Positions 1 through 64,000 of a stretch of 64,000 nt of DNA are shown one piece after another. The notes beneath the pieces are model-generated. The model saw only the letters and a program-made list of their open reading frames with translations, had not been told where the DNA came from and searched no databases. How positions within the stretch are numbered: the first letter of the stretch is position 1; the number at the start of each line of letters is the position of its first letter. The translations under genes and the position numbers were made by a program. Source of the DNA: Trinickia caryophylli (GTDB taxonomy: Bacteria > Pseudomonadota > Gammaproteobacteria > Burkholderiales > Burkholderiaceae); assembly GCF_034424545.1 (NCBI RefSeq), contig NZ_CP139971.1, positions 1,054,001-1,118,000 on the forward strand, read 5' to 3'.

Positions 1-168
1 CGTTGGTCGCCCGGCTTGTCGTTCGATCATCTGGCACGGCACGCGGATCTCGCGCTTTATGAAGCAAAGGTCTCGGGGCGAGACCGCGTCTGTGCCTACG
101 AACCGGCGTCCGCGCTCGAGCGCGAAAGCGCGGGTTCCTGCTCGTTGTCGACCGGAACATCGGCGTGA
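1..168 (+). CDS. C-terminal end of a GGDEF (diguanylate cyclase) protein, 5' truncated by the window
   Basis: The first frame is open from base 1 to a TGA at 166-168. It reads the typical end of a GGDEF domain: an 'ADLALYEAK' helix followed by 'SGRDRV', which matches the ADxALYxAKxxGRNRV ending of diguanylate cyclases. About 26 further residues follow without a recognisable domain. Such proteins make c-di-GMP from two GTP. The catalytic GGDEF loop itself lies upstream of the window, so activity cannot be judged. The gene converges on the MCP-like gene at 200-1231 with a gap of about 30 bases. Confidence 0.8.
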   Translation, partial: RWSPGLSFDHLARHADLALYEAKVSGRDRVCAYEPASALERESAGSCSLSTGTSA

Positions 169-199
169 GCGGCTAAACGCCTCGACTTCCAGCAAGCCC

Positions 200-1231
200 T
201 CAATTCCGGGCTCGCTTGCGCACGATCACGCCATACCAGCCCATGCCCTCATAGGTTTCGTAGCCAGGCGTCAGCGCGTAGGCGATCAACGTGTCCGCGT
301 CGGGCCGATAGGCGCCCGCCTTGGGATCGCTTACCTTGAGCGGAAACACTTCTTCGAGCGTGCCCTTCTCGTCGGAACTGGCGATCACGCGTTGGCGCGC
401 GTCGACGAGCAGGCAGCGCGTGCGCCCCCACTCTTCGGGAGACAGGCGTACGCCTTTGACGACGGTCGAAGCCTGCGGCGCCCAGTTGAAGAAAACCGCG
501 AGCACGCCCAGCGGGCGCCCCGCCGTGGCGCCCCCCTCGCGAATGGCGGCGGCGTAAGTGGCCGCGACCGCCCCGCCGAGCGCCGCGATCGGCTCCAATT
601 CGGCCGTTGCATACTCGGCGCCCGAGGCGGACTTCGCCGCAGCCTTGAACCACGCCTTCTGGGAAACGTTCTCCTGCCCGGCCGCCGCATAGCGGTCCGG
701 ACGTCCAGTCGCCACCACGTTGCCTTCCAGGTCGATCACCCAAAGATCGAGATAGACGGTGTAGCTGTCGAGAATCACGCCGAGCCGCTCCGACGCGAAC
801 GCACGGCGCTCGGGTGCGCGATGCGCAAGGCAATCGACGATCGCCGAATCGGTGGCCCACCAGCGCACGTCGCAGGAGCGCTCGTAGAGGTTGCGGTCGA
901 TGATCTCGATCATATTGAGCGCGAGATCGGTGAGGCGCTGCGATTCCTGCCGTTCGAGCTGAGCGATCATCCGGTCGCCCAGGGCGGTCAGTTCGCGGCC
1001 TAGTTCCGCCGTCAACTGCCCGATGCGCTGCGACACGACCTTGACCTGGTTCGCCACGACGGCAAAACCACGCCCCGCTTCGCCAGCTCGCGCCGATTCG
1101 ATCAGCGCGTTGATAGCCAGGAATGTCGTTTCCCGATTGATGTCGTTGATATCCGATACGTTCCCCTTGGCAATGCGGTGTACTTCGCGCGTCAGTTCGA
1201 CAATCTCATTGGCATCAGCCATGATTTCCAT
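200..1231 (-). CDS. Soluble MCP-like protein with C-terminal Cache sensor domain
   Basis: About 343 residues. The N-terminal ~70 residues hold the chemoreceptor signalling hairpin tip ('LAINALIESARAGEAGRGF', then 'AVVANQVK'). The remainder looks like a Cache/PAS-type small-ligand domain ('YTVYLDLWVIDLEGNVVATG'). No membrane segment is visible, and the order (signalling hairpin before sensor, no HAMP) is the reverse of a classical receptor. I chose the ATG at 1231 because GGGG precedes it closely; ATG 1222 and ATG 1279 are alternatives. The role is probably cytoplasmic sensing that feeds a chemotaxis or c-di-GMP array. The neighbouring GGDEF gene is on the opposite strand. Family call good, ligand unknown. 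Confidence 0.75.
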   Translation of the reverse strand: MEIMADANEIVELTREVHRIAKGNVSDINDINRETTFLAINALIESARAGEAGRGFAVVANQVKVVSQRIGQLTAELGRELTALGDRMIAQLERQESQRLTDLALNMIEIIDRNLYERSCDVRWWATDSAIVDCLAHRAPERRAFASERLGVILDSYTVYLDLWVIDLEGNVVATGRPDRYAAAGQENVSQKAWFKAAAKSASGAEYATAELEPIAALGGAVAATYAAAIREGGATAGRPLGVLAVFFNWAPQASTVVKGVRLSPEEWGRTRCLLVDARQRVIASSDEKGTLEEVFPLKVSDPKAGAYRPDADTLIAYALTPGYETYEGMGWYGVIVRKRARN

Positions 1232-1629
1232 GCCCCAATACGTTGAAATGCGCCTTTCTTGTGCAATCGATCGCACCAAAACAATGCAAATCGATCCATT
1301 CTTGTGCCCGCCGGATCTTTTTGTTATCTTTCAACTGCGCTGCCTACCCCAATGTAAAAGCCCCTTCGACGAGGAAGCCACTCGTAAACGGCACCTCACC
1401 GGCAATACTTTAGTTTTTTCGATGACCTATTTCTGTATTCGATGGCGCTCCAATTGCCATTCTCAGTGGCTTATTGCGGGTATTCACCGATAGTCCGTAA
1501 CCGCGAGCTACGGCAGCGATCTTTAAGCAATCCACCCGCAATACCGCAAACGAGAATTCTTATTTCAGCCGATGTCCTGATTGACCTCTTCCATCCAGCC
1601 GATGGAATTGACTCGACAAGGAGAATTGA
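1232..1629. other. Intergenic region, AT-richer than surroundings
   Basis: About 400 bases between the divergent MCP-like and VOC genes. It is visibly less GC-rich than its neighbours and should hold both promoters. A 9-bp inverted repeat (ATTGCGGGT near 1475, ACCCGCAAT near 1535) is spaced too far apart to call an operator. No convincing gene; an open frame at 1442-1642 has no family features. Confidence 0.5.
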
Positions 1630-2034
1630 ATGGAGTTTTTAATCAATATCGATGTAAGCGATCTCGACGAAGCAACGCGCTTTTATCAATCCGCATTCGA
1701 GTTGCGGATCGGCCGCCGTTTCGGCTCGGATTTCGTTGAACTGCTCGGCGGGCCGGCACCCATCTATCTGCTCGCCAAACCCGCGGGAACGGCCACCTCG
1801 ATCGACGCGAGGCATCAGCGCAGCTATGAGCGCCACTGGACCCCTGTCCATCTGGACATCGTCGTCGACGACATCGACGCAGCGGTTGCGCGGGCATGCG
1901 GCGCGGGTGCCCGCCTCGAGCAGCCGGTCCTTCAACGCGAGTGGGGCCGGCTCGCGTTGATGGCCGATCCGTTCGGCCATGGCTTCTGTCTGCTCCAGTT
2001 CGAAGGCCGCGGCTACGATGCCATCGCGGATTGA
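1630..2034 (+). CDS. VOC (glyoxalase / bleomycin-resistance) superfamily protein
   Basis: 134 residues with the beta-alpha-beta-beta-beta layout of a VOC protein: an N-terminal 'NIDVSDLDEATRFYQSAF' strand-helix, a mid-protein 'VHLDIVVDDIDAAVARA' start of the second module, and a closing 'ADPFGHGFCLLQF'. VOC members include lyases, dioxygenases and drug-binding proteins; sequence alone does not give the substrate. The first strand has Asn/Asp where metal enzymes usually have His, so a metal-independent or binding role is possible. A strong Shine-Dalgarno sequence (AAGGAGA, about 1619) supports this start. The gene is monocistronic. Confidence 0.8.
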   Translation: MEFLINIDVSDLDEATRFYQSAFELRIGRRFGSDFVELLGGPAPIYLLAKPAGTATSIDARHQRSYERHWTPVHLDIVVDDIDAAVARACGAGARLEQPVLQREWGRLALMADPFGHGFCLLQFEGRGYDAIAD

Positions 2035-2171
2035 ACCGATCCCATAGATTTTCTATCGTCTGAGCGAAATTTTTGTCGATTGTCGTTTGACGGCGGCTGG
2101 CCGATATTCATGTCCCGTCAGCCCGAGCCAACCCCTGACCTTCAACTCGACTACGAAAGGGACGAACGACA

Positions 2172-3086
2172 ATGACTTTCTCACGCCAACGCCGCGCCCT
2201 GCTTTTGACAGCGGCCGGCGCACCCATGGCATACGCGCTCAGCGCATGCGCCGCGCGCACCGGCGCCGGCACGGCACAGGCGCGGGCCGGTGCCGCCGAT
2301 GCCGCACAAGCACTCGCCGCGCTCGAACGCATAAGCGGAGGCCGGCTCGGCCTCTGCGCGATCGATACCGCGCGAGGCGCAACGCTCGGCTACCGCGCGA
2401 GCGAACGCTTTCCGTTTTGCAGCACGTTCAAGCTCATGCTCGCCGCCACCGTGCTCGCGCGCAGCGTCGAGGAGCCGGCACTGCTCGAGCACCGCATCCG
2501 CTACGCGCGCACCGATCTCGTCAACTATTCGCCCGAAACCGGCAAGCACGTCGACGATGGCATGACGGTTTCCGAACTCTGCCGCGTCACCGTTCAATGG
2601 AGCGACAACACCGCGGCCAACCTGCTCATCGACCTGCTGGGCGGCTCGCAGGCCGTTACCGCCTATGCGCGCGGCATCGGCGATCGCGAGTTTCGCCTCG
2701 ACCGTCGCGAAACGACGCTCAATACGGCCATTCCCGGCGACCTCCGCGACACGACCACGCCGGCCGCGATGGCGCAAAGCACCCGTTCGCTCGTGCTCGG
2801 CTCGGCCCTGCCGGCACCGCAGCAGGCTCGATTGCGCGACTGGCTGCTCGGCTGCAAGACGGGCGACCGCCGCATTCGGGCCGCCGTGCCGGCGGGATGG
2901 CAGGTGGGCGACAAGACGGGAACCGGCGATTACGGCACCGCAAACGACGTCGGCGTACTGTGGCCGCCCGCTGAAAAGCCGCTCGTGCTGGCGATCTATC
3001 ACACGCATACGGATTCCGCCGCCAAAGCGCGCGATGACGTTATCGCATCTGCCGCGCGAATCGCCATCGAAGCACTGACCCGATAG
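2172..3086 (+). CDS. bla: Class A beta-lactamase, PenA-like
   Basis: 304 residues, a serine hydrolase opening the beta-lactam ring in the periplasm. All class A motifs are present: Ser84-Thr-Phe-Lys87 (active site), Ser144-Asp-Asn146, Glu180-xx-Leu-Asn (omega loop general base) and Lys248-Thr-Gly250. The N-terminus combines an RQRR stretch with a hydrophobic segment and a lipobox-like LSAC (Cys26), so a Tat-exported or lipidated enzyme is plausible, as in Burkholderia PenA. The Ambler-69 position is Cys, but the Ambler-238 partner is Gly, so the disulfide of KPC/SME-type carbapenemases is absent. No LysR-type penR/ampR regulator lies beside it. A hairpin at 3108-3131 probably ends the transcript. 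Confidence 0.93.
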   Translation: MTFSRQRRALLLTAAGAPMAYALSACAARTGAGTAQARAGAADAAQALAALERISGGRLGLCAIDTARGATLGYRASERFPFCSTFKLMLAATVLARSVEEPALLEHRIRYARTDLVNYSPETGKHVDDGMTVSELCRVTVQWSDNTAANLLIDLLGGSQAVTAYARGIGDREFRLDRRETTLNTAIPGDLRDTTTPAAMAQSTRSLVLGSALPAPQQARLRDWLLGCKTGDRRIRAAVPAGWQVGDKTGTGDYGTANDVGVLWPPAEKPLVLAIYHTHTDSAAKARDDVIASAARIAIEALTR

Positions 3087-3107
3087 CTGTCGGTGGCGCG
3101 CCGCGGG

Positions 3108-3131
3108 AAGGCGGCGGCGATCCGCCGCCTT
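3108..3131 (+). terminator. Perfect GC-rich hairpin after the beta-lactamase gene
   Basis: A 10-bp perfect stem (AAGGCGGCGG / CCGCCGCCTT) with a CGAT loop lies 22 bases after the bla stop. Only a weak T-rich tail (GTCATTTCTT) follows. It is positioned to insulate bla from the anaerobic gene downstream. Confidence 0.6.
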
Positions 3132-3139
3132 GTCATTTC

Positions 3140-3153
3140 TTGATATACATCAC
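3140..3153. promoter_or_regulatory. FNR/Dnr-type box upstream of the hemerythrin gene
   Basis: TTGAT-ATAC-ATCAC differs from the FNR/Anr/Dnr consensus TTGAT-N4-ATCAA only at the last base. It lies 27 bases upstream of the hemerythrin ATG. That is close, so the transcript would have a short leader or the true start may be downstream. A Dnr-type regulator is encoded at 17845-18546. Confidence 0.65.
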
Positions 3154-3179
3154 GGAGTGAGGGTGTTTCGGCTGCAAGA

Positions 3180-3779
3180 ATGAACATCATTACGCCCGAT
3201 TCCATCCCGAGCATGGCACCCGATCATCCTGACTGTCGCGTCGACCCGGACGGTCCGACGCGAGTTTTGCTTAGTTGCCACGACAAGATCCGCGATCTGT
3301 CGGGCCTGCTGTTGCGGCTAGACGTGCAGGTCATTCATTACGGGATCGACGAGGCCGCAAGAACGGCCGCCGGCGAGATCCTCCACTACTTCGAAACGGA
3401 AGTGCCGTTGCATCATGCCGACGAGCAGCGCGATCTGTTCCCGCTCCTGTTGTCGTTCGGCAATGCGACCGTGGCGCAGGCGCTCGACGCGCTGAAACCC
3501 GAGCATGCCGCCCTCGGCGTCATGTGGCGCAACGTGCGCCCGTGGCTGGACTCGATCCAGCGCCGGCGGCCGTTGCCACGGCCGAAATCGCTCGCGACCT
3601 TCGCCACGCGGTATCCAGCCTACGCCGATCGCGAGGAGCGCGAAGTGTATTGGGCGGCCCGCGAACTCTCGTCGATGCAAGCACGGCAGTTGTTGGAGAA
3701 CATGACGCAACGGCGCGAGGCAGTGGACCCGACGCGTACCGCCGCACGCGCGCCGCGCCGGAAGGCGGGCGCGCACTGA
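3180..3779 (+). CDS. Hemerythrin-like (HHE) domain protein
   Basis: 199 residues. A four-helix HHE cation-binding fold is suggested by His34, His69, the 'LHHADEQRDLFPLL' helix (His78/His79/Glu82), His109 in 'PEHAALG', and Glu152/Glu153 in the last helix. The last helix lacks the usual His, so the di-iron site may be incomplete or use another ligand. Family members bind O2 or NO, or help repair iron centres. The position between an FNR-type box and the NO reductase gene argues for a role in NO or O2 handling. The C-terminal ~30 residues are basic and probably disordered. No strong ribosome-binding site precedes the ATG, so the start is provisional. Confidence 0.8.
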   Translation: MNIITPDSIPSMAPDHPDCRVDPDGPTRVLLSCHDKIRDLSGLLLRLDVQVIHYGIDEAARTAAGEILHYFETEVPLHHADEQRDLFPLLLSFGNATVAQALDALKPEHAALGVMWRNVRPWLDSIQRRRPLPRPKSLATFATRYPAYADREEREVYWAARELSSMQARQLLENMTQRREAVDPTRTAARAPRRKAGAH

Positions 3780-3828
3780 GCCGAGCGTGCAGCGAGGCGC
3801 GCTACCGGACGCCCGCGGCACGCTCGGC
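3780..3828. repeat. Inverted repeat (11-bp arms) after the hemerythrin gene
   Basis: GCCGAGCGTGC at 3780-3790 pairs perfectly with GCACGCTCGGC at 3818-3828 across a 27-base, itself GC-rich, loop. It starts immediately after the hemerythrin stop codon and probably forms the 3' structure of that transcript. No T-run follows, so intrinsic termination is uncertain. Confidence 0.5.
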
Positions 3829-3977
3829 CGCCCCGAAAGCGTGCTGCGCGTATTTCAAGAGCCTGCGACCGATTGGCGCAGCCGGAGCGCCCGCAAGCCC
3901 GCCTTCCGCCGTTAAACATCTATTTTTCCTCGACTTTTAACCACTGTTCGTTTTACCCACCGGCAAGCACTTTCCTT

Positions 3978-4000
3978 TACATGCATCAAATATGCAACTT
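3978..4000. promoter_or_regulatory. Second, imperfect NsrR-type operator
   Basis: TACATGCATCA-A-ATATGCAACTT fits the 11-1-11 NsrR layout (two AANATGYATTT half sites) with about two mismatches in each half. It lies 12 bases upstream of the better site at 4013-4035, so the pair could bind NsrR in tandem in front of norB. Confidence 0.45.
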
Positions 4001-4012
4001 ATCATGCGCCTT

Positions 4013-4035
4013 AACATGTATCTGCAATACATGTT
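4013..4035. promoter_or_regulatory. NsrR-type operator upstream of the NO reductase gene
   Basis: AACATGTATCT-G-CAATACATGTT is a near-perfect 11-1-11 inverted repeat: the outer nine bases of each arm (AACATGTAT / ATACATGTT) pair exactly. It matches the known NsrR consensus of two AANATGYATTT half-sites. It lies about 80 bases upstream of the norB start, and an nsrR gene is present at 20194-20673. Repression relieved by NO is the expected outcome. Confidence 0.75.
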
Positions 4036-4116
4036 TTAGACACGGTGCGGACGGCTGCCTGCCTCGATGGACGGTCTTCCCGCACCCCACCCCCTTGTAG
4101 AAAGGAGAGAGGGAAA

Positions 4117-6432
4117 ATGCACTCCACAAAACGCCTATGGAAATGGCTCGGGCTGGTCTGCCTGTTGTCGTTTTCCATCCTGCTCTGGCTCGGCAGAGAA
4201 ATCTATCTGGTCGCGCCGCCCATACCGACCAGCGTCACCACTTCGGACGGCACGCTGCTCTTCACGGGCGAGCAGATCAAGCACGGCCAGCAGGTTTGGC
4301 TCTCGGCCGGCGGGCAGCAGCTCGGCTCCGTCTGGGGGCATGGCAGCTATGTCGCGCCCGACTGGTCGGCGGACTGGCTTCACCGCGAAGCCGTTCAATT
4401 GCGCGAAAGCTGGGCACAGAAGCAGTTCGGCAAGTCGTACGACCAGCTTTCCGTCGAGGAGCAAGGCACGCTCGACGCCCGCCTGAAGCACGAAATGCGT
4501 ACGAATACGTATGACGCAGGCAATGGCGGCACGATCACGCTGAGCCCGCAGCGCGCAGCGGTGGTCCGCGAAATCGCGACGCACTACGAAAAGCTCTTCG
4601 GCAGCGATCCGTCGCTCGAGAAGCTGCGCGACGATTACGCGATGGCCACGGGCTCCGTGCCGAACGCCAGCGACCGCGAAGCGCTCGCCGCGTTCTTCTT
4701 CTGGTCCTCGTGGGCGGCAACGACCGACCGTCCGGGCCAAAGCGACATCACTTATACGAGCAACTGGCCGCATGAGCCGCTCGTCGGCAATACGCCCACG
4801 GTGGCAAACGGCATCTGGTCGATCGCAAGCGTGATTCTGCTGCTGGCGGGTATCGCCGCGATGGTCTGGTATCACACCGCGCACCGCGATCATGAAGAGG
4901 AATCGACCGCCACGCCGGCTACCGACCCGCTCTTCGACGTGAAGCCCACGCCGTCGATGCGGGCCACGAAGAAGTACTTCTACGTCGTCATCGGGCTGCT
5001 GCTTGCGCAAGTCGGCATGGGCGCGCTGACCGCGCACTATGCGGTGGAAGGCCACAGCTTCTTCGGCGTGCCGATCGCGGACGTACTGCCGTGGGTGGTC
5101 AGCCGCACGATCCACACGCAGTTCGGCGTGCTCTGGATCGCCACGGCATGGCTCGCCACCGGGCTCTATATTTCGCCGTTGCTCTCCGGGTATGAGCCTC
5201 CGCTGCAAAAACTCGGCGTGAACGTGCTGTTCTGGGCGCTGCTCTTCATCGTGGTCGGATCCACGGCAACCGGCTGGCTCGGTTCGCTCGAGCATGCGGG
5301 TTCCGACTTCTCGTTCTGGATCGGCAATCAAGGCCTCGAGTTCACGAGCATGGGCCGCGTCTGGCAACTGCTGTTGTTCGTCGGTCTGATGTTCTGGCTG
5401 CTGCTGATGGGCCGTGCGTTGATGCCGGCACTGAAGAATCGCAATACGAAAGGCCGCGGGCTCATCGGCATGGTGTTCCTGTCCGCCGCCTGTATCGGCC
5501 TCTTCTACGCCTCTTCGCTCGCCTGGGGCCGCAACACGCACTATTCGATGATCGAGTACTGGAGATGGTGGCTCGTGCACCTGTGGGTCGAAGGCTTCTT
5601 CGAAGTGTTCGCCACGGCTGTCATCGCGCTGATCTTCTCGCGCCTCGGACTCATCCGCATCGAAAGCGCCAATCGCGCCATCGTGGCCGAAACGATCGTC
5701 TTCCTGTTCGGCGGGATCCTCGGTACGCTGCACCACCTGTACTTCACGGGCTCGTCCACGGCCGTGATCGCATTCGGCGCCGTCTTCTCCGCTTTCGAAG
5801 TCGTGCCGCTCGCACTCGTGGGTATCGAAGGCTGGCAGACCTATCGCAAGACGGAAGCCGCGCCTTGGGTCCAAAGCTACAAGTGGGTCATCCTCAGCTT
5901 CGTGGCTGTCGGACTTTGGAACACCGTCGGCGCCGGTCTGCTCGGCTTCACGATCAACCCGCCGATCTCGCTCTACTACGTGCAAGGCCTCAATCTCACC
6001 GCCGCTCACGGCCACGCCGCGCTGTTCGGTGTGTACGGCATGCTCGGTATCGGCCTGATGCTGTTCTGCCTGCGCGGCATGTCCGCACGCGAAGCCTGGG
6101 ACGATGGCCTGCTCAAGCCCGCGTTCTGGATGCTCAACGTCGGCCTCTTCATGATGGTGTTCTTCGCCGTGCTGCCGTCGGGCATCTATGAAGCATGGGC
6201 CAGCGTCGCAAAGGGGCTGTGGTACGCCCGCTCGCCCGAGGTGATCCACTCGCCGATCATGCAGGCATTCGTGTGGGCGCGTGTACCGGGCGACCTCGTG
6301 TTCGCCGTCGGGGTGCTCTACCTCGGCTGGTTCGCACTGCGGCTGCTGCGCCGCGTGCGTCCGAGCGCACCGGAGGAAGCACGCGTGCAGCAAGGCGCGA
6401 ACGCGGCCAAACGCGTCACTCAACGCGCCTGA
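4117..6432 (+). CDS. norB: Quinol-dependent nitric oxide reductase (qNOR, single-subunit NorB/NorZ)
   Basis: 771 residues. It reduces 2 NO to N2O with electrons from quinol at the inner membrane. An N-terminal membrane anchor and a ~200-residue periplasmic region resembling NorC (but without a CxxCH haem motif) precede about 12 membrane segments of the haem-copper oxidase fold. Visible ligands, by analogy with characterised qNORs: His488, His539 and His540 for non-haem iron, Glu492 and Glu561 near the site, and His631 and His633 for the haems ('AAHGHAALFG'). The ATG at 4117 follows a strong AAAGGAGAGAGG ribosome site; an upstream in-frame ATG at 4045 overlaps the regulatory region and is rejected. 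Two NsrR-type boxes lie upstream. Confidence 0.95.
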   Translation: MHSTKRLWKWLGLVCLLSFSILLWLGREIYLVAPPIPTSVTTSDGTLLFTGEQIKHGQQVWLSAGGQQLGSVWGHGSYVAPDWSADWLHREAVQLRESWAQKQFGKSYDQLSVEEQGTLDARLKHEMRTNTYDAGNGGTITLSPQRAAVVREIATHYEKLFGSDPSLEKLRDDYAMATGSVPNASDREALAAFFFWSSWAATTDRPGQSDITYTSNWPHEPLVGNTPTVANGIWSIASVILLLAGIAAMVWYHTAHRDHEEESTATPATDPLFDVKPTPSMRATKKYFYVVIGLLLAQVGMGALTAHYAVEGHSFFGVPIADVLPWVVSRTIHTQFGVLWIATAWLATGLYISPLLSGYEPPLQKLGVNVLFWALLFIVVGSTATGWLGSLEHAGSDFSFWIGNQGLEFTSMGRVWQLLLFVGLMFWLLLMGRALMPALKNRNTKGRGLIGMVFLSAACIGLFYASSLAWGRNTHYSMIEYWRWWLVHLWVEGFFEVFATAVIALIFSRLGLIRIESANRAIVAETIVFLFGGILGTLHHLYFTGSSTAVIAFGAVFSAFEVVPLALVGIEGWQTYRKTEAAPWVQSYKWVILSFVAVGLWNTVGAGLLGFTINPPISLYYVQGLNLTAAHGHAALFGVYGMLGIGLMLFCLRGMSAREAWDDGLLKPAFWMLNVGLFMMVFFAVLPSGIYEAWASVAKGLWYARSPEVIHSPIMQAFVWARVPGDLVFAVGVLYLGWFALRLLRRVRPSAPEEARVQQGANAAKRVTQRA

Positions 6433-6448
6433 GGCAAGTCTTGCGAAA

Positions 6449-6475
6449 GCGGCGGCGCAGTATTGATGCCGCCGC
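6449..6475 (+). repeat. Hairpin between the NO reductase and MIP18-family genes
   Basis: GCGGCGGC (6449-6456) and GCCGCCGC (6468-6475) form an 8-bp stem with an 11-base loop in the 71-base gap. There is no T-run, so this is more likely an mRNA processing or stability element, or a partial terminator reducing expression of the downstream genes, than a full stop. Confidence 0.4.
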
Positions 6476-6503
6476 GCTCGCATCTGAAACAAGAGGTGTC
6501 CCC

Positions 6504-6842
6504 ATGACCGCTGCATCGACCATCCATCCGGCGCTGCCGGGCGAAAGCGACGTTCGCGAAGCCCTGCGCTACGTCGTCGATCCGGAGGTCGGCGTCAACA
6601 TCGTCGATCTCGGGCTCGTCTATGCGATCGACGTCAAACCCGAGGCGCTGCGCATCGCGCTGACGATGACGTCGCCCGCATGCCCGATGGGGCAGATGAT
6701 CATCGACGACGTGCATGAAGTCGTCGATGCGCTCACGCCCGCCGGCATGGCAGTGGATGTCGACCTCGTCTGGGAGCCGCCATGGGAGCCCGCCATGATG
6801 ACGGAAGCCGCGCGCAAGGTGCTCGGATGGCCAGACGGCTGA
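6504..6842 (+). CDS. MIP18/DUF59-family metal-sulfur cluster assembly protein (PaaD/SufT-like)
   Basis: 112 residues covering a complete DUF59 domain: 'VREALRYVVDPEVGVNIVDL' at the start, then a 'TSPACPMGQMI' loop holding the conserved Cys, and 'VDLVWEPPWEPAMM' at the end. DUF59 proteins help load or repair Fe-S clusters. Its place directly after the NO reductase and overlapping the next membrane gene suggests cluster protection or metal supply under NO stress; that link is inference. AAGAGGTG precedes the ATG at good spacing. The stop overlaps the start of the NnrS-like gene by 16 bases. Confidence 0.85.
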   Translation: MTAASTIHPALPGESDVREALRYVVDPEVGVNIVDLGLVYAIDVKPEALRIALTMTSPACPMGQMIIDDVHEVVDALTPAGMAVDVDLVWEPPWEPAMMTEAARKVLGWPDG

Positions 6843-7996
6843 ATTCCGCGGCGCCCGCGGGCCCGCGACGCGAGCACGCCGCCGCCCGCCGCAATCCGGT
6901 GCGGATCGCGGCCAAGGCACTGCTTGCCGCGTCGATCGTCGCCACGCTCGTCTGCGGGCTGGCGACGGGGCTCGCCCGGCTGGGCCTCACGCTGCCCACG
7001 CATGCGCTTTCTCGCGCGGCGTGGCACGGCGTGCTGATGCTGCCGGTGTTCTTCGGCGCCGTCATCAGCCTCGAACGCGCCGTCGCGTTGGGCCACGCGT
7101 GGAGCTTCTCCGCCCCGATCGCCGCCGTGCTCTCGGGCATCGCGTTGCTCGCGGGCGCACCCGTCACGCTGGTTCAGACGGGGGTGCTCGTCGCTTCGCT
7201 CGTGCTCGTGGCCGGCAGTGTCGTCGTATTCGCGCGCCAGCCCGCGCTCTATCTCGGCGTGCTCGCGATTGCGGCCGCCTGTTGGAGCGTGGGAGCGTGC
7301 ATCTGGCTCGTGACAGGCGACGCGCTGGCCGCCGTGCCTCACTGGCTGGCCTTCGTCGTACTGACGATCGTCGCCGAACGGCTCGAACTCACTCGCATGC
7401 GTCCGCTGAGGCCGCGTGCGATCGCGCTTTTTTGCGTGTCGATCGTCGTGATGCTCGTGTCGCTCGTATGGGTGAGCGTCGCACCGGAAGCCGGCATCCG
7501 CCTGTTCGCCGCAAGCATCGTTCTGCTCGCAGGCTGGCTCGCCGCCTACGATATCGCACGCTACACGGTCCGGCAGAAAGGACTGACCCGATTCATCGCC
7601 GTCTGCCTGCTGTCCGGCTACGGCTGGTTTGCGGCGGCCGGAGTTCTCGGGCTCGAGGGCGCGCTGCTTTCCGGGCACCCGTGGCACGACGCCGCCCTGC
7701 ATGCGGTGACGGTCGGCTTCGTGTTCTCGATGGTATTCGGCCACGCGCCGATCATCGTGCCGGCCGTCAGCGGGCTGCGCGTGAAGTACGGCCCGCATTT
7801 CTACCTGCCGCTCGCGCTGCTCCACGCGGGCCTCTCGCTGCGCGTGGCGGGCGGAATCTTCGGCGATTTCCCGCTGCGGCGAATCGGCAGCGAAATCAAT
7901 GCGGCCGCGCTGGCTGTGTTTGCCGCCACCTTGATCGCAGCCGTCGCCTCGGCACGGCACGCCAAACGTCAGGAGTACCGAACGAATCGAATCTAA
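6827..7996 (+). CDS. NnrS-like polytopic membrane protein
   Basis: 389 residues with about 12 hydrophobic segments. Histidines occur at membrane edges ('PTHALSRAAWHG', 'HWLAFVV', 'HAVTVGFVFSMVFGHAPI', 'HFYLPLALLHAG'), the pattern of the haem-binding NnrS / DUF-type membrane proteins of NO-responsive operons. NnrS is reported to protect against NO stress without itself being a reductase. The ATG at 6827 lies inside the preceding gene behind AAGGTG, indicating translational coupling. A longer start at 6782 is possible but would overlap more. I am confident of the membrane topology and context, less so of the exact subfamily. Confidence 0.7.
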   Translation: MARRLNSAAPAGPRREHAAARRNPVRIAAKALLAASIVATLVCGLATGLARLGLTLPTHALSRAAWHGVLMLPVFFGAVISLERAVALGHAWSFSAPIAAVLSGIALLAGAPVTLVQTGVLVASLVLVAGSVVVFARQPALYLGVLAIAAACWSVGACIWLVTGDALAAVPHWLAFVVLTIVAERLELTRMRPLRPRAIALFCVSIVVMLVSLVWVSVAPEAGIRLFAASIVLLAGWLAAYDIARYTVRQKGLTRFIAVCLLSGYGWFAAAGVLGLEGALLSGHPWHDAALHAVTVGFVFSMVFGHAPIIVPAVSGLRVKYGPHFYLPLALLHAGLSLRVAGGIFGDFPLRRIGSEINAAALAVFAATLIAAVASARHAKRQEYRTNRI

Positions 7997-8166
7997 CCCA
8001 ACGAGCAGACCGTCGAGACCCGTCGCGTTCGCAGCGAAAACGCGGAACGCACGGCAAATTCCGAACCCGCCGTGGATTCGCTTTGAATTCGCGTTGCATT
8101 ACCGGTAGGCGTGCCGAAGAGCCCACCTATCGAATCACCACCCTTTTGTTTTCACGGAGTATGACC

Positions 8167-8496
8167 ATGACCGGTGCTTCCAATACGAGCGCTTATGTTT
8201 TCGATGCCCGCGGCATCTCGAAGCGGTTTCGCCACGCGGCCATCTTCGGCGCGCTCGAATCGCTCGACCGCGGCGAAACGATGCGCTTCGTCAACGATCA
8301 CGATCCGATCCCGCTGCTGCATCAGATCCAGTCGCGCTACGGCGATCAGGTCGCCATTGCCTACGTTCAACGCGGCCCCGAGCAGGTGGTGATCGACTTC
8401 TCGGTCACGCCGGCTGCCGGCCAGGCATCCGACGCGGCGAAGGCAGGCGGATGCGGCAGCGGCTCGGGCACGAGCTGCGGATGCAGCGGCGGCTGA
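8167..8496 (+). CDS. DUF2249 protein with Gly/Cys-rich tail
   Basis: 109 residues. 'YVFDARGISKRFRHAAIFGALESLDRGE'-type sequence and 'PIPLLHQIQSRYG' match the DUF2249 (TusA-like fold) family often found beside NO and anaerobic respiration genes. The last ~20 residues are almost only Gly, Ser and Cys (Cys at the positions GGCGSG and SCGCSGG), which looks like a metal-binding or Fe-S donor tail. The ATG at 8167 is 8 bases after GGAG; ATG 8161 is too close to that site. The gene is separated from the NnrS-like gene by 170 bases and may have its own promoter. A second DUF2249 gene lies at 16208. Confidence 0.75.
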   Translation: MTGASNTSAYVFDARGISKRFRHAAIFGALESLDRGETMRFVNDHDPIPLLHQIQSRYGDQVAIAYVQRGPEQVVIDFSVTPAAGQASDAAKAGGCGSGSGTSCGCSGG

Positions 8497-8818
8497 AGCC
8501 GACATAGCCGGAAGCTGGCGCATGATGCGCACGAGCAAGCATGTGCCAGGGCTGGCGGCTTGCAACGGCTGCGGACCTCCGGCAATCGCATCCGCAGCCG
8601 CTAGCTGTGGCAATTTTCGATCGATGCACTTCCAGTTCCAATCCGCTGCAGCGAACGGTGCGTGCCGGGGTCATCATGCAAATGACGGCGCTCAGGCCGG
8701 AAGCGCCGTCAAGCATCTTGTCGCGCAATGCATCCGCTCGCACGGTGTCGAGCAGGGTGGGCGAACAGTGCCTTCATTTCCGCGGCTTCGCGCCGAATCG
8801 TTCGAGCAGGTCCGCACT
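8497..8818. other. Intergenic region without recognisable gene
   Basis: About 320 bases between two converging transcription units. I see only short local palindromes (for example around 8519-8532). No T-tracted hairpin and no coding frame with family features was found. Confidence 0.5.
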
Positions 8819-9820
8819 TCATGAACGCTGTTCAAGCGCATGCAGGTCCACTGGCTCGTCCACGCGCAGTTGATCAACGGCCATCATGAATTCCCATGGG
8901 GTTTCCAGTCGCGATTGTCCCTCTTTCGTAACGTTGGGAAACTCGAATACCACCTTGCGCAGTTTCTCCCGCCGCTGGGCCTGGTGCGGACCGGTGAACA
9001 GTTGGCATGCACCTTCCCACAACAGGGTACGGCCCATCGGATTATGGTCGAAAGTACTCTCGGCAAGATTCGGCAGAACGCTGTTGAAGGTGCGCGAGTC
9101 AGGCTCTTCCTGCCCCTCTGCCGTCATTCTGAGGTTGGGCAAGCACAGTCCGGTGAAAGCGCGTTCGCTCATGAATTGGGCCAAGGTCTGGCCCCCAGGA
9201 CGGGTGATTTCGTCAATGACGTTCTGCAACAGGTCCCTGTCCGGCTGCGAGTGACCGGATTGCGCGAGCGCTGCCCGCAGTTCGTTCCTGACTTCGCCAA
9301 CTTGATCCACGCTGAGCTTCCTGCAAACCGCATCGACCGCCTGAAGATAGCGCCATGCTCCCGCGACCGGCTGCTGTGACTTGCCTACTTCGGGAGAAAC
9401 GGCGCACCGGACGGCAAGCTGCTCCGCCACGTCGCGCACGCGGGCCTTCAGCCCAGGAGCGAGGCTATCGGCCGGATGGTGACGGGCAAGGACGACCTCG
9501 CGCTCGAGCGCGACCGCTTTCATGTCGGCAACGCGTCTCATCTGGCCAGCAGCCAGACGCCCGATATCAGCCAGCGGCCGCTGCGCGGGACTTTCAACGC
9601 GGATTGCTCCACTCGGCAAGCCAACGAGCATGGCATTAGCTGACGTTCGGGGCGTTTCGGCTGAAACACTTGGCGAAACGTGTGTCGAGGACGGATCGGT
9701 TTCGATACCGGATGAAGGGATCTGCTGTGTATCGGATATTCGCATTGCAAGCTGGAGCGACAGGCGCGCGACGTTCTGCTGGCCCGATCGCATCTTTTGT
9801 ATGGAAAAATTGATCACCAT
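8819..9820 (-). CDS. Unrecognised protein, candidate type III secreted effector
   Basis: 333 residues; I do not recognise a family. The first ~65 residues are rich in Ser, Thr, Gln and Pro with few acidic residues ('QQIPSSGIETDPSSTHVSPS'), as in type III secretion signals. The remainder looks soluble and mostly helical, without membrane segments. A clear ribosome site (GGGGAG, 7 bases before the ATG) fixes the start. Codon use and GC content look lower than in the respiratory genes on both sides, which it interrupts, suggesting acquisition. A TTCG-N16-TTCG element lies 41 bases upstream. No chaperone or secretion genes are in the window, so the effector idea is inference. Confidence 0.6.
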   Translation of the reverse strand: MVINFSIQKMRSGQQNVARLSLQLAMRISDTQQIPSSGIETDPSSTHVSPSVSAETPRTSANAMLVGLPSGAIRVESPAQRPLADIGRLAAGQMRRVADMKAVALEREVVLARHHPADSLAPGLKARVRDVAEQLAVRCAVSPEVGKSQQPVAGAWRYLQAVDAVCRKLSVDQVGEVRNELRAALAQSGHSQPDRDLLQNVIDEITRPGGQTLAQFMSERAFTGLCLPNLRMTAEGQEEPDSRTFNSVLPNLAESTFDHNPMGRTLLWEGACQLFTGPHQAQRREKLRKVVFEFPNVTKEGQSRLETPWEFMMAVDQLRVDEPVDLHALEQRS

Positions 9821-9861
9821 AATGATCTCCCCAAGCGCGGAAACCCCATACGTATCGACAG

Positions 9862-9885
9862 CGAATTCCTTAAGCAGGGCGCGAA
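9862..9885 (-). promoter_or_regulatory. hrpII/PIP-box-like element (TTCG-N16-TTCG)
   Basis: On the minus strand TTCG at both ends is separated by exactly 16 bases. This is the pattern bound by HrpB-type AraC activators in Ralstonia and related Burkholderiaceae type III regulons. It sits 41 bases upstream of the candidate effector ATG, which is somewhat close for the usual spacing to the -10. TTCG is common in this genome, so a chance match is possible. Confidence 0.4.
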
Positions 9886-10047
9886 GCGTCGTTCATATCG
9901 CCCCTGAGATTCCGCCAGCGTCGAACGCCCCGGACAACGGTTCCATCCAAACTCGCGGCGCTTGCGCAAGGCGCCGCGCTCACGCCCCCGTTGGGTTCGA
10001 ATCATGACCTTCATGAGCCCCGCCGAGCGGGTGACGATCATCGCTGC

Positions 10048-10061
10048 TTGACTCAAATCAA
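10048..10061. promoter_or_regulatory. FNR/Dnr-type box upstream of nrdD
   Basis: TTGAC-TCAA-ATCAA is a one-mismatch fit to TTGAT-N4-ATCAA. Its centre is about 104 bases upstream of the nrdD start, leaving room for a -41.5 activating position and a leader of about 60 bases. It is the best placed of the four boxes in the window. Confidence 0.7.
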
Positions 10062-10157
10062 GCGAACGACAAAGAACAGACTTGCCGCATTGACGCCACC
10101 ATATCTGGTACGTAGCATCCACTCCAACACAATATATTGCGCGAGAGGGGTGTCACG

Positions 10158-11945
10158 ATGGAGCAACGGAATGCCGTCCAGGGCCGTGCCGGAAAGGCTT
10201 GTCAAACGGAGCGCGCCACGCTCGCCGCGAGCGGCCCTCAGGTCGAAGTCGCCTCGACCATCGACGAATATCTCGAGCAGCAGGACTGGCGCGTCAACGC
10301 CAACGCCAATCAGGGCTATTCGCTCGGCGGTCTGATTCTCAACGTGTCGGGCAAGGTCATCGCCAACTATTGGCTCAGCCACGTCTACTCGGCCGCCGTC
10401 GGCCGGGCGCACCGCGAAGCCGACATTCACATTCACGATCTGGACATGCTCTCGGGCTACTGCGCCGGCTGGTCGCTGCGTACGCTGCTGACCGAAGGTC
10501 TCAACGGCGTGCCCGGCAAAGTGGAATCGTCGCCGCCGCGCCACATGTCGAGCGCCGTCGCGCAGATCGTCAACTTCCTCGGCACGCTGCAAAACGAATG
10601 GGCCGGCGCGCAGGCATTCAGCTCGTTCGATACCTACATGGCGCCCTTCGTGCGCAAGGACAGCCTCAGCTACAAGCAGGTGCGGCAGCACATGCAGGAA
10701 CTCATCTACAACCTCAACGTACCGTCGCGCTGGGGCACGCAGACGCCGTTCACGAACCTGACGTTCGACTGGGTCTGCCCCGAGGATCTGCGCGAGCAGA
10801 TTCCGATGATCGGCGGCGAGGAGATGCCGTTCAGCTATGGCGAGCTGCAGGCCGAGATGGACATGATCAATCAGGCCTATATCGAAGTCATGCAGGCCGG
10901 CGACGCGAAAGGCCGCGTGTTCACGTTTCCTATCCCGACGTACAACATCACGCCGGACTTCGACTGGGAAAGCCCGAACGCCAAGCGTCTTTTCGAAATG
11001 ACGGCGCGCTACGGTCTGCCGTACTTTCAAAACTTCATCAATTCGGAGTTGAAGCCGAACATGATCCGGTCGATGTGCTGCCGGCTTCAGTTGGACTTGC
11101 GCGAGTTGCTCAAGCGCGGCAACGGGCTTTTCGGCTCGGCCGAGCAAACGGGATCGCTCGGTGTCGTCACAGTCAATTGCGCGCGGCTCGGCTATCTGCA
11201 TGCCGGCGACGAAGCGGCCATGCTCGCACGGCTCGACGAATTGCTCGATCTCGGCAAGGAAAGCCTCGAAATCAAGCGCCGGATCATCCAGCAGCACATG
11301 GACAACGGGCTCTTCCCTTATACGCGCCGCTATCTCGGCACGTTGCGCAATCACTTCTCGACGCTCGGCGTAAACGGCATCAACGAGATGATTCGCAACT
11401 TCTCGGCTGACGAGCACGACATTACGAGCGAGTGGGGCCATGCGTTCGCCGTGCGCGTGCTCGATCACGTTCGCGCCCGAATCCTCGAATACCAGGAGGA
11501 AACGGGTCATATGTACAACCTCGAGGCAACGCCGGCCGAAGGCACGACCTACCGTTTCGCCAAGGAAGACCGCAAGCGCTATCCCGACATCCTGCAGGCC
11601 GGCACGCGCGATATGCCGTACTACACGAATTCGTCGCAGTTGCCCGTCGGCTTCACGGACGATCCGTTCGAAGCGCTCGAGCATCAGGACGATCTGCAGC
11701 GCAAATACACGGGCGGCACCGTTCTGCACCTCTACATGACCGAGCCGCTCTCGACACCCGAGGCCTGCAGCTCGCTCGTGCGCCGCACGCTCGAGCGCTT
11801 TTCTCTGCCCTATATCACCGTGACGCCGACGTTCTCGATCTGCCCGAAGCACGGCTATCTCGCCGGCCGCCACGAATTCTGTCCCAAGTGCGATGAAGAA
11901 ATCGTTCATCGCAAGCTGTCTCAACTTCAAACCGAGGAGTCCTGA
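10158..11945 (+). CDS. nrdD: Anaerobic (class III) ribonucleoside-triphosphate reductase, catalytic part lacking the glycyl-radical domain
   Basis: 595 residues. Reduces ribonucleoside triphosphates to dNTPs without oxygen. The barrel carries the 'HIHDLDMLSGYCAGWSL' region (Cys102, probable active-site Cys), the 'MCCRLQLDLREL' stretch and 'GSLGVVTVNCARLGY'. Near the end is the zinc site 'CPKHGYLAGRHEFCPKC' (Cys562, His565, Cys575, Cys578). The protein stops 17 residues after that site, before the glycyl-radical loop that unsplit NrdD proteins carry. That loop is encoded in the same frame at 11949-12176 after a TGA. GAGGGG precedes the ATG. An FNR-type box lies upstream. Confidence 0.93.
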   Translation: MEQRNAVQGRAGKACQTERATLAASGPQVEVASTIDEYLEQQDWRVNANANQGYSLGGLILNVSGKVIANYWLSHVYSAAVGRAHREADIHIHDLDMLSGYCAGWSLRTLLTEGLNGVPGKVESSPPRHMSSAVAQIVNFLGTLQNEWAGAQAFSSFDTYMAPFVRKDSLSYKQVRQHMQELIYNLNVPSRWGTQTPFTNLTFDWVCPEDLREQIPMIGGEEMPFSYGELQAEMDMINQAYIEVMQAGDAKGRVFTFPIPTYNITPDFDWESPNAKRLFEMTARYGLPYFQNFINSELKPNMIRSMCCRLQLDLRELLKRGNGLFGSAEQTGSLGVVTVNCARLGYLHAGDEAAMLARLDELLDLGKESLEIKRRIIQQHMDNGLFPYTRRYLGTLRNHFSTLGVNGINEMIRNFSADEHDITSEWGHAFAVRVLDHVRARILEYQEETGHMYNLEATPAEGTTYRFAKEDRKRYPDILQAGTRDMPYYTNSSQLPVGFTDDPFEALEHQDDLQRKYTGGTVLHLYMTEPLSTPEACSSLVRRTLERFSLPYITVTPTFSICPKHGYLAGRHEFCPKCDEEIVHRKLSQLQTEES

Positions 11946-11948
11946 ACC

Positions 11949-12176
11949 ATGACGATCGACCGCATCCAAGCAGCCCCCGCCGCCCGCATCGCGCTCGCCG
12001 ACGAAGAACGGCAACCGTGCGAAATCTGGACGCGCGTGATGGGTTATCACCGGCCGGTATCGTCGTTCAACACCGGCAAGAAAGGCGAATTCCACGAGCG
12101 CAAGTACTTCGTCGAAGCGCGCACGGCCGTGGCCGCCGCGCCATGCGACGAAGAGGAGATCTCGCTTGCGGCCTGA
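11949..12176 (+). CDS. nrdD: Separate glycyl-radical domain of the class III ribonucleotide reductase
   Basis: 75 residues containing the NrdD C-terminal signature 'RVMGYHRPVSSFNTGKKGEF', with Gly32 as candidate radical glycine. It is in the same frame as the preceding nrdD part, separated by one TGA and one ACC codon. GAGGAG, ending 11 bases before its ATG, gives it its own ribosome site, so it is probably made as an independent subunit that docks on the catalytic part, as GrcA/YfiD does for pyruvate formate-lyase. Alternatives are stop-codon read-through or a recent nonsense mutation in the linker. The 3' end overlaps the nrdG start. Confidence 0.85.
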   Translation: MTIDRIQAAPAARIALADEERQPCEIWTRVMGYHRPVSSFNTGKKGEFHERKYFVEARTAVAAAPCDEEEISLAA

Positions 12177-12912
12177 GTGCTTCGAAGCCTCGCGCGTGCA
12201 GGAGCTGAACCGGCCCCGCCTGCTCAAAGTGGGCGGGGTCGTGCCGTTCACCGCCACCGACTACCCCGGCAAGCTGGCCGCCGTGGTCTTCGTGCAAGGG
12301 TGCCCGTGGCGGTGCGGGTATTGCCACAATCCGCACCTGCAGCCGCGCACGAAGACGGGTGCCGTCGAATGGCAGCATGTCGTGCGTTTTCTCAGGCGGC
12401 GCGTGGGGCTCGTCGATGCGGTGGTGTTCAGCGGCGGCGAACCGACCGCCGACCCCGCCATCGTCGAGGCGATACGCGAAGTACGCGCCTTGGGCTTCGC
12501 AATCGGGCTTCACAGTGGTGGCACGCATCCGAACCGGTTTGCAGCGGTTCTGCCCTTGGTCGACTGGGTCGGCCTCGACATCAAGGCACCTTTCGACGAT
12601 TACGAACGCGTCACGCGTATCCGCGGCAGCGGCGAGCCTGCGCGGCGATGCCTGGAGACACTGCTCGCCAGCGGCGTCGATTACGAATGCCGCACGACGC
12701 TCCATCCCGGTCTGCTGCCGGAAGACGATATTCTGCGGCTCGCCGGCACGCTTGCCGACATGGGCGTGAAGCGCTACGCGTTACAGATCTTTCGCAAGGA
12801 AGGATGCCGCGACGATGCGCTCAATGCCGCCCTCACCCGCGGCTACCCGAGCGAAGCGCTCGTCGCTGCAGTGGGCCGCCGGTTTCCCGAGTTCACGGTA
12901 CGGCGCGGCTGA
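12166..12912 (+). CDS. nrdG: Anaerobic ribonucleotide reductase activating protein (radical SAM)
   Basis: 248 residues. Uses SAM and a [4Fe-4S] cluster to put the glycyl radical on NrdD. The radical SAM motif is 'CPWRCGYC' (Cys46, Cys50, Cys53), preceded by the 'FTATDYPGKLAAVVFVQG' strand, with 'FSGGEPT' (SAM-binding GGE) further on. It resembles the NrdG2 subfamily. The start is the TTG at 12166, 8 bases after AGAGGAG and overlapping the end of the glycyl-radical ORF by 11 bases, so translation is probably coupled. It closes the nrdD-nrdD'-nrdG operon. Confidence 0.9.
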   Translation: MRPECFEASRVQELNRPRLLKVGGVVPFTATDYPGKLAAVVFVQGCPWRCGYCHNPHLQPRTKTGAVEWQHVVRFLRRRVGLVDAVVFSGGEPTADPAIVEAIREVRALGFAIGLHSGGTHPNRFAAVLPLVDWVGLDIKAPFDDYERVTRIRGSGEPARRCLETLLASGVDYECRTTLHPGLLPEDDILRLAGTLADMGVKRYALQIFRKEGCRDDALNAALTRGYPSEALVAAVGRRFPEFTVRRG

Positions 12913-12919
12913 GACACCA

Positions 12920-12936
12920 TGCGCGCGCTGCGCGCA
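12920..12936. terminator. Short hairpin between converging nrdG and DGC-protein genes
   Basis: TGCGCGC / GCGCGCA with a 3-base loop lies just after the nrdG stop, in the 70-base convergent gap. There is no T-run on either strand. It could act as a weak bidirectional terminator. Confidence 0.3.
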
Positions 12937-12982
12937 ATGGCGGGATGAGGCCGCTCTTGTGCCCGCCTCCCGGCGCTCCAAC

Positions 12983-13378
12983 TCACGCGCCCGACGCTTC
13001 CTCATCGGCCTCCATCGTTACGGCGACTTCGAGCACGCTCGTAAGGATACGCTGCGCCTCGTCGTGATCGAAGTCGGCATGGAACCGCTTTTTCACGCCG
13101 CGATCGGCCAGTTGTACATGCTCGTCGGCCGCAATGCCGTGCCGCTCGAGCGATTTTTTCACGCAGACGAGCGGACAACCGTCGATGGCGATGATCGGGC
13201 GCCCCGAATGTGCCACCTTGAGCAGCGCGGGCACGTCGCCGCCCACGCCGGCGATGCACGACATCTCCGCCGCGCCGCGGCGATCGAGTTGCACCGCTAC
13301 GTAGTTGGCCATCTGGGCAGCGCTCGAGCACCCCGAGCACGCGTAGACGAGCGGTAAGGACTTCGAATCGTCAGCCAT
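12983..13378 (-). CDS. DGC-domain putative zinc/metal-binding protein in the ubiUVT operon
   Basis: 131 residues. It has the DGC-family signature 'DGCPLVC' (Asp66-Gly67-Cys68, Cys72) and an N-terminal 'YACSGCSSAAQ' (Cys14, Cys17), with Cys41 between. These cysteines suggest a zinc or Fe-S site. Members are uncharacterised small proteins often found near anaerobic or metal genes. AGGAGG stands 7 bases before the ATG. It is the last gene of ubiU-ubiV-ubiT on this strand, 128 bases after ubiT, which suggests a role in oxygen-independent ubiquinone synthesis or its Fe-S maturation; this is inference from position. Confidence 0.75.
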   Translation of the reverse strand: MADDSKSLPLVYACSGCSSAAQMANYVAVQLDRRGAAEMSCIAGVGGDVPALLKVAHSGRPIIAIDGCPLVCVKKSLERHGIAADEHVQLADRGVKKRFHADFDHDEAQRILTSVLEVAVTMEADEEASGA

Positions 13379-13506
13379 GCCGTTTCCTCCTGTGCACGAA
13401 CACTCCGTGCGTGTTGCCTTGCGGGTTTCCCGCGTATTCCCGGCCGCGTGGGCGGCCATCCGCCGGTTCGCGCCGCCGTGATGCTGCCGCAGGGCCCTGT
13501 GCGGCC

Positions 13507-13971
13507 TTACTGCTGTGCGGCCCCGCGCCGGAACATTTTCGCGGGTGCGAAACGTTCGAGCGAGAGCAGCGACCAATCGAGGGCGTCGAGCGAATTCTTC
13601 ACGATCAGCCCCAGTTCGGTATCGCCCTCCATCGTCAGCCGGCGGCTGAAGAAAAGCGTGTCCGGATCTTCGGCGCGGCGCGCCAGCAGCATGAAGTCGT
13701 AGGCATTCGCGCCGATCGTGAGTGCGACCTCGCCGCGATGACGCGCGGGCCGGAACGTGCCGCCGGTGCAGACGAAATCGAACGCCAGCCGGGCGTCGCG
13801 CACCTCGATGCGCAGCGCCTTGCCCTCGAGCAGGGCCATCGCATCGGCCGGCAAATGCCGTGTCAACGTGAGATTGAGGCCGCCGACGAACAGCACGGAC
13901 CCGGGAAAGGGCGGCAGCTTCGACAGCACCTTGCCGACGAATCCCGGCAATGCGAATGCGGCATCGGTCAT
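13507..13971 (-). CDS. ubiT: UbiT, SCP2-type lipid carrier for O2-independent ubiquinone synthesis
   Basis: 154 residues with an SCP2 sterol-carrier fold ('ALLEGKALRIEVRDARLAFDF', later 'ANAYDFMLLARRAEDPDTLF'). UbiT is the anaerobic counterpart of UbiJ: it binds the hydrophobic quinone precursor for the hydroxylation steps done without O2. The ATG at 13971 follows AGGAG by 7 bases; a TTG one codon earlier is less likely. It starts 18 bases after the ubiV stop. The assignment rests on both the domain and the ubiU-ubiV neighbours. Confidence 0.88.
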   Translation of the reverse strand: MTDAAFALPGFVGKVLSKLPPFPGSVLFVGGLNLTLTRHLPADAMALLEGKALRIEVRDARLAFDFVCTGGTFRPARHRGEVALTIGANAYDFMLLARRAEDPDTLFFSRRLTMEGDTELGLIVKNSLDALDWSLLSLERFAPAKMFRRGAAQQ

Positions 13972-13989
13972 CAAATACTCCTTGTGAGG

Positions 13990-14877
13990 TCAGCCCGCGT
14001 GGCGAGCGAGGCCGGCCATGCCGTGCCAATAGCCGTCGCAATGCGCCTGCGGCATCAGTCCGTTCATCGACGAAAGTGCTTCGCCTGCGTCGAGGCGGCC
14101 ATCGACAACCTCCCGGAACAGCGTGGCGATTTCGCCCATATGCTGCGATTGCGGGCTCAACCGCAGAACGTCGACGCCGAGCGATCGCATTTCGTCGATC
14201 GATTCGACGAGATTGCACACGCGCGCCGACTGCGTGGAGATGCCGTTGAAGACGAGGAACGCCTCGCCCTCGCGCGTGTTGAGTTGCAACCCGTCGGGGT
14301 GCTCGAGGCAAACGTATTGGCAGTTGTCGCGCGGCAGGTTGCGATGGCGTGCTGTGAAGCAGCGCGCAGAGAATGCGAGCGGCATGCGGCCGTAGGCGAA
14401 AACTTCGGTTTCGATGCCTGACGGGCGATCGGCCAGGATTTGCGCCAACCCGTCACGGCTCATTTCGAGCGGCGCGACCCATCGCTTCGCGCCGAGTTCG
14501 GCCAGCAGCGCCAGCGTGGGTGGGTTGTACACGTTGATCCAGGGGCCTGCCACGAACGGCGCGCCCTGCACACAGTGCACGGCGCCCATGTCGTTGGCCT
14601 CGACGGCGTAGCGTCCGTTTCCCGCCACCTGCCGCAGCGTGGTGAGATCCTTGCCAGATTCGAGCAGCACCTGCGTCGAGAGCACGACCTCCTTGCCTGC
14701 TTGCGCAAGCATGGCCGCGATCTCGATCCAGTCCGCCAGGCGAAGCTCGTGGCGACGCGAGCAGACTGTCTCGCCGAGGTAAACGATGTCGACAGGTGCG
14801 CTGCTCATCGCCTCGTAAAACTGCAAGGTCGCGATGCGCGACCAATAGTATTGAAGGGGGCCCAATGCGATTTTCAC
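13990..14877 (-). CDS. ubiV: UbiV, U32-peptidase-like Fe-S subunit of the anaerobic ubiquinone hydroxylase
   Basis: 295 residues from a GTG start ('KIALGPLQYYW' follows), the same length as characterised UbiV. Cys39, Cys173, Cys186 and Cys190 match in spacing the four [4Fe-4S] ligands known for E. coli UbiV. With UbiU it catalyses O2-independent hydroxylations of the ubiquinone ring, using prephenate as oxygen donor. I chose GTG 14877 (GGAG upstream) rather than the ATG at 14946, because that start would overlap ubiU and add a tail absent from the family. Confidence 0.92.
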   Translation of the reverse strand: MKIALGPLQYYWSRIATLQFYEAMSSAPVDIVYLGETVCSRRHELRLADWIEIAAMLAQAGKEVVLSTQVLLESGKDLTTLRQVAGNGRYAVEANDMGAVHCVQGAPFVAGPWINVYNPPTLALLAELGAKRWVAPLEMSRDGLAQILADRPSGIETEVFAYGRMPLAFSARCFTARHRNLPRDNCQYVCLEHPDGLQLNTREGEAFLVFNGISTQSARVCNLVESIDEMRSLGVDVLRLSPQSQHMGEIATLFREVVDGRLDAGEALSSMNGLMPQAHCDGYWHGMAGLARHAG

Positions 14878-14920
14878 TATGCCGGCTCCAGCTCGCGGGC
14901 GCTTGCGTGCGCCCGCTTCG

Positions 14921-15955
14921 TCATTTCCATGGGCGGTGGTAGGCACCGAGCGTGTGCTGCTGGCCTTCCGCCACTTTGTCGAGGCCCGCCATCCACGTGG
15001 TTTTCACGCTGTAGCGCTGCGCGTTGGCGAGACACTGATCGATCGCCTCGCGCCACACGCGCGTCACCTGCGCCACATAGGCGGGGCTGCGCTGCCGCCC
15101 TTCGATCTTGATCGCGCGCACGCCGATCTGCCTGAGGCGAGGGAGAAGCTCGAGCGTATTGAGGCTCGTCGGCTCTTCGATCGCGTAATAGTGCTCGTCG
15201 GCCACCTCGAAGCGGCCCTTGCAGATCGTCGGATAGCCGGCGTTCTCGTCGTCGGCGTAGCGATCGATGAGCACGCCGTTCAGGCGCGAATCCATGCCCT
15301 CGTCGCTCTTTTGCCAACGCACGAACTTGGCGGGCGAACATACGCCGTGCGTATTAGGCGATTCGCCCGTGACATACGACGAGAGCGCACACCGTCCTTC
15401 CACCATGACGCACAGGCTGCCGAATCCGAACACCTCGATTTCGACCGCCGTGTTCTCCGTCACCTGCTCGACCTGCGTGAGCGATAGCACGCGCGGCAGC
15501 ACGGCACGGTTGATACCGAACTGCTCGTGATAGAAATTGATGGCCTCGTAGTTGGTTGCCGAGCCTTGCACCGACAGATGCAGCCTCAATTGCGGATAGC
15601 GGTCGCGCGCATAGCGCATGAGGCCGGCATCGGCCATGATCACGGCATCTATCTGCGAGCGCGCCGCACGGTCGACTGCCTCGCGCCAGATCGTCCATGC
15701 GTTCGGCTGCGGGTAGGTATTGAGCGCGAGAAAGACTTTCCTGCCTTTGTCATGGGCATAGTCGATACCCGTTCGAATGGCCTTCTCGTCGAAATTGAGG
15801 CCCGCGAAATTGCGCGCATTGGTGGCGTCGCGAAACCCGAGATACACACAGTCCGCGCCGTTGTCGATCGCAGCCTTCAGCGCAGGCAGGCTGCCTGCCG
15901 GGCAAACGAGCTCGATCGGCGGCGAATCGTTGCTTGTCGTATTGCTTGGCGTCAT
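14921..15955 (-). CDS. ubiU: UbiU, U32-peptidase-like Fe-S subunit of the anaerobic ubiquinone hydroxylase
   Basis: 344 residues, against about 331 in E. coli; the extra residues are an N-terminal Ser/Thr/Asn-rich leader before 'IELVCPAGSLPALKAAI'. Cys182, Cys189, Cys206 and Cys245 have the 7-17-39 spacing of the known UbiU cluster ligands. It forms a heterodimer with UbiV. ATG 15955 is preferred; an in-frame ATG at 15979 adds eight unsupported residues. It heads the ubiU-ubiV-ubiT-DGC operon. An FNR-type box 110 bases upstream (16065-16078) should drive it under low O2. Confidence 0.92.
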   Translation of the reverse strand: MTPSNTTSNDSPPIELVCPAGSLPALKAAIDNGADCVYLGFRDATNARNFAGLNFDEKAIRTGIDYAHDKGRKVFLALNTYPQPNAWTIWREAVDRAARSQIDAVIMADAGLMRYARDRYPQLRLHLSVQGSATNYEAINFYHEQFGINRAVLPRVLSLTQVEQVTENTAVEIEVFGFGSLCVMVEGRCALSSYVTGESPNTHGVCSPAKFVRWQKSDEGMDSRLNGVLIDRYADDENAGYPTICKGRFEVADEHYYAIEEPTSLNTLELLPRLRQIGVRAIKIEGRQRSPAYVAQVTRVWREAIDQCLANAQRYSVKTTWMAGLDKVAEGQQHTLGAYHRPWK

Positions 15956-16064
15956 AAGTCCATTACGGTCCTTGCCCATCGGCGCCGCGCGCATCGCCCA
16001 TGCAAGCGACGCCCCGCGGCTTCCGGGCGGAACGCCAGTGTGCAACCCGCAAGCCGCAATCGCC

Positions 16065-16078
16065 TTAACCCAGGTCAA
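16065..16078. promoter_or_regulatory. FNR/Dnr-type box between ubiU and the DUF2249-NnrS-like pair
   Basis: On the minus strand it reads TTGAC-CTGG-GTTAA; one arm is good and the other has mismatches against ATCAA. It is 110 bases from ubiU and 130 bases from the divergent DUF2249 gene, so it could serve either or both. Weaker than the boxes at 3140 and 10048. Confidence 0.5.
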
Positions 16079-16207
16079 GCGTGCGACGTTATGGCACTCC
16101 CTTATGTCCGCCATAGCGACAGGGTTTCGCACCTTCGGCGATATCCGATTTGCTATGGTTATTGGCGTAGGACGCATGCGCGGGACCCTGCCGCGCAGCA
16201 ATAGCGA

Positions 16208-16450
16208 ATGATCGAAATGAAGCCGTCGAACTGTGACCGGTCGCTCGATGTACGCGGGCTGCGACCGCCCGAACCCATGGAGCAGATATTGAACGCCCTG
16301 GCGGGCCTGCCCGATCGGCGCTACCTGCTCGTCATGATGGATCGCGAGCCGTTTCCGCTTTATGGCGTGCTCGATCAGCGCGGGTTTCGGCACAGCATCG
16401 AGCGGCTGAACGGCGCGGGCTACGAGCTGTCGATCTGGCAAGACGACTGA
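16208..16450 (+). CDS. Small DUF2249 protein
   Basis: 80 residues, a single DUF2249 domain: 'LDVRGLRPPEPMEQILNAL' at the start, then 'DREPFPLYGVLDQRGFRHSI' and 'YELSIWQDD'. The fold is TusA-like, a family that handles sulfur or acts as a small partner; no function is established. Unlike the paralogue at 8167 it has no Cys-rich tail. The ATG at 16208 has no good ribosome site; 16217 is an alternative. Its stop codon touches the start of the NnrS-like gene, so the two are an operon, divergent from ubiU. Confidence 0.8.
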   Translation: MIEMKPSNCDRSLDVRGLRPPEPMEQILNALAGLPDRRYLLVMMDREPFPLYGVLDQRGFRHSIERLNGAGYELSIWQDD

Positions 16451-17851
16451 ATGCGCCGCGCCCTCGCGCTCGAGGCCTCGCCGGCACTCAAGGCACCACT
16501 GCGGTTCTTCCTCGCCGCGCCCGCGTTCGTTTTCGCCGCCGCCCTCCTGCTCGCGTGGGCCGGCCCCCAGGCGCTTGCCTCGCGCTGGTCGCCGTATGCG
16601 CTCGCCATCACGCACCTGCTGACGCTCGGTGCGTTGACCGGCACGATGGTCGGCGCGCTCATTCAGATTCTGCCCGTCGTCGTCGGCATTCAGATCGCGC
16701 GGCCTATCTGCACCGCGGCCGCCGTTCACGCGCTGCTCACGAGCGGCGCGCTCACGCTCGCCGGTGCTTTCGTATCGGGGCGGCGGATGCTCTTCGCCCT
16801 CGGCGCACTCCTGCTGGCCAGCGCGTTTGCCTGGCTGCTCACCGCCTGCGCGATCGGCCTGTGGCGCGGCAGGCGCACTGCCGCCACCGGCGTCGCAGAT
16901 CTGCTGCGCGCCGTCGATCTCGCGCTCATCGCCCTGCTCGTGACCGCGTCGCTCGGCGTCTACCTGGCGCTCACGCTCGCATGGCCGCATGCCACTCCCA
17001 TCGTCACGCTCACGAACTGGCATGCGATCTGGGGGCTGGCCGGTTGGTTCGGGTTGCTCGTCGTCGGCATCGGCTATCAGTTGATTCCGATGTTTCAGGT
17101 AACGGAGCCCTATCCGTCCCATCTTGCGCGATGGCTGGCGCCGGGTTGCTTCGCGTTGCTCGCCGGCTCGGCGCTCGCGGCATTCGTCATATCGCTGAGC
17201 GCCGTGCCCGGCTCGACGTCGGACACGATCGCCGAGCTGCTGCCTTCGCTCGTCTTCGTGCCCTACGTCGTGTTTGCCACGGTCACGCTATGGCTGCTTC
17301 ATCGCCGCAAGCGGCCGTCCCCCGACGCGACCACGCTTTTCTGGCGCACGTCGATGGCGAGCCTCGCCTGTTGCCCGCTCGCACTCGCGGCTGCCACGGT
17401 CACGCAGGAGCCGCGGTGGTTCGTGGCTTTCGGCATTCTCGCGCTCGTTGGCGTGGGATGGTCCGCCGTCAACGGGATGCTCTACAAGATTGTGCCGTTT
17501 CTGCTTTGGTATCACCTGCAGGCGGAGCTCGCACAACCGCTGTCGATCGTGCCGAAGGTCAAGGACATCATTCCCGATCGCGCGGCAATGCATCAGTACT
17601 ACGCGCACCTCGCGGCGCTCGCGCTGCTCGCGGCAGCGAGTCAATGGCCCGGTCCGCTCGCGCGCGTAGCCGCCTTCTCGCTGGGTGTCGCTTCGGTGTG
17701 GCTCATCGTGCTGCTGGCCCGAGCGTTGCGGCTCTACGCCCGCGTCAGGCGCGAAATTGCACGGGTATCGGTGCAGCGCCACGAGCGCGAACGCAACAAG
17801 CCCACGCCTCGGGACGAGCGCGTGCCCGAGCCCGTCACCGAGCGTCAGTAG
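16451..17851 (+). CDS. NnrS-like / haem-copper-oxidase-like polytopic membrane protein
   Basis: 466 residues with about 12 membrane segments. Histidines at segment ends include 'AITHLLTLGALTGTMVGAL', 'NWHAIWGLAGWFGLL', 'LWYHLQAEL' and 'AMHQYYAHLA'. The layout recalls orphan haem-copper-oxidase-I-like proteins found in NO and anaerobic clusters. The last ~30 residues are charged and soluble. It starts directly after the DUF2249 stop. At the 3' end it overlaps the converging dnr gene by 7 bases. A role in NO tolerance or metal/haem handling fits the neighbourhood but is not shown by sequence alone. Confidence 0.7.
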   Translation: MRRALALEASPALKAPLRFFLAAPAFVFAAALLLAWAGPQALASRWSPYALAITHLLTLGALTGTMVGALIQILPVVVGIQIARPICTAAAVHALLTSGALTLAGAFVSGRRMLFALGALLLASAFAWLLTACAIGLWRGRRTAATGVADLLRAVDLALIALLVTASLGVYLALTLAWPHATPIVTLTNWHAIWGLAGWFGLLVVGIGYQLIPMFQVTEPYPSHLARWLAPGCFALLAGSALAAFVISLSAVPGSTSDTIAELLPSLVFVPYVVFATVTLWLLHRRKRPSPDATTLFWRTSMASLACCPLALAAATVTQEPRWFVAFGILALVGVGWSAVNGMLYKIVPFLLWYHLQAELAQPLSIVPKVKDIIPDRAAMHQYYAHLAALALLAAASQWPGPLARVAAFSLGVASVWLIVLLARALRLYARVRREIARVSVQRHERERNKPTPRDERVPEPVTERQ

Positions 17852-18546
17852 GCGCAGGCTTCCTGAAGCCGGCAGAGGTCGGGAATCGTAATCTCGCGTC
17901 CGCTGATCCGCACGAGATCGCGATGCGAGAGTTCGCGCAGAATGCGCGAGAAGTGCTCGGGCGTTACGTTCAGCCTCGATGCAATCAAGCGCTTATCCGC
18001 TTCGAGCCGCACGCGCTGCCCCTCGTCGCACTGCTCGCCCTTCAAAGTGAGCAGATAGGTGATCACGCGCTGCGTACCCGAGCGCAGCGAATATGCTTCC
18101 ACATCGACCATCAAACTGTGCAAACGCATGCTGAGGCTGGCGAGCATCTTGCATGCGAATGCCGGGTCGCGCTGCAGCTCCGCATAGACGGACGCCTTGC
18201 TCACGTGCAGCAGCAGGCTGTCGGCCAACGCCTGAGCCGAAACGATGTAAGGCTTGTCCATGAACATCAGAGCTTCGCCGAAGCCGTCGCCCGCACCGAT
18301 CAGGCGCACGACCTTTTCTTCGCCGAGCGGCGAGATGAAGCTGAGCTTGATCTGCCCATACACCACCGTATGGAATCCGAGGCAGGGATCGCCCCGCCGA
18401 AACACCATGTCTCCACGGCTCAATTGAATTTGCGACGTGCCCTGGGCCAGGCGATCGAGCTCGGCGGGCGCGAGCTCGTTGAAAAGCGCCGTTCTCGAAA
18501 GAAAGTCCTGGACCCTGACTTTGTTTCTGGCCATGACCTGACTCAT
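17845..18546 (-). CDS. dnr: Dnr/NnrR-type Crp/Fnr transcription regulator
   Basis: 233 residues. A cyclic-nucleotide-binding-like domain ('GDMVFRRGDPCLGFHTVVYGQ'; 'GEALMFMDKPYIVSAQAL' as in Pseudomonas Dnr) is followed by a winged helix whose recognition part 'PEHFSRILREL' carries the Glu...Ser-Arg residues that read TTGAT half-sites. The N-terminal cysteine cluster of FNR/Anr is absent, so it probably senses NO through haem rather than O2 through Fe-S. The ATG overlaps the hemN stop (ATGA), so the two are translationally coupled. Likely targets are the four TTGAT-type boxes in this window. Confidence 0.88.
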   Translation of the reverse strand: MSQVMARNKVRVQDFLSRTALFNELAPAELDRLAQGTSQIQLSRGDMVFRRGDPCLGFHTVVYGQIKLSFISPLGEEKVVRLIGAGDGFGEALMFMDKPYIVSAQALADSLLLHVSKASVYAELQRDPAFACKMLASLSMRLHSLMVDVEAYSLRSGTQRVITYLLTLKGEQCDEGQRVRLEADKRLIASRLNVTPEHFSRILRELSHRDLVRISGREITIPDLCRLQEACAY

Positions 18547-19988
18547 ATGAGTTTCGAGTATGAGGAGGCGGTCGGCTGGCCGAGATAGGCGTCGAACACC
18601 ATACTGATTGCACGCACGAAGAGACGACCCTTCGCCGTAATGTTCATCTCCGCGTCGTCTGTCTCGATCAGCCCCGCTTGTTCGAACGACTCGAGTCCGG
18701 CCAGCTCGCGCGCGAAATAGCGCTTGAAGTCGATGCCGTGTGCTTCGCCGATTTCGTCGAACCGCAGCGGCGTGCTGCACATGATGGTCATGATGACGTC
18801 CCGACGCAGCAGATCGTCGGGCGTAAGCGCGAGCCCGCGCTCGACGGGCAGCCTGCCGGCATCGAGATGGCGGTAGTACGTTTGCACGGAGCGCGTGGAC
18901 TGCGAATAGCTGTTGCCGACCTTGCCGATCGCCGAGACGCCGAAGCCGAGAAGGTCGCACTCGGCCTTCGTCGTATAGCCCTGAAAGTTGCGATGCAGGC
19001 TCTTGTCGCGCAGCGCGCGGCTCAACTCGTCCTCCGGTTTCGCGAAATGGTCGAGGCCGATGTAGATATAGCCTGCGTCGAGCAGGCGCTCCATCGATCG
19101 CATGAAGATCTGCAGGCGCTCTTCCGCGCTCGGCAGCTCGCTCGCCACGATCAGGCGCTGGGCTTTGAAGCGGCTCGGCAGATGCGCATAGTTGTAGACC
19201 GCGATGCGATCCGGTGCGAGCCGGATCACTTCGTCGAGGGTATGCTCGAAACTCGCGAGCGTCTGCCTCGGCAAACCGTAGATGAGGTCGATGTTGATCG
19301 ATTCGAAGCCGGCCTCGCGGCTTGCCGCCAATGCGCGCTCGACCATCGGCAGCGGCTGGATGCGGTTGACCGCCTGCTGCACGGCCGGATCGAAGTCCTG
19401 CACGCCGAAGCTCGTGCGGTTGAAGCCCAGATCGGCCAGCACACTGAGCGTCGTCTCTTTGACTGTACGAGGGTCGATCTCCACCCCGAGTTCGGCATCG
19501 GGCTGAAAATCGAAGCGGTCGCGCAGCGCGCGCATGAGCGCGGAGAGCTCGGGCATGCTGAAGAACGTCGGCGTGCCGCCGCCGAAATGCAACTGCGTCA
19601 CGCGGCGATCTTCGCCGAGATGCGGCACGACGAGATCCATTTCGCTGATCAGATACCGCAGATACTCGATGGAGCGGCCGTGATCGCGCGTGATGATCTT
19701 GTTGCAGGCGCAAAAGTAGCAGAGCGACTCGCAAAACGGCAGATGCGCGTAGAGCGAGAGCGGCGGATTGTGCGTGGCCCCGGCCCGCTCCGCCAGGAAC
19801 CGCTGATACGTTGCCTCGTCGAAGTCCGCGTTGAACCGGTCGGCCGTCGGATAGGAGGTATAGCGCGGGCCCGAGTTGTCGAAACGGCGAATCAACGCCT
19901 CCGAAATCTCCACATCGGGAAAATGCGCGGCATTTTGCCGCTGCTCGGGCGCTGCCGCTGCCCGGCCATGCTCTGAATGGGTTGACAT
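18543..19988 (-). CDS. hemN: Oxygen-independent coproporphyrinogen III dehydrogenase
   Basis: 481 residues, a radical SAM enzyme converting coproporphyrinogen III to protoporphyrinogen IX without O2 in haem synthesis. The motif 'CESLCYFCAC' (Cys86, Cys90, Cys93, plus Cys95) binds the [4Fe-4S] cluster. 'HFGGGTPTF' and 'SFGVQDFDPAVQQAV' are typical of true HemN, and the C-terminal HemN domain is complete, arguing against HemW. It is the first gene of hemN-dnr. An FNR-type box about 96 bases upstream (20078-20091) is suitably placed. Demand for haem by the NO reductase and by Dnr itself makes this pairing sensible. Confidence 0.95.
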   Translation of the reverse strand: MSTHSEHGRAAAAPEQRQNAAHFPDVEISEALIRRFDNSGPRYTSYPTADRFNADFDEATYQRFLAERAGATHNPPLSLYAHLPFCESLCYFCACNKIITRDHGRSIEYLRYLISEMDLVVPHLGEDRRVTQLHFGGGTPTFFSMPELSALMRALRDRFDFQPDAELGVEIDPRTVKETTLSVLADLGFNRTSFGVQDFDPAVQQAVNRIQPLPMVERALAASREAGFESINIDLIYGLPRQTLASFEHTLDEVIRLAPDRIAVYNYAHLPSRFKAQRLIVASELPSAEERLQIFMRSMERLLDAGYIYIGLDHFAKPEDELSRALRDKSLHRNFQGYTTKAECDLLGFGVSAIGKVGNSYSQSTRSVQTYYRHLDAGRLPVERGLALTPDDLLRRDVIMTIMCSTPLRFDEIGEAHGIDFKRYFARELAGLESFEQAGLIETDDAEMNITAKGRLFVRAISMVFDAYLGQPTASSYSKLI

Positions 19989-20077
19989 ATCGATTCAATC
20001 AGCTCCAGCAAGCGGGCGAAGGTCGCCATGCTCGCACTCGTCGTTTCGATATTGTCCCGATCCGAAAACAGCACAGC

Positions 20078-20091
20078 TTGATATATGTCAT
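20078..20091. promoter_or_regulatory. FNR/Dnr-type box between hemN and nsrR
   Basis: TTGAT-ATAT-GTCAT: the left arm is perfect and the right arm has two mismatches. It is about 96 bases upstream of hemN and 109 upstream of nsrR on the other strand. Anaerobic activation of hemN is the expected use. Confidence 0.55.
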
Positions 20092-20193
20092 GAATCCGGC
20101 GCATTTGGGCACCGAAACCCCGCCACCGCCCCCGTCCGGCTGTGCCAGACGCGTCGTAAAAGATATAGAATCGGTAGACCTTATAGGCATGCC

Positions 20194-20673
20194 ATGCGAC
20201 TCACCGACTTCACCGACTACAGCCTGCGCGTTCTGATCTATGCCGCGGTGCGAAGCGAACATCTCGTCACGATTCAGGAGATCTCCGAAACGCTCGGCAT
20301 TGCACGGGGCCACCTCGTGAAGATCGTTCATGCGCTCGGCAAGGCCGGTTATCTCGACACGGTTCGAGGCCGAACGGGCGGGCTGCGGCTCGGCCGTCCG
20401 CCAGCCAAGATCACGGTCGGGGACGTGGTGCGCACCATGGAGCCGGACTTTCGCATGGTCGAATGCTTCGACACTGAAGGCAACGCCTGTGTCATCACGG
20501 CTGCGTGCGGGCTGCGCGGCGTGCTCGGCAGTGCGCTGCGCGCCTATTTCGACGTGCTCGATAAATTCACGCTGGCGGATCTGGCTGCCGAGCAGAGCAC
20601 GCTCGAACGCCTCCTGGCAGCCGGCCCGGTCGTCCGCCCGCTCGTGCGTATCGATCGCAAACGCATCGCTTGA
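20194..20673 (+). CDS. nsrR: NsrR, Rrf2-family NO-sensing repressor
   Basis: 159 residues. The N-terminal winged helix ('MRLTDFTDYSLRVLIYAA', 'RGHLVKIVHALGKAGYL') and three cysteines Cys91, Cys99 and Cys105 in the linker match NsrR, where they hold an Fe-S cluster destroyed by NO. Spacing (8 and 6) differs slightly from E. coli (5 and 6). The start is ATG 20194; longer in-frame versions run into upstream non-coding DNA. It stands alone, divergent from hemN-dnr. NsrR-type operators sit upstream of the NO reductase gene at 3978-4035. Confidence 0.93.
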   Translation: MRLTDFTDYSLRVLIYAAVRSEHLVTIQEISETLGIARGHLVKIVHALGKAGYLDTVRGRTGGLRLGRPPAKITVGDVVRTMEPDFRMVECFDTEGNACVITAACGLRGVLGSALRAYFDVLDKFTLADLAAEQSTLERLLAAGPVVRPLVRIDRKRIA

Positions 20674-20790
20674 AGTCCGTTCGCGCCGATTGCAGTCGCG
20701 CAGGTTGCAGGCTTGCGGACGTTCCTTGCCGGCCGTAGTGCCGGCGCACCGTCGCGCAGACACCGTCCGCCTGCGGAACCCGAGCGGCGT

Positions 20791-21540
20791 TCAAGCCACG
20801 CCAGCCTCGCCGGCCTCGCTCGCCTCATTGAGCCGGCTGCGAACGAAATCGATATGTGTTTGCATCGCCGTGCGCGCTTCTTCAGGCCGGCGCGCACGAA
20901 TGGCCTCGCACAGCGTGCGATGCTGGATGAGCAGTTGCCGCGATGCGTCCTCGTCGCGAATGCGCAGGCCCGTGCCGTTGATCGTGATGTGCTCGCGCAG
21001 CATGCCGATCACGCTCGCGTGCAGGTGCAAAAACATCGCATTGTGCGACGCAAGCGCGATCGCTTCATGCAATTTTGCGTCGGCCTGGGCCTCCGTGGCC
21101 ATGTCGCCCGCGAGCCGCGCCTGCTCGAGCTCCCGCAGCAGCGCGCCAATGCGCCTGCGTTCGTCGGCCGTTGCTCGCAGCGCCGCAAAATAGGCCGTCG
21201 CGCCTTCCAGCACGCGCCGGAACTCCAGGATGTCGTCGCGCAGCACCGGATGATCGGCCACGAGTTGCCCCCAGGGCGAGGCCGTACCGGTGATGCCGGT
21301 GCGCAGCCGGTCCGTGACGAACACGCCTGCGCCGCGCCGGGCTTGTACCAGGCCACGCGCCGCCAGTCGTTGAACCGCCTCGCGCACCGTATTTCGGGCG
21401 ACACCGAGTTCGTCAGCAAGCGTCCGCTCGGCCGGCAACCGCGCGCCCGCAGGCCACGTGCCGTCGAGCAGCGACGTCTCGAGCCGGCGCATGACGTCTT
21501 CCACGCGCCCACGCGCCGCTGCGCGCTCCTTCGTAGCCAT
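20791..21540 (-). CDS. lldR: FadR-subfamily GntR regulator of lactate utilisation (LldR/LutR-like)
   Basis: 249 residues. N-terminal winged helix-turn-helix ('LPAERTLADELGVARNTVRE', 'VQARRGAGVFVTD') followed by an all-helical FCD ligand domain ('EFRRVLEGATAYFAALRA', later 'LHEAIALASHNAMFLHLHA', with the His/Asp residues that bind metal and carboxylates). Such regulators release DNA on binding L-lactate. The ATG at 21540 follows AGGGAC. It is divergent from lutA, and a perfect 7-3-7 palindrome in the 141-base gap is its obvious operator. Confidence 0.88.
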   Translation of the reverse strand: MATKERAAARGRVEDVMRRLETSLLDGTWPAGARLPAERTLADELGVARNTVREAVQRLAARGLVQARRGAGVFVTDRLRTGITGTASPWGQLVADHPVLRDDILEFRRVLEGATAYFAALRATADERRRIGALLRELEQARLAGDMATEAQADAKLHEAIALASHNAMFLHLHASVIGMLREHITINGTGLRIRDEDASRQLLIQHRTLCEAIRARRPEEARTAMQTHIDFVRSRLNEASEAGEAGVA

Positions 21541-21587
21541 GATGTCCCTCACCCCGATGACGGCCCCCGGCGTGTGCCGCCCACGGC

Positions 21588-21604
21588 AATTGGTCCAACC
21601 AATT
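21588..21604. promoter_or_regulatory. lldR: Palindromic GntR/LldR operator
   Basis: AATTGGT-CCA-ACCAATT is a perfect 7-3-7 inverted repeat of the TTGGT-N3-ACCAA type recognised by FadR-subfamily GntR proteins, including LldR. It lies 78 bases upstream of lutA and 48 bases upstream of the regulator gene, so it could control both divergent promoters. Confidence 0.8.
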
Positions 21605-21681
21605 TGAACCGCCGTGCAAATGAGGCAATTATGCGCCAAAAGCCGCTCGCCGCCGCGCGTTGTCGGCCCTTGGAGAGAGAC

Positions 21682-22560
21682 ATGCACGAAAGGCAATACC
21701 CCGCCGCCCCGCCCCGCCACGTCTATTTGTTCGCGACCTGCCTCGTCGACCTGTTCGTCCCGCAGGCCGGCGTGGACGCGATCAAGCTGCTCGAACGCGA
21801 AGGGCTGACCGTGCATTATCCGCGCGCGCAAAGCTGCTGCGGCCAGCCGGCCTACAGCAGCGGCAATCCCGAGCAGGCCCGTTCCGTTGCGCGTTCGCAG
21901 TTAGGGCTTTTTCCCGAGCCGTGGCCCATTGTCGTGCCCTCCGGTTCGTGCGCGGGCATGATGCGCCACCACTGGCCGGCGCTGTTCGCCGACGACGAAG
22001 TGGCCGGACCACAGGCTCGCGAACTCGCACAGCGTACCTACGAGTTGAGCGAGTTCCTGTTGAACGTGCTCAAGGTCGATTTCTCGAAGTACCGGCCCGA
22101 CAACGGCCCAGCCGCGCCCGAACGCGTCGTGCTGCATACTTCGTGCAGCGCGCGGCGCGAAATGGGCACGCGCGCGCACGGTGTGGCACTCGTCGACGCA
22201 CTGCCCGACGTCGCTCGCATCGAGCACGAACGCGAATCGGAATGCTGCGGCTTCGGCGGCACTTTCTCGCTCAAGCATCCCGACATTTCCGGCGCAATGG
22301 TGCAGGACAAGATCGCCTCGGCCTGTGCCACCGGCTGCGACCGCCTCGTCTCGGCCGATTGCGGCTGTCTGCTCAATATCGGCCACGCCGCCGCGCACCG
22401 GCAGGCTCCGCTGACGGTCGAACACCTCGCGAGCTTCCTCTGGCGACACACCAACGGTACGGATAACGAAGCGAACTCCGCAAGCCAAAACGGCCGCAAG
22501 CAAGACTGTGCTCGTGAAGACGCGCGGCCAGCCGCCGAAAGCTGCAAGGAGCCCGCATGA
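21682..22560 (+). CDS. lutA: LutA, CCG-domain subunit of L-lactate oxidation complex
   Basis: 292 residues. It has two cysteine-rich CCG domains ('SCCGQPAYSSG' at Cys52-Cys53, and 'ECCGFGGTFSLKHPD'), plus 'ATCLVDLF' and 'HTSCSARREMG', which bind non-cubane [4Fe-4S] clusters in related proteins. LutA-LutB-LutC oxidises L-lactate to pyruvate. Family members are about 240 residues; this one has an extra ~35-residue, Glu/Asn/Lys-rich tail with two further cysteines. TGGAGAGAG precedes the ATG. The stop overlaps the lutC start (ATGA). Confidence 0.93.
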   Translation: MHERQYPAAPPRHVYLFATCLVDLFVPQAGVDAIKLLEREGLTVHYPRAQSCCGQPAYSSGNPEQARSVARSQLGLFPEPWPIVVPSGSCAGMMRHHWPALFADDEVAGPQARELAQRTYELSEFLLNVLKVDFSKYRPDNGPAAPERVVLHTSCSARREMGTRAHGVALVDALPDVARIEHERESECCGFGGTFSLKHPDISGAMVQDKIASACATGCDRLVSADCGCLLNIGHAAAHRQAPLTVEHLASFLWRHTNGTDNEANSASQNGRKQDCAREDARPAAESCKEPA

Positions 22561-23273
22561 GCCGGCCCGGTGCACGCGAACGGATCTTGGGCAGGCTCCG
22601 GGCGGCGGCCGCCCGCCCCGCCACGGGCGTATCCGACATCGATCGACGCATCGACGCGCATTATCAGGCTCACCCAGCGGCCACCCAAGCCATGTCGACA
22701 AGCGAGCGCGTCGAGACGATGCGCAAAACGTTGGCGGCGTCGCACGCTGGCGTCATCTGCGCCGATGCCGCATCGTGGCCTGCCGAACTCGCACAGAAAC
22801 TCGCCGCCGCTGGCGTGCGCAGGCTGTTGCTCGATACGGCGGGCGAGGAAGGCGCAGCGCTGATGAAGGCGCTCCCGCCCAATATCGAGGTGCTGCGCTA
22901 CGCGCGGCCCATTGAGGCGTGGAAAGGCGAGCTCTTCGACACCATCGACGCCGGTTTCACCGTCGCCCGCTCCGGCATCGCCGCCACGGGCACGCTGATC
23001 CTCGCTCCCGACGTCAATAGCCCGCGTACGGTCTCGCTCGTCCCGCCGCTGCACGTGGCGCTCGTTCATGCAGACACGCTGCACGCCGATCTGCATTCCG
23101 CCGCGCGGCACGAGCACTGGAGCGACGGTATGCCGACCAACCTCGTGCTCGTGTCGGGCCCCTCGAAAACATCCGACATTCAGCAAACGCTCGCATACGG
23201 CGCACATGGCCCGCGTTGGATGTGGGTCGTCATCGTGACCGGCGAGCGCGCCGATACGGGAGCCCTGCAATGA
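22557..23273 (+). CDS. lutC: LutC, LUD-domain subunit of L-lactate oxidation complex
   Basis: 238 residues of the LUD family: 'ARERILGRLRAAAA' N-terminal helix, 'VARSGIAATGTLIL' and the closing 'LVSGPSKTSDIQQTLAYGAHGP', typical of LutC/LldG. It overlaps lutA and lutB by 4 bases on each side, so the three are one translationally coupled unit in the order lutA-lutC-lutB, different from the Bacillus lutABC order. Confidence 0.93.
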   Translation: MSRPGARERILGRLRAAAARPATGVSDIDRRIDAHYQAHPAATQAMSTSERVETMRKTLAASHAGVICADAASWPAELAQKLAAAGVRRLLLDTAGEEGAALMKALPPNIEVLRYARPIEAWKGELFDTIDAGFTVARSGIAATGTLILAPDVNSPRTVSLVPPLHVALVHADTLHADLHSAARHEHWSDGMPTNLVLVSGPSKTSDIQQTLAYGAHGPRWMWVVIVTGERADTGALQ

Positions 23274-24715
23274 ACGACACACCGATGCAGTTCGTCCCGC
23301 CGGCCGACTTCAAGGCGCGGGCGAGAGAAGCGCTCGCGGATCCGCTCCTGCGCCAGAGTTTCCGCGGCGCAATGGATTTTCTCCAGTCCAAGCGCGCGAC
23401 CCAGTTTCCCGACCAGGACGAACTCGAAGCGTTGCGCGACGTCGGCGAAGCGATACGCCAGCACGCGCTCGGCCGGTTGCCAGATCTGCTCACCGCCCTC
23501 GAAGCGAAACTGACGGCTGCGGGCGTGCAGGTTCACTGGGCCGAAACAGCTGAAGAAGGCAACGAGATCATCCACGGCATTGCCGCGGCTCATCGCGCGC
23601 ACAAGGTCATCAAGGGCAAATCGATGGCCAGCGAGGAAATGGAGCTCAACCATTACCTCGCCGAACGCGGCATCGATTGCCTCGAGTCCGACATGGGCGA
23701 GTACATCGTCCAGCTCGCGGGCGAAAAGCCCTCGCATATCGTGATGCCCGCGATCCACAAGACGCGTGGCCAGATCGCCCGGCTCTTCGAAGAGAACATT
23801 CCCGACGCGCCCTATACCGAGGACGTCGACGAGTTGATCCAGATGGGCCGGCACGCACTGCGTCACGCATTCGTCGATGCCGATATCGGTATTTCCGGCG
23901 TCAATTTCGCCGCGGCCGATACGGGCACACTGTGGCTCGTCGAAAACGAAGGCAACGGCAGGCTTTCGACGACGGTGCCCCCGGTGCATATCGCCATCAT
24001 GGGCATCGAGAAGGTGGTGGCGAAGCTCGAGCACATCGTGCCGCTGTCCAGCCTGCTCACGCGCTCGGCAACGGGTCAGCCGATCACGACCTACTTCAAC
24101 CTGATCAGCGGCCCGCGACGCGCGGACGAGCTCGACGGGCCGCGCGAACTGCATCTCGTGCTGCTCGACAACGGCCGCACGCAGGCCTACGCCGACGAGC
24201 AACTGCGAGCCACTCTGCAGTGCATCCGCTGCGGCGCGTGCATGAATCATTGCCCCGTCTACACCCGCATCGGCGGGCAGGCGTATGGCACGACCTACCC
24301 CGGGCCGATCGGCAAGATCATCTCTCCGCACCTGCTTGGGCTGGAGGCCACCGCCGACCTGCCGACCGCGTCCAGCCTGTGCGGCGCGTGCGGCGAAGTG
24401 TGCCCCGTTCGCATCCCGATCCCGCAGTTGCTCGTGCGCCTGCGCACCGAGGCGAATCGTTCGCCCGACGAAGCCGTTGCGCACCCACTGCGTGGCCAGG
24501 GCGCGAATTACAACCGCCGCGAGCATATCGTCTGGCGCTTTTGGAGCGGCGCGTTCGCTCATCCGCGCGCCTATCGCGTGTTTCGCTGGTTCGCGACGCG
24601 TTTCAGAAAGTGGGCGCCGCGGCGTCAAATGGGGTGGACGCAACATCGCGTGCCGTTGACACCGGCGGCGCGCAGCCTGTCCGAGTTGCTGCGCGAGCGC
24701 GGACAGCCCGAATAA
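23270..24715 (+). CDS. lutB: LutB, Fe-S flavin-independent subunit of L-lactate oxidation complex
   Basis: 481 residues. An N-terminal LUD domain ('KVIKGKSMASEEMELNHYL', 'GISGVNFAAADTGTL') is followed by two ferredoxin-type [4Fe-4S] sites, 'CIRCGACMNHCPVY' and 'CGACGEVCPVRIP', and a basic C-terminal region. It probably passes electrons from lactate towards the quinone pool. ATG 23270 overlaps the lutC stop; an upstream in-frame ATG (23216) lies within lutC and is rejected. Confidence 0.93.
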   Translation: MNDTPMQFVPPADFKARAREALADPLLRQSFRGAMDFLQSKRATQFPDQDELEALRDVGEAIRQHALGRLPDLLTALEAKLTAAGVQVHWAETAEEGNEIIHGIAAAHRAHKVIKGKSMASEEMELNHYLAERGIDCLESDMGEYIVQLAGEKPSHIVMPAIHKTRGQIARLFEENIPDAPYTEDVDELIQMGRHALRHAFVDADIGISGVNFAAADTGTLWLVENEGNGRLSTTVPPVHIAIMGIEKVVAKLEHIVPLSSLLTRSATGQPITTYFNLISGPRRADELDGPRELHLVLLDNGRTQAYADEQLRATLQCIRCGACMNHCPVYTRIGGQAYGTTYPGPIGKIISPHLLGLEATADLPTASSLCGACGEVCPVRIPIPQLLVRLRTEANRSPDEAVAHPLRGQGANYNRREHIVWRFWSGAFAHPRAYRVFRWFATRFRKWAPRRQMGWTQHRVPLTPAARSLSELLRERGQPE

Positions 24716-24830
24716 CGACATATTGCGACCCGACGATCGGCTTCGAGAGCGGCCGCGCGACGCGCAGGCTGCCGCCGGCGATCGTTCGCGGTCCTGACGA
24801 TTTTTTTTCGCATTCTCGGAGGAGACCGAT

Positions 24831-26543
24831 ATGCAACCCTGGAGTCAGATCTATACACCGCTCGGCAGCCTGGCGTTGTCGTCGCTTGCGGCAGCCATAC
24901 CGATCGTCTTTTACTTCCTTGCGCTGGCCGTGTTCAGAATGAAAGGTCACGTCGCGTCGGCCGTCACGCTGCTGCTTTCGCTGGCCGTCGCGATCGTCGC
25001 GTATCGCATGCCTGCCGCTCAGGCGTTCGCCGCGGCAGGCTATGGTTTTGCGTACGGCATGTGGCCGATCGCGTGGATCATCGTCACGGCCGTCTTCCTT
25101 TACAAGATCGTCGTGAAAACGGGGCAGTTCGAAATCATTCGCGCCTCGGTGCTTTCGATCACCGATGACAAGCGGCTGCAGTTGCTGCTCATCGGCTTTT
25201 CGTTCGGCGCATTCCTCGAAGGCGCCGCAGGCTTCGGCGCGCCGGTGGCGATCACCGCGGCCCTGCTCGTCGGGCTCGGCTTCGAGCCGCTGCTCGCCGC
25301 CGGGCTCTGCCTGATCGCGAACACGGCGCCGGTCGCGTTCGGTGCGATGGGCATTCCGATCATCGTGGCCGGTCAAGTCACGGGGCTCGACGCGCTCCAC
25401 ATCGGCGCCATGGCGGGCCGCCAGCTGCCGCTGCTCTCGCTCGTGGTGCCGTTCTGGCTCGTCTTCATCATGGACGGCGTACGCGGCGTCAAGGAAACCT
25501 GGCCCGCGGCATTCGTGGCCGGCGGCAGCTTCGCCGTGACGCAGTACTTCACCTCGAACTACATCGGCCCGGAGCTGCCCGACATTACGTCTGCCCTCGT
25601 GAGCCTCGTTTGCCTGACCGTCTTTCTGAAAGTCTGGCACCCGCGCACGGCGGCCCGCACGGCATTTGGCGCGACCGGCGGCGGCACGGCCGCGTTGTCG
25701 GGCTTCGGCTCCGGTTCGGGCGACGCACCGCGTTTCGCGGCTGCGAGCCGTCAGGCATCGCCCTATTCGATGGCCGAAACAGCACGCGCCTGGGCACCGT
25801 TCGCCATTCTCACGGCGGTGGTCACCGTTTGGAGCCTGCCGGCGTTCAAGGCGTTGTTCGGTGCCAAGGGCGCACTGCATGCCACCGTGCTGCCGTTCGA
25901 GATTCCGGGCCTGCATCGGCTGGTCATGAAGACGGCGCCGATCGTCAGTGCGCCGAAAGCGTACGACGCGATCTTCAAACTCGATCTGCTCTCGGCGGTG
26001 GGCACGGCGATCCTGCTGACCGCGCTCGTCTCGGCCGTTCTGCTGCGCATGAAACCGCGCCAGCTCGTATCGACGTTCGTCGAGACCATCGTCGAACTGC
26101 GCCGCCCGATCGTGTCGATCGGTTTCGTGCTCGCCTTCGCCTTCGTCGCGAACTACTCGGGAATGTCGTCGACGCTCGCCCTGCTGCTCGCCGGCACGGG
26201 TGCCGCGTTCCCGTTCTTCTCGCCGCTGCTCGGCTGGCTCGGTGTGTTTCTCACGGGATCGGACACGTCGTCGAACGCGCTTTTCTGCTCCCTGCAGAGC
26301 ACGACCGCGCATCAGATCGGCGTACCCGATACGCTGCTCGTGGCCGCGAACACGACAGGCGGAGTAACGGGGAAGATGATCTCCCCGCAATCGATCGCCG
26401 TGGCTTGCGCGGCTACCGGGCTCGTCGGCAAGGAGAGTTCGCTCTTTCGATTCACCGTGAAGCACAGCATCCTCTTTGCCGCGGTAGTGGGCGTCATGAC
26501 GCTCGTGCAGGCGTATTGGCTCGTGGAGATGGTGCCGCGCTGA
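24831..26543 (+). CDS. lldP: L-lactate permease
   Basis: 570 residues, a LctP-family lactate:H+ symporter of the inner membrane with about 13 hydrophobic segments. Family stretches include '[20 protein letters not shown]' and '[18 protein letters not shown]', and near the end '[20 protein letters not shown]'. GGAGGAG stands 7 bases before the ATG. It follows lutB by 115 bases on the same strand, completing a lactate uptake and oxidation locus. The gap could allow a separate promoter. Confidence 0.95.
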
Positions 26544-26989
26544 GTGCTGGAGGCACGACGGCCTGCCGGGGAGGGCGGCGACAGGCCTTGCCCGGCTGAG
26601 GTGGCACCAATCTGGAAACGATGTACGAGGAGAAATCCCGCCGATCGCGCGATATCCGTAGCGGACGCGCTCATTTTTCCGCGCCGATGCCACGGAGATA
26701 ATCGACAGGGTTGTCCGCACCGAAAGAGTCGTCACCATTCGGAGCGCAGTGCCTGCTCGGAAGGCGGCACGCCGCTCCGTCTCAGCCGTTATGCGTTGTT
26801 CGGCATCGGCGAGTGCATGCCGATCGCGAACTCGCTATGCCATTTCGTCCTTGAATCGATAGCACGCTGGCCTTCGTGCAATCGCACCGTAAGTTAGTCC
26901 GAAATTCCAACATCCACCGCGCGCTCATACCCGCCGTCGATATTGTCACTGGTGCCCACCGCTGGGGGCAAATCGATACGGAGAACGAC
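26544..26989. other. Intergenic region after lldP
   Basis: About 450 bases. A GGCCTG...CAGGCC inverted repeat soon after the lldP stop may form part of its 3' end but has no T-run. Composition drops in GC towards 26800-26990, marking the left edge of an accessory stretch. No gene is supported here. Confidence 0.45.
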
Positions 26990-27425
26990 ATGAAGACGAG
27001 CGCAATCATTTGGTATTGGCTAGGCTTCAGCACGCTTTTTATCGGATCCGCGGCACGCGCGGAGAGTGCTACAGATATATCGCCGATTTGCACAACTGTC
27101 TGAGTCGAAGCAGCTGAAACGGACCCGCGATGTGGAGCTAGTGAAACTCAATCGCCGAGACGCACTTAAGCAATGTATAGCCAACTTCGGTGATTTAAAG
27201 GAACCTTGCACAGTCAGTGATGACCCGGATGCCGAACCCACGGCCTGCGACTGCGACGAATATCCTTTTGCCTCCACTCAGGACGGCGCTTCGCGGCGTT
27301 CGGACGCATCTGTAAAGAAAATAGACAGTAGTGACAACCGACGTACAGGTAGCCGGTTGGGACACTTTTATGCGGGACAACGTGTATTGGATGACGAAGG
27401 CTTCTATGTTTCCATAGACGAATAG
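26990..27425 (+). pseudogene. Small secreted protein gene, probably frameshifted
   Basis: A clear start (ACGGAG 6 bases before ATG 26990) opens a 37-residue frame that begins with a good signal peptide ('LGFSTLFIGSAARAES') and stops at 27103. The next forward frame, open from 27066 to 27425, continues with a soluble, Cys-containing 119-residue stretch that has no start signal of its own ('QLSESKQLKRTRDVELVKLN'). One base gained or lost around 27085-27100 would join them into a secreted protein of about 140 residues. I do not recognise the family. GC is lower than around it. A sequencing error is the alternative. Confidence 0.5.
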
Positions 27426-27492
27426 ACGACCTTGGGCTGCAAGATAATGCAAAATCCAGCGCACCATTTCCACGCTCATTCCGCACGCTCAC

Positions 27493-28875
27493 ATGACACC
27501 TCATACAGGAATTCCCTCGTGGCTCGGTAGTGCATACAGAGTATGCAAACTGAGCGTGCCGGGTGCAGCCCGCTCAGAAGAGATCTCCGTCGATCACGCC
27601 TGCATGCGTGTTGCGGCCGAGCCCATCGTCGCACCCGAGAACGTGCCGAGGGTGCCATATTCGGAGTCACGAGGGCTGGCGTTGCGGTCGGAGCAAACAG
27701 CTGGTGCGTCGCCGGAAACACCCGTGCGCTTCGACATCAAGGTCGACGTCGAAGCGTTGCTCAAGTTCGGCGCGAACCAACCGTTGCGACCGTTGGATCC
27801 CGGGTGGGCCGAATACTTGCCCTGCGCCGGCTTGCCGCTGCCGGGGAAAGCCGACGCAATCGTCCCTCATCCCCGCCGTTACGACGAAGGCCCGGCACTT
27901 GACTCGCTCGTCTTGACCGCTTCCATTCCGTCCGGAGAAGGCGCGCTGATGCCCGGCCAGGATTATGAGGCCGGCACAACCCTTGTTCGCACCGGCGAGC
28001 GCATCACGCCCGAGGCGCAAGCCATTTTAATCGCCGCAGGTATCCGCACACTGCGCGTAGTGAAACGTCCACGCATTATCGTAGCTGTCGCCAGCTGCGA
28101 CTTGCTACCAATCGACCATGCGAGGGAAGCCTGGCAACGCCCGGATTCCAACGGCCCATACATCAGATCTCTATTGCAAAGATGGGGCTATGAAGTGCCA
28201 GCGGTCGAATATCTGCCATTGGTCAACTCGTGGCTACCTGAGCCTGTCTCCCACAGCACATTCAGGCAGTATGTCCAAGAACTGAAGCGCCTCGTGGCAA
28301 GCTACGACCTGATCATCGGGACCGGTATGCCTGAGCGCAGCATCGGCGGCGTCAGCGGCCTCGCGTCATGCCCTGGATTCCTAAGCCCTATCCCCGTACA
28401 GGTTGCACAACGGCCCGGAGGTCTTTTCAGCTTTGGTCGCAGCCAGGACCGCTCCCCACCGCGATCCGAACTGAGAAAACACTACCGTGCCGACGGTTCG
28501 GCAGCAGCTCTGCAACGAATCCTTTACGAAGATCAAGCAGTCCTCGTCAATCTTCCCGGATTCACCAGCAATGTGGGCGTCCTGATGCACATGTTTGTTC
28601 GCCGCATCGTCGACGAGTTGGAGCATGTATCGCATCCTCGACCCTATTGGCGGACCGGAAAACTCAGCCACGAAATCGGCCGTGATGCGAACACGCATCG
28701 AGTGCTCTGGGGCAACGCGATCGTCACCTCCGGCGGCCAGATCACCCTATGCGCGCCATACCCGCAGCCCGTCGAGGGGCTCGCCGCGCTTGCGAAAGCC
28801 AATGCCCTCATTGCGGCGCCATCCGGCCAAGGACCGTTGTGCGCTGGAACGCCCGTCCATTACCTGTCGCTTTGA
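27493..28875 (+). CDS. Degenerate MoeA-like protein (molybdopterin molybdotransferase fold)
   Basis: 460 residues. The MoeA order is recognisable: 'RVAAEPIVAPENVPRVPYSE' (34-60), 'GTTLVRTGERITPEAQAIL' (161-179), 'RPRIIVAVASCDLL' where MoeA has TGDEL, 'DSNGPYIRSLLQRWGYE' (219-233), 'RPGGLFSFGR' for KPGKPLAFG, and 'LVNLPGFTSNVG' for LPGNPVS. Key MoeA residues are missing: the DGYA motif is replaced by 'SRGLALR', and the SGG(V/I)S...D loop by 'GTGMPERSIGG'. Normal molybdate insertion therefore looks unlikely and another function is possible. No molybdenum genes or molybdoenzymes are adjacent, no ribosome site is evident, and the composition suggests transfer. Confidence 0.65.
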   Translation: MTPHTGIPSWLGSAYRVCKLSVPGAARSEEISVDHACMRVAAEPIVAPENVPRVPYSESRGLALRSEQTAGASPETPVRFDIKVDVEALLKFGANQPLRPLDPGWAEYLPCAGLPLPGKADAIVPHPRRYDEGPALDSLVLTASIPSGEGALMPGQDYEAGTTLVRTGERITPEAQAILIAAGIRTLRVVKRPRIIVAVASCDLLPIDHAREAWQRPDSNGPYIRSLLQRWGYEVPAVEYLPLVNSWLPEPVSHSTFRQYVQELKRLVASYDLIIGTGMPERSIGGVSGLASCPGFLSPIPVQVAQRPGGLFSFGRSQDRSPPRSELRKHYRADGSAAALQRILYEDQAVLVNLPGFTSNVGVLMHMFVRRIVDELEHVSHPRPYWRTGKLSHEIGRDANTHRVLWGNAIVTSGGQITLCAPYPQPVEGLAALAKANALIAAPSGQGPLCAGTPVHYLSL

Positions 28876-29019
28876 CGTACCCGGGATGCACTCGTCCGCC
28901 GCCTGCGCGAGCAACTGCGATCTGCGGCGCTCGGCTTGCTTTACCCCGACCGTCGCTGCAATCTCACGGCGCATCTGCTTTAATAAGCGCCTTCCGAGGC
29001 AAGCACAGAGCGAGAAAGG

Positions 29020-29496
29020 ATGGATAACCGCACCGATACCGGCTTCTTCAGACTGCTTACGGACAGCTACCGCCGCCTGCTCGGCACTTCGCTGATCCCG
29101 CCCGACATCGCGCAGTGCGCGAACGAACAAGAGGAACAGGAAGCCGCGCACTGGCTCTACGAGTCAGCGCCATTCGTTCTTCTCGCGCACAACACGGCGG
29201 CCGATCCGATCTTCGTTTACGGAAATCTCGCCGCGCAACGCCAGTTCGGCTACGACTGGGACGAGTTGACCCGCCTCCCATCGCGCCTTTCCGCCGATAC
29301 GCCCGATCAGGACGAGCGCCGCGCATTCATCGAAAGTGTGACGAGCAAGGGCTACGCAACCGGCTATCGCGGCGTACGCATCGCCAAGTCGGGGAAGAAA
29401 TTCTGGATCGAAAATGCGACGCTCTGGCAATTGACCGACGACAACGGCCACCTGCGCGGCCTCGCTGCCATGGTGCCGACCGTCGTCGACCTCTGA
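29020..29496 (+). CDS. MEKHLA-domain (PAS-like) protein
   Basis: 158 residues. 'HWLYESAPFVLLAHNTAADP' and 'IFVYGNLAAQRQFGYDWDEL' followed by 'LPSRLSADTPDQDERRAFIE' match the MEKHLA domain, a PAS-related sensory fold known from plant HD-ZIP III proteins and stand-alone bacterial proteins. No output domain is attached, so it probably acts with a partner. AAGG lies directly against the ATG, a poor spacing. It follows the MoeA-like gene by 144 bases on the same strand. Confidence 0.75.
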   Translation: MDNRTDTGFFRLLTDSYRRLLGTSLIPPDIAQCANEQEEQEAAHWLYESAPFVLLAHNTAADPIFVYGNLAAQRQFGYDWDELTRLPSRLSADTPDQDERRAFIESVTSKGYATGYRGVRIAKSGKKFWIENATLWQLTDDNGHLRGLAAMVPTVVDL

Positions 29497-29590
29497 GCGG
29501 CCGGGACACGAGCACAGCGGCGCCGGTGCCGCGGCATCCGGGCCGCGGCGTTCGGATGGCCTCGGGCACACATCGCGTTTCCCGGAAAAG

Positions 29591-30706
29591 CTACGAAGCA
29601 AACTCCTCGGCCGGCCGATACGGCAACCCGAGCGCCCGCGCCACGGCCTTGTGCGTCACATGCCCTTGGCAAACGTTCAAGCCCGCCCGCAAGTGCGCAT
29701 TCTCGGCCAACGCCCGCTTCCATCCTTTATCGGCCAGCGCGACGGCATGGTCGATCGTCGCGTTGTTGAGCGCGAACGTCGACGTTTTCGCCACGGCCCC
29801 AGGCATGTTGGCCACGCAGTAATGCACGACGCCGTCCACGACGAAGGTCGGCTGCGCATGCGTCGTCGCATGCGAAGTCTCGAAGCATCCGCCCTGGTCG
29901 ATCGCGACATCGACGACGACCGCACCCTTTCGCATCTGCGAGATCATCGCGCGCGTGACGAGCCTCGGCGCGGCCGCACCCGGAATCAATACGGCACCGA
30001 TTACGGCATCGGCATCCGCCACCGAGGTTTCGATCGTGTGCGCGTTGGAATGCAACGTGGCGATGCGGTTGCCGAATACGAGATCGAGGTGGCGCAAGCG
30101 GTCGACGTCGCGATCGATCACGGTCACCCGCGCTCCTGCGCCGACGGCCATCTGCAGCGCATTCGTGCCCACCACGCCCCCGCCCAGAATCACGACGTGC
30201 GCAGGGGCCACGCCCGGCACGCCCGCGAGCAGGAGCCCCATGCCGCCACGTGGCAGTTCGAGATGCGCGGCGGCCACCTGGATCGACATGCGGCCGGCCA
30301 CCTCGCTCATCGGTGCGAGCAGCGGCAGGCCGCCGCCCACACCCGTGATCGTCTCGTAGGCAATGCAGACGGCGCCCGAGTCGATCAGCCCGGCGGCCTG
30401 TTCAGGGTCGGGCGCGAGGTGCAAATAGGTATAAAGAATCTGGCCGGGCCGCAGCATCGCCCGCTCGACCGCCTGCGGCTCCTTCACCTTCACGATCATC
30501 TCGGCCCGCGCGAATATTTCCGTTGCACTGCCGCATATCGTCGCGCCGGACGCCTTGTAAGCCTCGTCGGGCAGGCCGATGGCGGCACCCGCTGCCGCCT
30601 CGACCAGTACCTCGTGACCGCGGCTCGTCAGCTCGCGGACGCTCGCCGGCGTGAGGCCGACGCGAAACTCCTGGTTCTTGATCTCTTTGGGAACGCCGAT
30701 CAGCAT
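29591..30706 (-). CDS. ald: Alanine dehydrogenase
   Basis: 371 residues, the normal length. Interconverts L-alanine and pyruvate + NH3 with NAD. The start '[20 protein letters not shown]', the 'MIVKVKEPQ' substrate lysine, 'YTYLHLAPD' histidine, and the NAD-binding '[21 protein letters not shown]' Rossmann stretch are all present. GGAGG stands 6 bases before ATG 30706; an upstream ATG at 30748 is rejected for lack of a ribosome site. The pyruvate produced links to the lactate genes, though the units are separate. Confidence 0.95.
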
Positions 30707-30904
30707 GGTGGACCTCCGAAAGACGCATCGCACAATCGCACATCGCACTATTGTCGAATCCGGATGAAGCCCCTTCGATGACTTGCATCAAGCCGCTCCC
30801 ATCCTCTCACGAGCAGCGCAAACATGCATCCACGTCCGCAAGAAAGGGGGTCTCGCCATCCGGCGAAGCGTCATGCGCCGGACAATGCCCTCCGGCGGCC
30901 CACC

Positions 30905-31699
30905 TTATTTGCCGTACATGTCGAAGTCGAAGTATTTCCGTTCGATGCGCTTATAGGTGCCGTCGCGCAGTATTTGCGCGATGGCGCCATTGAGCGCCGT
31001 CAGCAGATCGCGATCGCTCTTGCGCACGCCAGCCGCATCGCCATCGCCCATGATGACGGGATCATAAAGCGCGTCGCCCGTAAACGAGAACGGTTGGCCG
31101 CGCGGCGTTTCGAGGAAGCCGATCTTCCCCTGCACCGCGTCCATCAGCACGCCATCGACGCGCCCATTCGCGAGATCGGCATAGGCCTGATCGTAGTTCT
31201 GATATGACACGACCTGCACATTGGCGGGAGCCCACTTGGTGCGCGCATACGTTTCCTGCACGGTGCCCTGCTCCACGGCGACCTTCCTGCCCGCCAGGCT
31301 CGCACTCTCGGGCTTCAGGCCCGAATCCCTGCGCACGATCAGCTTCGTTTGATTGCGATAAAGCCGATCCGAGAAGTCGATCTGCTCGCGCCGCTTCGCC
31401 GTTGCCGCCATCGACGAAAGAATCACGTCGAACTTGCGCGCCTTGAGCCCGGGAATCAGGCCATCGAAGCTCGTCTGAACCCACTCGCATTTCGCGTTCA
31501 GCTTTGCACAAAGCGCATTGCCGAGATCGATGTCGAAACCAACGAGGGAGCCATCCTTCGCAACCGATTCGAACGGCGGATATGTCGGATCGACGCCAAT
31601 GCGGATCGTCGTCCAGTCTTTTGCTGACGCGCATTGCGCAACGACCGACGACAGCAGAAATACGAGGGCCGATGCGCCGGCTTTGAAGCGAGCTTTCAT
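30905..31699 (-). CDS. Periplasmic amino-acid-type binding protein (ABC family 3)
   Basis: 264 residues with a cleavable signal peptide (cleavage near 'AQCASA-KDW'). The family-3 solute-binding pattern is clear: 'IRIGVDPTYPPFESVAKDG', 'LVGFDIDLGNALCAKL' and 'SFDGLIPGLKARKFDVILSS'. This is the lysine/arginine/ornithine/opine-binding group. GGAG precedes the ATG. It is the last gene of the flavin dehydrogenase operon; no permease or ATPase genes are nearby, so it must share a transporter. The substrate probably feeds the upstream dehydrogenase. Confidence 0.88.
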   Translation of the reverse strand: MKARFKAGASALVFLLSSVVAQCASAKDWTTIRIGVDPTYPPFESVAKDGSLVGFDIDLGNALCAKLNAKCEWVQTSFDGLIPGLKARKFDVILSSMAATAKRREQIDFSDRLYRNQTKLIVRRDSGLKPESASLAGRKVAVEQGTVQETYARTKWAPANVQVVSYQNYDQAYADLANGRVDGVLMDAVQGKIGFLETPRGQPFSFTGDALYDPVIMGDGDAAGVRKSDRDLLTALNGAIAQILRDGTYKRIERKYFDFDMYGK

Positions 31700-31797
31700 A
31701 GTTCACGACTCCGGTAGGCAGACAAACGAAGACCCCGGGGCGGCAACACGATTCGACTCCGTTCGATTCGATTCGAGGCGCCCGCCGCGGGGCCGAC

Positions 31798-33246
31798 TCA
31801 GCTTGGAAAATCCGCGCGCACTCCGCCGCCCTCCTCGGGCACGGCCGCCGCGATCTGCTCGATCGTGACCGGCTTGATAGGCGGGCGTATGCGGTAATAC
31901 CCGATCTCCGACACCGGGCGCCCGGCGGCCTCGGCCAGCAGTTCGCCCACCGTGATGCCGCACCAGCGACCCTGGCAAGGCCCCATGCCGCAGCGCGAGA
32001 ACGCCTTGGCCTGATTGGGACCGGTGCAGCCCAACGCGCCGAGCCTGCGGATTTCGCCGGCCGTCACCTCCTCGCAACGGCAAACGACGACATCGTCGGC
32101 GGGCACGCGCAAGGACCGCTCCGGCGTGTATAGCGCGTCGAGCAACGGGCGAGCCGCGAGATGGCGCGTGCGTTGCCGGCGCGCCGCACCGCTTTCGCGC
32201 TCGCGAGCAGCCGCATCGATATGACCCAGCAGATAGACAACGTCGAGAGCCGCGATCTCACCCGCGCATCGCGCGGCCTGCGCGCCGCCAATACCCGCGC
32301 CATCGCCGGCAATCCACACCCGGGCAACGCTGGTACGCCCCCACGCGTCGGCCTCGGTATGCCAGCAGGCCTGGGCACGGTCCCAACGATGCCTGCAGCC
32401 GAGCGCGCGCGCCAGATTGGTCCCCGGCACCACGCCTTGATGCAGCAACACGAGGCTCGCGGGTACTTCCTGCTGCCGCGCGCCAGCGCGAAAGCGTACC
32501 GCATGCGCGGCCGTCTCGCCCGCGATTTCGACATCTCGCACGCCGCGATGGATCTCGATCCCGGAGCGGCGCACCTTGGCCATCATGCGCAGGCCCTTCG
32601 TCAGCGTATCCGCCGCCAGCAATGCACGGGGCAGATGCGGCAGCGCGCGGCGCCATGCTCTCCCCGGCGTCGTGTCGAGCAGTGCACGCACCGTTCTACC
32701 CGCATCGATCAACTGCGACGCGTACAGCCACAGCAAAGGGCCGCTGCCGACGAGCACGGTGTCTTCGCCGGGAACGAGCCCGGCCGATTTCATCAACGTT
32801 TGCGCCGCGCCCACGCCCATGACGCCGGGCAGCGTCCAGCCACGCACCGGCCACGGCCGCTCCTGTGCACCCGTGGCGAGCAGCATCGCGCGCGCCGTTA
32901 CTTGCGCGGGACACGGGTCGCTACCCGCCTCGCCGGCGCCATTGGGAGCGAGCCACGCCGTGATCTCGGGCGCCGTCTGCACTTGCCAGACGAGCGTGGC
33001 GGCGAGGTACCGCGCACCGCATGACAAGAAACGCGCGACGAGGCCGCCGCCTTCGAGATAGTCCGTGCCGAGCACATTGGGATCGACGAGCGGCGAGCGA
33101 CCGGCGCGCCGATATATCTGCCCGCCCGGCATGGCACCTTCGTCCGCGACGATAACCGAAAGCCCCTTGGCGCGCGCCGCGATAGCCGCCGCCATGCCCG
33201 CCGGCCCGGCTCCGACAATGAAGAGGTCGCAATGCAGTTCGCTCAT
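31798..33246 (-). CDS. FAD oxidoreductase with C-terminal BFD-like 2Fe-2S domain (HcnB/OoxA/LhpC-like subunit)
   Basis: 482 residues. An N-terminal dinucleotide fold ('DLFIVGAGPAGMAAAIAARA', 'PGGQIYRR') precedes a second nucleotide-binding half ('LLATGAQERPWPVRGWTLPG') and a C-terminal cysteine cluster ('VVCRCEEVTAGEIRRLGALG', then 'SRCGMGPCQGRWCG') typical of BFD-like [2Fe-2S] domains. This is one subunit of three-part dehydrogenases acting on D-hydroxyproline, opines, sarcosine or, in HcnABC, glycine. ATG 33246 overlaps the stop of the small 2Fe-2S subunit by 4 bases. Confidence 0.88.
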   Translation of the reverse strand: MSELHCDLFIVGAGPAGMAAAIAARAKGLSVIVADEGAMPGGQIYRRAGRSPLVDPNVLGTDYLEGGGLVARFLSCGARYLAATLVWQVQTAPEITAWLAPNGAGEAGSDPCPAQVTARAMLLATGAQERPWPVRGWTLPGVMGVGAAQTLMKSAGLVPGEDTVLVGSGPLLWLYASQLIDAGRTVRALLDTTPGRAWRRALPHLPRALLAADTLTKGLRMMAKVRRSGIEIHRGVRDVEIAGETAAHAVRFRAGARQQEVPASLVLLHQGVVPGTNLARALGCRHRWDRAQACWHTEADAWGRTSVARVWIAGDGAGIGGAQAARCAGEIAALDVVYLLGHIDAAARERESGAARRQRTRHLAARPLLDALYTPERSLRVPADDVVVCRCEEVTAGEIRRLGALGCTGPNQAKAFSRCGMGPCQGRWCGITVGELLAEAAGRPVSEIGYYRIRPPIKPVTIEQIAAAVPEEGGGVRADFPS

Positions 33247-33536
33247 TCGATGCTCGCCTTGCCGTGCATCGCGCGCACCTTCATCCCATCCCTTACACGC
33301 TCGATACACGCCTGTACGTTGGGCCGGCCATCGACTTCCACGAGGCACTCGAAGCAGACGCCCATCATGCAGAAGGGCCCACGGGGTGCACCGCCGACAG
33401 CGGAGCGGCGGCACGCGACACGCCCCGCGTCGAGGAGCGCAGCCGCCACTGTGAAATCGGCCGGCACGCGGCGTGTTTGCCCATCTATATCGATCGAGAC
33501 GGTCTGAGCGGGAACGAGCGAAAGGCGTTCAAACAT
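33243..33536 (-). CDS. Small 2Fe-2S ferredoxin-type subunit (HcnA-like)
   Basis: 97 residues. 'SIDIDGQTRRVPADFTVAAA' is the beta-grasp start, and 'FCMMGVCFECLVEVDGRPNV' with a later 'QACIERV' gives the Cys pattern of plant-type [2Fe-2S] subunits found in HcnA and the small subunit of hydroxyproline/opine dehydrogenases. It overlaps both neighbours by a few bases (start inside the upstream FAD subunit, stop over the downstream start), so stoichiometric translation of the three subunits is likely. Confidence 0.88.
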   Translation of the reverse strand: MFERLSLVPAQTVSIDIDGQTRRVPADFTVAAALLDAGRVACRRSAVGGAPRGPFCMMGVCFECLVEVDGRPNVQACIERVRDGMKVRAMHGKASIE

Positions 33537-34653
33537 GTTCGGTGACAGTGGAAAGATTGAACCGGCCGGTTTCGAAGGCCTCCTGCCCCACCGGGCGCAC
33601 ACCGCCTGCAATCCACGGCGCCAGTTCGTCCGCATGGGCCGCGGCGAGCGTCACGCCGCTGTGGCAGATGGCAATGAATGCACCGGGGCAGCTCCGCGAT
33701 TCCTCGTAGACGGGCAACCCGTCCGGCGTCATGATGCGCAGCGCACCCCAGGCCCGGACAATGCGCGCGTGGGCCAGCAACGGAAAGGCCGTCTGCGCGC
33801 GGCGCGCGATATCGGCCATCACATTCGTCGTCGTGCCGTCGTCGAAACCGGTGTTTTCCGCCGAATCCCCGAGCAGCACCGATCCTTCCCGCGTTTGCCG
33901 AACCACGAGCGTCGGATAGGCGAGAAACGGCGCCAGCCGCTCCGTCACCATGATCTGCCCGCGCAGCGGCGAAATCGGCGCCTGCAGGCCCACCATCGGA
34001 GCCAGCGCCGCATTGCCGAGCCCAGCCGCAAGTACGACGCGCCCCGCTTCGAGCACGCCGTGCGGAGTCGTGACCGTGAAGCGGCTCGCGTGCGGGGTGA
34101 TCCGCTTCACCTCGTGCCGCGGCAGATAGATGCCGCCGCGTGCCTGGAACGCCTGTTGCAGCGCGCGCAGCGCGTAGAGCGGGCTCGCGTGCCCATCGTG
34201 GCGGGAGTAGAGCGCGCCGGCCAGATCGCCCGAGGCGCCAGGAATGCGCCGTCGCAGTTCGGTCGCGTCGAGCACTTCATAATCGAACCCCGCGTCGCGC
34301 ACCCGTATCGACTCGAGCAACCTGCTCCCGGCTTCGAGCTCGGCGGCCGTTTCGCACAGCTCGAAGCCGCCGGGCCGCTCGAAACAAGGATCGATGCCCG
34401 TCTCCCGCGCGAGCTGCGCGGCGAAAGCGCTCCAGCGCTCCGACGAGCGCAGCGACCATCGCGCGTAAGGCAGGCAGCAGCTGCCCTTGCCTTGAACCCA
34501 GACAAGGCCGAAGTTGCCGCGCGCGGCGCGCAGCGCCGTATCGTCGCCGTCGCAGACGGCCACGCGCTGCCCCAGCCGCACCAAGCCCCAGGCGATCGCC
34601 ATTCCTACGAGGCCGCCGCCGGCCACGATCGCGTCGAATGCGCGCGCGGTCAT
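33529..34653 (-). CDS. DAO-family FAD oxidoreductase (HcnC/OoxB/sarcosine-oxidase-beta-like catalytic subunit)
   Basis: 374 residues. 'FDAIVAGGGLVGMAIAWGLV' is the FAD-binding start, 'GNFGLVWVQGKGSCC' and 'YSRHDGHASPLYALRALQQA' follow, and 'RAWGALRIMTPDGLPVYEE' near the end is the second FAD contact of D-amino-acid-oxidase-like proteins. It should oxidise the C-N bond of an imino/amino acid substrate. ATG 34653 follows GGAG. It is first in the operon (then small 2Fe-2S, BFD-FAD subunit, binding protein), divergent from a LysR gene. Confidence 0.88.
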   Translation of the reverse strand: MTARAFDAIVAGGGLVGMAIAWGLVRLGQRVAVCDGDDTALRAARGNFGLVWVQGKGSCCLPYARWSLRSSERWSAFAAQLARETGIDPCFERPGGFELCETAAELEAGSRLLESIRVRDAGFDYEVLDATELRRRIPGASGDLAGALYSRHDGHASPLYALRALQQAFQARGGIYLPRHEVKRITPHASRFTVTTPHGVLEAGRVVLAAGLGNAALAPMVGLQAPISPLRGQIMVTERLAPFLAYPTLVVRQTREGSVLLGDSAENTGFDDGTTTNVMADIARRAQTAFPLLAHARIVRAWGALRIMTPDGLPVYEESRSCPGAFIAICHSGVTLAAAHADELAPWIAGGVRPVGQEAFETGRFNLSTVTEHV

Positions 34654-34801
34654 CGCAGCACTCCGCACCGATGTGTCGATGCCAGGTTGTTATTCGTTGC
34701 TTTCACCGATAAAAAGGCTTGATTTAGCACACCTTGAAAGCTTCGGGCTGGCAGAATAACGCGTCAAATGCCATTTTTTGCAGGCACCATACGCAAATGT
34801 T

Positions 34802-35701
34802 ATGTCATCCTCCGATCTGAAGATCCGCCAGGTGGAAGCGTTTCGTGCGCTCATGCAGCGCCAGACCGTCACGCGTGCGGCGCTTGCCCTCCATGTTTCG
34901 CAGCCCGCCGTGAGCCGCCTGCTCGCCGACTTCGAGGCCAGTGTCGGCTTCACGCTTTTCGACCGACAGCAGGGCCGCCTCGTGCCCACCGCCGAGGCAC
35001 GGCTGCTCTATGACGAGGTGGAGCGCGCCTTCGTCGGCATGGACAGCATCACACATGCGGCGCAGCAGATCCGCGCGATGCGCCGCGGCTCGCTGCGCAT
35101 CGCCGGCTCCCCGGCCGTGGCGCTCGAGTTGTTGCCGCGCGCGGTAACGGATTTCATCGCGCGACACCCCGGTGTGGACGTGACGCTGCTCACGCACAGC
35201 GCGCGTACGGTGGTGGAGATGGTCGCGTCGGAGCGCGTCGATGTCGGCTTCGTCGCCGAAGCCGTACCGCATCATGCGGTGCGGCTCGAATGCATCGTCG
35301 ACGCGCCGATGCGCTGTATCGTGCCGCCCGCGCATCGGCTTGCCAGAAAACGCATGCTGCGGCCGGAAGATCTGCGAGACGAACCGTTCATTTCGTTTCC
35401 ACATGCGTTCGTCGCGCGCACCGAAATCGACCGCGTCTTTGCGCAGCATGCCGTTTCGCGCCAGCTCGTACTTGAAGCGCAGCTTTCGCAGACTGTGGTC
35501 GCGCTCGTCGCCAACGGAGCCGGCGTGGCATTCATCGATCCGGTGACGGCCGCGTTCGCCGCGCCGCGCGTGGCCGTCCGGCCGTTTGCGCCGGAGATCC
35601 GCGACCATGTCTTCCTCGCCACGCCGAACGGGCAGCGTTTGCCCAATCTGGCGTCGGCGTTCGTGGAACTGGCCACCGCGGCATTGAAGGCGACGATCTG
35701 A
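34802..35701 (+). CDS. LysR-family regulator, probably of the adjacent dehydrogenase operon
   Basis: 299 residues. The N-terminal helix-turn-helix ('KIRQVEAFRALMQRQTVTRA', 'LHVSQPAVSRLLADFEASVG') and a type-2 periplasmic-binding effector domain are complete. The sequence recalls the NocR/OccR opine-regulator branch, which agrees with the opine-type operon next door. It is divergent from that operon across 148 AT-richer bases containing TTATTC...GAATAA repeats, the expected place for LysR sites. The start ATG 34802 is chosen because it fits the family N-terminus. Confidence 0.88.
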   Translation: MSSSDLKIRQVEAFRALMQRQTVTRAALALHVSQPAVSRLLADFEASVGFTLFDRQQGRLVPTAEARLLYDEVERAFVGMDSITHAAQQIRAMRRGSLRIAGSPAVALELLPRAVTDFIARHPGVDVTLLTHSARTVVEMVASERVDVGFVAEAVPHHAVRLECIVDAPMRCIVPPAHRLARKRMLRPEDLRDEPFISFPHAFVARTEIDRVFAQHAVSRQLVLEAQLSQTVVALVANGAGVAFIDPVTAAFAAPRVAVRPFAPEIRDHVFLATPNGQRLPNLASAFVELATAALKATI

Positions 35702-35782
35702 CGGGGCACAGCGCTGCATGATCGGGGCATTTGGCGCACCATAGCGGCCTTTGCCGACTTTCTCTCGCGGGATACCCTCGCC

Positions 35783-36877
35783 ATGACAGTGAAACAGCGC
35801 ACGCTTGCCCTCGCGATTTTGACCGCCGCCGTGACGGCAGCCTGCTCGAGCACGACGCCTCCGCTCACCATGGCCGCCCCGCCCGCAACCGGTGCGGCCA
35901 ACGCAGCCCATGTCGCGAAGGGCACCGACGGCCCCGCCTACGGCCCCGAGCTCGAAGGATTCGGCTACCCGGAGCCGGTGCGGCGGTTTTCGTTCGTCTC
36001 GCAGGGCCAGCCGCTGCATATGGCTTATATGGACGTTGCGGCGCCGCACCCGAACGGGCGCACAGTCGTGCTGCTGCACGGCAAGAACTTCTGCGCGGCG
36101 ACGTGGGACACGACAGTCCGGCGCCTGACCGACGCCGGCTATCGCGTGGTGGCGCCCGATCAGATCGGGTTTTGCAAGTCGAGCAAGCCGCAGCACTATC
36201 AATTCAGCTTTCAGCAGCTTGCCCGCAATACGCACGCGCTGCTGGCCTCGCTCGGGGTCGCGCATGCAACGATGATCGGCCATTCGACGGGCGGCATGCT
36301 CGCCGTGCGTTATGCGTTGATGTATCCCGAAGCAACCGATCAGCTCGTGCTCGTCAACCCGATCGGGCTCGAAGACTGGAAAGCGAAAGGTGTGCCCTCG
36401 CTGTCGGTCGACGAATGGTATGCACGCGAGCTCGGCACCACGGCCGATCGCATCCGTCGGTACGAGCGCGATACGTATTACGCCGGCCAATGGCGCAGCG
36501 AATACGAGCCGTGGGTGCAAATGCTCGCGGGCATGTATCGCGGCCCCGGCAAGGAGCAGGTGGCGTGGGATTCGGCACTGCTCTACGACATGATCTATAC
36601 CCAGCCCGTGGTCTATGAATTCGGGCAATTGAAACCGCCGACGCTCCTGCTCATCGGCGACAAGGATACGACGGCGATCGGCAAGGACGTTTCGCCGCCC
36701 GACGTCCGCGCAAAGCTCGGCCATTATCCCGCGCTCGCGAAGCTCGCCGCGCGCGCAATCCCGCAAGCCACGCTGGTCGAATTTCCCGAACTTGGCCACG
36801 CGCCTCAAATGCAGGATCCGCAAGCGTTTCACGAAGCACTGCTCGAGGGCCTTGCGCGGCGGGCCGGCGAGCGCTGA
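35783..36877 (+). CDS. Alpha/beta hydrolase, predicted lipoprotein
   Basis: 364 residues. The signal peptide ends in a lipobox (VTAAC, Cys21). The hydrolase core has 'VVLLHGKNFCAATWD' (oxyanion region), nucleophile Ser168 in 'GHSTGG', and an acid region 'LLIGDKDTTAIG' with the catalytic His in 'LGHAPQM'. The Ala/Thr-rich 20-60 segment is a flexible tether. Substrate unknown; esterase or epoxide-hydrolase-like activity at the outer or inner membrane surface is possible. Transcribed alone. Confidence 0.85.
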   Translation: MTVKQRTLALAILTAAVTAACSSTTPPLTMAAPPATGAANAAHVAKGTDGPAYGPELEGFGYPEPVRRFSFVSQGQPLHMAYMDVAAPHPNGRTVVLLHGKNFCAATWDTTVRRLTDAGYRVVAPDQIGFCKSSKPQHYQFSFQQLARNTHALLASLGVAHATMIGHSTGGMLAVRYALMYPEATDQLVLVNPIGLEDWKAKGVPSLSVDEWYARELGTTADRIRRYERDTYYAGQWRSEYEPWVQMLAGMYRGPGKEQVAWDSALLYDMIYTQPVVYEFGQLKPPTLLLIGDKDTTAIGKDVSPPDVRAKLGHYPALAKLAARAIPQATLVEFPELGHAPQMQDPQAFHEALLEGLARRAGER

Positions 36878-37113
36878 GCGGCGCTGCTCTGCCGTGCCAA
36901 GCACGTTCGCAAACGTTTGCCCCACCTTAAGCGAAAGAAAGAGGCTTTTTACGCTCGCAATGCCCGATCGATTCGATATCCGATATACCCCGGGGGTTCC
37001 GACATCAGTTTCAGGAAATCCCTATACCGGTGGCGCTTATGTTCCGGAAACATGAGCCGTAAACATTCTGGTAGCGCGGAAATATCCCGATTCGAGGTCA
37101 ACGAGATGAGCCG

Positions 37114-39309
37114 ATGCAACGCCGATCCTATTCGAGCCGAACGACCGCGGTAGCGCCCGCGCGCTTGCACCGTCTTTGGGCATGGGTCGAGCGCATCGAT
37201 CGCACGGCCTACTTCATCGCCATCCGCCGCGGGCTGGCATTACCGTTGCCGCTCATCATGACCGGCGCGTTCGCCCTGCTTGTGCGTTACCCGCCATCGC
37301 CCGCGCTGCAGCAACGCCTGATCGACGCGTTCGGTCCGCACCTCCTCGCTTTTTGCGACAACCTGCTCGCAGGCACGTTCGGCATTGGCGCGCTCGTCGC
37401 CCTATATGGGTTCACCGACGCCCTGACCAGCCTTCACAACGAGCGGAACAGCCGCCATGCCGTCAATCGCGCAATCGCGGTCATCGTGGTGACCGCGTGC
37501 TTCTTCACCTGCATCGCGCCGGACGGCAAAACGACGGCCATTGCATCGCTTTATCTGGGAGAAGGCCTCTTTGGTGCGCTCGTCGTCGCATCGCTCGGCG
37601 GTTATCTTTTCATCAAGCTATCGGAAATGCGCTTCCTGCGCATTCCGATGAACAACCTTAGCAACGATCCGTTTATCGGCGATACGTTCACGGTCATGCC
37701 GGCCGCCATCCTGACGATCGTGATCTTCGCCACGCTGAAGACGATATGGTCGTGGTACGGCTGGCCGGATGCACTCTCGTTCTCCCACGCGCAACTCGAC
37801 GCCCCCCTTGCCAGCCTCGCCAATAATCCTTTTTTCGGCGCTGGCTACGAGAGCGTCGCACAGCTGTTGTGGCTTTTCGGCATCCACGGACCGAATGCGC
37901 TCTATGAGATCCAGCGACAGGTGCTCGCGCCCGCGGGCGCAGCCAATCTCGCGGCGGCGGCGACGAGCGCCACCCCGCCATTCGTCTTCACCTACGAATT
38001 TTTTGCCGCCTTCGCACGGATGGGCGGCTCGGGCGGCACGCTGAGCCTGGTCTTCGCGCTCGTCCTTGCGGGCCGTGCCGAGCGTGGGCGCAGACTGGCG
38101 CTGTTCGCGATGCTGCCGGCACTCTTCAACGTCAACGAACTGGTGCTCTTCGGATTGCCGATCGTTCTCAACCCGGTCTATGCGATCCCTTTCATCCTCA
38201 CGCCCGTCGTGCAGATATTGATTGCCTATGCCGCGACGGCGGCCCATCTGATGCCGAAGACAGGGTTCGCGATTGCGTGGACTACGCCGGCGCTTTATAG
38301 CGGCTATGCCGTCACGGGCTCGCTTTCGGGCACACTCGTGCAGGCCCTTGCGCTCGCCGCGGGAACCGTCATCTACATTCCGTTTGTCCGCATGGCCGAA
38401 CATCTCGCGCTCAAGCGCGAACGCGAAGCGCTCGTGTCGCTTCTCGACATTGCGGAGGCTCCGCCACGCAGCCCGCACGCGGCACGTTATATCGGACTGG
38501 CGGGGGACCCGGGCCGGCTGGCGGCGTCGCTCGCCGGTGACTTTCAGATCGCCCTCAAAACCGAAGGCCAGATATTTCTCGAATTTCAGCCACAGGTGGA
38601 TTCCCGCACCGGCCGCATATTCGGCGTGGAGGCATTGCTGCGCTGGGAGCATCCCTCCCTGGGCCGCGTGGCACCTCCCATCGTCATCACACTCGCAGAC
38701 GAGCTCGATCAAACGGACGTTTTGGGCCTTCAAATCCTCTCGCTGGCGTGCCGCCAACGCAGTATCTGGCGCAACGCGCTTCCAGACGATTTCGTCATGT
38801 CCGTCAATCTTTCTCCTCGTCAATTACTCGATCCTCATTTCGACATCAAGGTGATGGACATCCTGCGCCGGGAGGCCGTTTTGCCCTCCATGCTGGAACT
38901 CGAAATTACGGAGTCGACCATCCTTTTGCCGGACGTGAATGCCCTCGGCAACCTGAAACGGCTGCGCGAAACAGGCGTCAAGGTTGCCGTGGACGATTTC
39001 GGCATGGGCCATACGTCGTTGCATTACCTGCGCCTGCTACCGTTGGATACCGTCAAAATCGACCGGTCGCTCGCGGATGTCAGCCGGGGCAGCGTCAACG
39101 AACACATCGTCAAGAGCATTGCCGATCTGAGCCGCACGCTCAACCTCTCCCTCGTGGTCGAAGGCGTGGAAACAGAATGGCAACTCGCGCGGCTCTCCGC
39201 ACTCGGCTGCCATCGTTTCCAGGGCTATTTTTTCAGCCGTCCCCTCGCGGGCGACGCATGCCTGGAATTCGTCGTTTCCGCCAATCGGGAACGCCGTTTC
39301 GCGGCATAG
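37114..39309 (+). CDS. PTS EIIC-like membrane domain fused to an EAL c-di-GMP phosphodiesterase
   Basis: 731 residues. Residues ~30-440 form about ten membrane segments resembling a sugar PTS EIIC domain of the cellobiose/lichenan type ('MNNLSNDPFIGDTFTVMPAA', 'LFNVNELVLFGLPIVLNP'). Residues ~480-725 are a complete EAL domain: Glu506-Ala-Leu508, 'ELEITEST', 'VAVDDFGMGHTSLHY', 'VKIDRSLADVS', 'VVEGVETEWQ' and 'QGYFFSRPL', so phosphodiesterase activity is likely. No EIIA/EIIB genes are near. The membrane half may sense or transport a sugar and control c-di-GMP breakdown. The ATG has only a weak ribosome site. Confidence 0.9.
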   Translation: MQRRSYSSRTTAVAPARLHRLWAWVERIDRTAYFIAIRRGLALPLPLIMTGAFALLVRYPPSPALQQRLIDAFGPHLLAFCDNLLAGTFGIGALVALYGFTDALTSLHNERNSRHAVNRAIAVIVVTACFFTCIAPDGKTTAIASLYLGEGLFGALVVASLGGYLFIKLSEMRFLRIPMNNLSNDPFIGDTFTVMPAAILTIVIFATLKTIWSWYGWPDALSFSHAQLDAPLASLANNPFFGAGYESVAQLLWLFGIHGPNALYEIQRQVLAPAGAANLAAAATSATPPFVFTYEFFAAFARMGGSGGTLSLVFALVLAGRAERGRRLALFAMLPALFNVNELVLFGLPIVLNPVYAIPFILTPVVQILIAYAATAAHLMPKTGFAIAWTTPALYSGYAVTGSLSGTLVQALALAAGTVIYIPFVRMAEHLALKREREALVSLLDIAEAPPRSPHAARYIGLAGDPGRLAASLAGDFQIALKTEGQIFLEFQPQVDSRTGRIFGVEALLRWEHPSLGRVAPPIVITLADELDQTDVLGLQILSLACRQRSIWRNALPDDFVMSVNLSPRQLLDPHFDIKVMDILRREAVLPSMLELEITESTILLPDVNALGNLKRLRETGVKVAVDDFGMGHTSLHYLRLLPLDTVKIDRSLADVSRGSVNEHIVKSIADLSRTLNLSLVVEGVETEWQLARLSALGCHRFQGYFFSRPLAGDACLEFVVSANRERRFAA

Positions 39310-39385
39310 CAAAACGCGCGACCGACCGTAACCGCACCGCCTTCCGCGCCCCGGCCAACACGATCGAAACGCCCGAAGCCGCGCG

Positions 39386-39733
39386 CTAAAGCGAGCCTTC
39401 GCGCTCAACCACGAGCAAGCGCGCCTCGCCCCGCGGATGGGCGACATGTTCGCAGCCGGTGCCGGCATAAAAGATGTCACCCGCTTCGAGCGTCGCTATC
39501 CGCTCGACGCCATTCTCGCGGTAATGCATATCGACCACCCCATCCAGCACGGCGAACACTTCCTGGCCATCGTTGACGTGCCAGCGATACGGCTCGTCCG
39601 TCCAATGCAGCCGCACCGTGACGCCGTCGATATTGGCCACGTCGACGGCATCCCATGCACGCGCCGCTCGAAATGCCTTGCTACGGATAACGTTCAATGT
39701 AAGTTCCCCGCACTCGATTGCATGACGCGCCAT
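39386..39733 (-). CDS. Cupin-domain protein
   Basis: 115 residues, a single cupin barrel: 'EPYRWHVNDGQEVFAVLDGV' holds the first metal-binding motif (His then Gln/Glu), and 'LEAGDIFYAGTGCEHVAHPR' the second (His). Function unknown; such proteins are often small isomerases or oxygenase-like binders. Its start overlaps the stop of the DJ-1-family gene by one base (TAATG), so the two form an operon. Confidence 0.82.
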   Translation of the reverse strand: MARHAIECGELTLNVIRSKAFRAARAWDAVDVANIDGVTVRLHWTDEPYRWHVNDGQEVFAVLDGVVDMHYRENGVERIATLEAGDIFYAGTGCEHVAHPRGEARLLVVEREGSL

Positions 39734-40431
39734 TATTGCGCCGACACCGCCCGCGAACGTGCCGCCACGATCCGGTTCACAGCCGCCTCGCGCGCGGTAA
39801 AGCTGCGCGACATGTCCGCACGCGCGCGCTCGACGATTGCACGCGGCGCCGTGTCCGGGCTGCCGGCATCGAACGGCGGCGCCGGCGCATATTCGAGCTC
39901 CAGTTGAATTGCCTGCGCCTCGTCGGCGCCGGCCACCTCGGCCGCGATCGTCAACGCGAAATCGATGCCCGCCGTCACGCCGCCACCCGTGAAAAGATTG
40001 CCGTCACGCACCACGCGTGCATGCACGGGCTGCGCTCCGAGCGGTTCCAGCAGCGCGTGGAAGCCCCAATGCGTCGTAGCCTTGCGGCCTTGCAGCAGCC
40101 CCGCTGCGCCAAGCAGCAGCGAGCCGGTACAAACCGATGTGACATAGCGTGCCCCAGCCGCCTGCCGACGCACGAAGGCGAGTGTCTGTTCGTCTTCGAG
40201 CAGCGCGGACACTCCCGTGCCACCGGGAACGCAGATGATGTCGAGCTGAGCGCACTGCTCGTAGGTGCAAGTGGGCGTCAGCGTGAGACCGTTGCTCGAG
40301 ACGAGCGGATCGAGCGTCTTCCAAACGAGGTCGACCTTCGCGTCGGGCAACATGGCGAGCACATCGTGCGGCCCCGTGAGGTCGAGTTGCTGAACCTGCG
40401 GAAAGACGAGAAAACCGATATGGCACGTCAT
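39733..40431 (-). CDS. DJ-1/PfpI-family protein (isonitrile hydratase-like)
   Basis: 232 residues. The nucleophile elbow 'SVCTGSLLLGAAGLL' followed by 'GRKATTHW' matches the isonitrile hydratase (InhA) branch of the DJ-1/PfpI superfamily. 'FLVFPQVQQLDLTGPHDVL' is the N-terminal strand-loop with the conserved Asp. A C-terminal ~50-residue Ala/Arg-rich tail is an extra. It could hydrate isonitriles to N-formamides; chaperone or glyoxalase-like roles are alternatives. It lies upstream of the cupin gene and is divergent from a GlxA-type regulator. Confidence 0.82.
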   Translation of the reverse strand: MTCHIGFLVFPQVQQLDLTGPHDVLAMLPDAKVDLVWKTLDPLVSSNGLTLTPTCTYEQCAQLDIICVPGGTGVSALLEDEQTLAFVRRQAAGARYVTSVCTGSLLLGAAGLLQGRKATTHWGFHALLEPLGAQPVHARVVRDGNLFTGGGVTAGIDFALTIAAEVAGADEAQAIQLELEYAPAPPFDAGSPDTAPRAIVERARADMSRSFTAREAAVNRIVAARSRAVSAQ

Positions 40432-40575
40432 CGTTGAACCTCACGCTCGAGAAAGTGTGAACAGGGTGTGGACAGAACCGATTCTATGGCGGTAGTGTTT
40501 GGCTAGAATGCCATTTAACCCACGATTTCCGCCACGCGCGCCATTACGGTTTCCGCCGTCACCGCATCCATCGCC

Positions 40576-41550
40576 ATGCCCGACTTCGTCCGCTCCGTGC
40601 TGATTCTGGCCTTCCCCCGTGCGCAACTGCTCGACATTACCGGTCCGCTCCAGGTGTTCGCGTCCGCAAACGAATTCGCCCGCGAGCGCGGAATGGCCGC
40701 ACCTTACGCGCCGCGTATCGTAGCCGCGCAAGCGGGCGCGGTGCAGACGTCGTCGGGCGCCACGCTGCTCGCCGATTCGCTCGCCGGCGTGCGGCGGCCC
40801 GCCGATACGCTGATCGTCGCGGGCGGAAAAGGCGTGTATGACGCGTCGCGCGACGCACGCCTGCTGAGTTGGGTTCGGCGGCAGGCGCACAAAACCCGGC
40901 GTGTTGCGTCCGTTTGCACGGGCGCGTTCCTGCTGGCGGAGGCGGGGCTGCTCGACGGGCGGCGGGTCGTTACGCACTGGCGGCACTGCGAGGAACTCGC
41001 CAGCCGGTATCCGCAACTGCACGTCGAGGCGGACCCGATCTTCATTCGAGAGGACAACGTCTGGACGTCCGCCGGCGTCACGGCGGGTATCGACCTGGCG
41101 CTCGCACTATTGGAAGAAGACCTCGGACGGGAAGTGGCGCTCGAGGTGGCGCGCGACCTCGTCGTTTTCCTCAAACGCCCGGGCGGGCAGGCGCAATTCA
41201 GCGCGATGCTGTCCACACAGAACGTGCCCGAACGGTTCGGCGAACTTCATATGTGGATGGCGGAGCATATCGCCGCCGACCTCTCCGTGCCGGTGCTCGC
41301 CCATCGCGCGGCCATGAGCGAGCGCACGTTCATGCGCCACTATCGCGCGGCAACGGGGCGTACGCCCGCGCGCGCGGTCGAGCAGTTTCGGGTAGAGGCG
41401 GCGCAGCGGATGCTTAGCGAGACTGCGCTACCGATCAAGCGCATCGCGCTGCGCTGCGGCTTCGGTTCGGAGGAAACGATGCGTCGCAGCTTTGCGCGCA
41501 TGCTCTCGACTACGCCGCAAGCGTACCGCGAGCGCTTCGCGCCGCATTGA
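40576..41550 (+). CDS. GlxA-family transcriptional regulator (DJ-1 domain + AraC helix-turn-helix)
   Basis: 324 residues. Residues ~8-190 form a DJ-1/PfpI-like domain ('RAQLLDITGPLQVFASANEF', 'SVCTGAFLLAEAGLLDGRRV'), and ~220-320 an AraC-type double helix-turn-helix ('LAHRAAMSERTFMRHYRAAT', 'IALRCGFGSEETMRRSFARM'). It is divergent from the DJ-1/cupin operon, so regulation of that operon is likely. The start fits the family N-terminus; the last ATG before 'PDFVRSVLILAF' was taken. Confidence 0.9.
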   Translation: MPDFVRSVLILAFPRAQLLDITGPLQVFASANEFARERGMAAPYAPRIVAAQAGAVQTSSGATLLADSLAGVRRPADTLIVAGGKGVYDASRDARLLSWVRRQAHKTRRVASVCTGAFLLAEAGLLDGRRVVTHWRHCEELASRYPQLHVEADPIFIREDNVWTSAGVTAGIDLALALLEEDLGREVALEVARDLVVFLKRPGGQAQFSAMLSTQNVPERFGELHMWMAEHIAADLSVPVLAHRAAMSERTFMRHYRAATGRTPARAVEQFRVEAAQRMLSETALPIKRIALRCGFGSEETMRRSFARMLSTTPQAYRERFAPH

Positions 41551-41658
41551 GGCGGTGCGGCACGACGGCATCGCCTTCGTCCGGCCGGCCCCCAGGTCCG
41601 GGCTTTACCCGGAAGTCACGGATGAAACGCGCGTGGCTTACCGCACCGGATCAAATGA

Positions 41659-42249
41659 TCAGACGATCAGACGCGAGATCTTCGTGCCTTCGAGCGACAC
41701 GCCGGCCATCAATCCCGCGTTGGTGAGTACGAACGCCTGCACCGGGCTCGTGGCCGTGGATGTATCGACGTTGCCGTTCGCGCCCACGTGCAGCACGGCG
41801 ACCGTTGCGTCGACGCCGGCTGCCCAGCCCTGGCTGCGGGTGAAGGTATCGAGCGCTTCCTGCGTCATGAAAAGCATGACGATGGCTTTCGATTGCGCGC
41901 CGATCTGCAAGCCGAACGAAGCAGCTGCGATGCTGTAGTAACCGCTCGTCTGCCCCCCGATGCGCAACGCACCCTGCCCGTACTGAGCGCCGAACCAGAA
42001 TCCCGCCGAGAGCACCGATGGAAAAACGAGCACGCCACGCGCGTTGCCGACGAGTTCGCGCGAACCGTTCACCGTCGAGAAAAGACGCGTCAGCGTTGCA
42101 TCGACACCTCCGTCGATCTCCTGGCGCTTCGCCGCGTTGGCCCCCGGCGTGCCGTTCGACGATGCGGGTGTGGTCGTGCATCCCGCGAGCGTCAATCCGC
42201 TCGACGCCAATACGGCGCTGGTCATCGCGATAAATGTGCGGCGTTCCAT
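41659..42249 (-). CDS. YSC84/SYLF-domain lipoprotein
   Basis: 196 residues. The signal peptide ends in 'LAGC' (lipobox). 'ATLTRLFSTVNGSRELVGNA' followed by 'GVLVFPSVLSAGFWFGAQYG' and 'SGYYSIAAASFGLQIGAQSK' is the SYLF (YSC84) domain, in eukaryotes a phosphoinositide-binding fold. Bacterial members are common Burkholderia lipoproteins of unknown role. Transcribed alone, away from a small repeat-rich secreted protein. Confidence 0.88.
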   Translation of the reverse strand: MERRTFIAMTSAVLASSGLTLAGCTTTPASSNGTPGANAAKRQEIDGGVDATLTRLFSTVNGSRELVGNARGVLVFPSVLSAGFWFGAQYGQGALRIGGQTSGYYSIAAASFGLQIGAQSKAIVMLFMTQEALDTFTRSQGWAAGVDATVAVLHVGANGNVDTSTATSPVQAFVLTNAGLMAGVSLEGTKISRLIV

Positions 42250-42357
42250 GCATGCTCCCGGTTATAACGCTATATCAGCAATTGATTCAATGACAGCACG
42301 CAGCGTACGCAAGTTCCGTGAAGAAACCGCACGCGTGCCTTCATGGCAACACAAGCG

Positions 42358-42729
42358 CTATTTGCGGGAGCGTTGCTCGCGCAGACGGTCCTGACGAATA
42401 CGCTCTTCCCGCTGACGTTCTTCCCGCAGACGTTCTTCGCGCTGACGTTCTTCCCGCAGTCGCTGCTCGCTCACTCGCTGCCCACGCGGTCGTTCGTCCC
42501 ATAGCCGCTGCTGCCGCATCGGGTTCGGCTCGCATGCGCGCCAGTCAGGGGATCTGCCGTCGGGTGCCGGAGCCCGCCAATAGCATTTTTCCCGGAAGTC
42601 GGATTCGCCCGGCGCAGGTTGAAGGGGGGGCTCCATCGTTGCAGCCGGTGCGAGCCGGCACACGCATGTGCATGTAACCGCCAGCAACAGCGCGAGCGCC
42701 GGTTTGGCGTCGAGGCGTACGCAACGCAT
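42358..42729 (-). CDS. Small secreted protein with charged pentapeptide repeats
   Basis: 123 residues. A signal peptide ('PALALLLAVTCTCVCRLAPA') leads into a Pro-rich segment with 'KCYWRAPAPDGRSPDWRACE', then about six tandem copies of a five-residue unit of the type (L/Q/I)REER at the C-terminus. The repeats should form a charged helix. GGGAG precedes ATG 42729. I do not recognise a family; a periplasmic scaffold or RNA/metal-binding role cannot be decided from sequence. Confidence 0.6.
   Translation of the reverse strand: MRCVRLDAKPALALLLAVTCTCVCRLAPAATMEPPLQPAPGESDFREKCYWRAPAPDGRSPDWRACEPNPMRQQRLWDERPRGQRVSEQRLREERQREERLREERQREERIRQDRLREQRSRK
42376..42470 (-). repeat. 15-bp coding tandem repeats
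   Basis: About six imperfect 15-base units (core GACGTTCTTCCCGC on the plus strand) encode the (L/Q/I)REER repeats of the small secreted protein. Copy number may vary between strains by slippage without changing the frame. Confidence 0.7.
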
Positions 42730-42936
42730 GAGGTTTCTCCCGCTTCGGCCCACGAAGCGTGGCACCCTTGAGGCCGGAGGCTAGCAGCATTCCGGACGCG
42801 CGCGGCTCGGTCCATGCGAAGTACCGCATCGAGCGGCGAAGACGCATGGCCCATGGGGTTCGCCACCAGCCGCCGCCGATGCGAAAAAGCCGCTGCGATC
42901 GCCCCGGGACAGAATGGCGCGAGGCGTCTCGCCGGC

Positions 42937-42973
42937 GCGACCGCAACGCCGGTGTGGCCGGCGTTGCGGTCGC
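42937..42973. repeat. Perfect 16-bp palindrome with 5-base loop
   Basis: GCGACCGCAACGCCGG (42937-42952) pairs with CCGGCGTTGCGGTCGC (42958-42973) around TGTGG. It lies in the 364-base gap between two divergent genes, so it is not a terminator for either. A REP-like element or a regulatory cruciform/RNA hairpin 121 bases before sulP are possible. Apart from this palindrome I see nothing gene-like in 42730-43093. Confidence 0.75.
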
Positions 42974-43093
42974 CCGGCTGCGGTATCCTGCGCATTCGTA
43001 TACCGACGACATCCGCCATATCGGACGAGATCGCCCACCCGGGATCATCCATGCCCTCCACCGCGGTTGTCGTCATTCGCCCATGAGGCCGCC

Positions 43094-44866
43094 ATGCCAC
43101 ACTTCCCCGACGAACCGGGCGCAAGCCGGTTCGATCGGCTGCTGCCGGGCGTCGGCGCGCTCCGGCAATATCGTTTGTCGTGGCTGCGGCACGACGCGCT
43201 CGCCGGTGTGACGCTGAGCACCGTGCTCATTCCGTCTGGCCTCGCCTACGCGGCCGCCGCGGGCATGCCCCCTGTCTCCGGGCTCTACGCCTCGCTGGCT
43301 GCGCTGCTCGCGTATGCCGTCTTCGGTCCAAGCCGCATCCTCATACTGGGACCGGACTCGGCGCTGATCGCGCTGGTCGCCGCCAGCGCCGCCTTCACTG
43401 CCGGCCGGGCGGGGCAGGCCACCGAGCTCGGCGGCGCGCTCGCGTTGATGTCCGGCGTCATCTGCATTGCCGTTGGTCTGCTCAGGCTTGGTTTCGTAGC
43501 CGACTTGCTCTCCACACCGATTCGATACGGCTATTTGAACGGCACGATGCTCACGATCGCCATCGCGCAACTGCCGAAGATGCTCGGCTTTTCGGCACAG
43601 GGAACGTCGTTCGTGGACCAGGCCCGCTCGATCTTCAAAGGGGTCGCCGAGGGACGCGTCAATCTCATTGCCCTCATGATCGGTGCCCTTTCGTTTGCGA
43701 TTATCGTCGCGCTGAGACGCTGGGCGCCGCGCGTGCCCGGTGCGCTCGTGTCGGTCGTGGGGGCGATGCTGGCCGTTTCCGCGCTCGGCCTTGCCGACCA
43801 CGGTGCCATCGAAGTCGTCGGCGCATTGCCGCAAGGGCTGCCGCGAGTGGGCCTGCCGCATGTTGCACCGCACGATTGGCTCGCGCTGGCCGGCACCTCC
43901 GCCGCCATCGCACTCGTATCGTTCACCGATATCAGCCTGCTTTCGCGTACCTACGAATTGCGGACCGGACATGCGGTCGAGCGCAACAAGGAATTTATCG
44001 CGCTGGGCGTCGCGAACATGGCGTGCGCGTTCGCGCATGGGTTTCCCGTCGGCGCAAGCGGATCGCGCACGCCCGTAGCCGAGGCAGCCGGAGCGAAGAC
44101 CCAGCTCACGGGCATATTCGCTTCGTGCATCATCGCGCTGCTCCTGCTGTTCGCGCCGCGGATCATGCGGCATCTGCCGCTCGCATCGCTCGCTGCGGTC
44201 GTCACAGCTGCGTCGGCCGGGCTGCTCGAAATCGCATCGGTACTCAGGCTTTACCGCCTGCGGCGCAACGAATTCGTGCAATCGATCGTCTGCACGCTCG
44301 GGGTCGTGACGCTCGGCGTCGTCAATGGCGTGGGCATTGCGCTCGCGCTGGCGTTGCTTGCGTTCGTCTGGCGCGCATGGCGGCCCTATACGGCCGTGCT
44401 CGGCCGCATCGACGGTGTCAAGGGGTACCACGATATCGGGCGGCACCCCGATGCCCGGCGCATACCCGGGCTCGTGCTGTTTCGCTGGGACGCGCCGCTC
44501 TTTTTCGCCAACGCCGAAATCTTTCACGACCGCGTCATGCAAGTCGTCAAAGATGCCCCCACGCCCACACGCGAGATCGTCATCGCCGCGGAGCCCGTAA
44601 CCGACATCGACGTAACCGCCGCGGACATGTTCGCGCGCCTTCTCGACGAATTGCACGAAGCGCATGTGCAGCTCGGCTTCGCGGAACTCAAAGGGCCCGT
44701 GAAGGACAGTCTCAAGCGCTATGGCATTTTCGAACGCATCGGCGCCGATCGTTTCTCGCCCACCATAGGGCGTGCCGTCGATCGCTATCTGAATGAACAA
44801 GACGTGCAATGGCATGACTGGGAAGACGACGAACGACCGGGTACGCCTGGGCCGCCGCCACGATAA
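43094..44866 (+). CDS. SulP-family anion transporter with STAS domain
   Basis: 590 residues. About 10-12 membrane segments with SulP hallmarks: 'LRHDALAGVTLSTVLIPSGL', 'AAAGMPPVSGLYASL', 'GPDSALIALVAASAA', 'NKEFIALGVANMACAFAHGF' and 'PVGASGSRTPVAEAAGAKTQ'. The last ~130 residues form a cytoplasmic STAS domain ('VLFRWDAPLFFANAEIFHDR', 'DIDVTAADMFARLLDELHEA'). Substrate may be sulfate, bicarbonate or a dicarboxylate. The ATG 43094 with GAGG upstream gives the normal N-terminus; longer in-frame starts cross the palindrome and are rejected. Confidence 0.92.
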   Translation: MPHFPDEPGASRFDRLLPGVGALRQYRLSWLRHDALAGVTLSTVLIPSGLAYAAAAGMPPVSGLYASLAALLAYAVFGPSRILILGPDSALIALVAASAAFTAGRAGQATELGGALALMSGVICIAVGLLRLGFVADLLSTPIRYGYLNGTMLTIAIAQLPKMLGFSAQGTSFVDQARSIFKGVAEGRVNLIALMIGALSFAIIVALRRWAPRVPGALVSVVGAMLAVSALGLADHGAIEVVGALPQGLPRVGLPHVAPHDWLALAGTSAAIALVSFTDISLLSRTYELRTGHAVERNKEFIALGVANMACAFAHGFPVGASGSRTPVAEAAGAKTQLTGIFASCIIALLLLFAPRIMRHLPLASLAAVVTAASAGLLEIASVLRLYRLRRNEFVQSIVCTLGVVTLGVVNGVGIALALALLAFVWRAWRPYTAVLGRIDGVKGYHDIGRHPDARRIPGLVLFRWDAPLFFANAEIFHDRVMQVVKDAPTPTREIVIAAEPVTDIDVTAADMFARLLDELHEAHVQLGFAELKGPVKDSLKRYGIFERIGADRFSPTIGRAVDRYLNEQDVQWHDWEDDERPGTPGPPPR

Positions 44867-44979
44867 AGCGCATTGGCGAAAGGCGGTTCGGGTGCCGCAT
44901 GGTGCCGGAAGGCGTATCCTTATGCCGATTCCCAAGCGCCGCGCGCTTACGCCATTTCGCTTCCCGATCGAGGATTTCA

Positions 44980-45654
44980 ATGCGCAGCAAGACTTCATTT
45001 CTGTTCGATCTCGACGGCACGCTCGTCGATAGCGTTTATCAGCATGTACTGGCCTGGAAGGAAGCGCTCGACGCGGAAGGCATTCCACTCTCGGTCTGGC
45101 GCATTCACCGCAAGATCGGCATGAGCGGCGGGCTCTTCGTCAATCAGTTGCTGAGGGAAACGCATGACGAATTCAACGAAGACCGCGTAGAGCGGCTGCG
45201 GTATGCACATACCGCAGCATACGAGCGCATGCGCGATCAGGTGAGGCCGTTGCCGGGCGCCGTCGAACTGCTCGACGCGCTGACCCGTGCCAACATCCGC
45301 TGGGCCATTGCCACGAGCGGCAGAATGGAAACCGCGAAATTCAATCTCGAAGCGCTGGGCGTCGATCCCGCAAAGGCCGTCGTGGTCACACGCGACGAAG
45401 TCAAGCACGCGAAGCCGGATCCGGACCTCTTCATCGCGGCGGCCGAGCGTCTCGGCGTGCCGATCGAAAGCGCGGTGGTGGTCGGCGACAGCGTCTGGGA
45501 CATGCTCGCCTCGCGCCGCTGCCGCTCGCTCGGCGTCGGTCTGCTCTCCGGCGGCTACGGCACCGACGAACTCGAAAAAGCCGGCGCCCTGCGGGTGTAC
45601 GAAGACCCCGCCGGCCTGCTCGAGCACCTCGACGAGGTGGCGGCGCGCGCCTGA
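44980..45654 (+). CDS. HAD-superfamily hydrolase (phosphoglycolate-phosphatase-like)
   Basis: 224 residues with all HAD motifs: 'FLFDLDGTLVDS' (nucleophile and acid/base Asp), 'WAIATSGRM' (motif II), 'KHAKPDPDLF' (motif III Lys) and 'VVVGDSVWDMLASR' (motif IV). The helical cap is type C1 ('MSGGLFVNQLLRETHDEF'). It is likely a small-metabolite phosphatase. GAGG precedes ATG 44980; the longer in-frame start lies in the non-coding gap. Confidence 0.88.
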   Translation: MRSKTSFLFDLDGTLVDSVYQHVLAWKEALDAEGIPLSVWRIHRKIGMSGGLFVNQLLRETHDEFNEDRVERLRYAHTAAYERMRDQVRPLPGAVELLDALTRANIRWAIATSGRMETAKFNLEALGVDPAKAVVVTRDEVKHAKPDPDLFIAAAERLGVPIESAVVVGDSVWDMLASRRCRSLGVGLLSGGYGTDELEKAGALRVYEDPAGLLEHLDEVAARA

Positions 45655-45744
45655 GCATCGGGGCACGCGAATTGCGGCACTCGCTTCGACATGCAGGCAG
45701 CAGCATGGGCCTGCGGACGCGATACTTTTCAGGAGTGCTGAAAA

Positions 45745-46119
45745 ATGGCGACGGACTCCAGGACGGCGTTGCCGCAATTCGACCGCCCCTTCCGGCTCTT
45801 CGCGGCCGGCGCGCGCGTGCTCGCCCAAAACGCCGCGGGCAAGGTCATCGATATCGGCACGATGGACTGCACGGACGGCAATGCGTGCTCGATTCGTCTC
45901 GACGTCGATGCAATAGAAACCGGTCCTCAGCCCGGTCCCGAGCAGGCACTGCGTGCGCTGGCGCCCATGCTCGGCTTCGACTATCTCGATGGCCTCTTTA
46001 CGAGCGAGGGCGAAGCGCGCTTCAGCGGGCTGCTCGACGATCTGCCGCACATCGAGTTCACCCTGGGAGAAACGGCCCCGCGCGAACTTGTCGACCGAAA
46101 GCCCCCCGAGCTGTTCTAG
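45745..46119 (+). CDS. Hypothetical protein abutting a transposase remnant
   Basis: 124 residues with a good start (AGGAG, 9 bases before the ATG) and no recognised domain. It looks soluble, with a beta-rich N-terminal half ('RPFRLFAAGARVLAQNAAGK', 'IDIGTMDCTDGNACSIRLDV') and an acidic helical end. The stop codon directly touches an IS630 transposase fragment, so the last residues may have been altered by that insertion. Confidence 0.6.
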   Translation: MATDSRTALPQFDRPFRLFAAGARVLAQNAAGKVIDIGTMDCTDGNACSIRLDVDAIETGPQPGPEQALRALAPMLGFDYLDGLFTSEGEARFSGLLDDLPHIEFTLGETAPRELVDRKPPELF

Positions 46120-46248
46120 CACGCTGGTGAATATGCCGCGGCGCAAGCGCTCCGTCGTGATATCGCGGAAGAAGCGCTCGACCATGTTCGACCACGGCGC
46201 GGAGGCGGGCGTGAAGCGCATTTCGAATCGAGGGTGCTTGACCAGCCA
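46120..46248 (-). pseudogene. IS630-family transposase fragment
   Basis: On the minus strand this stretch reads 'WLVKHPRFEMRFTPASAPWS' followed by 'NMVERFFRDITTERLRRGIF' and 'TSV'. This is the conserved C-terminal part of IS630 DDE transposases, including the catalytic Glu of 'VERFF'. A TAG stop stands immediately before the Trp codon, and the rest of the gene and both terminal repeats are absent, so it is a dead remnant. It marks past insertion at the edge of the RHS region. Confidence 0.8.
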
Positions 46249-46403
46249 CTATTTCATTGAGGCTGGTAGCCCATGCCGGTCAAACGTACCGCAAACCATG
46301 GCCCATCGCGCTACTAGAAGTGATGGGCTCGACGTCGCGCCATCGCGTTTATAGTCACGGGACGCAGGTCCGCAATTTCTCGCCCCTTGGCTGGGAGAAC
46401 GCC

Positions 46404-47321
46404 ATGAGTACGATCACCTCGCCGGGCTTTTCGGGTGCCTATCGGGATCCGGTTTCTTTCGGTTATCCGCTCGGTCACGGATATCGTTGGTACTTACCGG
46501 CGTTGATGCGCTTCAGCGCACCCGATAACTTGAGCCCGTTTGGTCCTGGGGGCATCCATCCTTACGTCTATTGCACCGATGATCCGATCAATCTGATTGA
46601 TCCGAGCGGGCATATGCAGGCATCCACCTTCGATGACGCAATGAATGACGTGTTCGATGCGATAAACGCGGTAGAGGCGAGCGAGCGAACGGCGGGTAAT
46701 ACTACTGCTGGGGCGGCGCAAAACGAGATACGGCAATTGGCGAGCGATATGGCTCAGGACGCGCAAATGTTTCAGGCACCAGAGCCTTTGCCGACGAGCC
46801 ATCAGGCAGTCATTGGGCTCCATGACCGTCGTCAGATGCCGATGGGAACGCTCCTTCCGACACTACGCGGCCGAGGTGACGGATACGTGGAAACGCCATG
46901 GACATCGACAAGAACCTTCGATGACAACGCTACGCTGCCCGCGAATTCACAGCCTTCAACATCAAACGTCGCGCAAGCACCCGCGCAGAATTCGGCCGCT
47001 GCGCCTCCACCCCCTGTGTACGAGTACGATCAGATATATCAAGAAGCCATGAGTCGTGCTCACCCGCTATCCGACCCAGGCTTAAAGCTGAATCATTTTA
47101 TTGACGTACTCGAAGCTCGGGGTGTGACGGCGCGCCAGCTAAAGAATTATTCTAGCGTTTACCAACTGGCGAACGATCTCGGCTACGTATCGAGCCAGAA
47201 TAATCCCAGGTCGAATGCTCTCCGTATCCTGCGCAGTCCAAAGACAAACGTATTGGCAAGAGAGAGGAACATAAGGATTTTGCAATGGCTCGGCGAACCG
47301 ATTCCGCCTGATGCACAGTGA
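46404..47321 (+). CDS. Orphan RHS-core-domain protein with unknown C-terminal region
   Basis: 305 residues. 'PLGHGYRWYLPALMRFSAPD' and 'NLSPFGPGGIHPYVYC' with 'DDPINLIDPSGHM' (about residues 23-73) is the RHS repeat-associated core motif that in full RHS proteins ends the shell before the toxin tip. Here the long YD-repeat shell is missing. After the motif come a low-complexity Ala/Gln/Pro linker and a ~95-residue C-terminal region ('EYDQIYQEAMSRAHPLSDPG') of unknown fold. GGGAG precedes the ATG. It may be a small stand-alone RHS-type effector or a displaced tip. GC is lower than average. Confidence 0.75.
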   Translation: MSTITSPGFSGAYRDPVSFGYPLGHGYRWYLPALMRFSAPDNLSPFGPGGIHPYVYCTDDPINLIDPSGHMQASTFDDAMNDVFDAINAVEASERTAGNTTAGAAQNEIRQLASDMAQDAQMFQAPEPLPTSHQAVIGLHDRRQMPMGTLLPTLRGRGDGYVETPWTSTRTFDDNATLPANSQPSTSNVAQAPAQNSAAAPPPPVYEYDQIYQEAMSRAHPLSDPGLKLNHFIDVLEARGVTARQLKNYSSVYQLANDLGYVSSQNNPRSNALRILRSPKTNVLARERNIRILQWLGEPIPPDAQ

Positions 47322-47442
47322 GCGCATGGCTGCAAAGACGATCACCGGCACGATCGCAAGCACCGGTAGCACCAGATACGGCAGCGTCAAACACTACACC
47401 AAGGCCTGCTACCGCCCCCGATCGAGCGAACGGCGTCGCGTG

Positions 47443-47658
47443 CTAGACCTTGACGACGATTTCCACGTCGTCCTTGCTGAACATGTTGACGCGCCCTGCG
47501 CGCACGTCGAGCACCAGTTGTCTGGTGGAGTCGATCTCCTGGCGGGCGCGCTTGCGCTCGGTCTCGGTGCCCGCGCTGTCGGATTCGCGGCCCAGGTAGT
47601 CGCAATGTGCCAGGAGGTAGGCGACGGCACCCCCGCGTGACATGAAGTGGCGTTTCAT
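47443..47658 (-). CDS. Small hypothetical protein
   Basis: 71 residues, charged and mostly helical ('LGRESDSAGTETERKRARQE', then 'IDSTRQLVLDVRAGRVNMFS'). No family recognised. GGAG lies 12 bases before the ATG, slightly far. It lies 64 bases after the gene at 47723-48022 on the same strand, so the two may be cotranscribed. Confidence 0.45.
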   Translation of the reverse strand: MKRHFMSRGGAVAYLLAHCDYLGRESDSAGTETERKRARQEIDSTRQLVLDVRAGRVNMFSKDDVEIVVKV

Positions 47659-47722
47659 TCTGTTTTTCCGCTCCAGTTTTTCACGATGTCCTCGGGCCCG
47701 CGAGGACTGTCCGATCCCCTGC

Positions 47723-48022
47723 CTAATGTCGCACCGGGCTGGGCGCATCGAGTGCTTCCAACAAAGCATTGGCCCGTTTCAGCAGCGCGGCATGATATTC
47801 GGCCGGCATGGGCACATCGTCGGTATACGCCATGACGTGTTCTATGCCCTGCCGAAAGGTCGTTGCCACTTGCCGGCGCTGTATCGAATTGAGGTTCGGC
47901 AATACGGCCTCGATGAACTGCGTCTGAATCATCAATTCCGCGCCAAAGCGCGAAACCATATCATGGGTCAAATCGGCGAAGCTCAGCAACCGCGTCACCA
48001 GGCTTTCGGTCTCGTTGTTCAT
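47723..48022 (-). CDS. Small hypothetical protein
   Basis: 99 residues, predicted all-helical and soluble ('SLVTRLLSFADLTHDMVSRF', 'SIQRRQVATTFRQGIEHVMA'). No family recognised. With the following 71-residue gene it forms a two-gene unit beside the RHS gene. An immunity or toxin-antitoxin role is conceivable from position but has no motif support. Confidence 0.5.
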   Translation of the reverse strand: MNNETESLVTRLLSFADLTHDMVSRFGAELMIQTQFIEAVLPNLNSIQRRQVATTFRQGIEHVMAYTDDVPMPAEYHAALLKRANALLEALDAPSPVRH

Positions 48023-48537
48023 GTATGCGCCATTGGCCTATAACAATGGATCGGGACAAGCATCCACGCGCACCGCGAAAAGGCAAGCGGGCTATTGGAC
48101 CCCACCTTCGGTATACGGCCGATGCCTTCGTCCATTTACGTCAGGCGTCCCGCAAAAGATTGTAAGGAAACGCGTAGCCAATGCAATGACAATCGTGGCC
48201 GCAATCGTGGCCATCGTGGCGGACGCGCCCGCGCGAAAGCGGGTTTCCGACTGCGTTTTGCCCGTTCGCGTCCTGCTTTTTGTGCTCGCCAATTGCGCGA
48301 TCCGTAGTCGCCCGATAGCCACCGGATAGCCGCTCGATAGCCGTCAGACGCGCGCCTGCGATTGCGGGGGCGAGGCGACCCGGGTCGCGTTTGCCTGACC
48401 GTCCGTTTGCAATTTTTTGCATTTTTTATGGCATTTTCAGGCGCGTCATCTTGTACTATCGCTGCGCAAGACGGCATGACGCGCACGGGCGTTCTTTGTG
48501 TGACCGGCATGCGTCGCAATCCAATAACAGAAAACGC
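48023..48537. other. Intergenic region with short direct repeats
   Basis: About 515 bases without a convincing gene. It holds three GATAGCC copies at 11-12-base spacing near 48312-48345 and a run of ATCGTGGC-like copies near 48190-48220. An AT-rich tract at 48408-48435 (TTTTTTGCATTTTTTATGG) is a likely promoter region for the lipoprotein pair. On the opposite strand it should hold the promoter of the gene at 47723-48022. Confidence 0.45.
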
Positions 48538-49101
48538 ATGGAAAGCCTGAAAGAACAACGCTCCCGCCGCAGTGCGCCATTCGCCCTCGCACGCGCGGCG
48601 CTTGCCCTGATGGCCGGCTGCTCGGCCCTGGGCGGCTGCAGTTCGCTCTATTCCGAAGGCGCCACGACGGGCGCCGGCATTGCCGGCGCCGCCGTGGCGG
48701 CGAAAGTCACCGACAATGCCGCCGTTGCGACAGGTATCGGCCTGGGCGCCGTGGCAGCCGCCCGGGCGGGCGTGCAGTACTCGCAGCGAGTCGTCCATGA
48801 GGAAACGCAGAACAGCATCGCGAAAGTAGCAGGGCCGCTCGACGTCGGCGCAGTGGGCAATTGGAGTACTACACATGCCATGCCGATCGAGCCGGACGAG
48901 CGCGGACGCGTGACGGTCAGCCGAATCGTCAGCAAGGGCACGCTCGACTGTAAAGAGATCGTGTTTTCGGTAGACCGGCCCGCCACGAAAGATGCGCCCG
49001 CATCGAGTTCCTTTTACGTTGCGGATGTCTGCCGCGACGGCAACGCCTGGAAGTGGGCGTCGGCCGAGCCGGCCACCGAACGTTGGGGCGCCTTGCAATG
49101 A
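48538..49101 (+). CDS. Glycine-zipper lipoprotein, first of a tandem paralogous pair
   Basis: 187 residues. A hydrophobic leader with Cys positions (AGC, GGC) suitable for lipidation is followed by a Gly/Ala-rich zipper-like stretch ('GAGIAGAAVAAKVTDNAAVA'), then a soluble domain with two cysteines ending 'WKWASAEPATERWGALQ'. The end closely matches the next protein ('WQWASAEPAVARWGSLQ'), so the pair arose by duplication. Function unknown. The stop overlaps the next start (ATGA). Confidence 0.7.
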   Translation: MESLKEQRSRRSAPFALARAALALMAGCSALGGCSSLYSEGATTGAGIAGAAVAAKVTDNAAVATGIGLGAVAAARAGVQYSQRVVHEETQNSIAKVAGPLDVGAVGNWSTTHAMPIEPDERGRVTVSRIVSKGTLDCKEIVFSVDRPATKDAPASSSFYVADVCRDGNAWKWASAEPATERWGALQ

Positions 49102-49625
49102 TGCAGCGCTTCGATCTCGCGATGCGGTTGCGCATCGTTGCGGCAGGCGTGCTCGTAGCCGGCACCGGCTTGCTGCTCGAGGGCTGCGCGTCGATCGGCG
49201 CCGCGACGGGGGCGGTCGCCGGAGCCGCGAGCGGGCTCGTCACGGCGAACCCCGGCGTGGGCATCGGCGTGGGCATCGCTGTTCAGGCCGCGACCGACGA
49301 AGCGGTAAAGCGCTACATGCGCGGCATGCACAAAGATCAGCAAGATGCGATCGCCGCCCTCGCGGGCACGATGAATGTCGGCGAAGCGCGCGCCTGGCGC
49401 GTCAAGCACACCTTGCCCATCGAAAACGGGCACGGCGAGGTGCGCGTCACGCGCGACGTGATCAACCCGCTCGCGGCGTGCAAAGAGTTCCTCTTCTCGG
49501 TCGTGGACGGCGACAAGCCGAATGCGCCCGAGCACTGGTACACGGCCGCGGCCTGCCGGCAACCCGGCGGCTGGCAGTGGGCGTCGGCTGAGCCGGCTGT
49601 CGCCCGCTGGGGAAGCCTGCAGTAA
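49098..49625 (+). CDS. Glycine-zipper lipoprotein, second of a tandem paralogous pair
   Basis: 175 residues. The signal peptide ends in 'LLEGC' (lipobox). A Gly/Ala zipper ('GAATGAVAGAASGLVTANPG', 'GIGVGIAVQAATDEA') is followed by 'MNVGEARAWRVKHTLPIENG', equivalent to 'LDVGAVGNWSTTHAMPIEPD' of its neighbour, and the same C-terminal WASAEP motif. It is translationally coupled to the first copy by a 4-base overlap. Outer-membrane-associated structural or stress lipoproteins are likely; no function is known. Confidence 0.72.
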   Translation: MMQRFDLAMRLRIVAAGVLVAGTGLLLEGCASIGAATGAVAGAASGLVTANPGVGIGVGIAVQAATDEAVKRYMRGMHKDQQDAIAALAGTMNVGEARAWRVKHTLPIENGHGEVRVTRDVINPLAACKEFLFSVVDGDKPNAPEHWYTAAACRQPGGWQWASAEPAVARWGSLQ

Positions 49626-49662
49626 CCCGGTAACGCCCGGGCACCGCGGCACGCGCCGGCAC

Positions 49663-49881
49663 TCAGCGTGCGCCTTCGCCCTTCAGTTCGCCATGCTTGT
49701 GCGCATGCGTGGCCGCGTATTTCAGTACGTAGTGCGCGCCCTTTCCGCTACGCGTCGGCGGAAAATGCTCGCCTTCCACGCAGGTGACCTCGAACGTGCC
49801 CTTGCCGTCATCGTGCACGACCGAATAAATGCCGGACGTCTTGACGATTTCGCCAGGCTTGAAGGAATTGTCGCCAGCCAT
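49663..49881 (-). CDS. YjzC-like small protein
   Basis: 72 residues. 'FKPGEIVKTSGIYSVVHDDG' and 'VTCVEGEHFPPTRSGKG' match the YjzC-family pattern (small conserved protein of unknown role). GGGAG stands about 9 bases before ATG 49881; a start two codons earlier is too close to it. A His/Lys-rich tail follows ('ATHAHKHGEL'). Confidence 0.65.
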   Translation of the reverse strand: MAGDNSFKPGEIVKTSGIYSVVHDDGKGTFEVTCVEGEHFPPTRSGKGAHYVLKYAATHAHKHGELKGEGAR

Positions 49882-50037
49882 ATCCATGCTCCCTTGATCG
49901 ATTCCTGCGGTACGCCGGCGCGCGTACCGAGCCACCGGCGCGCGCTCGCCCGGCGGGCATCTGTCGAGAGGAACGCGCAGTGCCCGCTCTTGTGAATACC
50001 TGCAGCGAGCATTTGCACCGCGGACTTACGCGAGCGA

Positions 50038-50838
50038 TCAGGCGCCATCCGCGCCGGTTGCGCGCTGCGATGCCAGATAACGCCCGGGCGTCGTTCCGAA
50101 CGCACGCCGGAACATGTCGATGAAAGCACTCACGTTGTCGTAACCGAGCTGCAGGGCGATCGCCGTTACGGGCACCCTGTCGGCCACGAGTTCGAGCGCC
50201 CGAAGCAAGCGCGCTTTTTGGCGCCACTGCGCGAACGTCATGCCCGTTTCGGAAAGAAAGCGCCGGCTCAGCGTACGGGGCGCCAAGCCGACCCAGGCGG
50301 CCCATTGAGCCAGTTGACGATCGTCGGACAAATCGTTCGCGAGGGCGTCGGTGATCCGCGCCAGCCGGGCGTCGTCGGGGCGCGGCAGTCCAAGCGATTC
50401 AGCAGGCGCACCGCGAAGCTCGTCCATGATGACTTCGGCAATCCGCAACTGTGCATCATCGAGTTCGCCACCGGGCCAGCTCGCGGCGCGCCGAACAGCC
50501 TCGCGCAAAAGCGGCGTCGTCCTGATCGCGCGTGGCGCCGCCGGCAGCGTCGCGCAACGGTGCTCGGCGATGAATACGCTCCACCCCGAAAACGGCCCAT
50601 AGGAACGCACCGAGTGGACCCAATGCGGTGGGATCCAGATGGCATAAATGGCCGGCACCACCCAACGGTGCTTGTCGACCCCGACCGAGGCGAGGCCGCC
50701 CAGCGCGGCCATGATCTGGCCGCGCGCGTGACTGTGCGGCGGCACTTCGCGTACTTCGCTCTGCGTGAGTTCGCCCGCGACCAGAAAAGGGCTCTCGGGC
50801 GAACTCATCAATTCCGGGCGAACGATGGGCGTCGGCAT
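50038..50838 (-). CDS. AraC-family regulator with N-terminal cupin
   Basis: 266 residues. The cupin half has 'VREVPPHSHARGQIMAALGG' (metal/ligand His residues) and 'YAIWIPPHWVHSVRSYGPFS'. The C-terminal ~100 residues are an AraC double helix-turn-helix ('LAQWAAWVGLAPRTLSRRFL', 'IALQLGYDNVSAFIDMFRRA'). GGAG precedes ATG 50838. It is divergent from a quinone-reductase-like gene, the likely target. Confidence 0.9.
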   Translation of the reverse strand: MPTPIVRPELMSSPESPFLVAGELTQSEVREVPPHSHARGQIMAALGGLASVGVDKHRWVVPAIYAIWIPPHWVHSVRSYGPFSGWSVFIAEHRCATLPAAPRAIRTTPLLREAVRRAASWPGGELDDAQLRIAEVIMDELRGAPAESLGLPRPDDARLARITDALANDLSDDRQLAQWAAWVGLAPRTLSRRFLSETGMTFAQWRQKARLLRALELVADRVPVTAIALQLGYDNVSAFIDMFRRAFGTTPGRYLASQRATGADGA

Positions 50839-50990
50839 GGCTGGATCTCCGTATCGAATGGCATTTATACCGGAGACCAGCCGCGCCGGCACGCCTAAAC
50901 TGACCGCTGTTCGATGTATCTACGCCCTGGTCGGTCGGCAACGCACGCTGGCCGGGTCCCCTCTTTCTTCTCGAAGGTACTGCCGTCGCC

Positions 50991-51944
50991 ATGAAAGCCG
51001 CCGTCGTACGAGTGTGGGGCCAAGCGCCCGTTTATGCCGATTTCGAAACCCCGTCCGCCCGGCCTGGGCATGTTCTGGCCGAGGTGAGCGCGTCGGCGCT
51101 GAGCCATCTCGCGCGCGGCCGAGCCGCAGGATCGCATTACTCGTCGGGCGGCTCGCTGCCGATGGTGGCGGGCGTGGACGGCACGGGCCGCCTGGACGAT
51201 GGCAGACGCGTCTATTTCTTCGGTCCGGCCGCCCCCTTCGGGGCAATGGCCGAGCGCACGGTCGTGCCCGAAAGCAATATCGTCGCGCTGCCCGACGCGA
51301 TCGACGATGTGACGGCGGCGGCCATCGCCATTCCGGGGATGTCCTCATGGGCCGCCCTCATCGAGCGCGCACGATTCGTCGAAGGCGAGACGGTGCTCGT
51401 CAATGGCGCAACCGGCACTTCGGGGCGGCTGGCCGTGCAGATCGCGCGGCGCCTGGGCGCGGGAAGGATCGTCGCCACCGGGCGCAACGAAAACGCGCTC
51501 GCATCCGCGGGCGCCGATTTCACCGTCTCGCTGCAGCAGGACGAAGCGAGCTTGCGTCGCGCGTTCGAGGCGCTATTCGAGCAAGGCGTCGATGTCGTGC
51601 TCGATTACCTCTGGGGCCCGAGCGCGTCGGCGTTGCTGACCTCAGCGGCCAGGGCGACAGCCGAGGGCCGCCGCGTACGCTTCGTGCAAATCGGCTCGAT
51701 CAGCGCGCCCGATATCGCGCTGCCAGCCGCCGTACTGCGAGCGGCCGCCGTCGAGCTGATGGGCAGCGGGCTCGGCAGTGTCGCGCAGCCAGCACTTTTG
51801 CGTAGCATCGGATCTGTATTCGAGGGTGTCGCGCAAGGCGCGCTGCAGGTCGACACCCACGCCGTGCCGCTTGCCAAACTCGGTGACTACTGGCTCGACG
51901 CGGGCCGCCACGATCGCATCGTGTTCGTCCCGGGGCTGCATTAA
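50991..51944 (+). CDS. Zinc-less quinone oxidoreductase-type MDR protein
   Basis: 317 residues of the medium-chain dehydrogenase/reductase family. 'VLVNGATGTSGRLAVQIARR' is the NADPH-binding AxxGxxG stretch. The structural and catalytic zinc cysteines of alcohol dehydrogenases are absent, as in quinone reductases. It reduces quinones or other carbonyls with NADPH; the exact substrate is unknown. It is transcribed away from the AraC gene with 152 bases between. Confidence 0.88.
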   Translation: MKAAVVRVWGQAPVYADFETPSARPGHVLAEVSASALSHLARGRAAGSHYSSGGSLPMVAGVDGTGRLDDGRRVYFFGPAAPFGAMAERTVVPESNIVALPDAIDDVTAAAIAIPGMSSWAALIERARFVEGETVLVNGATGTSGRLAVQIARRLGAGRIVATGRNENALASAGADFTVSLQQDEASLRRAFEALFEQGVDVVLDYLWGPSASALLTSAARATAEGRRVRFVQIGSISAPDIALPAAVLRAAAVELMGSGLGSVAQPALLRSIGSVFEGVAQGALQVDTHAVPLAKLGDYWLDAGRHDRIVFVPGLH

Positions 51945-52050
51945 GCGTGTTCCGGTGCGGCCCTGCATTCGCATTCTCCCGCGCTCGGCCGCGCGCAAGC
52001 AGCCCCCAAAGCCTGCGGCGTGACGAAAGTCTCGGGTACCGTCCGCGGCG

Positions 52051-54405
52051 CTACCGCCGCGCCGCGGGGGGCGCCGCGCCCGCCCGGGCGGGCGTGGGCC
52101 GCTGCGCCGCCACTGCCGCGCCCCGCACTTCGAAACGAATCGAATCGGCGCTCGAGCCATCCGCATTGACGAGTTCCAGTACGTGGCGTCCGGGCCAAGG
52201 CAGCCAAAGCACGCGGTCGTCGTGGCCGAGCGGCTTGCCGTCGAGCCGCCAGCTACTGCGCCGCGACGAACCGCTCGCTCTTTCGAATGCGATCCGCTGA
52301 CGCGCGGCGGGAATGTCGGGATCGAGCGCGAACACCGTGCCATCGGTCGGCGAGCCGATACGGGGCGGCCCGTTCGACGCCCGCGCCGCAGCCGGTATCA
52401 ACGACGCATCGCGCGCCTCGGCGGCCAAGGCCACCGTCCGCACCTGCGTGCCGTTCAGAAACCATTCGGTGCGTGCCGGCTCCACGTTCTGCTCGAACGC
52501 GATGCGCGTGCGCACGACACCGGCCGGCGCCTGCGGCGCAACGCTCGGCACACGGCGGTGCAGATAGCCGACGATGGCCGCCCAGATCGGCGTCGCCCCT
52601 GTCACGCCGGAGATGTCCCACATCGGCTGCCCGTCGGCATTGCCCACCCACACGCCAACCGTATAGCGCGACGTAAAGCCGACGGTCCAGTTGTCGCGCA
52701 TGTCCTTGCTGGTGCCGGTCTTGACCGCCGAGAAAAAGCGTGTGGCAAGCGGGCTGTCAAAGCCGAAGGTTCGCGTTCGGGCATTGTTGTCCGAAAGAAT
52801 GGTCGTCACGACGTAGGTCGCGTCCGCACTGAACACGCGCCGCGGCGCGGGCGATGCGGCGTCGCTCGCCGCCGCACCCGAAGCGGCACGGGCCGCCCGC
52901 CGTGGCAGATCGTGGACGGAGGTCGCCACGCCGCCGTTCGCCAGGGCGCGATAAGCGTTCGTGAGCGAAAGCAGCGTCACGTCCGCGCTGCCGAGCGCCA
53001 GCGAGTAACCGTAGTAGTCGCCCGTTTGGGTGAGCGGCAAACCAAGCGACGTGAGTGTCTGGGCAAAGCGATGCGGCGTCACCATCACGAGCGTGCGCAC
53101 GGCGGGCACGTTCAGCGACGAGCCCAGCGCCGTGCGCACGCTGACCCAGCCCTTGAAATCCTTATCGTAGTTCTGCGGAATATAGAGTCCGCCACCGGCC
53201 GCGAGATCGAGCGGCGCATCGTCGAGCAACGACGCAGCCGTGAGCCGATGCTCGTCGATCGCCTGCGCATAAAGGAAGGGCTTCAGCGTCGAGCCGGCCT
53301 GGCGAGCCGCGAGCACGGCATCCACTTCGCGCGCGCCCGACAATCCGCCCGACGATCCGACCCAGGCGAGGATTTCGCCCGTCGCGTTGTCCAGCACGAC
53401 GGCCGCCCCGTCGTGCACGTTGCGCGGATGCGCCGGCGCATTGAGTTCGACGAGCGTGCGCGTGAGTGTCTCCGTTGCGAAACGCTGCAGCCGCGCATCG
53501 AGCGTCGTCGCCACCCGGCCCCCCGCGCCGGGCTTGACCTCGGCGGCGATGCGCCGCGCGAAATGCGGCGCGACGGTCGGCACATCGGGCGAGACGGACA
53601 ATACAGCCGGGATCGGCCGTGCAAACGCGAGTTGCACGAACGGCGCGAGATTGGCGCATCGCTCGGGCGCCTTCATATCTCGCAGAATCCGGCATGCACG
53701 CGCGCTCACCTTCGTATAAGGCGCGTTGGGCGAGCGGATCAACGCGGCCGCCACGGCTGCCTCGCGCTCGTTCAAGCCCGACGGCGCCTTGCCGAAGAGC
53801 GTGATCGAAAGCGCCGACAGGCCGATCGTTTCGCCACGAAACGGCACGAGGTTCAAATATGCCTCGAGAATCTGGTCCTTGCGCCAGCGGCGCTCGAGCC
53901 ATAGCGCGCTCACCGCCTGATTCGCCTTCTCGACGATCGAGCGCTGCCCCGAGCGTTGCCGCCGCTCGTCGAGCAGCCCCGTCAATTGCATCGTGACGGT
54001 CGACGCGCCGCGCGTGCGTGTGTTCCACAGGTTGCCCCATGCCGCCGCCGCTGCACCGTGCCAATCCACACCGCTATGCTCGTAAAAGCGCTTGTCTTCC
54101 GATACGACGATCGCTTCGCGCAGCGCCGGCGAAACGTCCGCGAGCGTCACCCATTCGCCGCGCCGCTCCTGCGCATCGACGCGCGTGCGCTGCAGCACCG
54201 TGCCGTCGCGCGCGAGCAGCAGCCAATCGGAGCTGCGCCATTGTTCGCGCACCTCGTCGAACGACGGGAAGGCCGATGCGGCGAGCGGCAGCGCTGCGAC
54301 GCATGCGGCCAGGACATAGCGCCAGCCGCGGCGGCCCGCCCGGTTCGGCGCGAGGCCACCGAGGTCACCGAGGCCGCCGCGGCCGTGCGCGCGAAACTCG
54401 CTCAT
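52051..54405 (-). CDS. pbpC: Penicillin-binding protein 1C
   Basis: 784 residues. One N-terminal membrane anchor, then a GT51 transglycosylase ('SEDKRFYEHSGVDWHGAA', catalytic Glu103), a transpeptidase (Ser371-Thr-Leu-Lys374, 'SSLN' near 431, and 'KTGTS') and a C-terminal BiPBP_C domain. It polymerises and cross-links peptidoglycan, or repairs it, in the periplasm. The gene starts 10 bases after the alpha-2-macroglobulin stop, an arrangement also seen in E. coli (yfhM-pbpC) and thought to link wall repair with protease trapping. Confidence 0.95.
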   Translation of the reverse strand: MSEFRAHGRGGLGDLGGLAPNRAGRRGWRYVLAACVAALPLAASAFPSFDEVREQWRSSDWLLLARDGTVLQRTRVDAQERRGEWVTLADVSPALREAIVVSEDKRFYEHSGVDWHGAAAAAWGNLWNTRTRGASTVTMQLTGLLDERRQRSGQRSIVEKANQAVSALWLERRWRKDQILEAYLNLVPFRGETIGLSALSITLFGKAPSGLNEREAAVAAALIRSPNAPYTKVSARACRILRDMKAPERCANLAPFVQLAFARPIPAVLSVSPDVPTVAPHFARRIAAEVKPGAGGRVATTLDARLQRFATETLTRTLVELNAPAHPRNVHDGAAVVLDNATGEILAWVGSSGGLSGAREVDAVLAARQAGSTLKPFLYAQAIDEHRLTAASLLDDAPLDLAAGGGLYIPQNYDKDFKGWVSVRTALGSSLNVPAVRTLVMVTPHRFAQTLTSLGLPLTQTGDYYGYSLALGSADVTLLSLTNAYRALANGGVATSVHDLPRRAARAASGAAASDAASPAPRRVFSADATYVVTTILSDNNARTRTFGFDSPLATRFFSAVKTGTSKDMRDNWTVGFTSRYTVGVWVGNADGQPMWDISGVTGATPIWAAIVGYLHRRVPSVAPQAPAGVVRTRIAFEQNVEPARTEWFLNGTQVRTVALAAEARDASLIPAAARASNGPPRIGSPTDGTVFALDPDIPAARQRIAFERASGSSRRSSWRLDGKPLGHDDRVLWLPWPGRHVLELVNADGSSADSIRFEVRGAAVAAQRPTPARAGAAPPAARR

Positions 54406-54415
54406 CGCCGCCCGC

Positions 54416-57400
54416 TCACTGCGCGCCCGCGGCCGGCCGCACGATTACGGGCGCATTCGGCAATACGCCGAACGTCGACGGTGCGTAGAGCGCCTCCACA
54501 CGTGTCGGCGGCAAACCGAACGTGCCCACGTTGTTGAGACGAACCGTGTATTCGATCGAGAACTTGCCCTTGGGCAGGTACTCGTAATACGCGCGATAGC
54601 CGTCGAAACCGCGCTCGACGAACGCGGGCCACGCTCCCCGCTGCGACTTCTCGCCTTCCGTGGCCACTTCCGAATCGCGCCCGAGCCCCGAACCGAGAAT
54701 CGTCGCGCCGGCCGGTACGGGATCGTTGACGACGACCCACGTCATGTCCGTCTGCGCATCCACGTCCAGGTGCACACGCCACACGTCGCCACGTGTCGTC
54801 ACGCCTTTCACGGCCGGATCGACGGGCGTGATCGTCTTCGTGATCCGGTAGCCCGCCGCAAACGGCGCCTTCAGCACGACGGCCGCGAGGCTTTCGATCG
54901 TCGCCCACGGTTTGCCCGTACCCTCCTGAGTCAGCGTAAGCGGAACAGGCGCGGTGCGTGCTTCGGCGGGCCAGGGCAGCAGCACGCTGCGCGCGCCGGC
55001 TGTCTTCGTCGCCGCCGTTGCCGATGCGGCCGTCGGCACGCTGGCGGCGGCAGGCGCGGCACCCGATTGATTCCATGCGATCGACTTCGACGTCGGCCCG
55101 AACTGCAGCTTCGTCTGACCGGCAACGGGCACGCTCTCGAACACCTGCGAGAAGCGCTGCACCGCAAGCGTTCCCCAGAGGTTGGCCGTGGTCGTCTGCC
55201 ACGCGCCGTTGTGCTGCAACGCCAGCAGGCCCGCCACGAGCCGCGGCATCTCGTCCTTCCAGCCCGCGGCCTCGACGAAGGTCAGCACCGTGCGCGCCGC
55301 GTTCGTTTCGGTGCCCGTCATGAGCCACCACAGCTCGTCGTTGGCCGCTGTCGAGAACGTGAGCCGCGTACCCTGGTAGGTCAGCCGCGCATGAATGATC
55401 TGCTCGGCCTCGGCCAGCTTCGCATCGCGCTGCGGAATCGCCTTGATGCGCGAAAGGATGGCGTAGTAATCGAGCACGGCCGACGTCGGCCACTGATTGG
55501 GTGCGATCTCGATCGAATCGAGCATGCTCGCGCGTGCCGCACCATGCCGCGACAACGCCTCGATCGCGGCGAGCTTGCGCAAATCCAGATCCTTGCGCGG
55601 CGCCCACACGTCGCGCTGAATGCGCCCCTCGACGAAGCCCGCCAGCCCGCCTTCGAGCTTGGCGCGCAGATCGTCGGGCAACGCAAAGCGCGGATCGAGC
55701 TTCGCCGCCTCGTCGGTCACGGACAACAGATAGGCGGAGAGCGCCGTGCTGCCGGTGCTGCCGCTGTCGTCGCCGGGCGGAAAGTAGCTCGCCAGGCCGT
55801 CACGGTCCAGATAGACAGGCATCCGGGCGACCACCCCCTGCCATTGCGCCGCATCGCGCAGGCCGAGTGCACGCGAGGTCTGCTGCTCGAGGCAACTGTA
55901 CGGATACTGCTCGAACCAGCGCCGCACGCCGGGCAAACCGTCGGAAAGCTTCGATTGCAGCGATACGGCAATACCGCCGCGCAGATCGCCGGCGTGGGTC
56001 GCAACCGCATTCGCCGGCGCGGCCACCGGCAGCGAGAACGTGCCGTCGACCTGCGTGAGCGTGGCCTGCTGCACCGTGACGGGGACAGCCGCGGTGACGC
56101 GCTGGCTCACTTTCACCGCATCCTTCGCATACGGGCCGCCTTCCTCGGCTGCCGCCACCCGCCAGACGAGCGCCGCCAGCGGGGCTTCGGAGGCACCGTC
56201 GGGCGGAGTCACCGTCCATGCCACCTCGCGCGAGGAAGCCGCCGGCACCTGCACCGTTTGCGCGGACAAGCCGAGCCCCGGCACATCGGGCGTCACGACC
56301 ACTTTCATCGCGCGCGACGTCGTATTGCGAACCGTGAACTGGGCGCGGAACTGATCGCCCTCGCGCACGAGCGGCGGCAAGCCCGAGATCAGCTGCAAAT
56401 CCTGCGTGCTGCGGATCGACACGCTGCCGGTACCGAACCTGCCCGCATCGACCGCCGCGATCGCAACGATACGGAAACTCGTGAGCGAATCGTTGAGCGG
56501 CACGTCGACGAACGCTTCTCCGTTTGCGTCGAGCTTCACGCGCGGATTCCACAGCAGCAGCGTATCGAAGAGTTCGCGCGTGGCGCCGTGGCCGCCGCCA
56601 CCGCCTGCCGGTACCGACTTGCGCCCGAAGTGGCGGCGCCCGACGATCTCCATCTGCGCGGTGGCCGTCTCCACGCCATAGGCGCGCCGCTGCAGCATCG
56701 CATCGAGCACGTCCCAGCTGTTGTTAGGCATCAATTCGAGCAGCGCCTCGTCCACGGCGGCCAGCGCGATCTCCGTACCCGCCGGCGCAGCCTTGCCGCC
56801 CGGCAGCTGCACGCGGATCTTCACGTGAGCCTTGCCGCGCACCGTGTACGACTTCGCATCGGGCGTCACCGTCACCGCGAGTTTGTGCGCAGCGGTGCCG
56901 ACCTTGATTTCGGCCAGGCCATAGCGGAATGCCGGCTTCGACAAATCGACGAGCGGCGTCGGCGCCTCGTAGCGCCGCCCCTCGTACCAGAAGGCGCGCG
57001 CCCATTCGATCGGCGATTTCCAACCCCAGGTGAAGAACGAATACCAGGGCACCTCGTGGATACGCCCACGCAGTGCCAGCACCGAAACGTAGACGTTCGG
57101 CCCCCACGCTTCGTTGACTTTCAGCTCGACGGTCGGGTTCTTGCCGTCGAGCTTGACCACGTGCGTTTCGACGATGCCCTCGCGCTCGACGGCGACGAGC
57201 GCCGTCGCGAAGCGAAACGGCATGCGCACCTGGAAGCGGGCCGTTTCGCCGGGCTCGTAGGCCGTTTTTTCGGGCAGAACGTCGATGCGGTCGGTGTTTT
57301 CGCCGCCGAACCAGAGATCCTCCTCGCGCGTGACCCAGACCGACGTCGTTGCCGTCGATGCGCGGCCGTCGCCGTCCTTCGCCGTCACGACGAGGTCCAC

Positions 57401-60400
57401 GTTGCCCGCTTCCTTCAGCTTTGCGTCGCAGGTCATGAGCCCGTGATCGTCGCTCTTGCCGCTGCAAAGCGTGCCGAGGTCTTTCGTCTCGGTACGGTTG
57501 TCGTAGGCATAAAAGCCGCCGACCATCCGCTTGCGCGATGTGATCGTGATGCGTGCGACGCCGCGCACCTCGAGCGGCACGCCGGCGCGCGGCTTGCCCT
57601 GCAGATCGACGGCGAGCGCCTTGACGGGCACCGTGTTGCCTACCGACACCCACTGGCCCGATTTCACGCCCGCGACGACGGCCGCCGGCCACAGCGTGGC
57701 GCTGCCGCCCACGGTCTGCACCTCGCCGTTCGGATCCGCGAACGTGGCCTCGAGTGCCAGGTGCTTCGGCGCGTCGACGGCCGGCACGTCCTTCAGCGTC
57801 AGGCTGCCCGAGCCGTTGCGATCCAGCGTGACGCCTTCTTTGTCGGCAATCAGTTTCGATGTCTCTTCATCGAACTGCGGCTCGCTTTCGTCGTCGCCGG
57901 ACGCTTCGCCGCCGCCGCGCTCGTTACGCTTCACATAGGGCCGGAAACTGAACTCCGGATAGGTATCGGCGAAGGGTGGCGCGGCGCTCTTCATCAGCGC
58001 CGAGACCTGCACCGGAAGGCCCGATGCGCCACCGCCCGACATGTAATCGACCTGCAGCGTGAGGGGGACCTCCTTCGCCGCGACGAGCGGATGGGCCTTC
58101 TCGTCGCGCACGGCAATCACGCCCTTGAAGACGGGCAGGCGGAATTCCTCGACCCGGAAGCTGCCGGACTCGTAGACGTGGCGCGGCGCATCGGCGCTCT
58201 CTTCGTCGTCGCTCGCGGAGGCACCCGCCTTGCCGTCATCGAGCGATACGTCGTACTCGCCGAGCTTCGCGGCGGCCGGAATCGCGAACGTCGAATCGGC
58301 CGTGTGATCGGCCGCCCATTGAAGCGGCATATGCCACGTTTGCCCGCTGCCGATGTGGCGGATCGTGAGCCGCGTCGGATAGGAGGACGGGAACGCGAGG
58401 CCGTGCATCGTCTCCACACGAATCATGTGCTTCATCGAGACGGTTTCGCCCGCGCGCAAAAGCGTGCGGTCGAAGACCGTATGCGCACGCACGGTCGAGT
58501 CGGTGCTCGTATCGGTCGGCACGTTGAAGCGCCACGCCTCGATGCCGCGATTCCAATCGGAGAGTACGAAGGCCATGTCGTGGCCGGTCTTCGGATCGTC
58601 GATGCGGGCCGAAACGAAAAAGCCGCCGAAGCTGCCATCCTTGCATTCCGCACGCGCGCTGAGCGCGCCCGGAATCGTCAGCAGACCGTGCGCATCGGTC
58701 TTGCCCGATGCCACTTCGTCGCCGTTGCAGTCGCTCACGTGCACGTCGGCGTTCGGCACCGGCAGTCCTTTGTCGAGCGTCGTCACCCAGACGAGGCTGT
58801 TCTCGCGGCCCTGCTTGAAATGCACGCCGAGGTTCGTGACGAGCACGGCCGTGCGCACGTACATCGGCGCCTGCTTGCCGAGCAGCGAGGCGCCGAGTGC
58901 GGGCGAACGCAGCTCGATCACGTAGAAGCCGGGCTTCGTCACCGGCACGCCGACCACCTCGAACGGGCGCAGCGTCTTCGGATCGGCCTTCGGCAACACG
59001 AGCGCCTCGACGTTCGGCTGGCCCGCGAGCAGCGAGAGCGAGCGCACGTCGATGAGCGGGTTCTTGCGGTCTTGCGCCGCCTCCGACGCATCGCCCGTGC
59101 GTCGCACGATGACCGGATGCGGGTTGTGCGCCAGCAATTGCGGCATGCGCTCGTCGATCCAATCGCGCGTCATCGCGAAGCCGTCGAACTGATCGACGTT
59201 GCGCATCCAGCTGCGGATATCGCTATCGGCGTCCACGCGCATCTTCGTGAATTGCGCATTGCCCGCATTAAGCCCCGCGATGTGCAAATCCGCCTCGACG
59301 TTGCGCAGCGTCACGGGGACGACGGCTGGCATGTCGGGCTCCGCATAGCGCTCGATGATGCCGAACGTGCCCGACGAGAACTTCGCGAGCGGCGGCAACG
59401 GCGCCGTCATGGTCTTCAGCGGAAAGAGACTGCCGTTCGAGAGGGGCCGGCCGCTCGCGTCGCGCAGGCCCGCCGGCAGCTCGATCGTCAGATCGGCCCG
59501 CTCGGGCAGCGGCGCGGCAAATTCCACGATTTCGGTTTGAGGGTCGTGATCGTCCGGCGAAAACGATGGCTTGATGTCGCCGCCCGGTCCTTTGATGCGA
59601 ATCCTTTCGGCATCGGCGCGCGAGATCGGCGCGTTGAACTGCAGCCGCAGCGGACGCAGCGGCGTACACGGCGCCTTCGCGTTTTCGCGTTCGCAGCTGA
59701 AGCTGGCCGCAAACGGCTCCCGCACCTTGTAGTTGAAGCGCCGCTCGACGTCGTTGGCGATCCCGCTCGGGCTCGCGACGCCCTTGCCGTAGACGAGCTG
59801 CGCCTTCGTGCCCGACGGCAGCGATTGCTGGCATTGCAGCGTCAGGACGCGCGAAGCCTCTTTTTGCAGGCCGAAGCGCTTGAGCAGCGCTGTACGCGTG
59901 GCCGCATCGACGTTCTTCACGGGAATGCGGTTGCCGAGCCCACTCGACTCGCACCAGATGCTGCCTTGAACCGACGCGTCGGTTGCCGGCCCATTCAACC
60001 GCAAGACAAACGCCTGGTCCTCTTCGATCTGGCCGAGGCGCGGCTCGATGCTTTGCACGAACGGGCCACCCGTTTCGAATGCGAAATGCGTCGGCCCCGT
60101 CACGGCTTTGCCCGCCGCCGATTTGAGTCCGTCGTTGAGATCGACGACGCACGCGACGCCCGGCGGCAGATCCGCGGTGAAGTCCCAGCTCCAGGTTTTC
60201 TCGTCCACCCAGCGCCCTTGCCCGGCGCTGGCCCCGGCGTCGCGGCATTTCACGCGCGCGGGCGCCGCAAGGTCGGGCGCACCGAACGGCACCATGGCCT
60301 CGTCGAACTTCACGACGACCTGCCGAACCTGCGCCACACGGCCCTGCGGCGAAACGCGCGTCACCCGCGCCGCATCGGCCTGCCAAACGGCGGCGGCCAT

Positions 60401-60466
60401 GAGGCCGAGCGCCACCGCCGCAACGGCCGTCCATTTACGCATTTGTTTGACTTTGCCGCTCCGCAT
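54416..60466 (-). CDS. Bacterial alpha-2-macroglobulin with thioester motif
   Basis: 2016 residues. Traps host or competitor proteases in the periplasm through a reactive thioester. MG domains fill the first ~1000 residues, a bait-containing middle follows, and the thioester 'CLEQ' is at Cys1525-Gln1528 in an alpha/alpha-toroid, with a receptor-type domain at the end. I start at ATG 60466 (GGGAG, 8 bases upstream), giving a plain signal peptide ('AVAAVALGLMAAAVWQADA') without a lipobox, unlike the E. coli lipoprotein. The frame stays open to 61018, but this crosses the pyruvyl-transferase-like gene and is rejected. Pairs with pbpC. Confidence 0.93.
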   Translation of the reverse strand: MRSGKVKQMRKWTAVAAVALGLMAAAVWQADAARVTRVSPQGRVAQVRQVVVKFDEAMVPFGAPDLAAPARVKCRDAGASAGQGRWVDEKTWSWDFTADLPPGVACVVDLNDGLKSAAGKAVTGPTHFAFETGGPFVQSIEPRLGQIEEDQAFVLRLNGPATDASVQGSIWCESSGLGNRIPVKNVDAATRTALLKRFGLQKEASRVLTLQCQQSLPSGTKAQLVYGKGVASPSGIANDVERRFNYKVREPFAASFSCERENAKAPCTPLRPLRLQFNAPISRADAERIRIKGPGGDIKPSFSPDDHDPQTEIVEFAAPLPERADLTIELPAGLRDASGRPLSNGSLFPLKTMTAPLPPLAKFSSGTFGIIERYAEPDMPAVVPVTLRNVEADLHIAGLNAGNAQFTKMRVDADSDIRSWMRNVDQFDGFAMTRDWIDERMPQLLAHNPHPVIVRRTGDASEAAQDRKNPLIDVRSLSLLAGQPNVEALVLPKADPKTLRPFEVVGVPVTKPGFYVIELRSPALGASLLGKQAPMYVRTAVLVTNLGVHFKQGRENSLVWVTTLDKGLPVPNADVHVSDCNGDEVASGKTDAHGLLTIPGALSARAECKDGSFGGFFVSARIDDPKTGHDMAFVLSDWNRGIEAWRFNVPTDTSTDSTVRAHTVFDRTLLRAGETVSMKHMIRVETMHGLAFPSSYPTRLTIRHIGSGQTWHMPLQWAADHTADSTFAIPAAAKLGEYDVSLDDGKAGASASDDEESADAPRHVYESGSFRVEEFRLPVFKGVIAVRDEKAHPLVAAKEVPLTLQVDYMSGGGASGLPVQVSALMKSAAPPFADTYPEFSFRPYVKRNERGGGEASGDDESEPQFDEETSKLIADKEGVTLDRNGSGSLTLKDVPAVDAPKHLALEATFADPNGEVQTVGGSATLWPAAVVAGVKSGQWVSVGNTVPVKALAVDLQGKPRAGVPLEVRGVARITITSRKRMVGGFYAYDNRTETKDLGTLCSGKSDDHGLMTCDAKLKEAGNVDLVVTAKDGDGRASTATTSVWVTREEDLWFGGENTDRIDVLPEKTAYEPGETARFQVRMPFRFATALVAVEREGIVETHVVKLDGKNPTVELKVNEAWGPNVYVSVLALRGRIHEVPWYSFFTWGWKSPIEWARAFWYEGRRYEAPTPLVDLSKPAFRYGLAEIKVGTAAHKLAVTVTPDAKSYTVRGKAHVKIRVQLPGGKAAPAGTEIALAAVDEALLELMPNNSWDVLDAMLQRRAYGVETATAQMEIVGRRHFGRKSVPAGGGGGHGATRELFDTLLLWNPRVKLDANGEAFVDVPLNDSLTSFRIVAIAAVDAGRFGTGSVSIRSTQDLQLISGLPPLVREGDQFRAQFTVRNTTSRAMKVVVTPDVPGLGLSAQTVQVPAASSREVAWTVTPPDGASEAPLAALVWRVAAAEEGGPYAKDAVKVSQRVTAAVPVTVQQATLTQVDGTFSLPVAAPANAVATHAGDLRGGIAVSLQSKLSDGLPGVRRWFEQYPYSCLEQQTSRALGLRDAAQWQGVVARMPVYLDRDGLASYFPPGDDSGSTGSTALSAYLLSVTDEAAKLDPRFALPDDLRAKLEGGLAGFVEGRIQRDVWAPRKDLDLRKLAAIEALSRHGAARASMLDSIEIAPNQWPTSAVLDYYAILSRIKAIPQRDAKLAEAEQIIHARLTYQGTRLTFSTAANDELWWLMTGTETNAARTVLTFVEAAGWKDEMPRLVAGLLALQHNGAWQTTTANLWGTLAVQRFSQVFESVPVAGQTKLQFGPTSKSIAWNQSGAAPAAASVPTAASATAATKTAGARSVLLPWPAEARTAPVPLTLTQEGTGKPWATIESLAAVVLKAPFAAGYRITKTITPVDPAVKGVTTRGDVWRVHLDVDAQTDMTWVVVNDPVPAGATILGSGLGRDSEVATEGEKSQRGAWPAFVERGFDGYRAYYEYLPKGKFSIEYTVRLNNVGTFGLPPTRVEALYAPSTFGVLPNAPVIVRPAAGAQ

Positions 60467-60790
60467 CGACCGCGCTCCCAGGTTCGTTATTGCCATCTTT
60501 TTGCCATCTTTTGGGTATTGCCGCGAAATAAACTCGTCATTTCGCATTGGCGAACGGCGAAATCTATCATGGAGTCGGGGGCATTTAAAAGCGGGCCGCG
60601 GCGGTACGGCGCCATTGGACGCCAAGCGCGGCGCCGGCGGCGATAAACTGTCGCTTTGCGCCGGCATCAGTAATTCGATTGCATCCTGCATCGAATTACC
60701 CGACCGTTCGGCCCCCACCGCCGCACGCGACGGCACGACCGCGAACCGAACCGAACCGAACCGTACCGTACCGTACCGTATAGACCGACC
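60467..60790. other. Divergent intergenic region
   Basis: About 320 bases between the alpha-2-macroglobulin and pyruvyl-transferase-like genes. It must hold both promoters. The first 100 bases (60467-60570) are AT-richer. The right end is occupied by a pentanucleotide repeat. No gene is seen. Confidence 0.5.
60743..60780 (+). repeat. Pentanucleotide simple-sequence repeat
   Basis: Four GAACC units (60743-60762) followed by three GTACC units and a partial one (60763-60780): 7.6 five-base units ending 10 bases before the ATG of the pyruvyl-transferase-like gene. It replaces the place where a Shine-Dalgarno sequence should be. Length changes in steps of five would move upstream signals relative to the start. 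Confidence 0.85.
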
Positions 60791-62005
60791 ATGACGGGCG
60801 AAGCAGCGAACGATGCGACGGTGCTCCTCGGCGCATTCGATCGGCACAATTTCGGCGACCTGCTCTTCCCGCATGTCGTCATGCGCATGCTGCCGCGGCG
60901 CCGGATCCTGCTCGCCGGCGCCGCCACGCGCGATCTGCGCCCGTTCGGCGGACATCGCGTCACCGCATTCGCGCGGCTCGCGGCGGAGCTGGGCGAAACG
61001 AGAGTCGACCTCCTTCACGTCGGCGGCGAGCTCTTGACCTGCGACAGTTGGGAAACGGTGGTCATGCTGTCGTCGCCGGAGCAGCTTCAGGCAAACATTG
61101 CGAGCGAGCGCGAGTGGCGAAACGACGGACTCGCCTGGTCACGCGCGCGGCTCGGCTATCCGACGCTTGCGCCCTATGTCGTTTCGAGATCGTCGTTTCC
61201 GCGCCTGCGACTGAAGCACGTCAGCTTCAATGCGGTGGGCGGGGTGGACCTCGATGCGCGCGCCCCGGCCCTCAAGGCAGAGGTACTCGCGGCATTGAAA
61301 GCGGCGGACGCCGTGAGTGTGCGTGACCGCCGCACGCAAGCAATGCTCGAGCCGGCAGGGATATCCGCGCCGTTGCGGCCCGACCCGGCGGTCATGATCG
61401 AAGCATTGTTCGGTGCCCGAATAGCTCGACACGCGTCGCGCGGCGCCGTGCGGGAGGTGCTCGAGGCCCTGCCCGGCGGTTATGCGGCCGTGCAGTTCAG
61501 CGCGGACTTCGGCGACGACGAAACGCTCGACGCCCTCGCCCGGCAGCTCGATCGCGTCGCCGAATCGTGCCGGCTCGGCATCGCGTTCTTCTGTGCGGGC
61601 ACCGCGCCCTGGCATGACGATATCGCGTGCTACGAGCGCGTCGCTGTTCGGATGCGCAGCCCGAAGGCGAAGATCTTCATCTTTGGTTCCCTGAACATCT
61701 GGGACATCTGCGCGTTGATTGCTCGAAGCCGCGTCTACTGCGGGAGCAGCCTGCACGGCCGAATCGTGGCCCTCGCTTTCGCACTGCCTCGCGTCAACTT
61801 CTCCCATCCGCGCCAGACGATTGCAGCCACAAAGCAGGCCGCGTTCGCGTCAACCTGGGAGGACGACGAAACGGGCACCGTTGTCGGGATACCCGACATC
61901 CATCACGCCGTGAGCGCCGCATTGGCTGCCGACGCCCGCACCCTGGCGCAAACGGCCAAGCGGTTGGCGCGTTGCTACCAGGAAAGCTTCGAGCTGCCCG
62001 CCTGA
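60791..62005 (+). CDS. Polysaccharide pyruvyl transferase-family protein
   Basis: 404 residues. 'VLLGAFDRHNFGDLLFPHVV' is the N-terminal 'GDxL' motif of the PS_pyruv_trans family, 'DAVSVRDRRTQAMLEPAGI' the middle 'SVRD' motif, and 'RVYCGSSLHGRIVALAFALP' the 'SLHG' motif near the end. Such enzymes add pyruvate ketals to surface sugars; related members make other glycan changes. No other glycan genes are beside it. No ribosome site is visible because the pentanucleotide repeat runs to 10 bases before the ATG. Confidence 0.82.
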   Translation: MTGEAANDATVLLGAFDRHNFGDLLFPHVVMRMLPRRRILLAGAATRDLRPFGGHRVTAFARLAAELGETRVDLLHVGGELLTCDSWETVVMLSSPEQLQANIASEREWRNDGLAWSRARLGYPTLAPYVVSRSSFPRLRLKHVSFNAVGGVDLDARAPALKAEVLAALKAADAVSVRDRRTQAMLEPAGISAPLRPDPAVMIEALFGARIARHASRGAVREVLEALPGGYAAVQFSADFGDDETLDALARQLDRVAESCRLGIAFFCAGTAPWHDDIACYERVAVRMRSPKAKIFIFGSLNIWDICALIARSRVYCGSSLHGRIVALAFALPRVNFSHPRQTIAATKQAAFASTWEDDETGTVVGIPDIHHAVSAALAADARTLAQTAKRLARCYQESFELPA

Positions 62006-62117
62006 CGGCTATCAACGGGTCCTGCGCGGTACCAGCGCGGCGGCCTGTACATCCCGGCCCTGCGCCTTCGCTCCCTTTGCGCCGCGGCAAGTACGAGCCG
62101 CCTTGTCCGAGTCCGGC

Positions 62118-62696
62118 CTACGCCGCAAGCGGCGCCCGCGCGCCAGCGGTATTGGCGCGCGGCAACCCCAGAAGCGGCAAGGCGCGCGCAATCGCCTGAT
62201 CGATGCGCGCCCGCAGTGACGGGTCGGCAATCTCGTAGCCGTCGAAGTCGCGCTCCGACGCATACACACCGAGCGGCAACGTGCGGCACTGGAAAAAGCT
62301 GAAGAGCGGCCGCAATTGGTGATCGATTACGAGCGCATGGCGCTCGCTGCCCCCCGTAGCCGCGAGCAGCACGGGTACGTCGATCAATGCCTCGTGATGC
62401 ACGAAGTCGAAAAGGTGCTTGAAAAGCCCCGTATATGCGCCGCGGTAGACCGGTGTCGCCACGACGAGCAAGTCCGCCAGCTCGATCCGCTTGATCTGCG
62501 CCTGCGCGTCCGGCGCAAGCTGATCTCGTCGCTGCGCCGCGCCGATCCGCGGCGCGACATCGCCCAGTTCGATCAGATGCGTATCGACAGGCAGCGCATC
62601 GCTCAACGCATTCAGCAAGCCCTGCACGAGCGACAAGGTGCGCGACGGACGCTGCAGCCCCCCCGATACGGCAACCACATTCAATCGTTTGCTCAT
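62118..62696 (-). CDS. msuE: NAD(P)H-dependent FMN reductase, MsuE-like
   Basis: 192 residues, a flavodoxin-like reductase: 'VVAVSGGLQRPSRTLSLVQG' (phosphate-binding loop) and 'LVVATPVYRGAYTGLFKHLF' (flavin region), then 'HALVIDHQLRPLFSFFQC', the pattern of MsuE/SsuE reductases that supply FMNH2 to alkanesulfonate monooxygenases. The partner monooxygenase genes are not in the window, so the sulfonate role is inferred from family only. Confidence 0.8.
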   Translation of the reverse strand: MSKRLNVVAVSGGLQRPSRTLSLVQGLLNALSDALPVDTHLIELGDVAPRIGAAQRRDQLAPDAQAQIKRIELADLLVVATPVYRGAYTGLFKHLFDFVHHEALIDVPVLLAATGGSERHALVIDHQLRPLFSFFQCRTLPLGVYASERDFDGYEIADPSLRARIDQAIARALPLLGLPRANTAGARAPLAA

Positions 62697-63078
62697 TTCA
62701 TTGCACTCCTGCGTTTGATCGGCACGAATTCAGCCAGCCTTCGTGTTCGCCGGGCGAGCCCGGTTTCCTTCTTGTGACAACGGCGAATTGCTATGCGGGA
62801 CGGCAGCATGTTTCGATAGCGGCCAGAGCCGGGATGACAACGGGGGACATGGTGGCAATAGCTGAGTCGGGGAAGCGCGTCGGACAATGCTAGCCACCGC
62901 TGTTCGCGGAGCCAAACGATATTCTTTTCTATGCTTTTCACACCCGCCCCCGGGATGTTCGAGGCCATCCGGCACCCGAAGCCCGCGCGACGGCCCGGCC
63001 AGCGGTTGCACCCGGCATGCCATCGGGCTATCGTGACGTCTTTTTGCACGCGCGGTACCGCCGCGCCCCCGCCTCGCC
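62697..63078. other. Divergent intergenic region between msuE-like and MFS genes
   Basis: About 380 bases. A GCCGGGC-GA-GCCCGGT hairpin at about 62750-62764 followed by TTCCTTCTT reads like a small terminator or attenuator on the plus strand, but no plus-strand gene precedes it. Promoters for both neighbours are expected. No gene seen. Confidence 0.4.
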
Positions 63079-64000
63079 GTGAGCCCTGCCCCCGCTTCCC
63101 CCTTGCCGTTTCGCGACGCGCTCTTTGCGATGCTCGGCATCGGCCTCGTCAACATGCTGGTCGCGCTCGATCAGACCGTCGTCAGTACCGCGCTGCCCTC
63201 CATCGTCGCCGAGCTGCACGGCTTCGAGTACTACGCGTGGATTGCCAGCGCCTATCTGCTCGCCTCGGTGGTCACCGTGCCCGTGTTCGGGCGGCTCGGC
63301 GACTATTTCGGCCGCAAGCGCTTCGTCATCGCCGCCGTCATCGTCTTCACGGCCGCCTCGGTACTGTGCGGGCTCGCCACCGATATGCGCATGCTGGCGG
63401 TCGCTCGCGCGCTACAGGGCGTAGGCGGCGGCATGATGGTGGGCACGGCCTTCGCATCGATTCCCGACCTGTTCCCCGACCCGCGGGCGCGCGTCAGGTG
63501 GCAGGTGGTCATGGCGGCCGCTTATGGAATCGGTACCGCCGCCGGCCCGTCGCTCGGCGGCTGGCTCAGCCAGCACTTCGGCTGGCGTTCGACGTTCTTC
63601 GTCAATCTGCCCGTGGGGGCGCTGGCGCTCTATTTCATCGGGGGCCACTTGCCGAGCTATCGGCACGAGCGGCATGGGCAGGTTCGCATCGACTGGCTCG
63701 GCGCCCTGCTCGTCGCGCTCATGCTCGGCGGCTTTCAGACGTTGATCGAAGCCGTACCGCAAAAAGGCTTCACCACGGGCAACGTCGTACTCGCCTGTGC
63801 GGTGGTTTTTTTCGCAGCCGCGCTGCTCGTGTGCGAGCGGCGCGCCACGCACCCGATCGTGCCGCTCGACCTCTTTCGCGATCGGCAACTCGTCACGCTG
63901 TTTACGCTCTCGACGCTGTCCGGCTTCGTCATGTTCTCGCTGATTTTCTTTGCGCCGTTGCTGCTGCAAGGCGGCTTCGGACTCACGCCCCAGCAGGCCG
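63079..64000 (+). CDS. DHA2-family MFS efflux transporter, N-terminal part (runs off the window)
   Basis: 307 residues are visible; the frame is still open at the end. The 14-TM drug:H+ antiporter-2 pattern is clear: 'MLVALDQTVVSTALPSIVAE' (motif D1), 'VVTVPVFGRLGDYFGRKRFV' (motif A), 'RALQGVGGGMMVGTAFASI' (motif B) and 'GTAAGPSLGGWLSQHFGWRS' (motif C). It is likely an EmrB/QacA-type multidrug exporter. The GTG at 63079 gives a short cytoplasmic leader before the first membrane helix; ATG 63130 would start within that helix and is less likely. Confidence 0.9.
   Translation, partial: MSPAPASPLPFRDALFAMLGIGLVNMLVALDQTVVSTALPSIVAELHGFEYYAWIASAYLLASVVTVPVFGRLGDYFGRKRFVIAAVIVFTAASVLCGLATDMRMLAVARALQGVGGGMMVGTAFASIPDLFPDPRARVRWQVVMAAAYGIGTAAGPSLGGWLSQHFGWRSTFFVNLPVGALALYFIGGHLPSYRHERHGQVRIDWLGALLVALMLGGFQTLIEAVPQKGFTTGNVVLACAVVFFAAALLVCERRATHPIVPLDLFRDRQLVTLFTLSTLSGFVMFSLIFFAPLLLQGGFGLTPQQA

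Follow-up and report, generated by a model that had tools for sequence, protein, structure and literature searches.

The class III ribonucleotide reductase of Trinickia caryophylli appears to be made as two polypeptides, a catalytic chain of 595 residues without the glycyl-radical loop, and a chain of 75 residues, encoded immediately downstream, that carries it. The predicted two-chain arrangement is real, conserved and widespread. We regard a two-chain enzyme as very likely, a judgment that holds jointly for readings with and without replacement of the small chain. Our main reading, to which we assign a probability of roughly 60%, is that this is a working class III reductase of two obligate chains, whose 8-kDa radical-bearing part could be replaced after oxygen damage.

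The stretch analyzed (the window) comprises 64,000 nucleotides of contig NZ_CP139971.1, and the FNR-type box, the two nrdD ORFs, the ribosome site and nrdG described here lie on its forward strand. The large nrdD ORF (10158..11945) runs from ATG 10158 to the TGA at 11943-11945, 17 residues beyond its zinc site. After the single codon ACC, and in the same frame, ATG 11949 opens the small ORF of 75 codons (11949..12176, ending with TGA at 12174-12176), which carries RVMGYHRPVSSFNTGKKGEF. The sequence GAGGAG (11934..11939), which ends 9 nt before this ATG, probably serves as the ribosome site for the small chain. The gene for the radical-SAM activase NrdG (12166..12912; above cut-off for NCBIfam TIGR02495, NrdG2, E = 4.5e-60) starts with TTG at 12166, overlapping the end of the small ORF at its stop (12176). 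When the coordinates were re-read, the initial annotation was borne out on the in-frame stop followed by an ORF with a radical signature, on a ribosome site belonging to that ORF, and on the coupling of its end to nrdG. By analogy with the E. coli and T4 enzymes we take the G of RVMGY to be the radical glycine, i.e., Gly32 of the small chain (codon 12042-12044); Cys24 is encoded at 12018-12020. An FNR-type box, TTGACTCAAATCAA (10048..10061), lies 96 nt upstream of the nrdD start and matches TTGAYNNNNRTCAA exactly. This exact box was found only once in the 64 kb, occurred at least once in 5 of 100 shuffles, and was present in only 17 of 76 relatives.

Against the Pfam model PF13597, which has 562 positions and a cut-off of 26.2 bits, the large chain matched positions 2-532 (586.9 bits, E = 5.8e-176) and the small chain positions 531-562 (32.7 bits, E = 4.2e-8), so that together they tile the family model once. 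The large chain also scored 1059.4 bits against NF006126 (cut-off 548), while the small chain, aligned on its own to the solved T. maritima enzyme, gave a weak 1.7 bits. Computed molecular weights are 67.4 kDa for the large chain and 8.4 kDa for the small one. With a TGA and a new ATG between them, the glycyl-radical loop is encoded by a separate small ORF and not as part of the same polypeptide as the barrel. The cut falls between the zinc site and the loop. What had been described as a detached glycyl-radical domain is therefore detached as regards the loop, but the zinc site (CPKH...CPKC), which the accessible part of PMC11226230 counts to that domain in a fused enzyme, is retained by the large chain. 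Single-chain NrdD enzymes (T. maritima 4COI/4U3E, 8P23, 9D3X, T4 1H78) share with this system the match to the whole length of the family model, the type of activase, the conserved cysteines and the zinc site. In these proteins, however, the single chain ends with the radical loop, whereas here a gene of its own, with a separate start, encodes the loop together with an additional cysteine. The fused relatives presumably work as one chain. Over 10158-10260 the large chain has no ATP-cone; this domain (PF03477) is present in the NrdD of C. necator H16.

It could be argued that the small ORF is a mere spare part like GrcA/YfiD of pyruvate formate-lyase, and that some other, full-length protein does the work. 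There is a precedent in that GrcA is, in the available sections of PMC8683613, a detached glycyl-radical domain able to serve its partner in trans, although the same sections report spare parts as validated for pyruvate formate-lyase only. However, the host genome (6.59 Mb in two contigs) yielded one NRDD pair and two PF02867 reductases, with no intact NrdD or other NRDD match besides the split pair; no PF01228 protein was found in it, and no other glycyl-radical protein was seen. GrcA as described in those sections rescues a complete, damaged enzyme, whereas the large chain adjoining the small ORF has no radical loop at all, and a Pfam scan of the small ORF returned NRDD alone, with no PF01228. 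We consider the spare-part explanation very unlikely.

The split was then sought in the best 80 of 589 relatives found by a contig scan, those that are named being Trinickia and Paraburkholderia. In 79 it was present, none was fused, and the remaining one (L058) was cut by a contig end; the alternative that the relatives have an uninterrupted gene, with the stop only here, thus fails. Within the genus, the nrdD system was found in 7 of 11 genomes and was split in all seven. The two-subunit reductase proposed in the initial annotation is supported by these results. The small ORFs of the 79 relatives are distributed over the three frames as 22, 18 and 39, with 57 in a frame other than that of the large ORF. 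A stop codon that is read through or recoded to give a single chain would fit the in-frame stop seen here and also in L021, L023 and L025, but these frames rule out read-through as the general mechanism, and by this comparison the in-frame TGA of this locus is incidental. The small ORF moreover has its own ribosome site and ATG, and unlinked copies exist (see below), which together make read-through extremely unlikely. In relatives, GGAG, GAGG or AGGA preceded the nearest upstream ATG of the small ORF in 61 of 78 cases; a motif-aware choice of start gave 78 of 79, against 116 of 2139 control ATGs, but 61 of 78 is the fairer figure. An nrdG-like ORF lay downstream in 78 of the 79, within about 300 nt in 77.

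A sequencing error or a decayed gene has the in-frame stop itself in its favor and nothing further. The same split occurs in separately sequenced relatives, and dN/dS across 40-42 codons of the small-chain core, compared with six relatives, was about 0.07-0.12; values near 0.1 indicate purifying selection on this core, so that the small ORF is more than a chance frame. Error or decay is therefore scarcely conceivable, and the error, read-through and pseudogene explanations were all dropped on frame, linkage and selection. That the split recurs in many other bacteria also makes it look like a real design rather than a broken gene.

How widespread the split is, a question that the initial annotation had left open, can now be answered in part: it occurs in Burkholderiales, Pseudomonas, Chromatiales-type bacteria, alphaproteobacteria, a Campylobacterota plasmid and two of three viral contigs. 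Among 397 Pseudomonadota genomes, 66 had an NRDD match, and in 16 of these the radical loop formed a separate row, 15 as a separate ORF nearby and one (G044) 9.5 kb away, all 16 having been inspected. Another genome, whose row spans two TAA codons (G238), is also split. In G294, whose NrdD is only distantly similar to that of the window, a stop is followed by a 12-nt gap with AAAGGG and then by a 60-codon ORF with RRITGYLVGTLDRFNNAKRAEEK (read by eye, with a family match); the rows of G357 resemble those of G294. The count is thus at least 18 of 66, two inspected genomes (G371 and G173) being fused, G331 a weak fragment, and the remainder judged from the match table only.

In the family of G198, 37 of 99 genomes had an NRDD match and none had an uninterrupted match to the whole model. 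The loop was in its own frame in 23 and in the frame of the large ORF in 9 (only G198 was inspected, and it is split), while 4 gave one row with internal stops, as taken from the table, and 1 was a fragment. The best 30 loci from the order of G444 were split in 29 cases and fused in 1; those from the class of G443 comprised 24 split, 3 fused and 3 without a loop nearby; and those from the phylum of G445 comprised 7 split, 21 fused and 2 without a C-terminus. Named proteins similar to the small chain of G422, which belongs to the group of G198, among the best 120 of 2004, came from Pseudomonas chlororaphis, P. putida, P. donghuensis and Stutzerimonas. A Sulfuricurvum plasmid carries a split form, and the forms on plasmids of Acidiphilium, Actinomyces oris and Geoalkalibacter are fused. 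The third viral contig (L271) showed no loop in the stretch available. In all, 3413 candidate proteins of similar length matched the small chain at E values up to 1e-3.

Other kinds of interruption were seen as well. Two genomes (G1193 and G1117; loci L288 and L289) have intein-like nrdD insertions at query residue 195/196, L289 with a second one after GYC, and a break at residue 195 was present in about two dozen genomes drawn from the order of G444. On a plasmid of Thiothrix fructosivorans (L266) the large chain is spread over two frames and lacks a CDS feature in the record, the small chain and nrdG being annotated. A phage-like NrdD (MT835493.1; L267) is fused and, as read by eye, has a thioredoxin-like tail beyond the radical loop. 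Phage nrdD genes in more than one coding piece are known, with six cases reported in the portion of PMC3653736 available. Those splits are described there as largely due to introns, inteins and homing endonucleases, whereas the 3-nt gap here holds none of these.

In four genomes (G044, G720, G746 and G550) no radical-piece gene was found beside nrdD. The small-chain gene was instead 9.5 kb away in G044 and on another contig in the other three, which are the loci from the class of G443 counted above as having no loop nearby. By eye, an nrdG-like ORF follows the unlinked small gene in G044 and G720; none was found within the stretch read in G746 and G550. The two genes are independent of each other. 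One further genome (G516; L264) has, besides the nrdD-adjacent ORF, a second radical-loop ORF, divergent in sequence and located on a different contig, at 22.5 bits and so below the cut-off.

In a careful tree of 80 NrdD cores, whose bootstrap had not settled, we counted 10 changes between split and fused states. Because at least 7 for the fused label are required by branches with good support, it is firm that the states, as reconstructed, changed repeatedly. On a quick, hand-rooted tree, a fused and a split root were equal in cost at 10 each, and with unequal costs the counts ranged between 2 splits with 8 fusions and 9 splits with 4 fusions. Placing all split rows in one clade was rejected (p = 2.5e-31, quick tree), a rejection that comes too easily because 5 of its 29 other rows (4 with unlinked genes and 1 at the end of a contig) had not been scored as fused. 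A single clade of the four scattered fused rows was not rejected, either on the quick tree (p = 0.82, where the free search missed a better tree) or on the careful one (p = 0.34). The position of G294 outside the tree argues for a separate split.

A cysteine just before the radical loop was present in 154 of 154 small chains of the main clade, but in only 2 of 24 fused proteins outside an inner fused group (duplicates excluded). Its position relative to the Trp of WTRVMGY is three residues upstream in 150 of the small chains and one residue upstream in the remaining 4. By group, the same cysteine occurred in all 9 inner fused proteins, in none of the 3 mid fused ones, in 2 of the 21 deep fused ones and in 1 of the 3 deep split ones. 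The tail of the large chain beyond the zinc site is also conserved, with Asp after the last Cys in 152 of 155 (2 rows were missed by the pattern). Some inner fused proteins retain the lead-in of the small chain, e.g., ALKDEERTRCEVWTRVMGY in L234, which suggests that they are re-fused split forms.

Around the system in the window are a NorB-type nitric oxide reductase gene, a Crp/Fnr-type domain, an SCP2-domain ORF and two U32-peptidase ORFs, the nitric oxide reductase and the SCP2/U32-peptidase ORFs flanking it at 4045-6432 and 13507-15889. The SCP2-domain and U32-peptidase ORFs resemble ubiT, ubiV and ubiU. In C. necator H16 the split pair is encoded on pHG1, where a nitric oxide reductase gene precedes it; 142 nt separate the large gene from the small one, which follows AAGGAG. 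The computed mass of its large chain is 76.19 kDa, and a 76.2-kDa NrdD was reportedly described by Siedow in 1999. According to the accessible text of PMC2864759, nrdDG of C. necator H16 is essential for complete denitrification, B12 counteracts the defect seen in a strain lacking pHG1, and nrdDG of C. metallidurans is Rmet_5137 plus Rmet_5139. We found the latter locus (L137) to be split, so the locus number skipped between the two may be the small chain.

How might such an enzyme work? The large chain would provide the nucleotide sites, the catalytic cysteines and the zinc site, and the small chain would bind to it, placing its RVMGY loop into the barrel. The neighboring NrdG would put the glycyl radical on the small chain, from which the radical would pass to the finger-loop cysteine of the large chain at each turnover. 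In glycyl radical enzymes, oxygen breaks the chain at the radical glycine, and damage would then be limited to the 8-kDa chain, of which a fresh copy would take the place while the 67-kDa body survives. Such replacement, which the initial annotation had also suggested, is plausible.

The chief competing explanation is an obligate two-chain enzyme without replacement, in which the small chain stays bound and the split is neutral or serves dosage or coupling to NrdG. The small gene lies between nrdD and nrdG in 77 of 79 relatives, at a median gap of 21 nt, as would be expected of a subunit made in stoichiometric amounts. The split class II enzyme of P. aeruginosa, in the available part of PMC4520616, is a tight complex. 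This NrdJa/NrdJb enzyme resembles the present one in being a reductase in two chains from one operon in Proteobacteria; as described there, however, NrdJb carries the thiol exchange and not the radical, and the cofactor is B12. The repeated changes between split and fused states and the unlinked small genes weakly hint that separateness is of use, and we hold the no-replacement explanation to be rather unlikely. Returning to the replaceable small chain, a broader version can be put forward only tentatively: the enzyme would be a permanent body with a consumable radical cartridge. This dedicated exchangeable subunit would be present in a substantial fraction of class III reductases from facultative anaerobes and would have evolved more than once, and the added cysteine might lock the chains together or sense redox state.

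The NCBI annotation already labels the small protein nrdD, anaerobic ribonucleoside-triphosphate reductase. No description of a two-chain class III reductase was found in the accessible portions of the open-licence PMC literature, nor did that literature yield biochemical work on a split class III enzyme. Many denitrifiers and facultative anaerobes seem to depend on a two-chain glycyl radical enzyme for the anaerobic synthesis of DNA precursors, whereas the enzyme described in the papers, in the parts available, consists of one chain. Cloning nrdD and nrdG alone from such organisms would omit the radical subunit. Finally, split NrdD would offer a natural test of glycyl-radical domain swapping after oxygen damage.
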